Below, one piece after another: positions 1-36,346 of a DNA stretch of 36,346 nucleotides. The stretch covers positions 1 through 36,346 of the forward strand of contig JAFXZJ010000058.1 of assembly GCA_017541305.1 (NCBI GenBank), read 5' to 3'. The position numbers were made by a program, and so were the translations under genes. Each line of letters begins with the position of its first letter. The first letter of the stretch is position 1. This stretch comes from Clostridia bacterium (GTDB taxonomy: Bacteria; Bacillota; Clostridia; Christensenellales; CAG-138). The notes below the pieces were generated by a model, which saw only the letters and a list, made by a program, of their open reading frames with translations, searched no databases and was not told the DNA's origin.

Positions 1-1343
1 TCGTCATCATCGTCGTCATCGTCGTCGTACTCCACGTACTCGCCGTCGGTCACGGGGCTCGCGGCCTTGACTACGGAGGAGATGATCCACCTAAGCACGG
101 GGATGAAGAGGAAGGCGACCCAGGTGGGATGCCATATACCGTACATCAGGCCTACGAAGAGATATCCGGCGACTATCAGCAGCTCCCAGGGGAAGCGGGA
201 GAGCCATCTTATACCGACCTTACGGTCGATTGACTTGGATACGGAATGCGCCATGGGGATGGTGAAGAACAGCAGCCAGTTGACCTTCCACGCGGCCTCG
301 CCGAATACCAGGCCGGTTGCAAGGTAAGCGATGCAGACGAGTATCACCCACACCTTCATGAAGACGCCCTTGTCGCGTCCGCCGATCGAGGTGAAGCCAT
401 AGTAGCAGGGCAGTATCAGCAGTATCATCCAAAGGGGATGCCACAGGTTGTAGATCGCGCCGAGGGCAACGTAGATGCCCACGACCACAACGGGCACCGC
501 CACGTCGAGCCAGTTGAACTTTCTGCTGCGCACGGCGGAAACCACTGTGGAGTAAAGGGGAATGGTGAGGAAGAGCAGCCATGCGGGATGCCACCAGTTT
601 TTAAGGAAGCCCAGCAGCAGGAACACGCCCGTCACCAGCACCGCGTAGGGGAAGCCGCCCACTCCGTGCTTTTCGATATTGCCGTGATCGTCCACGTGCG
701 GCTCCTTGTTGGTGTCCACGACCACCTTGTGACCGTCCTCGTCTATCACGGTGGTGCGCCATTTGCCGTTTTGCTTCTGCGCCTTGTGCACGTAGCGGCG
801 CTTGCCGCCGCTTGAGCTGTTCCACTTTTCATGCACGCGCTCGCCGCCCCGGGTGAAGCTTACGCCGTCGGCGTCCACCTCTATATCGTTTATATAGTCG
901 TTGATGAAATCCTCGTCGGGATCGCGCTTCTCGTCGTCAAACTCATCGGGCGAGCCTATCACAACTTTTTCGCCCTTGGCGGGATCGCTCACCCTTATGC
1001 CGTCCCATCCGACGTGCACGCGTGAGCCGTCTTCATCCACAACGTTGATGCCCTTGCTGAAGCTTATGTGAGCTCCCGTTTTGGTCCTTACGCCCTCGTC
1101 CTCGTCGGGCTCGTCTTCGGGCTCGGGACGGGGGATCTCGTCCTCAGTCGCAAGCAGGGAGTCAAGGGATACCCCATACAGCTTGGAGAGCATTATAAGA
1201 TTGTCGGTATCGGGCGAGGATTCGGCCCTCTCCCATTTGCTCACGGCCTGGCGCGATATGCCCAGCTGCGCCGCAAGCTCTTCCTGTGAATAGCCGTGCG
1301 CCTTACGCATCTGCACGAGCCTGTTTGCTATCTCTATGTTCAT
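1..1343 (-). CDS. XRE-family regulator with C-terminal membrane domain, truncated by window edge
   Basis: Reading from ATG at 1343 with an AAAGGAG site just upstream, about 447 residues are open before the window ends, so the C-terminus is missing. Residues 1-60 form a Cro/CI-type helix-turn-helix (SQEELAAQLGISRQAVSKWE), which predicts sequence-specific DNA binding. An acidic linker follows, then a polar beta-rich stretch to about residue 230. The rest is membrane: four hydrophobic hairpins, three of which carry a WHPxW motif followed by an IP pair, with a degenerate fourth (WKVNW...IP). The visible end is a run of aspartates. This makes it a membrane-anchored regulator, likely sensing something at the envelope, although the signal is unknown. 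It appears to be monocistronic from its own promoter. The family assignment is firm; the function of the membrane part is inference. Confidence 0.85.
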   Translation of the reverse strand, partial: MNIEIANRLVQMRKAHGYSQEELAAQLGISRQAVSKWERAESSPDTDNLIMLSKLYGVSLDSLLATEDEIPRPEPEDEPDEDEGVRTKTGAHISFSKGINVVDEDGSRVHVGWDGIRVSDPAKGEKVVIGSPDEFDDEKRDPDEDFINDYINDIEVDADGVSFTRGGERVHEKWNSSSGGKRRYVHKAQKQNGKWRTTVIDEDGHKVVVDTNKEPHVDDHGNIEKHGVGGFPYAVLVTGVFLLLGFLKNWWHPAWLLFLTIPLYSTVVSAVRSRKFNWLDVAVPVVVVGIYVALGAIYNLWHPLWMILLILPCYYGFTSIGGRDKGVFMKVWVILVCIAYLATGLVFGEAAWKVNWLLFFTIPMAHSVSKSIDRKVGIRWLSRFPWELLIVAGYLFVGLMYGIWHPTWVAFLFIPVLRWIISSVVKAASPVTDGEYVEYDDDDDDDD

Positions 1344-1375
1344 GGTCGGTCTCCTTTCGGCCTTTCGTTGGCACT

Positions 1376-1404
1376 ATGATACAATGAAAACAACGGTTGC
1401 GCAA
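1376..1404 (-). promoter_or_regulatory. Promoter of the XRE membrane regulator
   Basis: On the minus strand, TTGCGC (1399-1404) and TATCAT (1376-1381) are separated by 17 bases. The spacer holds the palindrome CAACGGTTG (1391-1399). Two more CGGTTGC copies lie at 1454-1460 and 1465-1471. This fits autoregulation by the XRE protein, but that is inference. Confidence 0.5.
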
Positions 1405-1478
1405 GCAATTCTGCTTTTCAAATCCGACTTTTTGGGACTTTTTTGTAAACCTTCGGTTGCAGAGCGGTTGCGGGAATG

Positions 1479-1507
1479 AAAACCCCCGCAGGATATGCCT
1501 GCGGGGG
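1479..1507 (-). terminator. Terminator of the dockerin carbohydrate-binding gene
   Basis: A perfect 10-bp stem (1483-1492 with 1498-1507) has a 5-base loop. On the minus strand it is followed by TTTTC. It sits just past the stop codon at 1525. Confidence 0.8.
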
Positions 1508-1524
1508 CCGAAGTGAGAAGGTTA

Positions 1525-4500
1525 TCAGCGGGTGCTTAGTATCAGCTCGCAGAGCGCGCTCAGGTCGAGCGAGTCTATCGTGCCGTTGCCGTTGACGTCG
1601 GCGGCCAGCCTCTGTTGATCGTTGAAGGTGACGTTGTTGAGCAGGTATGCGCTGAGCAGGCTGACGTCGGCAAACGTGACGAAGCCGTCGCAGTTAACGT
1701 CGCCCCGCAGGAACTCGATGGGAGTCTCCACGGTCACCATAACGACCGTGATCGTGGTGTTATGGTAAATGGGCTGTGTGATGTCGAACTCCATGCCGTT
1801 CACGAAATAGGTGTAAGCATAGCCGTCGGGAGCGGTGGGAGCGGGCACGCAGTCGCCCGCGGCGATCTCGACCGTGTCTGCGTAGTCGCCGGTGAAGGTG
1901 ACGGTGACGGACTGATCCTCGCCGACGATCCTGACCGTGACGGTGCCGAAGGCGATGCCGTCATAGCACACCGTCATCACGTAGGTGCCGTTCACGGAGC
2001 CCGCGTATTCGGGCGCCCAGGAATAGGTGATGTGCGTGCTGGACCATGCCACGTTCGTCACGGCGCCGGAGCGGCTCGAACGGTAGACGATGGAGGTGCC
2101 GGCCATTATGTCGCTCATGCCGAAGCCCTCGTCGTTTTCGGCCACGTAATAGGTGGCGCCGGTGAGCGCGGCCTGCGATACCGCGGGAGCGTAGATATAG
2201 CAGGTGGCGGTGCTGGTCGATACCTTCCATCCGCCGGAATAGGTGAGGTAGAGCTTGGTGGACTGACCGGGGCCGCCGGGGCCGCCGCCCGGGCCGCCGC
2301 CGGGACCGCCGCCGGAAACGGCGGTGCTGATCGTTGCCGCACTGCCGGAGGAGCCGACCTCCCAGCTCTTTGCGGAGGACACGTCGGAGGTGAGGGAGAG
2401 GGTGTATGTGCTGCCATACCAACCGCTCGAGGTCTGGGTGTAGGAAAGATAGTAGTTCACGCCGTCCACGGTGGTGTAGATATGAGCGCCGTCATCCATA
2501 TACCAGGTGTTGGTATCGTTCAGCGTGCCGAAGGTGTAGCCGCCGGATACGCTTGAAAGGCTGCTGGTCACGGCGGAGATCGAAGCGTTTCCGCCAAGGG
2601 TATAGACGGAATTCGCGGCGGAGGTGTTGGTGATGACGTAACGGCTGTTCGCGCCCATGCTCGTTACACGCTCGAACACGTCGGTATCGCCCGCGTCAAG
2701 ATCCGTCCAGGGGGTAGAATCGACGCCCGAGCCGGTGGCCGTGCCGGTCTTTGCGGAGGAAGAGCCGTTAATGTAGAGATAATAGGTGTTGCCCGAAACA
2801 AGCGCGGGATGCGAGAAGATAAGATAGGTCGCGCGGTTGTTCGAGTTGCTGAAATAAGCGGTGGTGCTCTTGAGCACGTTGCCGGAGCTGTCCTTGATCA
2901 CGATCGAATTGCCGCTGTAGATCGAGAGGTTGGTGAACTCCACGTAGATGCCCGCTGTGGGGCTGCCCTGCATCTGATTCATGCCGCAGGCGAGGGTGAC
3001 GCCGCCGTAGAGGGCAAGGGTGTCCTCGGTGTCGAGCGGATCGTTGGAGGTGTTGGAAGCGGAGTAGACCTCCAGGTCGCCGCCGCGGAAGTAACAGCCG
3101 CCGTTGGAATCGACGCCGTCGCCGCCGGAGGTGTAAAGACGGTAGACGCCGCCGTATTCGTTGATGGTAAAGTGATAGTTCGAGGTGTTCTTATTGGCGG
3201 CGTTGATAACGTCGTCGGTGGAATAGACGGTCGCATAGCCGGAATTGAGCACCACGTCGGCGCCCTCGATGCCCTCATAACAGGTGTTGACGGTCATGTG
3301 GATGAGCTCGTTCGAAGCGCCCCTCACGCCGAAGGTGAGCACCTGATCGGCATGCAGGCCGTCGTCGCGGGTCCAGATCTGATAGGTGCCGCCCTCGATG
3401 GTAAGGTCGCCGTCGGAATGGATGGCGTCATCGGGGGTGGACAGGGTGAAGCTGCCGCCGGACAGGGTGTTGGTCAGCTCGGACTTTATGCACTTTGCGC
3501 TGGGGGTGGTGGAAAGATCGCCGTTATACGAGGTGTTCGTATAGCCGTTTGCGCAGGTGATGGTGAAGGTGCCGCCTGAGATATCGTTGTTGAAGCCCGA
3601 AATGCCGTCGCCCGTTGTGGTGACGGTGAATGTGCCGCCGGATATCGTGACGTCGCCCGAGGCCTCGTTGGCGTCCTCGGCCTTTATGCCGTCGCCGACC
3701 GCGGTGATATCGAGCGTGCCGCCGGAGATGTTCACGTCATGCCTTGCGAGTATGCCCTCGTCGGAGGAATCGACCGTGATATCGCCGCCGGTAACGTAAA
3801 TGCTGCCGATCAGGTCGGTATCATCCGCCGCCTTGATCGCGTCGCCGTCGGTGGTGGTGAGGTTGAGAGTGCCGCCGGTGATGTAAAGCTCGTTCTCGGA
3901 GGAGAGCGCGCTGTTGATCGCGTTGACGTTCACCGTGCCGTCCGCAGCGGTGAGGCAGCCGTCGGCGCCGATCTTGACGCCGTTTTTGGCGGCGGCTATC
4001 ACGTTCAGCGTGCCCGTGCCGGCAAGAGTGAGGTTGGCCGCGGTCTTGCCCTTTATAACGGCGCTTTCGGCATAGTACTGGTTGCTGCCGTCGCCGCCGT
4101 CGGCGGTGGGACCGTAGGCGTCGGCATTGTTGAGCGCGGTATCGGCAAGGGTATTCACGGTGCCCGCAAGGGTGTCGATATAGACCTTTGCGGTGGATTC
4201 CTTCTTGATGGTGACAGCCGCGGTGAACTGCGATCTGAGGTTAAGACCGTCAAGGAGTATGGTGGCGTCGTTGGTCGCCTGCTTTTTGACAACGATGTTC
4301 GCGTAATTGCTCTGACCGCTGAAGGCGTAGATGCCGCCCTTCTTTTTGATGCCGATCACAAGCTCATAGCCCGAGGCCACCGTATAGGTGGTGCTGCCGT
4401 CGTCGTTGGCGGTCACGGTCAGCTCGCCCGTGCCCTCGGCGCCGGTGAATTCGGTCTCGGAGGCCTGCTCGATGGCGACGATCTCATAAGTCGTGTCGCT

Positions 4501-4848
4501 GCCGGGATAGACGGTCATGCTGCGGCCGTCCAGCGCGAACGCGGTGTAGCCTATGGAGACCTCGATCAGCGCGGAAGCGCTGCCGCGGGATATGGTGACG
4601 GGCACTATGCCCTTTGCTCCGGGAACGCCGGTGACGGTGACCTGAGCGCCGCTGACCGAGACGGAAGCGACTTCGGTGTTGCCCGAAACGGCTGTCACCG
4701 TGCCGGAGCCGCCCGAAACGGCTATGACCGCGCCCGTGTTGCCCACGGGGGTCTTGGTGAGCGTCAGAGCGTCAGCCGCGCTTACCGGGGGGATTAGCGT
4801 CATCAGCAGGCAAAGCGCCGCGATGAGGCTGAGTATCCGTTTTTTCAT
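1525..4848 (-). CDS. Secreted Cthe_2159-like carbohydrate-binding protein with C-terminal type I dockerin
   Basis: The start at 4848 is chosen because TGGAGG precedes it and because it opens directly into a signal peptide (MKKRILSLIAALCLLM...VSA). The long upstream extension of the frame has no such support. The product is 1107 residues. After an Ig-like segment (about 27-100), residues about 180-540 repeat GGTxxITxxxDGIKA-type rungs. This is the pattern of the parallel beta-helix carbohydrate-binding domain known from Clostridium thermocellum Cthe_2159, which binds acidic polysaccharides. A Gly-Pro linker lies at about 845-865. The last 60 residues are a dockerin with two calcium-loop repeats (DVNCDGFVTFADVSLLSAYL and DVNGNGTIDSLDLSALCELI). 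No cohesin partner is in the window. It probably acts at the cell surface on plant or host glycans. Confidence 0.82.
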   Translation of the reverse strand: MKKRILSLIAALCLLMTLIPPVSAADALTLTKTPVGNTGAVIAVSGGSGTVTAVSGNTEVASVSVSGAQVTVTGVPGAKGIVPVTISRGSASALIEVSIGYTAFALDGRSMTVYPGSDTTYEIVAIEQASETEFTGAEGTGELTVTANDDGSTTYTVASGYELVIGIKKKGGIYAFSGQSNYANIVVKKQATNDATILLDGLNLRSQFTAAVTIKKESTAKVYIDTLAGTVNTLADTALNNADAYGPTADGGDGSNQYYAESAVIKGKTAANLTLAGTGTLNVIAAAKNGVKIGADGCLTAADGTVNVNAINSALSSENELYITGGTLNLTTTDGDAIKAADDTDLIGSIYVTGGDITVDSSDEGILARHDVNISGGTLDITAVGDGIKAEDANEASGDVTISGGTFTVTTTGDGISGFNNDISGGTFTITCANGYTNTSYNGDLSTTPSAKCIKSELTNTLSGGSFTLSTPDDAIHSDGDLTIEGGTYQIWTRDDGLHADQVLTFGVRGASNELIHMTVNTCYEGIEGADVVLNSGYATVYSTDDVINAANKNTSNYHFTINEYGGVYRLYTSGGDGVDSNGGCYFRGGDLEVYSASNTSNDPLDTEDTLALYGGVTLACGMNQMQGSPTAGIYVEFTNLSIYSGNSIVIKDSSGNVLKSTTAYFSNSNNRATYLIFSHPALVSGNTYYLYINGSSSAKTGTATGSGVDSTPWTDLDAGDTDVFERVTSMGANSRYVITNTSAANSVYTLGGNASISAVTSSLSSVSGGYTFGTLNDTNTWYMDDGAHIYTTVDGVNYYLSYTQTSSGWYGSTYTLSLTSDVSSAKSWEVGSSGSAATISTAVSGGGPGGGPGGGPGGPGQSTKLYLTYSGGWKVSTSTATCYIYAPAVSQAALTGATYYVAENDEGFGMSDIMAGTSIVYRSSRSGAVTNVAWSSTHITYSWAPEYAGSVNGTYVMTVCYDGIAFGTVTVRIVGEDQSVTVTFTGDYADTVEIAAGDCVPAPTAPDGYAYTYFVNGMEFDITQPIYHNTTITVVMVTVETPIEFLRGDVNCDGFVTFADVSLLSAYLLNNVTFNDQQRLAADVNGNGTIDSLDLSALCELILSTR

Positions 4849-4902
4849 ATGCATTTCCTCCATTACCCGTGCGCAAAGCGCAGGGCGAATTTGTACATTT
4901 AT

Positions 4903-4937
4903 ATTATAACACCTGTGCGTTTTGCGGGCGGGTACAA
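4903..4937 (-). promoter_or_regulatory. Probable promoter of the dockerin carbohydrate-binding gene
   Basis: A consensus TATAAT lies on the minus strand at 4903-4908, 54 bases before the start codon. The best TTGTAC hexamer (4932-4937) is 23 bases away, which is too far for a standard -35. Only the -10 is convincing. Confidence 0.4.
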
Positions 4938-4968
4938 TCCTGTGCATAGAATTGGGCAAAATTGGGGC

Positions 4969-4995
4969 AAAAAAAGAGCCGCGCATAACGCGGCT
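4969..4995 (-). terminator. Terminator of plsY
   Basis: A 7-bp perfect stem (4977-4983 with 4989-4995) is followed on the minus strand by CTTTTTTT. It lies 14 bases past the plsY stop codon. Confidence 0.85.
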
Positions 4996-5008
4996 GAAAC
5001 AAGAGCTT

Positions 5009-5638
5009 TCAGTGCTTGCCGAGAGTGAAAGGCTTTTCGGTGCCGTTTATGATCCTGCTTATGTTGCTGTAATGCATCACAACCACCATCACGGCGGCGA
5101 ATATGCCCATAAGCTTCAACGGAAGCTCATCCTTGAGGAAATAAGCGGAAATGCCCACGGCTATGGCGCCAAGTATGGAGCCTATCGAAACGCGCTTGGT
5201 GATTATCGCCATAAGCAGGAACACGCCTATGCCTATCACGAAAACGCGCCAGTCGATCATCAGCGCCAGCGCGGCGCCCACCGAAACGCCCTTGCCGCCC
5301 TTGAAACGGAAGAAAACGGGGAAGCAGTGGCCCACCATGCACGCAACGCCCGCCGCAACCATGCACCAGCAGCCGCCTAGAGGGGATCCGGCAAGCGTGT
5401 TCGCGCCGCCGATGAACCATCCGGCAAGGCAGGCAAGTATCGCCTTTATGAAATCCCCGGCGAAAGTGAGCAGACCGAAGGGGAGGCCGTAGACCCTGGC
5501 GGCGTTGGTCGCGCCCGAATTGCCGCTGCCCTTGGTCCTGACGTCCTCTTTGAAAATGAATCTCGATATGAGTATTGCCGCGACTACCGAGCCGAGCAAA
5601 TAACCCGTGATTAGGCTTGAAACGATCCTGATCGCCAT
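5009..5638 (-). CDS. plsY: Glycerol-3-phosphate acyltransferase PlsY
   Basis: PlsY is an integral membrane enzyme that moves an acyl group from acyl-phosphate to glycerol-3-phosphate, the first step of phosphatidic acid synthesis in most Gram-positive bacteria. The 209-residue product shows the family's conserved loops: GSGNSGATNAAR, FRFKGGKGVSVG, and a late loop near the end of the chain. Several hydrophobic segments alternate with these loops. I start at ATG 5638, which has GGGGAG four bases upstream. The upstream GTG at 5674 would extend the protein by 12 residues but lies almost at the predicted transcript start. It is a single gene between its own promoter and terminator. The identification is firm. 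Confidence 0.95.
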   Translation of the reverse strand: MAIRIVSSLITGYLLGSVVAAILISRFIFKEDVRTKGSGNSGATNAARVYGLPFGLLTFAGDFIKAILACLAGWFIGGANTLAGSPLGGCWCMVAAGVACMVGHCFPVFFRFKGGKGVSVGAALALMIDWRVFVIGIGVFLLMAIITKRVSIGSILGAIAVGISAYFLKDELPLKLMGIFAAVMVVVMHYSNISRIINGTEKPFTLGKH

Positions 5639-5687
5639 ATCGCTCCCCATTTCCGTAATACTGAAGGAGGCCACGCTCCTTGATTAT

Positions 5688-5716
5688 ATAATACTACTTT
5701 TTAACGGAATAATCAA
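5688..5716 (-). promoter_or_regulatory. Promoter of plsY
   Basis: Minus-strand TTGATT (5711-5716), a 17-base spacer, then TATTAT (5688-5693). An overlapping TATAAT is shifted by four bases. The expected transcript start supports the internal ATG at 5638 as the plsY start. Confidence 0.65.
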
Positions 5717-5757
5717 GCGTTCGGAGGGATTTCGGGAAAACGCTCCGAAACGGCCCG

Positions 5758-6774
5758 TCACTGCGGCTTTTTTACGCAGGAGGGGGATTCGTAAAGCTTT
5801 CCGTGCACGAAGTAATTGTATGAGCGGCAGCCCCCGGCGCAGCGATAGCCCTCGGGGCAGGAGGCGCAGGCGCCGGTGAGAAGTTCCTTTTTGAACCCGC
5901 GGTTGTAAGCGAAGGCGTTCTCGTCCTCCCATATTGCGGCAAGCGTCTTTTCGCGCAGGTTCCCTTCGATGAAATGCTCGTCATACATCGATTCACAGCC
6001 GCGCACGTTCCCCACGCTGTCGATACCTATCGAGGTCAGCCCCGCGCGGCAGCCGGTGAAGGGGGCGTAAGCATCGATCCTTCCGCGCAGATGCCCCTCG
6101 TGCTCGGTAAAATAGCCTATGTTGTCGGCAGTGCCCATTGCAAAGGGCGCATCATACATATGCGACACGACAAAATCGATCACCCACTTGACGTCAAACC
6201 GATGATCGACGCCCTCCTTTGCGTTGCCCATGGGCGAACAGGCCTGTATCTGCCAGGCGAATATGCGCTTGCTTTTGAGGACTTCGTAAAGCTCCTCAAG
6301 CAGGGGCGCGTTTTCGGAATTGAGCGTGGTGATCACGGAGGCCGGTATGCCGTTTGCGATCAGCGTGTCGATCGCGCAAAGCGCTCTCTTAAAGCTCCCC
6401 TCCGAGCGGTATTTGTCGTGCACGCGCTCCGGCCCGTCGATCGATACGGCAACGGATTCGATATTCACCGCCTTCAGGCGCGCGATATGCTCCTCCTTGA
6501 AAAGAAAGCCGTTGGTTATGACGGCCACCCGCACCCCGCGGGAGGTTAGGCGGGCGATTATCTTATCCCAATCGGGGCGCATGAAAACCTCGCCGCCTAT
6601 CATCGAAACGCGGCGGCAGCCGAGCGCGGCAAGCTGATCGGCAACCGACAGGCACTCTTCGGTGGTCAGCTCGTTCTCACGGGCCCTGCCTGCCTTGGAG
6701 CCGCAGTAGGCGCAGGAAAAACAGCATGCAAGGGTTATCTCCCACACGCAGGAACGCAGACGGAAGCGGCTCAT
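5758..6774 (-). CDS. Radical SAM enzyme with SPASM domain, probable peptide maturase
   Basis: The 338-residue product begins at ATG 6774, which overlaps the stop of the upstream gene as ATGA, so the two are translationally coupled. Residues 17-24 carry the radical SAM cluster motif C-x3-C-x2-C (ACCFSCAYCG). A GGE motif typical of the SAM-binding barrel follows (MIGGEVFMRPDW). The C-terminal part has the cysteine pattern of a SPASM domain, including C303, C306, C312, C316 and C333, which holds auxiliary iron-sulfur clusters. This architecture is known from enzymes that modify ribosomally made peptides (AlbA, PqqE and anaerobic sulfatase maturase relatives). The coupled upstream gene encodes repeated VYAGP motifs and is the obvious candidate substrate. 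The substrate link is inference; the enzyme class is firm. Confidence 0.9.
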   Translation of the reverse strand: MSRFRLRSCVWEITLACCFSCAYCGSKAGRARENELTTEECLSVADQLAALGCRRVSMIGGEVFMRPDWDKIIARLTSRGVRVAVITNGFLFKEEHIARLKAVNIESVAVSIDGPERVHDKYRSEGSFKRALCAIDTLIANGIPASVITTLNSENAPLLEELYEVLKSKRIFAWQIQACSPMGNAKEGVDHRFDVKWVIDFVVSHMYDAPFAMGTADNIGYFTEHEGHLRGRIDAYAPFTGCRAGLTSIGIDSVGNVRGCESMYDEHFIEGNLREKTLAAIWEDENAFAYNRGFKKELLTGACASCPEGYRCAGGCRSYNYFVHGKLYESPSCVKKPQ

Positions 6775-7496
6775 TGGAGCTTTCTCCCGCATTCGTGGCA
6801 GAATTTCTGATCTTTTTCGACTATGACGCCGCATTCGGGGCAGTGTTCCGCAACCGGGATGGGAGTGCCGCATTCGGCGCAGAATTTAAAGCCGTCGGGC
6901 ACCCTGGCTCCGCAGCCGGGACATACGCCCGGGGTCGTGTCGGCGGGCTTTGTCATGAAGGCCGGACGCGTATCGGGCGAAGCCATCACCAATCCGCATA
7001 ATCCGGGAGGGATCTCGGGCATCGTTATGGGCTTGCCGTCGTTATCCTCGGGCTCCTCGGGAGCGGGACCGGCATAGACGTCCTGCACATCGGCTTCACC
7101 GCGCTTGTTCGCAAACCATTCGGGGCCGGCATATACTAATGCCATGGGCTGCCGCATCATCTCGGGGCCTGCATATACGGCGCTGATAAGCTCCTCATTT
7201 CGCCTGTCGGGATCGGGACCGGCATAGACCCGCCCCATGCGCGGGCGCTTCTTCATCCTGTCGGGACCTGCATATACGGGCGCTATGGGCGGCTCCTCCT
7301 CCGCGAGGGAATCGGGATATCCGGGCTCGGGATCTTTAAGCGTCGGGCAGGCGTAAACGGTGTGGATCTCGGGCTCCTCATCGCCCTGAGGCGCAGGATA
7401 CTCGGGCTTTTGAGGCTTTTCGGGGGCCTCGTCGTCCTTCTTGAAAACGCGCGGCGCGGCGTAAAGGGCCGCTATCGGCGTACGCTTTTTGAACAT
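6771..7496 (-). CDS. VYAGP-repeat protein with C-terminal double zinc ribbon, candidate RiPP-like substrate
   Basis: The start at 7496 has AAAGGAG nine bases upstream, and the product is 241 residues. Seven pentapeptides of the form V/L-Y-A-x-P occur at residues 11, 47, 74, 90, 107, 121 and 140. The first two read LYAAP and VYACP and the last five are exactly VYAGP. They are separated by 9-31 residues of charged, proline-rich, poorly conserved sequence. Codons differ between copies (gtc or gta, tat, gcc or gca, ggt or ggc), so the conservation is at peptide level. Four of the five exact copies are followed by Asp or Glu. The C-terminus has two zinc ribbons: C192/C195/C206/C209 and C219/C222/C233/C236. 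No signal peptide or membrane segment is visible. It is co-transcribed and translationally coupled with the radical SAM/SPASM gene. I recognise the zinc ribbons only; the role as a modified multi-core substrate is inference. Confidence 0.85.
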   Translation of the reverse strand: MFKKRTPIAALYAAPRVFKKDDEAPEKPQKPEYPAPQGDEEPEIHTVYACPTLKDPEPGYPDSLAEEEPPIAPVYAGPDRMKKRPRMGRVYAGPDPDRRNEELISAVYAGPEMMRQPMALVYAGPEWFANKRGEADVQDVYAGPAPEEPEDNDGKPITMPEIPPGLCGLVMASPDTRPAFMTKPADTTPGVCPGCGARVPDGFKFCAECGTPIPVAEHCPECGVIVEKDQKFCHECGRKLQ

Positions 7497-7527
7497 ACGG
7501 TATCGCTCCTTTTTTATGAGTATATTT

Positions 7528-7556
7528 ATTCTATCACAGACCGTGACCTTTGTAAA
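7528..7556 (-). promoter_or_regulatory. Promoter of the VYAGP-repeat / radical SAM operon
   Basis: Minus-strand TTTACA (7551-7556), a 17-base spacer, and TAGAAT (7528-7533), 32 bases before the start codon. Confidence 0.65.
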
Positions 7557-7564
7557 TGCATTTT

Positions 7565-7610
7565 GAACGAAGTGATGTCGGTTTTTTCGAACGAAGTGAT
7601 GGCGGTTTTT
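7565..7610. repeat. Two direct repeats upstream of the VYAGP operon promoter
   Basis: GAACGAAGTGATG followed by CGG and a T run occurs twice (7565-7586 and 7589-7610) at a 24-base period. The pair ends eight bases upstream of the predicted -35 hexamer. It could be an activator site or a dispersed repeat. Confidence 0.6.
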
Positions 7611-7644
7611 ACCGTATGTTGCAGACAAACTCTTCCGCATCAAT

Positions 7645-7675
7645 AAAAAACCGGAGCCCTGCATCGGCTCCGGTT
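7645..7675 (-). terminator. Terminator of the clan CD protease operon
   Basis: A perfect 10-bp stem (7649-7658 with 7666-7675) is followed on the minus strand by a T run. It lies nine bases after the lipoprotein stop. Confidence 0.85.
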
Positions 7676-7683
7676 TATGATCG

Positions 7684-8157
7684 TCAACGGTATTCTGCTC
7701 TTTCCGGTTCCATCTTTTCCTGTATTGACGGCAACAGGAAAAATGCATCGAAAGGATCCTTTATCTCGGTGCTGGATTTTTCACAAAAGACTTTATATAT
7801 ATAAGTGATCGTTTCGCCGTCCTTGAAAACGATAGTGATATTGTATTCATGAGGAGCCAGCATTATATCATGATCGGCATTCCTGTTGTTTTTTTCAACT
7901 GCGGCAAGGCAGTCGGTAAAGGCCTTTATCTCGCCGCTGTCCTCGGTGGTAAAAGGCGCATACAGCTTATCGACGTCGCCGCTGGAATAACCGTTATAGC
8001 TGAATCCGAATATAAGTGAAGCGATTTCGTTTGGGTCAAGGCGGAATTTTTCGATATCAATAATGTTATCTGGATCGTTCTGCAGATTGCATCCGCCTAT
8101 CAGGGCGACTGCCGCCAGCAGAAATATTGCTACGGCTGCCAACCATCTCTTTTTCAT
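7684..8157 (-). CDS. Lipoprotein of unknown function, 157 aa
   Basis: A hydrophobic signal ends in the lipobox LIGGC (Cys23), so the mature protein should be lipid-anchored on the outer face of the membrane. The body shows no family I recognise. It contains a beta-rich segment near residues 103-128 (HEYNITIVFKDGETITYIYK). The start at 8157 is supported by GGAGG upstream. It is the last gene of a three-gene operon, 14 bases behind the secreted protein at 8172 and directly before a strong terminator. By context it may serve the same surface process as the ricin/clan CD protein two genes upstream. Confidence 0.75.
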   Translation of the reverse strand: MKKRWLAAVAIFLLAAVALIGGCNLQNDPDNIIDIEKFRLDPNEIASLIFGFSYNGYSSGDVDKLYAPFTTEDSGEIKAFTDCLAAVEKNNRNADHDIMLAPHEYNITIVFKDGETITYIYKVFCEKSSTEIKDPFDAFFLLPSIQEKMEPERAEYR

Positions 8158-8171
8158 GGCAAAGCCTCCAT

Positions 8172-8984
8172 TTATTGGCTGATGACCGCAGAGTGCTCTG
8201 CTGCGTTGATCACTTCTCCGTACCCCGTATCGACCGCAAAAGAGACAAGCTTAACAAGGCGAAGCGCTCCGGTATCGTCGATCGTAACGTATTCTTTTTC
8301 CAGCTCATAGGAAGAATACGCGTTACTCAGCTCCGTGTCGACCGCGCTTTCGGCAGACGCATAAGCTGTTGAAGGAATGCTCAGATTTATATACCTATTT
8401 TTATAGAATTCGGTGTATGCGAACACGCCGCCCGCCGCATCGAGCCAAACGTCGAATGTCGCATCGGTCTTGTAACCATCAACGTAGTATGCGTATTCTA
8501 TCAGATATTCTTCCGAGCATTCGTTATAGGTGCAGCTGTCGAAGGAATAGCCGGACTGATTCGGATATTTTACGGAGAAGAAATCATCGGCAATACTTAT
8601 CGCTTCGGTTTCGTCGATCCTGTCGGCGTCGGCGATCTCGGGGAATTCATATGTCACGCATCCGCAAAGCATCTGGGTATCGTAAAGATATACGTATTGG
8701 GAACCGTCGGCATCCGTATAGACATCATAAGTTCCATACACGTCGCTTCTGCTTGCGACTTCCGTCTCACTCAGGTTTTCGGTAAAGGAGTATGTTGCGT
8801 TTACCGTGATACCGATGATACTTTCGGGAGAGAGAACGGTATCGATTTTTTCGGGTTCTTCATAAAACGAGATCGCATCATTCGTTATGGGCTCATCTTC
8901 CGGGTCTGCCAGAACGGAAAAGTTGACAGAGACAACTAAAAGGACTGCGATCAACAGAAACACCAAGCAAGCTGTTTTTTTCAT
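8172..8984 (-). CDS. Secreted protein of unknown function, 270 aa
   Basis: The product begins with a clear Sec signal (MKKTACLVFLLIAVLLVVSV) and is otherwise soluble. Residues about 130-200 read like a PepSY- or YcdB-type unit: a helix with ISIADDFF, then beta strands (YLIEYAYYVDGYKTDATFDV, WLDAAGGVFAYTEF). This resemblance is weak, and I leave the function open. AGGAGG nine bases ahead of the start at 8984 overlaps the end of the upstream gene, so the two are likely translated together. Middle gene of the operon 10089-7684. Confidence 0.72.
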   Translation of the reverse strand: MKKTACLVFLLIAVLLVVSVNFSVLADPEDEPITNDAISFYEEPEKIDTVLSPESIIGITVNATYSFTENLSETEVASRSDVYGTYDVYTDADGSQYVYLYDTQMLCGCVTYEFPEIADADRIDETEAISIADDFFSVKYPNQSGYSFDSCTYNECSEEYLIEYAYYVDGYKTDATFDVWLDAAGGVFAYTEFYKNRYINLSIPSTAYASAESAVDTELSNAYSSYELEKEYVTIDDTGALRLVKLVSFAVDTGYGEVINAAEHSAVISQ

Positions 8985-9000
8985 AATAATACACCTCCTA

Positions 9001-10089
9001 TTATCCTATTTTTTGAAAAACATCGCCGATACAATATAAATCATTCATACTTATATTTGTGCAGGCATAACGCAAACAGTACTGAATCGTTGCTCCGCCT
9101 TTTACGCCAGAAAAGAAGCTATTTATCCAAGCATTGGCTTCCTTGATGTTGATAACTCTTTTCGTTCCGAGAACAAAATGAGCTCCTTTGTTGAAAGTCT
9201 CTTGGACTAAATTGTGACCATTACTGCTGCATCCTGTACAGCATCCTACATATAACACACATTTGGCTTTGCATAATGAATTGTTTGACAGCGATCCAAC
9301 AGCATATTCATTGCCGGAATTATAAGGATTGATGTCAGCGGATGTTGCTTTAATCCAACCGGTGTAACCACCGGTACTATTCGTAAAGACAAGCTGAGAA
9401 CAGTCGCCATGACCATAATACAAGAACACACTGTCGGCCTGTAAGTTTATATATCCGCTGTAAGCAGATTTGTTTTGTGTTGCACTTGTGCTAAAACCCA
9501 AACTTGTCATAGATGTACTAAAAGTATTAGCTGGGCCGGAAGTACTAAAGCCAGGATAAACAAAATAGAACATATCAGCTAGCCCCTGGTAACATGTTTC
9601 AAAAGACCAACATGCATTATAATGTGAACCTAACTGTGACAATACGATCGAATTGGAGCTTCTTACGACATAGTTTGTTCCGATTTTGATTTGGTAGGTT
9701 CCGGCGCGAACGCCGGTTGTTATTCTGGTAATTGTAAAAGCCTGATTTGTATTGTTGTTATTTCTGGAAGAGAGAATAACATTGCTGCCTGAGACAGTCA
9801 GAACAAGGTTGCTGTTTTGTTTGGACTTAATGACATATAAGCCGTTATTGGTTCTTTCGAGAATCCAACGATAATTGTTCGCGGACGAGAAGGACGACAG
9901 GGATAGATTAACCATGGCTGGAGTTACACCACGCAGATACTTGCTGTTGCCATTGTTTCTTAAATAATAACTTGTTCCGTTGGAAAGGCCTCTAACATCT
10001 TGACTGTCTGCTTGAACGTTGCTTATAAGTGTAAATAGAAGCAAGAGAGATACGAGGAAACATAAAAACTTCTTTGCACGGATTTTCAT
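9001..10089 (-). CDS. Secreted ricin-type lectin plus clan CD (caspase/CHAT-like) protease domain
   Basis: The 362-residue product has a signal peptide (about 1-27). Residues about 35-165 form a ricin B-type beta-trefoil (YYLRNNGNSKYLRG, then NNYRWILE, YVIKSKQNSN and similar strands), which usually binds sugars. The C-terminal half shows the two signatures of clan CD cysteine peptidases. A hydrophobic strand ends in His-Gly (VFLYYGHGD, His227). A second strand ends in Gly-Cys (VLYVGCCTG, Cys283), like the CxTG of CHAT domains. A ThrLys-rich tail follows. The gene is visibly AT-rich compared with its neighbours, suggesting acquisition by transfer. It is the first gene of an operon with a strong promoter and AGGAGG. 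The lectin call is fairly sure; protease activity is inference from the His/Cys dyad. Confidence 0.72.
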   Translation of the reverse strand: MKIRAKKFLCFLVSLLLLFTLISNVQADSQDVRGLSNGTSYYLRNNGNSKYLRGVTPAMVNLSLSSFSSANNYRWILERTNNGLYVIKSKQNSNLVLTVSGSNVILSSRNNNNTNQAFTITRITTGVRAGTYQIKIGTNYVVRSSNSIVLSQLGSHYNACWSFETCYQGLADMFYFVYPGFSTSGPANTFSTSMTSLGFSTSATQNKSAYSGYINLQADSVFLYYGHGDCSQLVFTNSTGGYTGWIKATSADINPYNSGNEYAVGSLSNNSLCKAKCVLYVGCCTGCSSNGHNLVQETFNKGAHFVLGTKRVINIKEANAWINSFFSGVKGGATIQYCLRYACTNISMNDLYCIGDVFQKIG

Positions 10090-10120
10090 TGGCGCCTCCT
10101 GTATAGAATTATCTACAATT

Positions 10121-10148
10121 ATTATATCACATAAGTATCACTTGTCAA
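10121..10148 (-). promoter_or_regulatory. Promoter of the ricin/clan CD operon with overlapping BlaI-like box
   Basis: Minus-strand TTGACA (10143-10148), 16-base spacer, TATAAT (10121-10126). ACAAGTGATA overlaps the -35 (10136-10145, read on the minus strand) and resembles the boxes in the blaI promoter. Confidence 0.75.
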
Positions 10149-10192
10149 TAGGCTATTTTATAAAATCTTCGAGAACTAAGTCGAAGTGAATT

Positions 10193-10231
10193 GAGACAAG
10201 TGTTATCTCACTAAATAAAACAAGTGCTATC
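10193..10231 (+). promoter_or_regulatory. Two BlaI-like operator boxes between the clan CD operon and murG
   Basis: GAGACAAGTGTTATCTC (10193-10209) and ACAAGTGCTATC (10220-10231) share the ACAAGTGnTATC core with the 16-bp palindrome in the blaI promoter (24077-24092). The first keeps the exact ACAnnTGT core known for BlaI/MecI/CopY operators. Regulation by the BlaI protein of this window is inference. Confidence 0.5.
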
Positions 10232-10245
10232 CAGCCATCTTTCCC

Positions 10246-10274
10246 TTTACCTCCGTGCAAAAATGGTGTAAAAT
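10246..10274 (+). promoter_or_regulatory. Probable promoter of the murG operon
   Basis: TTTACC (10246-10251), a 17-base spacer and TAAAAT (10269-10274). The leader to the murG start is about 65 bases. The boxes at 10193-10231 lie just upstream. Confidence 0.5.
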
Positions 10275-10343
10275 ATCAAATGGGTCTCCTCACGCGAATG
10301 AGCGGGACGGAATAATCTATACAAAACAGTATTTGGAGCGAAT

Positions 10344-11420
10344 ATGAAGAAGATTTTGATGACGGGCGGCGGCTCCGCCGGGCACGTGACGCCGAATATC
10401 GCGCTTATGAAGGGCCTAAGGGAAGCGGGCTTTGAGCTCCACTACGCGGGCCTTAAGGACGGCATAGAGCACGATCTGATCTCAAAGATACCCGACGTGA
10501 CGTTTCATGAGATAGAGTCGGGCAAGCTGAGAAGGTATCTTTCGGTAAAGAACCTTTCAAGCCCCTTCAAGGTAATAAAGGGCGTGAAGCAGGCAAAGCG
10601 GCTGATATCCGAGCTGAAGCCGGACGTGGTGTTCTCAAAGGGCGGCTTTGTGAGCGTGCCCGTTGTGATGGCGGCAAGGGGCAAATGCCCCGTGGTATGC
10701 CACGAATCGGACTATACCCCGGGCCTTGCCAACAAGATCGCCTCGCGCTATGCGGACACCGTATGCGTCACGTTCGAGGACACGATAGCGCTTTCCAAAT
10801 CCGGCATCGCAAAGAAGATGGTTCACACGGGCACCCCCATTCGCCCGGAGCTTTATGACGGCGTGCGCGAAAAGGGCCTTGAAGCCATGGGCTTTGACGG
10901 AAGCAAGCCCGTTATGATGGTAATGGGCGGCAGCCTTGGCGCGGCGGCGGTCAACGAGGGCGTAAGAAAGGCGCTTCCCGAGCTTTTGAAGCGCTTTGAC
11001 GTGGTGCATCTTTGCGGCAAGGGCAAGGTGGATGATTCGGTGAGCTGCAAAGGCTACCGTCAGTTCGAATACGTTGGCAGGGAGCTTCCCGATATGCTTG
11101 CCGCTACCTCCGTTGTCATATCGCGCGCCGGCGCTAACGCGGTGTTCGAGTTCATGGCGCTGGGCATACCCGCGCTGCTGATACCGCTGCCCCTCGAGGC
11201 CAGCCGCGGCGATCAGATACTCAACGCGAATTACGTGGTCAAGAAGGGTTATGCGAAGAAGCTCGATCAGAAGGATATCACGCCCGAGCTGCTCGTAAAG
11301 CTTATATCCGAGCTGCAGGACAACAGGGCGGCGATGCATGATATGATGAAGGCCGACGCGCTGTGCGACGGCACCGAAGAGGTGCTGGCGGAAATATTGA
11401 AGGCCGCCGACCGCAAATGA
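10344..11420 (+). CDS. murG: MurG, lipid II-forming N-acetylglucosaminyltransferase
   Basis: MurG adds GlcNAc from UDP-GlcNAc to lipid I on the inner membrane face, completing the peptidoglycan precursor lipid II. The 358-residue protein opens with the family's glycine loop (TGGGSAGHV, residues 7-15). It continues with PDVVFSKGGFVSVPVVMAA, CHESD, a second glycine loop (MVMGGSLGAAAVNEG) and SRAGANAVFE near the UDP-binding site. Length is normal for MurG. It is the first gene of an operon with an RNA methyltransferase and a tRNA-editing protein, rather than lying in a division and cell wall cluster. The upstream control region has BlaI-like boxes. The family is secure; a second murG may exist elsewhere in the genome. 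Confidence 0.93.
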   Translation: MKKILMTGGGSAGHVTPNIALMKGLREAGFELHYAGLKDGIEHDLISKIPDVTFHEIESGKLRRYLSVKNLSSPFKVIKGVKQAKRLISELKPDVVFSKGGFVSVPVVMAARGKCPVVCHESDYTPGLANKIASRYADTVCVTFEDTIALSKSGIAKKMVHTGTPIRPELYDGVREKGLEAMGFDGSKPVMMVMGGSLGAAAVNEGVRKALPELLKRFDVVHLCGKGKVDDSVSCKGYRQFEYVGRELPDMLAATSVVISRAGANAVFEFMALGIPALLIPLPLEASRGDQILNANYVVKKGYAKKLDQKDITPELLVKLISELQDNRAAMHDMMKADALCDGTEEVLAEILKAADRK

Positions 11421-11421
11421 T

Positions 11422-12984
11422 ATGAAAAAACTCACCAAAGAAGAGATCGAAAGCATACTTGCCGAGCCCAACGGCGCGCTGAAGCTTGCCGGGATGAACG
11501 TCGATCAGGACGCTCTGCTCGATTCGGCAAAGGAGATGTTCATCGAGGGCGGCGCGGCCTCGGCGCTTTTGCTGCGCCTTGTGAACAAAAAGCAGTACGT
11601 GATAAAACTGAGAGAGGACGGGGCGTTTTCGGCCGCGCTCGAAGCAAGGCTCACCTCCGACAGCCCCAAGCTGCGCCGCAACTGCGCAAGGCTCATCGGC
11701 AAGCTGGGGCTTGACGGCATGACGGACGCGCTGACAGCCGCGCTTGAAAAGGAGGATCAGCGCTTCGTGCGGCCCAGCATAGTACTCGCGCTGGGCGAGC
11801 TTGGCGGTGAAAAAGCAAAGGAAGCGCTGGAAAACCACGCCGTTCCTCCCGCCGCGGACGAGACCGAAAGGAAGCATTTTCTTGAGGAGACCGAGGCGCT
11901 GGAGCTTGCGAAACGCCGCTTCCGTCCAAGGACCGAGCATGCGTTCACGGGCTTTTTGGAGGAACACACGCTGGAGCTGCGCGCGCCGGAGCTTTTGACG
12001 CGCCAGCTGGCGGACGAGCTTGAGGGCTTGGGCTTTGAGCCCGAGGACACAAGGCATTCAAGCCTTAAAATAAAGACGCGCGATTACGCTTCCGTATTCG
12101 AGGCGCGCTGCTTCCATGAGGCGCTGATACCGCTTGGGCAGACCGCGCTCGATCCCGACGCGATCGCAAAAAAGGCCGCGCCCCAAATGGAGGCGATCAT
12201 GCGCGAGACGCACTCGGGCGAAGCGCCCTATCGCTTCCGCGTGGAGGTCAGATCCTCCCTGCCGGAGGGGAAATTCGACCGGGGCTCCCTTGTAAAGGCC
12301 GCCGCGCTCGCGGCGGAGGCCGCGTCGAGGGTCGCGCTCGACAACTCGCCCTCGGATTACGAGGCGGAGCTGAGGATAGAGGGAAACGAGCGCACGGCAA
12401 GGCTGTTTATGAAGCTGTGCACTTACCGCGACGAGCGCTTTGCTTACAGAAAGGGCTCCATACCCGCCTCCTTGAATCCCGCGGTGGCGGCTGCGGTGCT
12501 GCATTTTGCCCAGGAGCATCTTTCCGTCAACGCAAGGGTCATCGACCCCTGCTGCGGCAGCGGCACGTTCCTGATCGAGAGGGGGCTGATTTCCCCGTGC
12601 GCGTCGCTCACCGGAGTCGACATCGCGCACCACGCGATCGATATCGCAAGGGAGAACACCGCGCTTTCGGGCGTCAACGCCAAATACACCGTCAACGACA
12701 TATTAAGGTTCGAATGCCACAGGCCTTATGACGAGCTGATATCGAACCTGCCCTTCGGCAATCGCGTGGGCGATCATTCCTCCTGCGAAAAGCTTTATAA
12801 GGGCCTTCTGGACAAGCTCCCGCAGCTGGTCAAAAAGGGCGGCACTGCGATACTTTACACCATGGAATTCACGCTTTTGAAGCGCCTGATACGCGAGCGG
12901 AGCGCATTCCTCGAGCTCGTTTCGCAGGCGCGCACCGAGGCGGGCGGGCTGACCCCCATGATATTCATTTTAAAGGTGAAATGA
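11422..12984 (+). CDS. HEAT-repeat / THUMP-like RNA guanine-N2 methyltransferase
   Basis: The 520-residue protein starts one base after the murG stop, so it is coupled to it. Residues about 70-140 look like two HEAT helices (LRRNCARLIGKLGLDGMTDA, RPSIVLALGELGGEKAKEAL). The middle (about 185-340) resembles a THUMP-type RNA-binding region. The C-terminus is a Rossmann methyltransferase with motif I DPCCGSGTFLIE (375-386) and the catalytic NLPFG (442-446), the NPPY variant of the Trm14/RlmL-like family, which methylates N2 of guanine in tRNA or rRNA. The HEAT fusion is unusual for this family. The exact RNA target is not visible. It is probably part of translation upkeep, together with the next gene. 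Confidence 0.8.
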   Translation: MKKLTKEEIESILAEPNGALKLAGMNVDQDALLDSAKEMFIEGGAASALLLRLVNKKQYVIKLREDGAFSAALEARLTSDSPKLRRNCARLIGKLGLDGMTDALTAALEKEDQRFVRPSIVLALGELGGEKAKEALENHAVPPAADETERKHFLEETEALELAKRRFRPRTEHAFTGFLEEHTLELRAPELLTRQLADELEGLGFEPEDTRHSSLKIKTRDYASVFEARCFHEALIPLGQTALDPDAIAKKAAPQMEAIMRETHSGEAPYRFRVEVRSSLPEGKFDRGSLVKAAALAAEAASRVALDNSPSDYEAELRIEGNERTARLFMKLCTYRDERFAYRKGSIPASLNPAVAAAVLHFAQEHLSVNARVIDPCCGSGTFLIERGLISPCASLTGVDIAHHAIDIARENTALSGVNAKYTVNDILRFECHRPYDELISNLPFGNRVGDHSSCEKLYKGLLDKLPQLVKKGGTAILYTMEFTLLKRLIRERSAFLELVSQARTEAGGLTPMIFILKVK

Positions 12985-12985
12985 T

Positions 12986-14173
12986 ATGACCGAAAGACTT
13001 TATTATTCCCATCCAATGCTCGCCTCCTGCGATGCGGCCGTCGTCTCCTGCGAGAAGGCGGGGGAGGGCTTTGCCGTGGTGCTTGACAGGACGATCATAT
13101 TCCCCGAGGGCGGCGGACAGCCGGCCGATCACGGCTTCATAGGAGACGCGAGGATAATCGACGCGCAGGAAAAGGACGGGCTCGTTTACCATATCTGCGA
13201 CAGGGAGGTGCCCGCAGGCGCCGGCGTGACCGTCACGCTCGATATCCCGCGCAGGCTCGATCACACTCAGCAGCACACGGGCGAGCACATACTTTCGGGC
13301 CTTGCCTTCAAGCTTTTCGGCGCGCATAACGTGGGCTTTCACATGGCGGAGGACTACTGCACGATAGACCTTGATGCGTTCCTCGACCGCGAAAAGCTTT
13401 CCCGGCTTGAGCGCGAAGCGAACGCCGCGGTGAGGGCGGCGCTGCCCGTCACCGAGGAGCACATGGATCACGAGGCGCTTGACAGAATCAGCATACGCAA
13501 GAAGGCGGATATCAGATCCGACGATATCAGGGTCGTTTTCATCGACGGCGGGAATATCGATTCCTGCACCTGCTGCGGCACCCACTGCGCGAATACCGGC
13601 GAGGTGGGCTATATCCGCATTGGCGATTCGCAAAAATACAAGAGCGGCGTGCGCCTGTGGTTCTCGTGCGGAGGCAGGGCGGTCAATGAGGCGATCGCGC
13701 TGACCGATTCCATTACGGAGCTTGCCAGATCCTATTCCACCAGCCGCGAGGAGCTTCCCATGGCCGTAAGGAAGCAGTCCGACGAGCTTGCGGCCTTAAA
13801 GCGCGAGCTCAAGGCTCGCACAAGAGCGCTTTGCGGATCCATCGCCGAAGGGTGCGCCGAAAGGAACGCTGTGATCGTGCGCGAGGGCTTCGGCGCGGAC
13901 GACGTGAAGATGCTGACCGAATGCGTGGTCGGCGCCGGCGCGGAGCTTTGCCTTGCCTTCGGAGAAAAGGACGGAAGGCTCTATTACCGCGCGCTTCGCT
14001 CAGAAAGGTCCAAAGCGCCCATGAACGAGCTGATAAAAGCCGTGAACGGCCTTGTGTGCGGCAAAGGCGGCGGCAGCCCCGCGTTTGCCCAGGGCTCCGC
14101 GGAGGGCAGGCTGGCTCCCGAAACGCTTGAAACGCTCAAAAGCTTTGTGCAAAAATGGGCGGCCGGGCAATAA
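12986..14173 (+). CDS. Alanyl-tRNA editing protein, AlaX/AlaRS-C type with DHHA1-like tail
   Basis: This 395-residue protein matches the editing half of alanyl-tRNA synthetase, which hydrolyses Ser- or Gly-tRNA(Ala) that was charged wrongly. The early loop FPEGGGQPADHG (39-50) is conserved. Zinc is bound by H97/H101 (HTGEH) and C196/H200 (CCGTH). The C-terminal 140 residues contain a helical linker and a DHHA1-like domain with a GGGGSP-type loop (GKGGGSPAFAQG). No synthetase domain is present, so it acts in trans. The start is one base after the methyltransferase stop, as between the previous two genes. Confidence 0.88.
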   Translation: MTERLYYSHPMLASCDAAVVSCEKAGEGFAVVLDRTIIFPEGGGQPADHGFIGDARIIDAQEKDGLVYHICDREVPAGAGVTVTLDIPRRLDHTQQHTGEHILSGLAFKLFGAHNVGFHMAEDYCTIDLDAFLDREKLSRLEREANAAVRAALPVTEEHMDHEALDRISIRKKADIRSDDIRVVFIDGGNIDSCTCCGTHCANTGEVGYIRIGDSQKYKSGVRLWFSCGGRAVNEAIALTDSITELARSYSTSREELPMAVRKQSDELAALKRELKARTRALCGSIAEGCAERNAVIVREGFGADDVKMLTECVVGAGAELCLAFGEKDGRLYYRALRSERSKAPMNELIKAVNGLVCGKGGGSPAFAQGSAEGRLAPETLETLKSFVQKWAAGQ

Positions 14174-14200
14174 CCGATCATAATTTGGAGGGATAAAGAT

Positions 14201-16168
14201 ATGAAACCCATTGCCGTTGACGAATTCTGCAATCTGAAATTCCTGTCGAACGTGACGCTTTCCCCGTCGGGAAAAAACCTGTGCTTCACCGTGACGAACG
14301 CCGACAAGGCCAAGAACACCTATCGTTCCCACATCTACACTCTGCGTGACGGCAAGCCGATGAAGCTCACCGGCACGGGAAAGGAGCGCTCGTTCAGGTT
14401 CATCGACGAGGACACGCTGCTGTTCCCCGGCATGCGCGAGGAGAAGGACGAGAAGGCCCCCGATATTTCAAGCCGCTATTACAGGATCGGCCTGAATGGA
14501 GGCGAGGCGGAGCTTGCTTACACATTCCCAATACCCGTGCAGGGATTGACGCCCCTGCCCTCCGGCGATATGCTCGTCACCGGAACGACCTTCCCCGGCT
14601 TCGAGGAGCTTTATAAGGGCGATAAGAAATACGTTTCCGCCTATATGAAGCATATGAAGGAGAACGAGGATTACGAGGAGCTCATGCAGGTGCCCTGGTG
14701 GTGGAACGGCTCCACCTATACCAAGGGCGCTTACACCTCGCTCTATCTGTATGACGCAAAAAAGAAGCGCCTGGAGCGCCTTTCCGGGCTGAACGAGAAT
14801 ATCGGCAACGTCAAGCTCTCGTCCGACAAGTCGTTCGTTTACTATATGAGCTGCGAGGTCAAGCCCCTTTTGAAGCTCGGCGCATCCGGCACGCTCTGCC
14901 GCATGAAGGTGGGCGAGTGGAAGGAGGAACGGCTTTTTACAAGCCGCGAGGATCTTGACATTCACGGCTTTGAGCCCGCGGAGCATTTCATTTACGTGTT
15001 CATATCCGACGGGCATAACGGCCTCAATACCGACGCCGATTTCTATAAGCTGACCTATGACACGAACGAGCTGACGCTGATCGCGAAGCACGGCGAGGCG
15101 ATAGGCTCATCGGTGGGTTCCGATATCCGCTATGGCGACGGGCGCGAGGTCGCGGCGGTGGGCGACGCGCTCTGGTTCGTTTCCACGCGCTTCGACACGG
15201 CGGAGATATTCAAGCTCGAAAACGGCGTGATCGAGCAGATGACGAATTGGGGCGGCTCCGTGGACGCCTTTGACGTTAAGGGCAAAAAACTTGTCGCCAT
15301 CGCGCTCAAGGATATGCGCGCGCAGGAGCTATATGACGGAAAGGGCAAAAGGCTCACCCGCTTCAACGACGCGGCGCTCAGGGGCAAATACGTCTGCGCT
15401 CCCGAAAGGCTCGATTTCACAAGGGACGGCGTTGATATCCACGGATTTGTGATCAGGCCCGCGGGCTTCGAGCCCGGCAAAAAATACCCCGTGATACTCG
15501 ATATCCACGGCGGGCCCAAGACCGTTTACGGTCCCGTGTTTTATCACGAGATGCAGTATTGGGCGGGCAAGGGCTATTTCGTGATATTCTGCAACCCGGT
15601 GGGCTCCGACGGGCGCGGCGATTTCATGAACATACTCGGCAAATACGGCACTATCGATTACGACGATATAATGACCTTCTGCGATCGCGCGCTCGAGGCC
15701 TATCCCGAAATGGACGCGGATAATATGTTCGAAACGGGCGGCTCCTATGGCGGCTTCATGACCAACTGGATAATCGGCCACACCGACCGTTTCCGCGCCT
15801 GCGCCGCACAGCGCTCCATATCCAACTGGTTCTCGTTCTACGGCGTTTCGGATATAGGCGTGGGCTTCGTGCCCGATCAGAACGCCGCCGATCCCTGGGG
15901 CAGTCCCGAAGCGCTTTGGGACCGCTGCCCGATGAAGTATGCCGACAGGGTGAAGACCCCCACGCTGTTCATACACTCCTTCGAGGATTACCGCTGCCCC
16001 ATCGACCAGGGCTATCAGATGTTCACCTCGCTCATCGCCCACGGCGTCGAGGCAAAGCTCGTCGGCTTCCGCGGTGAAAATCACGAGCTTTCCCGCAGCG
16101 GCAAGCCCCTGCACAGATTGAAGAGGCTGAACGAGATCACCGGCTGGTTCGATTCGCACAGGAAATAA
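14201..16168 (+). CDS. S9 family peptidase (acylaminoacyl-peptidase / oligopeptidase type)
   Basis: The 655-residue protein has the two parts of S9 enzymes: an N-terminal beta-propeller (to about residue 390) and a C-terminal alpha/beta hydrolase. The catalytic triad is readable: Ser515 in GGSYGGFM, Asp596 in HSFEDYRCP and His628 in GENHELS. The oxyanion region HGGPKTVYG is at 436-444. It has no signal peptide and should cut short peptides in the cytoplasm. GGAGG sits nine bases before the start. It may be co-transcribed with the murG operon, since only 27 bases separate it from the AlaX-like gene. It ends in a strong terminator. Confidence 0.92.
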   Translation: MKPIAVDEFCNLKFLSNVTLSPSGKNLCFTVTNADKAKNTYRSHIYTLRDGKPMKLTGTGKERSFRFIDEDTLLFPGMREEKDEKAPDISSRYYRIGLNGGEAELAYTFPIPVQGLTPLPSGDMLVTGTTFPGFEELYKGDKKYVSAYMKHMKENEDYEELMQVPWWWNGSTYTKGAYTSLYLYDAKKKRLERLSGLNENIGNVKLSSDKSFVYYMSCEVKPLLKLGASGTLCRMKVGEWKEERLFTSREDLDIHGFEPAEHFIYVFISDGHNGLNTDADFYKLTYDTNELTLIAKHGEAIGSSVGSDIRYGDGREVAAVGDALWFVSTRFDTAEIFKLENGVIEQMTNWGGSVDAFDVKGKKLVAIALKDMRAQELYDGKGKRLTRFNDAALRGKYVCAPERLDFTRDGVDIHGFVIRPAGFEPGKKYPVILDIHGGPKTVYGPVFYHEMQYWAGKGYFVIFCNPVGSDGRGDFMNILGKYGTIDYDDIMTFCDRALEAYPEMDADNMFETGGSYGGFMTNWIIGHTDRFRACAAQRSISNWFSFYGVSDIGVGFVPDQNAADPWGSPEALWDRCPMKYADRVKTPTLFIHSFEDYRCPIDQGYQMFTSLIAHGVEAKLVGFRGENHELSRSGKPLHRLKRLNEITGWFDSHRK

Positions 16169-16181
16169 CGAATAACAGAAA

Positions 16182-16216
16182 AGGGCGCGGCTGAAAATAA
16201 CGGCTGCGCTCTTTTT
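16182..16216 (+). terminator. Terminator of the S9 peptidase gene
   Basis: A 12-pair stem with three G-U pairs (16182-16193 with 16201-16212), loop AAAATAA, is followed by a T run. Confidence 0.8.
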
Positions 16217-16226
16217 CGACACGGGG

Positions 16227-16305
16227 GTGTCAAGGGGACGGTTCTCCTGACACATTACATATTTAATTACGATCCACTGTGTCAGCGGAACCGTCCCCCT
16301 GACAC
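16227..16305. repeat. Inverted pair of the GGGGACGG stem-core element
   Basis: Copy 1 (16227-16253) has stem GTGTCA/TGACAC around the core AGGGGACGGTTCTCC. Copy 2 (16279-16305) has the same stem around the reverse-oriented core GCGGAACCGTCCCCC. Together they form a MITE-like inverted repeat with a 25-base AT-rich centre. Confidence 0.8.
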
Positions 16306-16370
16306 TTCAGAACGGGGCATAGCCGCATCACCTCCGTACTGCAATAATAGCCGCTTCATGCCATTCTGTC

Positions 16371-16413
16371 AACACAGAAGAACCGTCCCCTTGTGTTCGT
16401 CCCCTTGTGTTCG
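16371..16413. repeat. GGGGACGG stem-core element, copy 3, with partial duplication
   Basis: Stem AACACA (16371-16376) and TGTGTT (16392-16397) enclose the 15-base core GAAGAACCGTCCCCT. CGTCCCCTTGTGTTCG is then repeated in part to 16413. Confidence 0.75.
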
Positions 16414-16495
16414 TGCTTTGATCCCTGCCCGATTTGCGTCGGCGCGGAGCGCAAGCAAAGCGCGGCAATAGGGTCAAAACCGAATCTCTCCTCCC

Positions 16496-16565
16496 CAAAG
16501 CGAAAAGCCGATCGCGCAAGCGGTTGGCTTTTCGCTTTGTATTATTCATTATTCATTATTCAGTC
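16496..16565. repeat. 14-bp hairpin followed by ATTATTC tandem
   Basis: CAAAGCGAAAAGCC (16496-16509) pairs with its exact complement at 16526-16539. TATTATTCATTATTCATT follows. The same AT-rich unit, inverted, is found at 35318-35349. It may work as a terminator or be a dispersed repeat. Confidence 0.5.
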
Positions 16566-16624
16566 TTCATTATAAATTATACGCTTGGCGCGATCGTCTT
16601 TTCCGAATGAATACCGAATAATCC

Positions 16625-16653
16625 AAGAGCTCCGGGTCATCCCCGGAGCTCTT
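16625..16653 (-). terminator. Terminator of the LRR-dockerin gene
   Basis: A perfect 12-bp stem (16625-16636 with 16642-16653) lies 26 bases after the stop at 16679. The downstream T run is weak on both strands. Confidence 0.6.
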
Positions 16654-16678
16654 CCTTACTTATTGGTTTTTATTCGGA

Positions 16679-17995
16679 TCACAGGCCCATGGCCAGGCGC
16701 ATAACGAGCAGCGCGTCCTCGGAATTGACGGTGCCGTCGCCGTTGAAGTCGGCAAGCGCCTCCTGCTCGGGAGTGAGCTCGACAAGGCCCATGGCCGCGC
16801 GGAGTATTATGAGCGCGTCGACGAGCGTGACCTCGCCGTCGCCGTCAACGTCGCCTATAACGGGCGTGGGCTCGGGACCGGGGCCGGGCTCGTCCGCGCC
16901 GGTGAAGCGGGCGATGACCGTGCCAAAGTCTCCATCGGTCAGATACCAGCGGGCGGCGGTCGACAAAAGATCGCCCTGCTCGTCATACCATCCTAAAAAA
17001 TCAAAGCCGTCCTCGGGATATGCGTCAACAAAATACGAGCTGCCGTCCCATTCGGATCCGATGGCGCAGCCTATGGATCCATGCCCTTCCGCGCTGATCT
17101 TATCCAGCATGAGATCGTTGTTTCTCAAATCGAGGTCCTTGATGTCATTGTAAACGCATTGCAGTTGAGCCAGCCTGACGCAGGCGGAAACGTCGAGCTC
17201 GGTGAGCAGGGTTAAGTCGCAGTTAAGGGACAGGAGCTTTGTATTTTTCGAAAGGTCAAGAGCGCTTATGTCGTTAAGACCGCAATTCAGGAACATAAGA
17301 TCGGGATTGTTTGAAAGATCCAATTCGGTAAGCCCACAGTTTTCGCACATTAAATACCAAAGCTTGGGACAGCTGGATAAATCAAGAGTTCCTACTGGAT
17401 TTCCCTCCATTTCGAGAAACTCAAGCTCCGGATTATAAGTGAGATCGAGTTCGGTTATTCCGCAATAATAGCATTGAAGCCAATTCAATGCAGGGCACTC
17501 GGAAACGTCCAACTCCGTAATGTTTTTGTTATCCTGCATATTAAGCGTCTCGAGCTTTGGACAATCGAGCACACTGACCGAGTTGAGCTTATTGTAGGAA
17601 CAGTCGACAAGAAGAAGCTCGGAGCAGCCGTCGAGGGTCAACCATCCAACAAGGTCGAATTCGCCGCAAAGAACAGTCGTCAGACGAAGCTCGCCTTCGA
17701 CCTCTTCAAAAAAGAACCCCTGATAATAATAATCACCATCTTCCCCCAATAAGACCGTCCACGTCTCCGGATCTCCCATATCATAGTTGCTGCCGAACAT
17801 TTTTGTGCCGTTTTTTACTCCACTCTCATCTTCGGATTCCAGAAAAAACATTACGGATAAGACGTCGAAGAAGTTATATTCCGCCGTTCCGGGATCGCTT
17901 CGGACGGGAACAGCGGCCAGCGAGAGCACGGGCAGGGACAGAGAGAGCATAACAGCGATCAGCGCTGCGGCGATAAAACGATGGGTCTGTTTCAT
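16679..17995 (-). CDS. Secreted leucine-rich repeat protein with FLGWY module and type I dockerin
   Basis: The 438-residue protein has a signal peptide (1-28), then an N-terminal cap with GDPETW (74-79). Leucine-rich repeats of the TELDLSxNPxLxxLxC type span about 125-295. A beta module follows with SAEGHGSIG (301-309) and FLGWYDEQG (333-341), ending in ARF. The dockerin is at 381-438 with two calcium loops (DVDGDGEVTLVDALIILRAA and DFNGDGTVNSEDALLVMRLA). A proline-rich linker separates the dockerin. It is likely a surface or scaffold-bound binding protein. Paralogues of its LRR/FLGWY part are encoded at 27156 and 35454. A promoter and AAGGAG support the start. The ligand is unknown. Confidence 0.88.
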   Translation of the reverse strand: MKQTHRFIAAALIAVMLSLSLPVLSLAAVPVRSDPGTAEYNFFDVLSVMFFLESEDESGVKNGTKMFGSNYDMGDPETWTVLLGEDGDYYYQGFFFEEVEGELRLTTVLCGEFDLVGWLTLDGCSELLLVDCSYNKLNSVSVLDCPKLETLNMQDNKNITELDVSECPALNWLQCYYCGITELDLTYNPELEFLEMEGNPVGTLDLSSCPKLWYLMCENCGLTELDLSNNPDLMFLNCGLNDISALDLSKNTKLLSLNCDLTLLTELDVSACVRLAQLQCVYNDIKDLDLRNNDLMLDKISAEGHGSIGCAIGSEWDGSSYFVDAYPEDGFDFLGWYDEQGDLLSTAARWYLTDGDFGTVIARFTGADEPGPGPEPTPVIGDVDGDGEVTLVDALIILRAAMGLVELTPEQEALADFNGDGTVNSEDALLVMRLAMGL

Positions 17996-18064
17996 GATAG
18001 TATCTCCTTCCGGTTATTCTGTTGGTGTTTTGAACAATCTATGTTAAATGCTCATTTCACATAG

Positions 18065-18093
18065 ATTATATCAAACCGGTTTTTGTTTGTCAA
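18065..18093 (-). promoter_or_regulatory. Promoter of the LRR-dockerin gene
   Basis: Minus-strand TTGACA (18088-18093), 17-base spacer, TATAAT (18065-18070): a full consensus promoter. Confidence 0.85.
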
Positions 18094-18107
18094 TAAGCAT
18101 TTGGGGG

Positions 18108-18135
18108 TTGCAATTAAAAAATTTTGGAGTAAAAT
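18108..18135 (+). promoter_or_regulatory. Promoter of the ArsR-type regulator gene
   Basis: TTGCAA (18108-18113), 16-base spacer, TAAAAT (18130-18135). It is back to back with the LRR-dockerin promoter, so the regulator could control both. Confidence 0.5.
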
Positions 18136-18178
18136 ATAGGCAATAATCAAATCGAACGAACGAAGGGAGCAACGGGGA

Positions 18179-19282
18179 ATGAGGTATCATGAGGGGATCA
18201 TACCGTTTTATGAAGCGCGATACTATCTCGCTCAGCGGTTTACAAAGGACAGAACGAGTCAAAAGATAGAGAAAAACCGGTATAAAAAGGATGCGGTGCC
18301 AAGCTATGATTTCACATACCTCAAGCACATAACCGAGCTTGAAAAGGAGCTTGACGAAAGGTTCGAGGTAACGGAGCTTATGACCCGTTTCTTTACGCCC
18401 TTGAAGCTAAAGGAGCAAAGGGAGGGCACCCCGATCACGATCGGGGATATGCTTCTCACCCAGCCGGTGATGCTTTTCGACGGGATAAGCGTCGATACTC
18501 TTATAGATAAATACCGCCAAAATTCGCAGGCGGAGAATCTGACGAATTTCTATACATATCTTTACCCGTTCGGCCTGACCGACGGATCGGTGTATTCGCT
18601 CTCTGATCTCATGCAGGCGGCGAACGAGCTGTTTGCCGATCCCGAGGAGAAATGGGCGATCGTCGACGCGGCGGCGAATCCCGCCGAGCAGCTTGAAAAG
18701 CTCAAGCCTCTCGTTGAGGCGATATCTGATCTCATCGGGGAGCGCAAGGCGGTTTTCGATCCCATTGTAAAAAGGGTGGGCGAGTTCGTTGCTTCCGAGA
18801 AGGACTGCGGGGAGTTTTTCGTTTCCAGAATGCACTTTGAAAAGGAGGAGCTCGAAAAAATGCTCGTGTTTCCGTGCATATTCAAGTTCGACGAATTGAA
18901 TATAACGGGCTATGAGGATAACGATGATTACGAGGTGACGATGGGCTGCTTCTACGAGGTCATGGCAAGCTACGTCCGGCACAGCCGCGATCCGGAAACG
19001 CATATCGCGCTCTTGAAGGTGCTTTCGGACAGCACGAGGTTCAAGGTACTGCATGAGCTCTGCGATCAAAGCTCTTACGGCCTTGAGCTTGCGGAGAAAT
19101 ACGGGATCACCAGAAACGCAATGTACTACCAGCTCGACCAGCTTTTGGGATATTGTCTCGTAAAGACGGAATACGAAGGCCGGCGGATGCTGCATACCAT
19201 GGACAAGAGGACCGTTTACGAAAAGCTGACGGAGCTGAGGGATTATCTTGTCAACGGCTGGAAGCCGGAGGATGAAGAATAA
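18179..19282 (+). CDS. Regulator with C-terminal ArsR-type winged helix
   Basis: Residues about 278-350 of this 367-residue protein are an ArsR-like DNA-binding domain (LLKVLSDSTRFKVLHEL, then LAEKYGITRNAMYYQLDQL, then the wing VKTEYEGRRMLHTM). The preceding 270 residues are a mostly helical domain without a recognised family and with no metal-binding cysteine cluster, so this is not a classical metal sensor. AAGGGAG precedes the start. It is divergent from the secreted LRR-dockerin gene, which makes that gene a plausible target. It ends in a terminator shared with a small gene on the other strand. Confidence 0.8.
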   Translation: MRYHEGIIPFYEARYYLAQRFTKDRTSQKIEKNRYKKDAVPSYDFTYLKHITELEKELDERFEVTELMTRFFTPLKLKEQREGTPITIGDMLLTQPVMLFDGISVDTLIDKYRQNSQAENLTNFYTYLYPFGLTDGSVYSLSDLMQAANELFADPEEKWAIVDAAANPAEQLEKLKPLVEAISDLIGERKAVFDPIVKRVGEFVASEKDCGEFFVSRMHFEKEELEKMLVFPCIFKFDELNITGYEDNDDYEVTMGCFYEVMASYVRHSRDPETHIALLKVLSDSTRFKVLHELCDQSSYGLELAEKYGITRNAMYYQLDQLLGYCLVKTEYEGRRMLHTMDKRTVYEKLTELRDYLVNGWKPEDEE

Positions 19283-19298
19283 GCTTGCGGAGAAAAAG

Positions 19299-19330
19299 GC
19301 CTTCCCGTCGACGCGAGGGGAAGGCTTCTT
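19299..19330. terminator. Bidirectional terminator between the ArsR-type gene and a small ORF
   Basis: GCCTTCCC (19299-19306) pairs with GGGAAGGC (19318-19325). TTCTTTTTATT follows on the plus strand and CTTTTTCTCC on the minus strand. Confidence 0.8.
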
Positions 19331-19331
19331 T

Positions 19332-19472
19332 TTATTCGTCCAGCTTATCGAGTATCGCCCGGAGCTCGTCGCGGTCTACGCGCCTTCTGTCGGCGCGGTA
19401 ACACAGGGGGACGGTTCTTCTGTGTTGCTCTCGCCGCGAGGCGAAGATCTCCGCAACCGTATTTGCTGTCAT
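19332..19472 (-). CDS. Possible 46-aa ORF containing an in-frame stem-core element
   Basis: ATG at 19472 has AAGGAG upstream, and the frame ends at the bidirectional terminator. The C-terminus (RVDRDELRAILDKLDE) looks like real protein. The middle (QHRRTVPLCY) is the translation of a GGGGACGG element copy. It lies 55 bases behind the 64-aa membrane protein gene and may share its transcript. It could instead be the remnant of a larger gene. I recognise no family. Confidence 0.35.
   Translation of the reverse strand: MTANTVAEIFASRREQHRRTVPLCYRADRRRVDRDELRAILDKLDE
19400..19426. repeat. GGGGACGG stem-core element, copy 4
   Basis: AACACA (19400-19405) and TGTGTT (19421-19426) enclose the 15-base core GGGGGACGGTTCTTC. 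The stem is the same as in copy 3 and the core is in the opposite direction. Confidence 0.75.
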
Positions 19473-19527
19473 TTTCCTACGTCTCCTTGACCTTATATTT
19501 CCTTTTGTGTTTCCTTGACAAGATGCC

Positions 19528-19722
19528 TTAGTCTTTTTTTGACATTCCATAAACAAGAACGAATACCATATCAATGACTTGAATTACGAATCCTGCAATA
19601 AGAAGTAGTCGCTGTACAGTACGGTCTTTAATCAGAAGAGCAACACTATATACAACAACCACAATTAACATAACGAACAAAGCAATAGTTAATGCTTTGA
19701 GTTTATCCTCCGGTATCTTCAT
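19528..19722 (-). CDS. Small membrane protein, 64 aa, two transmembrane helices
   Basis: Start ATG 19722 has AAGGAG nine bases upstream and a full consensus promoter at 19798-19826. After a charged N-terminus (MKIPEDKLKALT), two hydrophobic helices follow (about 13-32 and 40-58), and the end is KKD. The DNA is clearly more AT-rich than its neighbours. No family is recognised. A much longer upstream frame exists but lacks any start signal, and the promoter lies inside it, so I reject the extension. Confidence 0.65.
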   Translation of the reverse strand: MKIPEDKLKALTIALFVMLIVVVVYSVALLIKDRTVQRLLLIAGFVIQVIDMVFVLVYGMSKKD

Positions 19723-19757
19723 GCTGGCTTTTCTCCTTATGTTTTTTCTCATGGGGT

Positions 19758-19782
19758 GACCATGGGGCCCGTCCCCGTGGTC
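19758..19782. repeat. Divergent GGGGACGG stem-core element, copy 6, in a 5' leader
   Basis: GACCA and TGGTC (five pairs) enclose a 15-base core that reads CGGGGACGGGCCCCA on the minus strand. It falls between the promoter at 19798 and the 64-aa gene, so it would be transcribed as a leader hairpin. The core's second half differs from the other copies. Confidence 0.45.
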
Positions 19783-19797
19783 CGACCGCCTGCATAT

Positions 19798-19826
19798 ATT
19801 ATATCGTGCGCCCCTTCCGCTGTCAA
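19798..19826 (-). promoter_or_regulatory. Promoter of the small membrane protein gene
   Basis: Minus-strand TTGACA (19821-19826), 17-base spacer, TATAAT (19798-19803). Confidence 0.75.
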
Positions 19827-19951
19827 ATGCGGACGCGCCCTGCCGGGGCCCTTCTGTTATATATGACGCAGGGGAGGACCGAAAGAGGAACGGAAAATAA
19901 AATATATTTTGCCGGGGAGGAACGGATGGCGCCGGCCAGCCGCTCAGCCGC

Positions 19952-19980
19952 TTGTGCTTCTTCGCGGAGTCTGTTATAAT
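19952..19980 (+). promoter_or_regulatory. Promoter of the MATE exporter gene
   Basis: TTGTGC (19952-19957), 17-base spacer, TATAAT (19975-19980), 38 bases before the start codon. Confidence 0.55.
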
Positions 19981-20017
19981 TTCGGCGAAACAAAGAGAAA
20001 CGGCATTTTGACAGGAT

Positions 20018-21412
20018 ATGGAAACGCGCAAAAAGAAGCTTTTCAACACCGCCCTTCTGGGCACCGTGATCGCGCTGGCGTGGCCGACGATGCTGGAGCA
20101 GCTCATGCAGACGGCGGTGCAGTATATCGACACCGCCATGGTGGGAAGCCTGGGCACCTCGGCTACGGCGGCGGTAGGCTCCACGACGACGATAGGCTGG
20201 CTGATCGGCTCGTCGATATCGGCGTTCGGCGTGGGCTTTTTGGCGTATATTTCGCAGAAGAGGGGCGCGAACGAGCACGATAAGGCAAGGAAGGCCTCGG
20301 CTCAGAGCGTGCTTGCGGTGCTTGCGGTGGGGCTGTTCTTCACGGCCGTCACGCTTGCGCTGTCGGGGCTTGTGCCCAAATGGATGCAGGTGGACGAGAA
20401 CATACAGACGCTTGCCTCGCAGTATTTCTTCATACTCTACACGCCCATGCTCGCCCGCACGGCGATCATCATATTCGGCACGGTTTTAAGGGCCGCGGGC
20501 GACACCAAAACGCCAATGTGGATAGGCATTGGCGTGAACCTGATAAACGTTGTGCTCAATTTCCTGCTGATCTATGAAACGCGCCCGATAAGCGTGTTCG
20601 GGCTTGAATTCACCATGTGGGGCGCGGGGCTGGGCGTGATCGGCGCGGGGATCGCAAGCGCGGTTTCCGTTCTGGTCGGCGGAGTGTGGATCACGGCCGC
20701 GCTGCTTCGCCACCGCGAGATTTCGCCCAGGGGATATGCGATGAAGCCCGACAGGAGCATTTTAATGCCCTGCATGCGCGTGGCGTTCCCCAATATGCTG
20801 CAAAGGTTCGGCACGAGCCTGGGCTACGTTGCCTTTGCGGCCATGATAAACTCGCTGGGCGAGCTTTCGACCGCCGCGCATACCGTGGCGAACACGGTGG
20901 AATCCGCTTTCTACATACCCGGCTACGGCATGATGGCCGCCGCCGCAACGCTCACCGGCAACGCGATAGGCGCGGGCGACAAGCGCGGTCTTCGCGATCT
21001 TGCGCGGGTGAATATCGCCATCGAGGTGATACTTATGACCGTCACGGGCGGGCTGCTGTTTGCTTTTGCCGAGCCCATGGCGTGGGTATTCTCGAAGGAC
21101 GCGCAGGTGATCGCGCTGGCCTCAACGGTGCTTCGCATGGTTGCCGTCTCCGAGCCCGTCTACGGCGTCAGCCTCGTTATCGAGGGCATGATGCAGGGCG
21201 CGGGAAAGACGGTCGCGCCGTTCGTATTCAACATAATCGGCATGTGGCTCGTGCGCATACTAGGCACGTTCATCTGCATACACCTGCTCTCGATGGGGCT
21301 GGTATCGGCCTGGGCGTGCATGATAGGGCATAACGTGCTGTTGTTTGCGATGTTCCTCGTCTACTATCTGCGGGGAAGATGGAATCCGCTGAGGAACAGG
21401 GTGCTGAGCTGA
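20018..21412 (+). CDS. MATE family multidrug efflux transporter
   Basis: The 464-residue protein has about 12 hydrophobic helices in two related halves, as in MATE exporters that expel drugs or metabolites using a Na+ or H+ gradient. Family landmarks are ALAWPTMLEQLMQTAVQYID at the first helix, AMVGSLGTSATAAVGS, FGTVLRAAGDTKTPMWIG before the middle loop, and AFPNMLQRFGTSLG at the start of the second half. The substrate cannot be read from sequence. The ribosome binding site is weak (ACAGGAT). It converges on msrA with only 19 bases between the stop codons. Confidence 0.92.
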   Translation: METRKKKLFNTALLGTVIALAWPTMLEQLMQTAVQYIDTAMVGSLGTSATAAVGSTTTIGWLIGSSISAFGVGFLAYISQKRGANEHDKARKASAQSVLAVLAVGLFFTAVTLALSGLVPKWMQVDENIQTLASQYFFILYTPMLARTAIIIFGTVLRAAGDTKTPMWIGIGVNLINVVLNFLLIYETRPISVFGLEFTMWGAGLGVIGAGIASAVSVLVGGVWITAALLRHREISPRGYAMKPDRSILMPCMRVAFPNMLQRFGTSLGYVAFAAMINSLGELSTAAHTVANTVESAFYIPGYGMMAAAATLTGNAIGAGDKRGLRDLARVNIAIEVILMTVTGGLLFAFAEPMAWVFSKDAQVIALASTVLRMVAVSEPVYGVSLVIEGMMQGAGKTVAPFVFNIIGMWLVRILGTFICIHLLSMGLVSAWACMIGHNVLLFAMFLVYYLRGRWNPLRNRVLS

Positions 21413-21431
21413 AATAAGCTCGTTGGGATTT

Positions 21432-21923
21432 TCACTGCTCCTCTATGCTGAAAAGCCAGGGAGCCACGTGGCAGTAGCCCGTTGGGTTTTTGACAAGGTA
21501 TTTCTGATGATACTCCTCGGCGTCATAGAAGTTTTCAAGCGGCAGAAGCTCCACCTTCATGGGCTCGGGATACTTCGCCTGCTCCCTGCGGAAGGCCGCC
21601 TCGAGCTCGGGCAGAAGGCTCGCGTCCTCATAATAGACGCCCGTGCGGTACTGCACGCCCTCGTCCCCGCCCTGCTTGTTAAGGGAGAGCGGATCGATTA
21701 TCATGAAGTAGTATTCCACAAGCTTGCCTACGGATATCGCGCTCTCGTCGAATTCGACCTTAACGGTCTCGGCATGACCGGACGAGGCGCAGACTTCCTT
21801 ATAGGTGGGGTTCTCGGTGGGGCCGTTGGCATAGCCGACCTCGGTGTGCTTTACGGCCTTGAACTGATCGAAGAAGCGTTGGGCGCCCCAGAAACAGCCG
21901 CCCGCGAAATAGATGGTTTTCAT
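21432..21923 (-). CDS. msrA: Peptide methionine sulfoxide reductase MsrA
   Basis: MsrA reduces the S form of methionine sulfoxide in damaged proteins. The 163-residue protein begins MKTIYFAGGCFWG, with the catalytic Cys10 in the invariant GCFWG. It continues with TEVGYANGPTENPTY, SSGHAETVKVEFD and the C-terminal GYCHV motif (Cys151). AGGAG precedes ATG 21923. A 207-residue upstream extension of the frame is a shadow of the Nudix gene and lacks any start signal. There is no MsrB fusion, and none lies nearby. Confidence 0.95.
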   Translation of the reverse strand: MKTIYFAGGCFWGAQRFFDQFKAVKHTEVGYANGPTENPTYKEVCASSGHAETVKVEFDESAISVGKLVEYYFMIIDPLSLNKQGGDEGVQYRTGVYYEDASLLPELEAAFRREQAKYPEPMKVELLPLENFYDAEEYHQKYLVKNPTGYCHVAPWLFSIEEQ

Positions 21924-21993
21924 ATCGGTATCTCCTTGCTTGTTTGATTGCATTATACGATTTTGCGCGCACGCTTGCAAGGGATTTTTTATA

Positions 21994-22022
21994 TTGAATA
22001 TTCCTTTAAAGAATGATACAAT
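21994..22022 (+). promoter_or_regulatory. Promoter of the Nudix operon
   Basis: TTGAAT (21994-21999), 17-base spacer, TACAAT (22017-22022). The ATG follows 28 bases later. Confidence 0.65.
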
Positions 22023-22049
22023 CCGTATAGTGAATACTTGGAGGCGCGT

Positions 22050-22598
22050 ATGCGTGACGAAGAACTGAAATGGAGCATCGAAAGCGAACGCGAGCTGCTT
22101 AAAACACCCGTCTTCAACGTCTATTCCCGAAGGGAAACGGCGGCGAACGGGCTGACGGGCGATTATATCGCCCTCAAATCGCCCGAGTGCGTGGTGATGA
22201 TGCCCGAATATGAGGGCAATTTCGTGCTCGTGCGCCAGTGGCGGCACGGAAAGGCTGCGCTCACGACGGAATTTCCCGGCGGCGTGATAGGCCGGGGCGA
22301 GGAACCGGCTGACGCCGCTTACCGCGAGCTTTACGAGGAGACGGGCTATAAGGCCGGCAAGCTTGAGTACCTGGGCAGCGTCAACCCCAATCCCGCGCTT
22401 TTCGAGAGCCGCTTTTACGTTTTCCTCGCGCAGGAGCTCGAGCCCACCGGGCAGACGCATCCCGACCGCGACGAGCTGATTTCGGTGGAGCTTCACCCCA
22501 TCGACGAGGTGATAGATTCGTTCGGCAGCGAGGAATATTCCCACGCGTTCATGGGCACCGCATTGGCGTTTTATTTGAGAAACAGGAGGGAAAAATAA
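22050..22598 (+). CDS. Nudix hydrolase, ADP-ribose pyrophosphatase-like
   Basis: I start at ATG 22050 because TTGGAGG ends five bases before it; the in-frame TTG at 22038 overlaps that site. The 182-residue protein has the full Nudix box, G-x5-E-x7-REL-x-EE-x-G, at residues 78-99. The glutamates bind the metal used to split a nucleoside diphosphate linked to another group. The upstream VLVRQWRHG and the overall size resemble ADP-sugar pyrophosphatases (NudF type). It is cytoplasmic. The stop overlaps the next gene's ATG by one base (TAATG), so the lipoprotein behind it is coupled. Confidence 0.9.
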   Translation: MRDEELKWSIESERELLKTPVFNVYSRRETAANGLTGDYIALKSPECVVMMPEYEGNFVLVRQWRHGKAALTTEFPGGVIGRGEEPADAAYRELYEETGYKAGKLEYLGSVNPNPALFESRFYVFLAQELEPTGQTHPDRDELISVELHPIDEVIDSFGSEEYSHAFMGTALAFYLRNRREK

Positions 22599-23056
22599 TG
22601 AAAAAGCTCACAGCGATCCTGCTTATCGCCGTTTTCGCCGCGACGCAGATAGGGTGTTTTTTCGACGGGCCGACTAAAAAGAAGCTTCCCGCGTTCTTTA
22701 CCGAGAGCCCCGTCGTTTCCGCAAGGTACTATAACGAAGGGGAGTTCGCCGAGCTTGAGCAGGAAAAGCTCGCGGCTCTTATCGACAAGCTCAACGAGAT
22801 GGAGCTTTCGACCCACTCCTTCCACACCGATTATTACTGGGGCGGCAGGTTGGGTATTGAGCTTTCCTATGAGGACGGCACATTCATGACCTATGACGGC
22901 ACCAAGGCGATCTACCGCACCGCCTCCATGAAGGACGATACGAGCAGCGAGGCCAGACGAAGCAGTGATTTTATCGAGGTAACGAACATGAGCTTCTGGG
23001 CCGCCATGAGCGAGTTCTTCCCCATTGTGCCCGAAAATATGCCTTCGGGCTGGTGA
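22598..23056 (+). CDS. Lipoprotein of unknown function, 152 aa
   Basis: A short signal ends in the lipobox TQIGC (Cys20), predicting lipid anchoring outside the membrane. The mature part is mixed alpha/beta, with strands such as GRLGIELSYEDGTFMTYDGT, and I recognise no family. Its general shape is like that of the lipoprotein at 7684 (a small globular domain with an xxDGTxxxY turn), but the sequences do not align well by eye. It overlaps the Nudix stop codon by one base and is followed 12 bases later by a membrane protein. Confidence 0.75.
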   Translation: MKKLTAILLIAVFAATQIGCFFDGPTKKKLPAFFTESPVVSARYYNEGEFAELEQEKLAALIDKLNEMELSTHSFHTDYYWGGRLGIELSYEDGTFMTYDGTKAIYRTASMKDDTSSEARRSSDFIEVTNMSFWAAMSEFFPIVPENMPSGW

Positions 23057-23068
23057 AAGGCGGTCAAT

Positions 23069-23740
23069 ATGAAATACGGCGAATCTGCTTTTGACGTGCT
23101 CTATCTGCTCACCGCGGTCGTGCTTGGGCTCGTGATGCTCAAAAAGGGCCGCGGCGCGACCGAAAAGCTCATGGGCATCGCGGTGCTCATACTGGGCTTC
23201 GGCGACGCGTTCCACCTCGTCCCCCGCGTGATCAACTATTTCTCCGAATCGGATATGACCATGTGGCTGGGGCTTGGCAAGCTGATCACCTCCATCACCA
23301 TGACGGTGTTCTACGTCTGCATGTACTATATCCTCCTCGGCGTAACGCAGGAGAGGGAGAACCTTTGGCTCACACTTGCCGTGTGGTTTTTGGCGGCGCT
23401 GCGCACGGGGCTCTGCCTGCTCGAACAGAACGAGTGGTTTTCGGGGCGCACCCCGCTCCTGTGGGCGATAATAAGGAACGTGCCGTTCGTGATACTGGGG
23501 GCGCTGATAGTAGTGCTCTGGTTCAGGAGAAGGGATCGGCTCGGCCGCCTGCGCTTCATATGGCTGTGGTTCACGCTATCGTTCCTGTTCTATATCCCCG
23601 TAACGGTCGGCGCGGGCTTCGTGCCCATGCTGGGCATGCTGATGCTGCCCAAGACGATCTGCTACGTGATCATCGCCGTCACCTTCACCGTCACCGTCGT
23701 GAAGGAAGCGCTGCCGGAGAGGATATTGAGAAGGGGATAG
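23069..23740 (+). CDS. Polytopic membrane protein of unknown function, 223 aa
   Basis: Seven hydrophobic helices are separated by short charged loops (KKGRGATEK, FRRRDRLGRLR). No family motif is clear. It is the third gene of the Nudix operon and ends with a TAG stop (23738-23740), showing that TAG is a normal stop codon in this genome. The next 375 bases hold only repeats and the blaI promoter. Confidence 0.75.
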   Translation: MKYGESAFDVLYLLTAVVLGLVMLKKGRGATEKLMGIAVLILGFGDAFHLVPRVINYFSESDMTMWLGLGKLITSITMTVFYVCMYYILLGVTQERENLWLTLAVWFLAALRTGLCLLEQNEWFSGRTPLLWAIIRNVPFVILGALIVVLWFRRRDRLGRLRFIWLWFTLSFLFYIPVTVGAGFVPMLGMLMLPKTICYVIIAVTFTVTVVKEALPERILRRG

Positions 23741-23750
23741 AGCATAGAGG

Positions 23751-23839
23751 ACGATATGTTCGCTTACGCGAACTCGATATGCCTGCGGCTCGATATATCG
23801 GCTTGCGCCGATTCGAGATGTCCGCTTTGAGAAGCGGAC
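23751..23839. repeat. Four hairpins joined by a constant TCGATAT linker
   Basis: The stems are GTTCGC/GCGAAC (23758-23773), GCC/GGC (23781-23789), ATCGGC/GCCGAT (23797-23812) and GTCCGC/GCGGAC (23820-23839). They are separated by ACGATAT, TCGATAT, TCGATAT and TCGAGAT. Stem sequence changes while pairing and linker are kept. Confidence 0.75.
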
Positions 23840-23883
23840 GAGAGAGGCAGGGGAAATAGGCTTTTTGAAGGCGTCAGGCATTA

Positions 23884-23940
23884 GGCTTCCCCCTCCGGTG
23901 GGGAAGCTGTCAGCGCGACGAAGGAGCGATGACTGATGAG
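23884..23940. repeat. GGGGAAGCTGTCAG-type repeat with hairpin
   Basis: GCTTCCCC (23885-23892) pairs with GGGGAAGC (23900-23907), followed by TGTCAGCGCGACGAAGGAGC and GATGACTGATGAGG. I recall similar sequences as dispersed repeats in gut Clostridia genomes, but I cannot verify this here. Confidence 0.5.
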
Positions 23941-23966
23941 GGGGCTTTGAGATCAGGCTCCAACAG

Positions 23967-23993
23967 TGACAAAAGGGACGGTTCTTTTTGTCA
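23967..23993. repeat. GGGGACGG stem-core element, copy 5
   Basis: TGACAA (23967-23972) and TTGTCA (23988-23993) enclose the 15-base core AAGGGACGGTTCTTT. This third stem sequence again keeps complementarity. Confidence 0.75.
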
Positions 23994-24037
23994 TCGGACC
24001 CTTCGGCTGAGCGTTAAAAATATATTATTTTAATTGG

Positions 24038-24066
24038 TTGACACTTGTTATCCAACGTGCTATACT
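24038..24066 (+). promoter_or_regulatory. blaI promoter
   Basis: TTGACA (24038-24043), 17-base spacer, TATACT (24061-24066). A BlaI-like half-palindrome, ACACTTGTTATC (24041-24052), overlaps the -35. Confidence 0.85.
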
Positions 24067-24076
24067 GTGCACATAG

Positions 24077-24092
24077 GATAACAAGTGTTATC
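24077..24092 (+). promoter_or_regulatory. BlaI operator palindrome
   Basis: GATAACAAGTGTTATC has seven-base arms around AG and contains the ACAnnTGT core known for BlaI/MecI/CopY operators. It lies just downstream of the -10, so binding would block transcription of the operon (autoregulation). Confidence 0.75.
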
Positions 24093-24115
24093 TATTTGAA
24101 AGGAAGGTGCTTCAA

Positions 24116-24496
24116 ATGGCGGAGAAAATATCTCTTTCTGACGGCGAATGGAAGCTTATGAACCTTTTGTGGGACGAGAACCCTCAGACGATAGGCCGCA
24201 TGGTGGATGCGCTCAGGCACGATACGGGCTGGACAAAGGCGACAGTGAACATCATGCTCAACCGCCTTGCCGAAAAGGGCGCGGTGCGCATTGAAACGGG
24301 CGGCAGATCGAAGCTCTTCTATCCGGTGCTCGACCGTGAGCAGGCGGTCAGGCAGGAGGCGAAGAGCACGCTTGAAAAGATAAGGACAGGCGGAATAGGG
24401 CTGCTTATCAGCACGATCGCGGGCGAATCCGACCTTACGAAGGAGGACGTGGAGGAGCTGTACCGCATCTTGAAGGGAGGAATCAAAGATGACTGA
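24116..24496 (+). CDS. blaI: BlaI/MecI/CopY family repressor
   Basis: The 126-residue protein matches the family length. Its N-terminal winged helix reads LSDGEWKLMNLLWDE, then TGWTKATVNIMLNRLAEKGA, then the wing (IETGGRSKLFYPVL). The C-terminal helices serve dimerisation. Such repressors bind ACAnnTGT palindromes and are inactivated when the paired M56 membrane protease senses a signal. ATG 24116 is preferred over GTG 24107 because AGGAAGG is correctly spaced from it. It overlaps the sensor gene by eight bases. The signal need not be a beta-lactam here, since the sensor domain is atypical. Confidence 0.93.
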   Translation: MAEKISLSDGEWKLMNLLWDENPQTIGRMVDALRHDTGWTKATVNIMLNRLAEKGAVRIETGGRSKLFYPVLDREQAVRQEAKSTLEKIRTGGIGLLISTIAGESDLTKEDVEELYRILKGGIKDD

Positions 24497-27023
24497 CATC
24501 ATTTGGATCGCTTCATCAAGCGTATTGATAATCGCCGTGCTGATCATCCGCGCGGCGTTCGGCAAGAGGATGAGCGCGGGCCTGCGCTATGCGCTGTGGG
24601 GGGTGGTGCTTTTGCGCCTCTTCATCCCCGGCACGGTGTTCCAAAGCCCCGTGAGCGTGCAGAATGCCGTTCTGCACGCCGAGCCCGCCCGCGTATACGA
24701 AACGGCAAAGGAGTATTCATCCTTCAAAGAGGCCGACGACGGGGTGATCGCCATCCCGCGCGAGAGCGGCAGGACCGCCGTGGTGATGCCGAAGGCCTCG
24801 CAGGAGCGTGCGGAGACCCTGAATAGAGCGGTCAAGGCGCGCGACGTGCTCACCGTGGTGTGGTGCACCGGCATGGGGATGATGGGCGCGTACCTCCTGT
24901 ACGTCAACGTCCGCTTCTACATGAAGCTGAGGGACAGAAGGAAGCTCCTGAGCGCCGACGCGCCCTGCAAGGTGTATTCCGTCGAGGGGCTCGAATCCTC
25001 CTGCCTGTTCCTCAATTCGATCTACGTTTCGGCTGAGACGGCCGACGACGCCGACCTTCTCAACTGCGTGCTTGCGCACGAGCTCTCCCACCGCCGCCAC
25101 GGCGACGGAATATTCACTCTCCTTCGCGGCGCGGTGCTGGTGCTGCACTGGTATAACCCCTTCGTGTGGGCCGCCGCCTACGCCTCCCGACAGGACAGCG
25201 AGCTCTTTGCCGACGCGGGCGCATTGAAGGAGCTGGGCGAGGAGAGGCGCGAGACCTACGGCAGGACGCTCATAGACCTTTCCCTGCGCCCGTCGGTGAG
25301 GGCGAGCATCGCCTGCACCGCCACATCCATGGCGAACAACAAGCATGCGCTCACCGAGCGCGTCAAGAACGTGGCTTCGCGCCGCCGCATGGGCGTGATA
25401 ATAGCGGCAGTCGTGCTGATACTCGCCCTTGCCGCCGCCGGATGCGCTTTCCTGGGCTCCGCCAAGGCGGAGGAGCCGACGCCCTATGTTCCAAAGGCGA
25501 CCGACGGACCGGACGCCCGGGCGACCGACGAACCGACCGACGCGCCTACGGCAGAACCGAATGCGATGCCCGATGAAGATTGGTTTGGCGATAGGGCATT
25601 CGAGGAGGCCGAAAGGATACGGGAGCTGTACGGCCTTGAAAACCTTATATTCATTAGAAAAGTTCAGTTTTACGAAGAAGAGGAAGGTGTGCCGGTCGGC
25701 GTGACCGTCGGCGGCGAAAACACGGGCGAGGATGATCTGATAGAATTGACTTTTACCCGGGGCTCCGGCGATTCCTCCGAATGGCGCGTTACTGAAGCGT
25801 GGCTGTACCCGGGCGAGCCCGGCGGCTGGGATCAGGACAAGCATAATAAGGCCGCGTTTGAGAGGGACGATTTCGGCGGATACTTCAATTTCCTCTTTCC
25901 CGATGAGGATCTGACTGGCGCGGGCTATAGCGTGACCGGCGGCATGGAGGATATGGACAACGGCGCCGCGCTCGCGCTCGATATGATCGCCGAGCGCTTG
26001 ACCGGGCTCGATGAGGGGAACCTCATGCGCTGCCGTGAGGCGAAGCTCATAGGCTTGACCCTTGACGCCGATCATCCCTCCGAAGGATACTTCTATTATG
26101 ACGGGATGATCGCGGTCCTTCCCGAAAATCCGTATTACTTCCAGTTTGAGTTCGGCGACGCACTTAAGGGGCTGTACTGCGGCGAGCGTACCGACTGCAG
26201 ATATTGGTATCAGCTCAAGGCCGAGTTGGCTGTCGGCAGGGACGAATACGGACAGGTCGTGGTATTCGCCGAGCTTCCGGATGAGGATACCGGCGGCGAC
26301 GATCCCGAACCCACCGAAGCGCCCGAAAAGACCGGAAGCGAGCTGATCGACATGGCATGGGCCGTCGCTCAGCAGCTCGGCCGGGTGCATCAGCAGAGCT
26401 TTAACAAGGAAAGAGCGAGGATCGAGATCTTCGGCGATTTCGCAAACGTCTGCTTCCCGTCCGTCACCTATCCCGACGAGCAGCTTTGGATCCCCCTGGA
26501 GAGGGACGAGAACGGCAATTATGCGGCGATCCCGGAGGATATCTATGCTTTGCGCGCCTCCGAAACCTTCGATTCAAGGATCGATACCGACCTGTTGGCC
26601 GAAAAGCGCGCGGAGTTCGAGAACGCCCGCATCACCGTGACGGCGGACGAGATACGCGCCTCGGGCTGCAATGCTGCGGTCGGATCGGACGAGTACAAGG
26701 CGGCGGCCGCGGCCCTCTACGGCGAAAAGCTTGCGGGATACTACCGCGAAAGCCTTAGCGCGGATACGCAGTTCGGCTGCTATGAAACGGCCTTCGTCGG
26801 CTCGGAGGAAGGGGACTATGAGGATTCGTATTACGTGATCATAGGCTTCCGCGTACGCGATCTGCTCCCCTTCTCGATACTCTTCGATTATGAACCCTCC
26901 TGTGACCGCGGCGTGCGCCATCAGGGCTTCGAGGGCTGGCTGACCGGCTCCACGCTCGTCGACGTCGAGCTCGCCGCCGACGGAAGCTTTACCTGCAATG
27001 CGGTCCTAAACGGCGCGGGCTGA
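24489..27023 (+). CDS. BlaR1-like M56 membrane metalloprotease with unusual extracellular domain
   Basis: The 844-residue protein keeps the BlaR1/MecR1 membrane part: helices near 5-22, 33-50, 118-140 and 302-322. It has the zinc protease motif HELSH (197-201) and a further ligand in SELFAD (Glu238). Family members cut the partner repressor after an external signal. Past residue 322 comes a Thr/Pro-rich linker (about 325-360) and then about 480 residues outside the membrane. I see no penicillin-binding signature (SxxK, SxN, KTG) in that part, so the sensor is not the usual beta-lactam domain. It has two subdomains separated by a second Pro/Glu linker near 605-620. The ligand is unknown. It overlaps blaI by eight bases. 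Confidence 0.88.
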   Translation: MTDIIWIASSSVLIIAVLIIRAAFGKRMSAGLRYALWGVVLLRLFIPGTVFQSPVSVQNAVLHAEPARVYETAKEYSSFKEADDGVIAIPRESGRTAVVMPKASQERAETLNRAVKARDVLTVVWCTGMGMMGAYLLYVNVRFYMKLRDRRKLLSADAPCKVYSVEGLESSCLFLNSIYVSAETADDADLLNCVLAHELSHRRHGDGIFTLLRGAVLVLHWYNPFVWAAAYASRQDSELFADAGALKELGEERRETYGRTLIDLSLRPSVRASIACTATSMANNKHALTERVKNVASRRRMGVIIAAVVLILALAAAGCAFLGSAKAEEPTPYVPKATDGPDARATDEPTDAPTAEPNAMPDEDWFGDRAFEEAERIRELYGLENLIFIRKVQFYEEEEGVPVGVTVGGENTGEDDLIELTFTRGSGDSSEWRVTEAWLYPGEPGGWDQDKHNKAAFERDDFGGYFNFLFPDEDLTGAGYSVTGGMEDMDNGAALALDMIAERLTGLDEGNLMRCREAKLIGLTLDADHPSEGYFYYDGMIAVLPENPYYFQFEFGDALKGLYCGERTDCRYWYQLKAELAVGRDEYGQVVVFAELPDEDTGGDDPEPTEAPEKTGSELIDMAWAVAQQLGRVHQQSFNKERARIEIFGDFANVCFPSVTYPDEQLWIPLERDENGNYAAIPEDIYALRASETFDSRIDTDLLAEKRAEFENARITVTADEIRASGCNAAVGSDEYKAAAAALYGEKLAGYYRESLSADTQFGCYETAFVGSEEGDYEDSYYVIIGFRVRDLLPFSILFDYEPSCDRGVRHQGFEGWLTGSTLVDVELAADGSFTCNAVLNGAG

Positions 27024-27034
27024 TGTGAAAATGC

Positions 27035-27097
27035 GGGGGCGGCTGTTCTCACAACGAAAAATATATTTGTTCGCCGACTGAGAAAACCGCCCCCTTT
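27035..27097 (+). terminator. Long-stem terminator of the blaI operon
   Basis: GGGGGCGG (27035-27042) pairs with CCGCCCCC (27087-27094). TTCTCA and TGAGAA extend the stem inward, and a short T run follows. The loop is long. Confidence 0.5.
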
Positions 27098-27155
27098 GGG
27101 GATGTATATATGAACGGGAACAAACCCGCAGCTTAACATAAAAGGAGCGATCCGT

Positions 27156-29189
27156 ATGAAAAGGATTTTAACACTGATGCTTGCCGCGGCGATGATATTC
27201 GCTCTGGCGGCATGCACCGAGAGCAAGCCGCAGGAGGGGAGCGGGGCGACCGAAGCGCCCTTGCCGGAAAACACGGCCGAGACCCCCGCCGAGGGCAAAG
27301 ATGCGGTCGTTATCCGCTTCTATAACGAGCCTACGGAGGAGGGCCCCGCGCTCGATCCCGAGCGGTATCCGGAGGCGCACGTCGAATACACGGAGGTAAG
27401 GCCGGAAGCCGGCTCCCCCGAAGCGGAAAGGCTGACAGCTGCGGTCGGCGCGATAAAGGAATGGGTGGATAACAACATTATCGACAGGATGGGCTATACA
27501 TTTGCAGGCGTTTTCGAGATAGAAAACGACGAAAACACATATTATTTCACCGAAACAGGTGAGCTCTTCCGCAGGGGGCCCGAGGGCGATTTCATCGGAA
27601 TGCTCACGGCCGGGGACGCGGCATTCCTTATGAGCCTGAGGCCCGAGGCGGCGCCGACAGCGGCTCCCGATCCGGACGTTTTCGTGCCCGAGGGCTATGA
27701 CGCGCACGATTATCTTGCGCTTGCGGAGTTCTTATCCGCGCCGCTGGGCGAGGGCGGCTATACGATCGGCGAGAACTGCTATTCGGATTATTTCACGGGC
27801 GAATTCGACGTCATGGATCCCTCCACGTGGCGCACGGATTACCACGGCGTAAAATGGGATCCCGAGACCGGCAAGGCGCTCGAGATCACGCTCCATCCGT
27901 CGGTCGATCATTTCCCTGTCGAGCTCAGGCTTTCGGGCTTTGAAAAGCTCGAGAAGGTCGCGTTCTGGGATGTGACGTTCGATTCGATCGTCATTTCCGA
28001 CTGCCCTGCGCTCACCGACGGCTGCATGATCTATACCGGCAGCGCGGCGGGCGACGTGGTTATCGAGGCGGGCTACGTGACGCAGCTCAATGCGGGCTCC
28101 GACACGCACGTGCACTGCTCGCTCATGGGCGATAAATACCCCTTCGAGCTCGACCTTTCAGCCGAAGGCCCCGGCAGAGTGAGCGCTTCGGCCGTCTATT
28201 ACGAGGGCGAATACACGGTGAGCTGCACCGCGATCGCGGACGAGTACGTCGATTTCCTCGGCTGGTACGATAATGACGGCAAGCTTGCTTCCGCCGAGAT
28301 AAGCATGCAGCTTTCGGGCGGCGAAATGGGCTTCATATCCGGCTCGCACGTCTATACGGCAAGGTTCGCAAAGCCCGCCGCTCCCACTCCTTTGCCCGGC
28401 GGCGACTTCTTCTGCGAGATCACGCCCAACGTGGAAACCAAGGTCGATATCGATGGCGACGGTGAGAGCGATACCGTGCTCGTTTCGGTCGGAAGCGGGG
28501 AAGAGGAGGAGGGCGACCTTATCTCCATGACGGTGACGCTGGCCGCGAAGCCCGAAGAGCCCTATTATTTCCCCGTGGACAACATGGGCGGCGAAGTGTG
28601 CGCGGCGGCGGTGGACTTCGACCCCACTGATACGCATATCGAGATCGTGGCCACCTACGATGAGTGCGACGGCGATCCGATCACCTGCGTGTGGCGCTTA
28701 AAGGACGACGGCTCGGGCTTTGACGAATTCACCGAGTGCGTCGGCGTGGTGTTCGAGGGCATGGAAGGGACCTCCCCGTGGTATTTCGGCGACGTGCCCG
28801 AGGGCTGGACGTTCAGCGCCGCGGAGGGGCTCTCCATTGACAGACGCACGGAGATACTTGGCACCACGTTCGTGATCAACCGCATCACGGTGACGGAGAA
28901 CGGCATAGAATACCTTGATAATGAGTATCGCTACCCGGGCGGCGAATACGAGCTGACGCTCAAGCGCGAGCTCAAGGTGACGCTCGAAAACGGCAAAACG
29001 AAGACCCTGCCCGTCGGCGCAAGGATAAAGCCCTATTCCACCGACCGCAGGACCTTCGTAAAGGTACTGCTCGAGGACGGCGGCATAGGGACTGTGAAGG
29101 TCACGTTCGGAAATACGGATTACGATTATCCCGTGCTGCTCAACGGAGTGGATCAGGACGAATACGCGGATATCCAATACGCGGATTGA
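27156..29189 (+). CDS. Lipoprotein with degenerate LRR and FLGWY module, 677 aa
   Basis: The signal ends in the lipobox ALAAC (Cys20). The middle of the protein is related to the secreted LRR-dockerin protein at 16679. EFDVMDPSTW matches its NYDMGDPETW. A shortened LRR-like stretch follows (LRLSGFEKLEKVAFWDVTFD, then ISDCPALT). The module SAEGPGRVS...FLGWYDNDG...ARF follows, as in its paralogues. Residues about 425-677 are a different beta-rich domain with a calcium-loop-like DIDGDGESD. It has no dockerin; anchoring is by lipid instead. AAAAGGAG precedes the start. The location 130 bases behind the blaI operon may place it in the same regulon, but that is inference. Confidence 0.8.
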   Translation: MKRILTLMLAAAMIFALAACTESKPQEGSGATEAPLPENTAETPAEGKDAVVIRFYNEPTEEGPALDPERYPEAHVEYTEVRPEAGSPEAERLTAAVGAIKEWVDNNIIDRMGYTFAGVFEIENDENTYYFTETGELFRRGPEGDFIGMLTAGDAAFLMSLRPEAAPTAAPDPDVFVPEGYDAHDYLALAEFLSAPLGEGGYTIGENCYSDYFTGEFDVMDPSTWRTDYHGVKWDPETGKALEITLHPSVDHFPVELRLSGFEKLEKVAFWDVTFDSIVISDCPALTDGCMIYTGSAAGDVVIEAGYVTQLNAGSDTHVHCSLMGDKYPFELDLSAEGPGRVSASAVYYEGEYTVSCTAIADEYVDFLGWYDNDGKLASAEISMQLSGGEMGFISGSHVYTARFAKPAAPTPLPGGDFFCEITPNVETKVDIDGDGESDTVLVSVGSGEEEEGDLISMTVTLAAKPEEPYYFPVDNMGGEVCAAAVDFDPTDTHIEIVATYDECDGDPITCVWRLKDDGSGFDEFTECVGVVFEGMEGTSPWYFGDVPEGWTFSAAEGLSIDRRTEILGTTFVINRITVTENGIEYLDNEYRYPGGEYELTLKRELKVTLENGKTKTLPVGARIKPYSTDRRTFVKVLLEDGGIGTVKVTFGNTDYDYPVLLNGVDQDEYADIQYAD

Positions 29190-29244
29190 CGCCGGATAAA
29201 AGGGACGATCCGCCGGGACAGCTGCGGAGAGACGGAAAACAACA

Positions 29245-29269
29245 CGGCGCGGGAGCACTTCCCGCGCCG
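29245..29269. terminator. Shared terminator hairpin between convergent genes
   Basis: A perfect 10-bp GC-rich stem (29245-29254 with 29260-29269). On the minus strand it is followed by GTGTTGTTTTCC. It serves pullulanase and perhaps the convergent lipoprotein gene. Confidence 0.65.
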
Positions 29270-29287
29270 CTTTGCGTTATATTGGAT

Positions 29288-31954
29288 TTACGGCATGGTG
29301 ACCAGCAGCACCGTCTTGGGAGCCACGCTCACTTTGCCCGTGACGGTCTTTTCGGGGGTCTCATAAACGACGTTATCCTGCATGAGCACGCCGGGCTCGA
29401 TCCCGTTGAACTCGGTCTCATAGGGAGCGTCGTTGGGATTGATGAACGCCATTGCGACTATCTTCTTGCCGATCGCGTACTGTATGGATATCACGCTGCC
29501 GTCCTCGACGGTGCAGATGGGGTTCGCTTCGGTAAGGAAGGGGTTCGCCTTGCGCATCCTGATGAGAGCGCGGTAGAAATCGCGCATCTGAGCGACGTTC
29601 GATCCGGGGGTAAGCGCTTCCCAGTCGATGTTGTTTATCTCGTCGGAGGAAGCGTAGCTGTTGTGGTCGCCGTCCTTCGTCCTCAGCATCTCCTCGCCGG
29701 CAAGGAAGAAGGGCGTCCCGCGGGAGATCATTATGATAGAAGCTCCCAGGCGGTTCATTGCGGCGCGCTCCTCATCGGTGTTGTCGGGGTTGGAAATGAG
29801 CAGCTTATCCCAAAGGGTGTTGTTGTCGTGACAGCCCATGTAGTTGATAACGCCCGCGTTCTCAACGCCCCAGTTGGTCGCGGCGTTCTTTACGCCGCCG
29901 GTGATGCCGAAGATGACCTTGTCGGCGGTCCCCTGAGAGGCCGCGCCGTTGATATAGCCCTGATCCTTGGCGTCGAACACGCTGCCCTTGAGGCCGTCGC
30001 GGATGGAGTCGTTGAACACGCTCACAGCGCCGATCGCTCCGTTTGTGGGCACGATCTTGCTTATGTTGACCTGATTTGCGCGGAAGTTCTCACGCAGTGG
30101 GCTCGTGCCGCCCGTCCAGCCCTCGCCGTAGATTATGGCCTTGGGGTTGAGCTTGTGCACGGCCTTTTCGACCTCCTGCATGGTATCGACGTCGTGAAGC
30201 GCCATCAGGTCGAAGCGGAAGCCGTCAAGATGGTATTCCTGCGCCCAGTAGGATACGGAATCCACCATGAATTTGCGGAACATCACGCGCTCGGAGGCGG
30301 TCTCGTTGCCGCAGCCCGAGCCGTTGGAGAGCGCGCCCAGGCCGTCATAGCGGTAATAGTAATAGGGCACCGCCGCGCTGAAATTGGAATCGGCGGAATA
30401 GGTGTGGTTATAGACCACGTCCATTATAACGCCTATGCCGGCTTCGTGCAGGGCCTGCACCATCTGCTTGAACTCCTTTATCCTCACCTCGCCGTGATAG
30501 GGGTCGGTGGAGTAGGAGCCCTCGGGGGCGTTGTAGTTCTTGGGATCGTAGCCCCAGTTGAACTGCGGCGCGTCGGAGGATTCGTCAACGGTGGCGTAAT
30601 CATAGACGGGCTGCAGATGCACGTGAGTTATGCCCAGATCCTTGAGGTAATCAAGGCCGACGGCCTCGCCAGCGGAGTTCTTAAGCCCCGTTTCGGTGAA
30701 GGCAAGGTATTTGCCGGGATACTTCGAGGAGCTGATCTTGTTGGAGAAGTCGCGCACGTGCACTTCCCATATCACGGCGTCCTCATAGGAATCTATGCCG
30801 TCATAATACTTATCCTCCGCCCAGCCTTCGGGGTCGGTGGAATCGAGATCCACCACCATGCCGCGGTTGCCGTTTACGCCCACGGCCTTGGCATAGGGAT
30901 CGACTATCTCGGCCGTGCCGAGAGCGGTGGTGACGGTGTAGGTATAATATTTGCCCTTGGCGGAAGAATCCGCCGTATAGGTCCACACGCCGTTTTCATT
31001 GGTCATGGGCTCGGTCAAAACCGCTTCGCCGCCTTCGCCCGCGTCATAGAGCTTGAGCGTGACCTCGCTTGCGGTGGGCGCCCAAAGCTTGAATATGCAG
31101 CCCGAGGTCTTGTCGGGTATCACGCCGAGGGGGCCGTTATACGCGTACTTGTCGTTGAACGCGTCGGAATCGAAAACCTCGGTGGGCACCACGGGCTTGG
31201 GCTCGAAGCCCTCGATCTCAAGGGTGTAGGTCTTGGAGATATCCAGCTCCTCGGCAAGCTTTATCACGCCGAATATCACCTCGTTGTTAAGGCTCGAAAT
31301 GCTCTCGATGGGCACCTCGCGATCGCCCTCGGTGACCTTCACCTGGTCGATCGAAGTGATGCGGAAGGCCGGGGCAAGGGTGTATTTGATCTCGTCAAGG
31401 GAGATCATGCCCGCAAGAGAAAGCACCTTATCCTGATACAATGTTTTACCTCCGTCGTCGCTCTTGTACATCGCGCTGTCGCCAGGCTTAAGATAGACCT
31501 CCGTCTCGGGACCTTCTATCTTTGCAAAGCGGTCGGCGTCAACGTCCTTGGTCGCGTCGCCCCAGCTCGTTCCGCCGGGATCGGAGCAGTTCTTGCGGAC
31601 TATGAAGCCCACCTCGGTGATATCCTCGGGCACGTTCAACACCACCTTCGCGCCGTATGCGCAGGTGTGGAAGGGATACCCTCTGCCGTCGGCGTTGGGA
31701 TACCAAATCCACATATCGCATTTGGAATAATCCACGCCGTCGCCATACCAGTAGAACGTGAGCTTGTTGCAGCCGTCCTCCCTGGGAATGTCATACTCCT
31801 CGCCGGAGTCGGGAGCGCCGGTCGCCTCGCCGCCGGCGGGTTCGCTCCCCGCGGGCTCCGTGGGGGATGCGGGCGTATTCTCGCCGCCGCCGCAGCCCGA
31901 AAGCAGCGTGAGCAGCATAAGCGCCGTCAGAATCAATGCAAGTATTCTTTTCAT
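29288..31954 (-). CDS. pulA: Type I pullulanase, lipoprotein
   Basis: Type I pullulanases cut alpha-1,6 links in pullulan and branched starch. The 888-residue protein has a lipobox (LLSGC, Cys21), so it sits on the cell surface. Residues about 62-165 resemble a CBM41 starch-binding domain (LTFYWYGDGVDYSKCDMWIW). A beta domain and a CBM48 (about 272-360) follow, then a GH13 catalytic barrel. FNWGYDP (465-471) is the pullulanase type I signature. The nucleophile is Asp582 in DGFRFD, the acid is Glu611 in YGEGW, and Asp710 lies in GCHDN. AAGGAGG precedes the start. With the dockerin proteins it points to a polysaccharide-degrading lifestyle. Confidence 0.94.
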   Translation of the reverse strand: MKRILALILTALMLLTLLSGCGGGENTPASPTEPAGSEPAGGEATGAPDSGEEYDIPREDGCNKLTFYWYGDGVDYSKCDMWIWYPNADGRGYPFHTCAYGAKVVLNVPEDITEVGFIVRKNCSDPGGTSWGDATKDVDADRFAKIEGPETEVYLKPGDSAMYKSDDGGKTLYQDKVLSLAGMISLDEIKYTLAPAFRITSIDQVKVTEGDREVPIESISSLNNEVIFGVIKLAEELDISKTYTLEIEGFEPKPVVPTEVFDSDAFNDKYAYNGPLGVIPDKTSGCIFKLWAPTASEVTLKLYDAGEGGEAVLTEPMTNENGVWTYTADSSAKGKYYTYTVTTALGTAEIVDPYAKAVGVNGNRGMVVDLDSTDPEGWAEDKYYDGIDSYEDAVIWEVHVRDFSNKISSSKYPGKYLAFTETGLKNSAGEAVGLDYLKDLGITHVHLQPVYDYATVDESSDAPQFNWGYDPKNYNAPEGSYSTDPYHGEVRIKEFKQMVQALHEAGIGVIMDVVYNHTYSADSNFSAAVPYYYYRYDGLGALSNGSGCGNETASERVMFRKFMVDSVSYWAQEYHLDGFRFDLMALHDVDTMQEVEKAVHKLNPKAIIYGEGWTGGTSPLRENFRANQVNISKIVPTNGAIGAVSVFNDSIRDGLKGSVFDAKDQGYINGAASQGTADKVIFGITGGVKNAATNWGVENAGVINYMGCHDNNTLWDKLLISNPDNTDEERAAMNRLGASIIMISRGTPFFLAGEEMLRTKDGDHNSYASSDEINNIDWEALTPGSNVAQMRDFYRALIRMRKANPFLTEANPICTVEDGSVISIQYAIGKKIVAMAFINPNDAPYETEFNGIEPGVLMQDNVVYETPEKTVTGKVSVAPKTVLLVTMP

Positions 31955-31981
31955 AACTAAGCCTCCTTAGGGGAATTGCTG

Positions 31982-32009
31982 AGTATATTTTAGCCCTTTT
32001 TGAAGTCAA
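31982..32009 (-). promoter_or_regulatory. Promoter of the pullulanase gene
   Basis: Minus-strand TTGACT (32004-32009), 16-base spacer, TATACT (31982-31987). Confidence 0.6.
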
Positions 32010-32050
32010 ACACAAGAGGGTCGGTATATTTTTTTAAAATAAAAAATATA

Positions 32051-32077
32051 TTAGCACTCAACGCTTGACAGTGCTAA
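32051..32077 (+). promoter_or_regulatory. CIRCE operator (HrcA binding site) of hsp20
   Basis: TTAGCACTC, nine bases, CAGTGCTAA: 17 of 18 positions of the CIRCE consensus. It covers the -35 of the hsp20 promoter, so HrcA should repress hsp20 at normal temperature. Confidence 0.9.
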
Positions 32078-32093
32078 CAGCAGGTGCTATAAT
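32065..32093 (+). promoter_or_regulatory. hsp20 promoter
   Basis: TTGACA (32065-32070), 17-base spacer, TATAAT (32088-32093): a full consensus promoter. It leaves a leader of about 110 bases. Confidence 0.88.
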
Positions 32094-32161
32094 ACAGTCA
32101 ACAAAGGAACAGAGAAAAAGGGAGCGGCCCTTAAAGGCCCGCTCGAATGAATCAAACTCCG

Positions 32162-32203
32162 TCCCCTTGCACATTATAAAACCAAGAGTTGTGTAAAGGA
32201 GGA
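32162..32203 (+). promoter_or_regulatory. Possible RNA hairpin masking the hsp20 ribosome binding site
   Basis: In the hsp20 leader, UCCCCUUGCAC (32162-32172) can pair with GUGUAAAGGAGGA (32191-32203) with two bulged A residues and one G-U pair. This hides the Shine-Dalgarno. Such stems act as thermometers in other hsp20 genes; here it rests on pairing by eye only. Confidence 0.35.
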
Positions 32204-32210
32204 ATGACTT

Positions 32211-32666
32211 ATGTTGTACCCTACGATTTTCAATGACAGTATTTTTGACGACCTCTTCGATCTTTCTTTCCCGATGATGAGGGATATGGGCGAAGTTGAT
32301 AAGAAGCTTTACGGCAAGCATGCGGCTCACGTTATGAAGACCGACGTGCGCGAGCACGACGAGGGCTATGAGGTGGATATCGATCTGCCCGGCTTCAAAA
32401 AGGACGAGATCACCCTGAGCCTTGAGAACGGCTATCTGACCATCACCGCGGCCAAGGGCCTTGATGAGGACGAGAAGGACAAGAAGGGCAAGCTGATCCG
32501 CCAGGAGCGCTTCATGGGCAGCATGCAGAGGAGTTTCTACGTTGGCAAGAACCTTACCGACGAGGATATCAAGGCCAAATTCGAGGACGGCGTATTGAAG
32601 CTCACCGTTCCCAAGAAGGAAGAGAAGAAGCTTCCCGAGAGGAAGACGATAATGATCGAGGGCTGA
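32211..32666 (+). CDS. Hsp20 family small heat shock protein
   Basis: Small heat shock proteins hold unfolding proteins in a refoldable state without using ATP. The 151-residue product has a short N-terminal arm, then an alpha-crystallin domain (about 42-140). It shows EVDIDLPGFKKDEITLSLEN, GYLTITA, FMGSMQRSFYVGKNLTDEDI and the closing FEDGVLKLTVPK. The start at 32211 is eight bases past AAAGGAGG. Control is by CIRCE and possibly a leader hairpin. It converges on the phosphofructokinase gene with a shared terminator. Confidence 0.95.
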   Translation: MLYPTIFNDSIFDDLFDLSFPMMRDMGEVDKKLYGKHAAHVMKTDVREHDEGYEVDIDLPGFKKDEITLSLENGYLTITAAKGLDEDEKDKKGKLIRQERFMGSMQRSFYVGKNLTDEDIKAKFEDGVLKLTVPKKEEKKLPERKTIMIEG

Positions 32667-32675
32667 TTTGAACGC

Positions 32676-32710
32676 AAAAGCTCCGTGCCGACCGGCACGG
32701 AGCTTTTTTA
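32676..32710. terminator. Bidirectional terminator between hsp20 and the phosphofructokinase gene
   Basis: A perfect 14-bp stem (32676-32689 with 32694-32707), loop GACC, with T runs on both strands. Confidence 0.88.
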
Positions 32711-32716
32711 TGCCTC

Positions 32717-33778
32717 TTATTTGAAATAGAGCGAAGCTGCATCGTAGAATTCCTTGTCGACCTCCTTGCGGACGGTGACGGCCTTATCGAGATCGGCGGC
32801 AACTATGCGGTTGCCCTCCATGCCCACCATGTTGCAGTAATCGCGCTCGACTACCAGCTCGCCGGCCTTGATGCCCAGGCGGGTGCCCAGCACGCGGTCA
32901 AATGCGCAGGGCGCGCCGCCGCGCTGGACGTGGCCCAGAACGACGGGACGGCACTCGAAATACTGCGCGTCCTGACCGAGCAGGGGATCGTTCCTCATGG
33001 CGTTCTCGATCATGTCGGAAAGATGCTTGGCAAGGTTCTTCTGAAGCAGGAGCTTGTTGCCGAAGGCGTCGGTGCCGACGTCGATGGATTCGCCGTCCTT
33101 GAGCTCAAAGCCCTCGGCCACGACTATGATGGTGTAATGATCGCCGCGCAGATACCTTCTGCGGACGAGGGAGACGATCTCTTCAAAGGTCTTGGGGAAT
33201 TCGGGGATCAGCACCAGATGCGCGTTGGCGGCAAGGCCGGCCTGCAGCGCGATCCAACCGGTGTGACGGCCCATGCACTCGACCACTATGCAGCGGGAGT
33301 GTGCCTTGGCGGTGGTCTGAAGGCGGTCGATCGCCTCCATCGCGATGTTGGACGCGGTCTCAAAGCCGAACGTGTAATCCGTGCAGGAAAGATCGTTGTC
33401 AATGGTCTTGGGAACGCCGATCACGTTGATGCCGCGCTTCCTGAGCTCGTTCGCAACGCCCAGGGTATCGTCGCAGCCGATGGCCACAACGCCCTCAAGA
33501 TCCAGCGCCTTCAAAACCTCGATGATGGTTTCGGGACCGTTGGGATCCTTCATGACGTTCGTGCGGGAGGAACCGATTATGGTGCCGCCCATGGTCTATA
33601 TGCCCTCTACCTCGGAAAGGGTCAGCCAGTGGCCCTGCGCCAGCATGGCGCCGCGCCAGCCGTTATGGAAGCCGAAAACCTCCATGCCTGCTTCGGCGCA
33701 CTTTTCAACAACGCCCCTTATGACCGCGTTAAGACCCGGGCAGTCGCCGCCGCCGGTCAAAATGCCTATCTTCCTCAT
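32717..33778 (-). pseudogene. pfkA: 6-phosphofructokinase, PPi-type signature, interrupted by an in-frame TAG
   Basis: Two open stretches in the same frame together make one full phosphofructokinase of about 353 codons. The first runs from ATG 33778 (AAGGAG upstream) through [20 protein letters not shown] to residue 60. A TAG at 33596-33598 follows, then the rest resumes with GGTIIGSSRTN and runs to the normal end. The gene carries GxDD (GCDDTLG) and PKTIDND. Known PPi-dependent enzymes have Asp and Lys at these places, where ATP enzymes have Gly and Gly. So it probably uses or once used pyrophosphate. All other motifs look intact (GRHTGWIALQAG, RPVVLGHVQRGG). The break could be a real nonsense mutation, a readthrough site or an assembly error. 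The gene keeps a consensus promoter and a terminator. Confidence 0.8.
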
Positions 33779-33868
33779 ATCCTCATTCTCCTTATTGGAT
33801 TTCTTTTTTTTAATCGTTTTTGTGGTTTTTCTCATGTTATTTTCGCCTTATTTGTTTTCAGCCGTGCG

Positions 33869-33897
33869 ATTATAATACATTTCATATAAAAAATCAA
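33869..33897 (-). promoter_or_regulatory. Promoter of the phosphofructokinase gene
   Basis: Minus-strand TTGATT (33892-33897), 17-base spacer, TATAAT (33869-33874). Confidence 0.75.
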
Positions 33898-33927
33898 GCC
33901 CCGAAACGATATAATGCCCCAAACATA

Positions 33928-33956
33928 TTGATTTTTTTCGGAACTGCTGTTATACT
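33928..33956 (+). promoter_or_regulatory. Promoter of the ThrE-family exporter gene
   Basis: TTGATT (33928-33933), 17-base spacer, TATACT (33951-33956). It is divergent from the phosphofructokinase promoter. Confidence 0.7.
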
Positions 33957-34011
33957 ACTGCGGCAAATCGAGTCAAAACACCATTAATATAACACTGTCG
34001 GAGGTGCGCGA

Positions 34012-35319
34012 ATGGCGCATAAAAAGAAAAACAAAGAGCTGACGGAGGAGGAGCGCGCTCCCTACGTCAAGGATCAGAAATTTTACGAGGAGCTGCTGGA
34101 GGCCACGGTGTCCCTTGCGAACAAGCTGCAGGCCTGCGGCGCCGAGACCTACCGCGTGGAGGACGCGATCACCCGCATAATCAACGCATACGGAGTGGTG
34201 AAGACGGATACCTTCGTTATCCCCAGCTGCATAATGGCAAGCCTCGAGCCTGACGACGGCCCCGTCGTCACCAAGATACGCCGCCTGAAGGAAGGCGGCA
34301 CCATGCTGGACGGCATCGAGAAGTATTCGGCCCTCTGCCGCCGCATCTGCGCCGAAAAGCCCGATATCCCGGTGTTTCGCAGATGGCTGCGCGAGACCGA
34401 GGCAAGCGTGTGCGTCTACGGTCCCGTGGTCTATTATCTCTCAGCTTTCCTCATCGGCCTGGGCTTCGGCATATTCTTCGGCGGCACATGGCTCGAAGCG
34501 GCCGCGGCGGGGCTTTGCTGCACGGCCACCGGCGCTTCGCTCAAATTCATGGGCAAGCTGCACGCAAACGCCTTCTTCACCTCGTTCGTATGCAGCTTCA
34601 TACTGGCGTTTTTAGCCAACGCGCTGACCGCCGTCGGCCTTTGCAAGAACGCGGATATCGCCACCATCGGCGCGCTGATGCTGCTCGTGCCGGGCTTTCT
34701 GTTCACCAACAGCTTAAGAGACGTTATCTACGGCGATACAATGAGCGGCATAAACAGGCTCGTTCAGGTGCTGATAATCGCGGTTGCGCTTGTAATTGGC
34801 ACCAGCGCCGCCGTTTCGCTTGCAAGGCACATATTCCCCGAGATAGTCACGGGCCTTATCCCCATCGATCATCCCCTGTGGCTGCAGTGCGCGGCGGGCC
34901 TCATAGGCACCCTGGGCTTTGGCTTTATGTTCAATATGCACGGGCGCGGCATACCGCTTGCGCTGCTGGGAAGCGTCATCTCGTGGCTGGTGTGCAGCCT
35001 GTGCATGAGGGCGGGGCTTGGCGAGGCCACCTGCTATCTGATCGCCGCCGCCGCTTCATCCTTCTATGCCGAGATCATGGCAAGGATAAGGAAATTCCCC
35101 GCGACGAGCTATCTGCTCTGCGCGCTCGTGCCCCTGATCCCCGGCGCGGGCATCTACTATACGATGGACTTCCTGCGCCGCGGCATGACCGCCGAGGCCT
35201 ATGCCAAGGGCATGGCAACCGCATCCATCGCCGGCGCCATGGCGATCGGCGTGCTTCTGATATCCACCGCGTTCCGCATGTGGGGCGTGTGGAAGAAGAA
35301 CAGAACAGGGAAAAAATAA
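34012..35319 (+). CDS. Threonine/serine exporter ThrE family protein, full-length two-domain form
   Basis: The 435-residue protein joins the two parts that many Bacillota encode as separate genes. The first is the ThrE N-terminal domain (DUF1212): a cytoplasmic helical part with LANKLQACGAETYRVEDAIT and FVIPSCIMAS, then five membrane helices. The second is the small membrane domain (DUF3815-like) from about 285, with FGFMFNMHGRGIPLALLG and LIPGAGIYYTM. Family members export threonine, serine or dicarboxylates; the substrate here is not known. GGAGG precedes the start by seven bases. It is transcribed alone. Confidence 0.85.
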   Translation: MAHKKKNKELTEEERAPYVKDQKFYEELLEATVSLANKLQACGAETYRVEDAITRIINAYGVVKTDTFVIPSCIMASLEPDDGPVVTKIRRLKEGGTMLDGIEKYSALCRRICAEKPDIPVFRRWLRETEASVCVYGPVVYYLSAFLIGLGFGIFFGGTWLEAAAAGLCCTATGASLKFMGKLHANAFFTSFVCSFILAFLANALTAVGLCKNADIATIGALMLLVPGFLFTNSLRDVIYGDTMSGINRLVQVLIIAVALVIGTSAAVSLARHIFPEIVTGLIPIDHPLWLQCAAGLIGTLGFGFMFNMHGRGIPLALLGSVISWLVCSLCMRAGLGEATCYLIAAAASSFYAEIMARIRKFPATSYLLCALVPLIPGAGIYYTMDFLRRGMTAEAYAKGMATASIAGAMAIGVLLISTAFRMWGVWKKNRTGKK

Positions 35320-35378
35320 TGAATACTGAATATTGAATAATGAATAATTTTGGAACAAATTCCCCCTCGGGGGAATTT
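35318..35378. repeat. TGAATAA-type tandem and GGGGGAATTT hairpin after the exporter gene
   Basis: AATAATGAATACTGAATATT and TGAATAATGAATAA form an AT-rich tandem. AAATTCCCCC (35357-35366) then pairs with GGGGGAATTT (35369-35378). The hairpin may stop transcription of the exporter gene. The tandem matches the inverted copy at 16540-16565. Confidence 0.5.
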
Positions 35379-35399
35379 GAACGTCATTCATTCTTCAGT

Positions 35400-35432
35400 A
35401 AAAACTTGGCGGAGAGCAAATTGCTCTCCGCC
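35400..35432 (-). terminator. Terminator of the right-end LRR-dockerin gene
   Basis: A perfect 10-bp stem (35408-35417 with 35423-35432) is followed on the minus strand by AAGTTTTTAC. Confidence 0.85.
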
Positions 35433-35453
35433 TTGGCGTATTATTTGATGGAA

Positions 35454-36346
35454 TTACGCTATGCCGAGCGCAAGCCTCAGTACAAGCAGCGCGTCGGTGG
35501 TATCGATCACGCCGTCGCCGTTCATGTCGCAGTTCATCATATCCGCCGCGTCGCCCGAAATGCCCAGCGCGCAGCGGAGTACGTACAGCGCGTCGGTGGT
35601 ATCGACAACGCCGCTGCCGTCGGAATCACCGGGGATGGGGTCGGGCTCATCGCCAAAGCGGGCGACTACGCGGGTGTGTTCGGTATTTCGTTCGTCAAGC
35701 TCAAGCTCGGTCGAGATCAGCTCGCCCTCCTCGGTGTACCATCCGAGGAATTCAGAGCCGGTATCGGGCTGAGCGACGGCCGCCGAGCAAATGAGTTCAT
35801 CTTCGTACTCATCATAGTATAGCTCACATTTATATCCGATAGTTCCGCTGCCTTCAGCACGGATCGCGTCAAAGAAAAGGTGTGAATTGTTTGACAGGTC
35901 GAGCTCCGTCAGCGCGTTGCCTAAACAGCAAAGATACCTAAGCCATGCGTTTGCGGAAACGTCGAGCTCCGTCAGCGCGTTGTATGAACAGTCAAGATAT
36001 ATAAGCTCTGTGTTTGCGGAAAGCTCCGTCAGCGCGTTGCCTGAACAGTAAAGACGACTAAGACATGCGTTTGCGGAAACATCGAGCTCCGTCAGCGCGT
36101 TGCCTGAACAGTCAAGATCTTCAAGCCATGCGTTTGCGGAAACGTCGAGCTCCGTCAGCGCGTTGTCTGAACAGTCAAACTTGTGAAGCCAAGTGTTTGC
36201 GGAAACGTCGAGCTCCGTCAGCGCGTTGCCTGAACAGTAAAGATAATTAAGCTCTGTGTTTGCGGAAACGTCGAGCTCCGTCAGCGCGTTTTCATCGCAG
36301 TAGAGGTATTCAAGCGCTGCGCAGCCGGAAACGTCGAGCCCCGTCA
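35454..36346 (-). CDS. LRR protein with FLGWY module and type I dockerin, N-terminus outside window
   Basis: The frame is open from the window end to a TAA at 35454, giving about 297 residues of the C-terminal part. Visible first are eight leucine-rich repeats of about 21 residues with the pattern LTELDVSANxxLxxLxCSGN. They are nearly identical at the DNA level (63-base units), and one repeat lacks two residues (LTELSANTEL). Then come AEGSGTIG and the module FLGWYTEEG...ARF, shared with the proteins at 16679 and 27156. The dockerin closes the chain with two calcium loops (DSDGSGVVDTTDALYVLRCA and DMNGDGVIDTTDALLVLRLA). The signal peptide should lie beyond the window. It is likely a secreted binding protein; the ligand is unknown. 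Confidence 0.88.
   Translation of the reverse strand, partial: TGLDVSGCAALEYLYCDENALTELDVSANTELNYLYCSGNALTELDVSANTWLHKFDCSDNALTELDVSANAWLEDLDCSGNALTELDVSANACLSRLYCSGNALTELSANTELIYLDCSYNALTELDVSANAWLRYLCCLGNALTELDLSNNSHLFFDAIRAEGSGTIGYKCELYYDEYEDELICSAAVAQPDTGSEFLGWYTEEGELISTELELDERNTEHTRVVARFGDEPDPIPGDSDGSGVVDTTDALYVLRCALGISGDAADMMNCDMNGDGVIDTTDALLVLRLALGIA
35880..36346 (-). repeat. Tandem 63-base LRR-coding repeats
   Basis: Units beginning GTTTGCGGAAACGTCGAGCT (as read on the plus strand) recur about every 63 bases to the window end with few differences. One unit (around 36016-36036) is six bases shorter. This shows recent expansion of the repeat array. Confidence 0.8.

Follow-up and report, generated by a model that had tools for sequence, protein, structure and literature searches.

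Does a radical SAM enzyme encoded beside a protein rich in VYAGP pentapeptides modify that protein, and by which reaction? The question is raised by two minus-strand genes within a stretch of 36,346 nucleotides from a Clostridia bacterium (contig JAFXZJ010000058.1; the whole stretch is hereafter the window). The first gene (6771-7496) encodes the putative substrate P0001, a protein of 241 residues that contains seven [VL]YAxP motifs and ends in two zinc ribbons. The second (5758-6774) encodes P0002, a radical SAM/SPASM enzyme of 338 residues matching the Pfam families Radical_SAM and SPASM. As the first-pass annotation had stated, the stop codon of P0001 overlaps the start codon of P0002 in an ATGA, four minus-strand bases common to both genes (6771-6774). 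The motifs of P0001 are LYAAP (7452-7466), VYACP (7344-7358) and five copies of VYAGP (7263-7277, 7215-7229, 7164-7178, 7122-7136 and 7065-7079), all on the minus strand. In 20,000 shuffles of the residues of P0001, [VL]YAxP was absent 19,764 times, occurred once in 235 cases and twice in a single case, against seven occurrences observed. The repeats are thus real and far above what composition would give. It had also been argued that differing codons in the five VYAGP copies point to selection on the peptide. The codons do differ for Val, Ala and Gly, whereas all five copies use TAT for Tyr and CCC for Pro. Across genomes, however, the matched DNA strings vary at the codon third positions of all five residues, and such variation is the better evidence of selection on the peptide.

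The enzyme carries the signatures from which it had been recognized. The ligands of the radical SAM cluster, C17-x3-C21-x2-C24 (6703-6726, minus strand), the GGE motif and a pattern of seven SPASM cysteines (C242, C260, C303, C306, C312, C316 and C333; 5776-6051, minus strand) were all found. The cluster ligands and the SPASM cysteines are conserved in orthologues. Among the 75 enzyme ORFs extracted by pattern from 80 orthologous loci (those of L070, L074, L081, L084 and L095 were missed), CxxxCxxCGS occurs in all 75 and the seven-cysteine pattern in 74, the sole other ORF (L056) having unknown bases at those positions. The predicted structure of P0002 has a mean pLDDT of 73.2 and a pTM of 0.78, with pLDDT below 50 at residues 179-191, 218-242 and 311-338.

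The association of the two genes is widely conserved. Among 151 related genomes, 19 close copies of P0002 were found, its own included (E of 4.2e-123 or better), and two remote copies besides. The enzyme is present in 10 of the 12 other genomes of its genus, and the two genomes lacking it are 61% and 53% complete. A YAxP-repeat protein lies directly upstream of 17 of the 18 other close copies, the 18th (L010) being at a contig end. A scan of genome contigs matched 215 stretches, 208 of which encode a relative. The best 80 of these 208 relatives, 64-77% identical, define the orthologous locus set, some records being shared with the 151-genome set; their titles name Clostridia, Lachnospiraceae, Oscillospiraceae, Blautia, Mediterraneibacter, Ruminococcus and others, many of them from the rumen. 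Immediately upstream of the enzyme, an ORF with at least one relaxed motif is found in 77 of the 80 loci; upstream motifs number at least two in 72 loci, at least three in 61 and at least five in 23. The exceptions to the pairing are a contig end (L032), a locus with seven motifs located 157 bp away (L086) and one with none upstream (L073). A motif protein is likewise present at all of L118-L123, six additional close loci that come from two other families; that of L120 has a single motif and that of L119 is encoded behind, not before, the enzyme. Two loci, L046 and L088, have two motif proteins each, in tandem.

Away from the enzyme gene, the repeats are rare. DNA encoding VYAGP[ED] was matched in 37 of the 151 related genomes. 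Two or more matches close together occurred at eight places, all of them, by eye, at the enzyme gene; the remaining matches are single and scattered, and the reversed pattern likewise gives scattered singles. As suggested by the first-pass annotation, proteins with several motifs were counted beside the enzyme and elsewhere in the 80 loci. Non-adjacent ORFs of at least 60 residues carry at least one relaxed motif in 60 cases out of 8164, and two or more [VL]YAxP in a single one, which is the second partner of L046, versus 64 of the 168 adjacent ORFs, counted in all frames. The proposed coupling of the repeat protein to a SPASM enzyme is therefore conserved, and the opposite situation, VYAGP proteins mostly devoid of a radical SAM neighbour, was not seen in the 151 genomes or the 80 loci, the search for lone repeats having covered genomes of P0002's own order. 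The idea that VYAGP is an enzyme-independent repeat was rejected, since in these genomes and loci it clusters only at the enzyme gene.

Which positions of the motif matter can be judged from the partner proteins. Over 82 partner ORFs, including two later judged spurious (L033_b0 and L039_b0), one position was freed at a time, so that the counted sites already match four of the five letters. The central residue of V?AGP is Tyr 190 times and His once, and the last residue of VYAG? is Pro 190 times and Leu once. The other positions are more tolerant: V 190, A 18, L 3 and I 1 before the Tyr (position -1); A 190, M 15, N 8, G 6 and one each of D, S and Y at +1; G 190, A 21, C 9, S 8, P 7 and V 3 at +2. 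M, I or F usually occupies position -4, and Y/M/F and M/F are preferred at +5 and +6, respectively. The fixed points of the aligned motifs are the Tyr and the Pro at +3, while their neighbours vary. Gly at +1 is absent from P0001, all motifs of which are XYA, and VYGGP occurs six times among the family partners. The recognition sequence proposed for P0002 spans some 11 residues and reads [MIF]-x-x-V-Y-[A>M,N,G]-[G>A,C,S,P]-P-x-[YMF]-[MF].

The partners have other shared features, which bear on how the enzyme could find its substrate. In P0001, the two zinc ribbons span residues 191-240 (6777-6926, minus strand; Pfam Zn_Ribbon_1 and DZR), and they had been put forward as a recognition element. 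A zinc-ribbon-like cysteine pattern is found in 65 of the 80 partners. As the other 15 lack it (two being truncated at contig ends and one, L063, carrying an FHA domain instead), the ribbon was rejected as a general recognition element and this part of the initial proposal is weakened. A second conserved element, loosely Y-P-[ED]-N/S-[YF], is commoner than the ribbon: 75 of the 80 partners contain its YP core, whereas 200 shuffles gave 46.8 on average and never more than 58. Its likely copy in P0001 is YPDSLA (7302-7319, minus strand). A short basic, amphipathic-looking stretch (FKNLFKK or ARLFGK type) was also noticed in 37 of the 80 partners with a loose pattern and no chance control; it is perhaps a membrane or partner anchor. 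P0001 itself apparently stays in the cytosol, no signal sequence being visible by eye.

The second element invites a different view of the repeats, in which the VYAGP motifs would be docking sites for the enzyme and the modified residue would lie elsewhere in the partner, for instance in Y-P-[ED]-N, or in a third protein. The frequency of the YP core fits with this idea, as does the existence of many tyrosines outside the motifs, since those inside account for 333 of the 695 in the 82 ORFs (the two spurious ones included). However, the Tyr is invariant inside the motif while the flanks drift, and a copy number that varies from 1 to 9 per partner is rather typical of repeated targets, less so of docking sites. 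Moreover, in the PlpXY system it is the homologous site that becomes modified, as described in passages of PMC10533398. A docking role is thus held to be distinctly improbable.

To what kind of enzyme does P0002 belong? Its best NCBIfam model is TIGR04103 (nif11-class maturase 3), which we take to be equivalent to IPR026482, with 225.8 bits versus a cut-off of 725. Then come TIGR03913 (GDL), with 202.2 bits versus 591.75, and MftC (TIGR03962), with 143.3 bits versus 265. For comparison, a Nostoc TIGR04103 enzyme scores 853.1 bits against its own model, and an Aureibacter enzyme, at 534.9 bits, is just below the TIGR03913 cut-off of 591.75. Searching plasmids with tblastn gave 19 named relatives at 26-39% identity. 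A viral origin was considered and rejected, since no relatives were found in viral contigs.

In a maximum-likelihood tree of 50 rows, three clades were recovered. The YAxP enzymes form one (support 100/100), the YG group together with an Agathobacter enzyme a second (100/99), and the TIGR04103, GDL and Tropicibacter enzymes a third (100/100). Their union, a superclade of 40 rows, is supported at 100/98 and leaves outside MftC, NirJ and a looser group. A quick tree gave the same three clades, with a support of 96 for the union; the branching order among the three is left without resolution. In the 50-row tree, the long-branch rows L149 and L153 were left out and L154-L156 added; L095 is absent from both trees. 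PlpX itself is also absent, and with the Nostoc TIGR04103 enzyme as its stand-in, a common ancestry of P0002 and the TIGR04103 enzymes, from which MftC and NirJ are excluded, is supported at 100/98. Four residues, Q175, Q177, Y221 and G250, accompany this grouping: all 37 superclade rows compared have them, and none of 12 other rows does.

The place of MftC in the tree bears on the possibility that the motif Tyr undergoes some other radical reaction, such as a C-C or C-O cross-link to a neighbouring residue, a Calpha-Cbeta cleavage or a mycofactocin-like bond between Val and Tyr. MftC, also a SPASM enzyme, acts on a Val-Tyr pair, and SPASM enzymes as a class act variously on aromatic residues, according to passages of PMC8326336. 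The V-Y pair of the motif recalls the C-terminal VY of MftA, and MftC is the third-best NCBIfam match of P0002. However, MftC lies outside the 40-row superclade and, unlike in the VYAGP system, its target is the C-terminal VY of a short peptide and MftB and MftD are found beside it. MftC requires this C-terminal Tyr, which argues against a mycofactocin-like reaction at internal VYAGP sites. As for cross-links, three-residue cyclophane RiPPs need a beta-carbon on the third residue after the aromatic one, whereas position +2 is Gly in 190 of the 238 VYA?P sites. Finally, where partners of the sister clades were found, they resemble splicease sites. Another reaction at the motif Tyr is therefore considered rather unlikely.

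These sister partners deserve description. An X-Y-[G/A/M]-type partner was found for 12 of 18 sister enzyme rows. Beside the Nostoc enzyme, it is a Nif11 precursor ending SIALYGLPPELF (ALYGLPPELF), in which LYGLP is also found in a PlpXY splice tag listed in PMC10533398. In Azospirillum (three records) and Aureibacter, 11 of 11 peptides annotated DUF1843 have [LPM]-Y-[GAM] near their start. As for P0001 and P0002, the partner genes of these TIGR03913 enzymes lie directly upstream, the sites are of the X-Y-[GAM] type (LYGG, LYAA, MYMA) and the enzymes belong to the same superclade. There, however, one site is carried by each of two or three small peptides, and a CxxC..CxxC ribbon-like extension, seen by eye, is at the C-terminus of the enzyme, whereas in the VYAGP pair the ribbon is on the substrate. 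In Pfam, this extension gives a sub-threshold zf-ChsH2 match in the Azospirillum enzyme and none of that kind in Aureibacter. Fused segments of this kind were seen by eye at the C-terminus of the L113 and L115 enzymes and at the N-terminus of that of L116, with weak Pfam support.

The YG-repeat enzymes of Clostridia and other Bacillota (L124-L131 and L154-L156) belong to the same superclade and have an xYG or KYAAP partner directly upstream in 7 of 11 loci. Their open frames, unlike that of P0002, run to about 480-550 residues and carry an extra C-terminal region of TPR-like appearance (by eye); unlike P0001, their partners often have Lys, Leu or Phe before the Tyr. The partners of L124 and L125 have three YG sites each (FYGIK, LYGIEP). 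ORFs of 316-337 residues carry nine xYG[VIA]P beside L126, ten KYGYP beside L130 and seven KYAAP beside L154, and are candidates for heavily spliced proteins. The precursors of L155 and L156 have single AYG sites (TAYGIARP, LAYGVP) and leaders that look NHLP-like by eye. Because the KYAAP enzyme of L154 groups with those of L126 and L130 (99/97), Gly and Ala at +1 appear to interchange between related enzymes. For six sister rows, five of the 12 in the YG clade (L127, L128, L129, L131 and the Agathobacter plasmid locus L114) and Tropicibacter L116 in the other clade, no clear XY[GA] partner was found in the flanks covered, and the strings noticed were single and chance-like. In the looser group outside the superclade, two of the four loci examined (L132 and L137) have upstream ORFs, lipoprotein-like by eye, that carry VYGPP; a further radical SAM group may act at X-Y-G too.

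The system to which these comparisons lead is PlpXY. Passages of PMC10533398 report that it acts at XYG, the natural sites being MYG and LYG, and removes a tyramine equivalent (C8H9NO, -135.0757 Da), that the carbonyl of the preceding residue becomes joined to the remaining Tyr carbonyl, and that a ten-residue tag is acted on without a leader. PlpX (WP_019503880.1) is described as a SPASM enzyme of IPR026482 that works with PlpY (PMC11002830). P0002 and P0001 resemble this system in that a SPASM radical SAM enzyme of the same superclade, judged by the Nostoc stand-in, is associated with X-Y-small-residue sites, several of which may occur per substrate. On the other hand, P0002 is far under the TIGR04103 cut-off, the VYAGP family has no conserved PlpY-like neighbour, the sites of P0001 have Ala and not Gly after the Tyr with Pro fixed at +3, and the substrate is a zinc-ribbon protein without a Nif11 leader. 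Indeed, Pfam and NCBIfam scans gave no match in P0001 to a Nif11 or nitrile-hydratase-like leader, and the Pfam scan none to DUF1843. We know of no counterpart in PlpXY of the [YMF][MF] preference at +5/+6. The score, the missing +1 Gly of P0001, the neighbour and the leader were all counted against a splicease reaction. P0002 is not classified as a PlpX-type member, given its score below the TIGR04103 cut-off, the departure of its sites from strict XYG and the lack of the leader. As a third branch, it probably works like a PlpX-type splicease nonetheless.

Given the ancestry of the enzyme and the likeness of the sites, a splicease reaction at V-Y-A-G-P is our best guess. P0002 would be a splicease-like enzyme and P0001 its dedicated multi-site substrate, spliced at each V-Y, a reading to which we give a probability of roughly 60%. 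After binding the motif, P0002 would abstract a hydrogen from its Tyr, the tyramine portion of which would be removed. The carbonyl of the preceding Val would then be joined to the remaining Tyr carbonyl, yielding an alpha-keto-beta-amino residue with a change of -135.08 Da per site. It is by analogy that we infer a modification of the Tyr, hydrogen abstraction and splicing at VYAGP. Up to seven ketoamides could be formed per P0001, and the modified protein would stay in the cell. Splicease products are protease inhibitors according to passages of PMC11117315 and PMC10373908. With such electrophilic ketoamides, the function of P0001 might be regulated protease inhibition or covalent assembly.

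A variant compatible with splicing is that P0001 is a classical RiPP precursor, whose multiple cores would later be excised and leave the cell as short ketoamide peptides. The median spacing of 20 residues between motifs would suit such cores, and spliceotides are reported as protease inhibitors in PMC11117315. The surroundings of the pair speak against it. Neighbours were clustered over up to eight genes per side, as far as the contigs reach. The enzyme family was recovered at 69 of the 80 loci, those where the crude gene caller worked, and the partner at 33, its sequence drifting too fast for BLAST. The next families occur at 14 loci at most each, are unrelated, and lie at scattered places on both strands. 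Within eight genes on either side, to the ends of the contigs of these 80 loci, no third gene is conserved, whether transporter, protease, recognition protein or PlpY-like neighbour. The earlier remark that no transporter or protease is adjacent was thereby extended to the family. A cluster with export was rejected on the same flanks: the expected leader and core arrangement, accompanied by export or protease genes, is not seen. No known leader is present, and most partners have zinc ribbons or an FHA domain. Export of excised cores is thus judged improbable. A 71-residue ORF beside the Nostoc enzyme, PlpY-like by position only, had no match in the present genome, in a search made without a positive control.

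Returning to splicing within intact proteins, how new would such a system be? The first-pass annotation had spoken of a candidate new peptide-modification system. The conserved coupling sustains the system, but "new" overstates the case, given that the enzyme belongs to the splicease-like superclade. The literature search found no account of VYAGP in this sense, its sole mention being unrelated (gels), and nothing related to YAGP by title and abstract among the matches listed; the main splicease survey, that of Scott et al. (Chem, 2022), with 939 predicted systems according to PMC10533398, was outside this search and may list the family earlier. Judged from the sequences, the system is unusual in having Ala at +1 and a fixed Pro, in how many sites it has and in its substrates, which resemble resident zinc-ribbon or FHA proteins. 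It may tentatively be imagined, with more doubt than confidence, that a splicease branch which reads V-Y-A-G-P in place of X-Y-G and requires neither leader nor PlpY carries out a widespread, housekeeping-like modification in gut and rumen Clostridia, placing several backbone ketoamides in zinc-ribbon or FHA proteins that remain and function within the cell and are not secreted natural products. If so, radical enzymes would commonly edit protein backbones in the gut microbiome, and resident cell proteins, not only exported peptides, would be among their targets. Ketoamides could also be placed in proteins with a system of just two genes, which would act at several sites and read another recognition sequence, VYAGP.

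The DNA around the pair suggests that P0001 and P0002 form their own transcription unit. A sigma-70-like promoter, TTTACA-17-TAGAAT with a TG (7528-7556, minus strand), is a consensus match only; an AAGGAG ribosome site, seen by eye, precedes the ATG of P0001 at 7496; and a terminator-like hairpin, also a consensus match (7648-7676, minus strand), separates the pair from the upstream gene. Such matches are little above shuffles in the region, with four promoter-like sites versus a shuffle mean of 2.1 and four terminator-like sites versus 3.4. Between the hairpin and the ATG, a two-copy direct repeat around CATCACTTCGTTC was noticed by eye (7557-7611, minus strand); a 23-base piece of it has no second genomic copy within three mismatches. 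The third gene upstream of the pair (9001-10089, minus strand) encodes a secreted-looking protein with a ricin-type lectin match, the family of which does not recur beside orthologous pairs in the flanks of the 80 loci. Its YGHG ... GCCTG pattern is, we presume, reminiscent of caspase-like peptidases. Two further minus-strand genes of the window (1525-4986 and 16679-17995) encode large secreted-looking proteins whose C-termini, by eye, are presumably dockerin-like.
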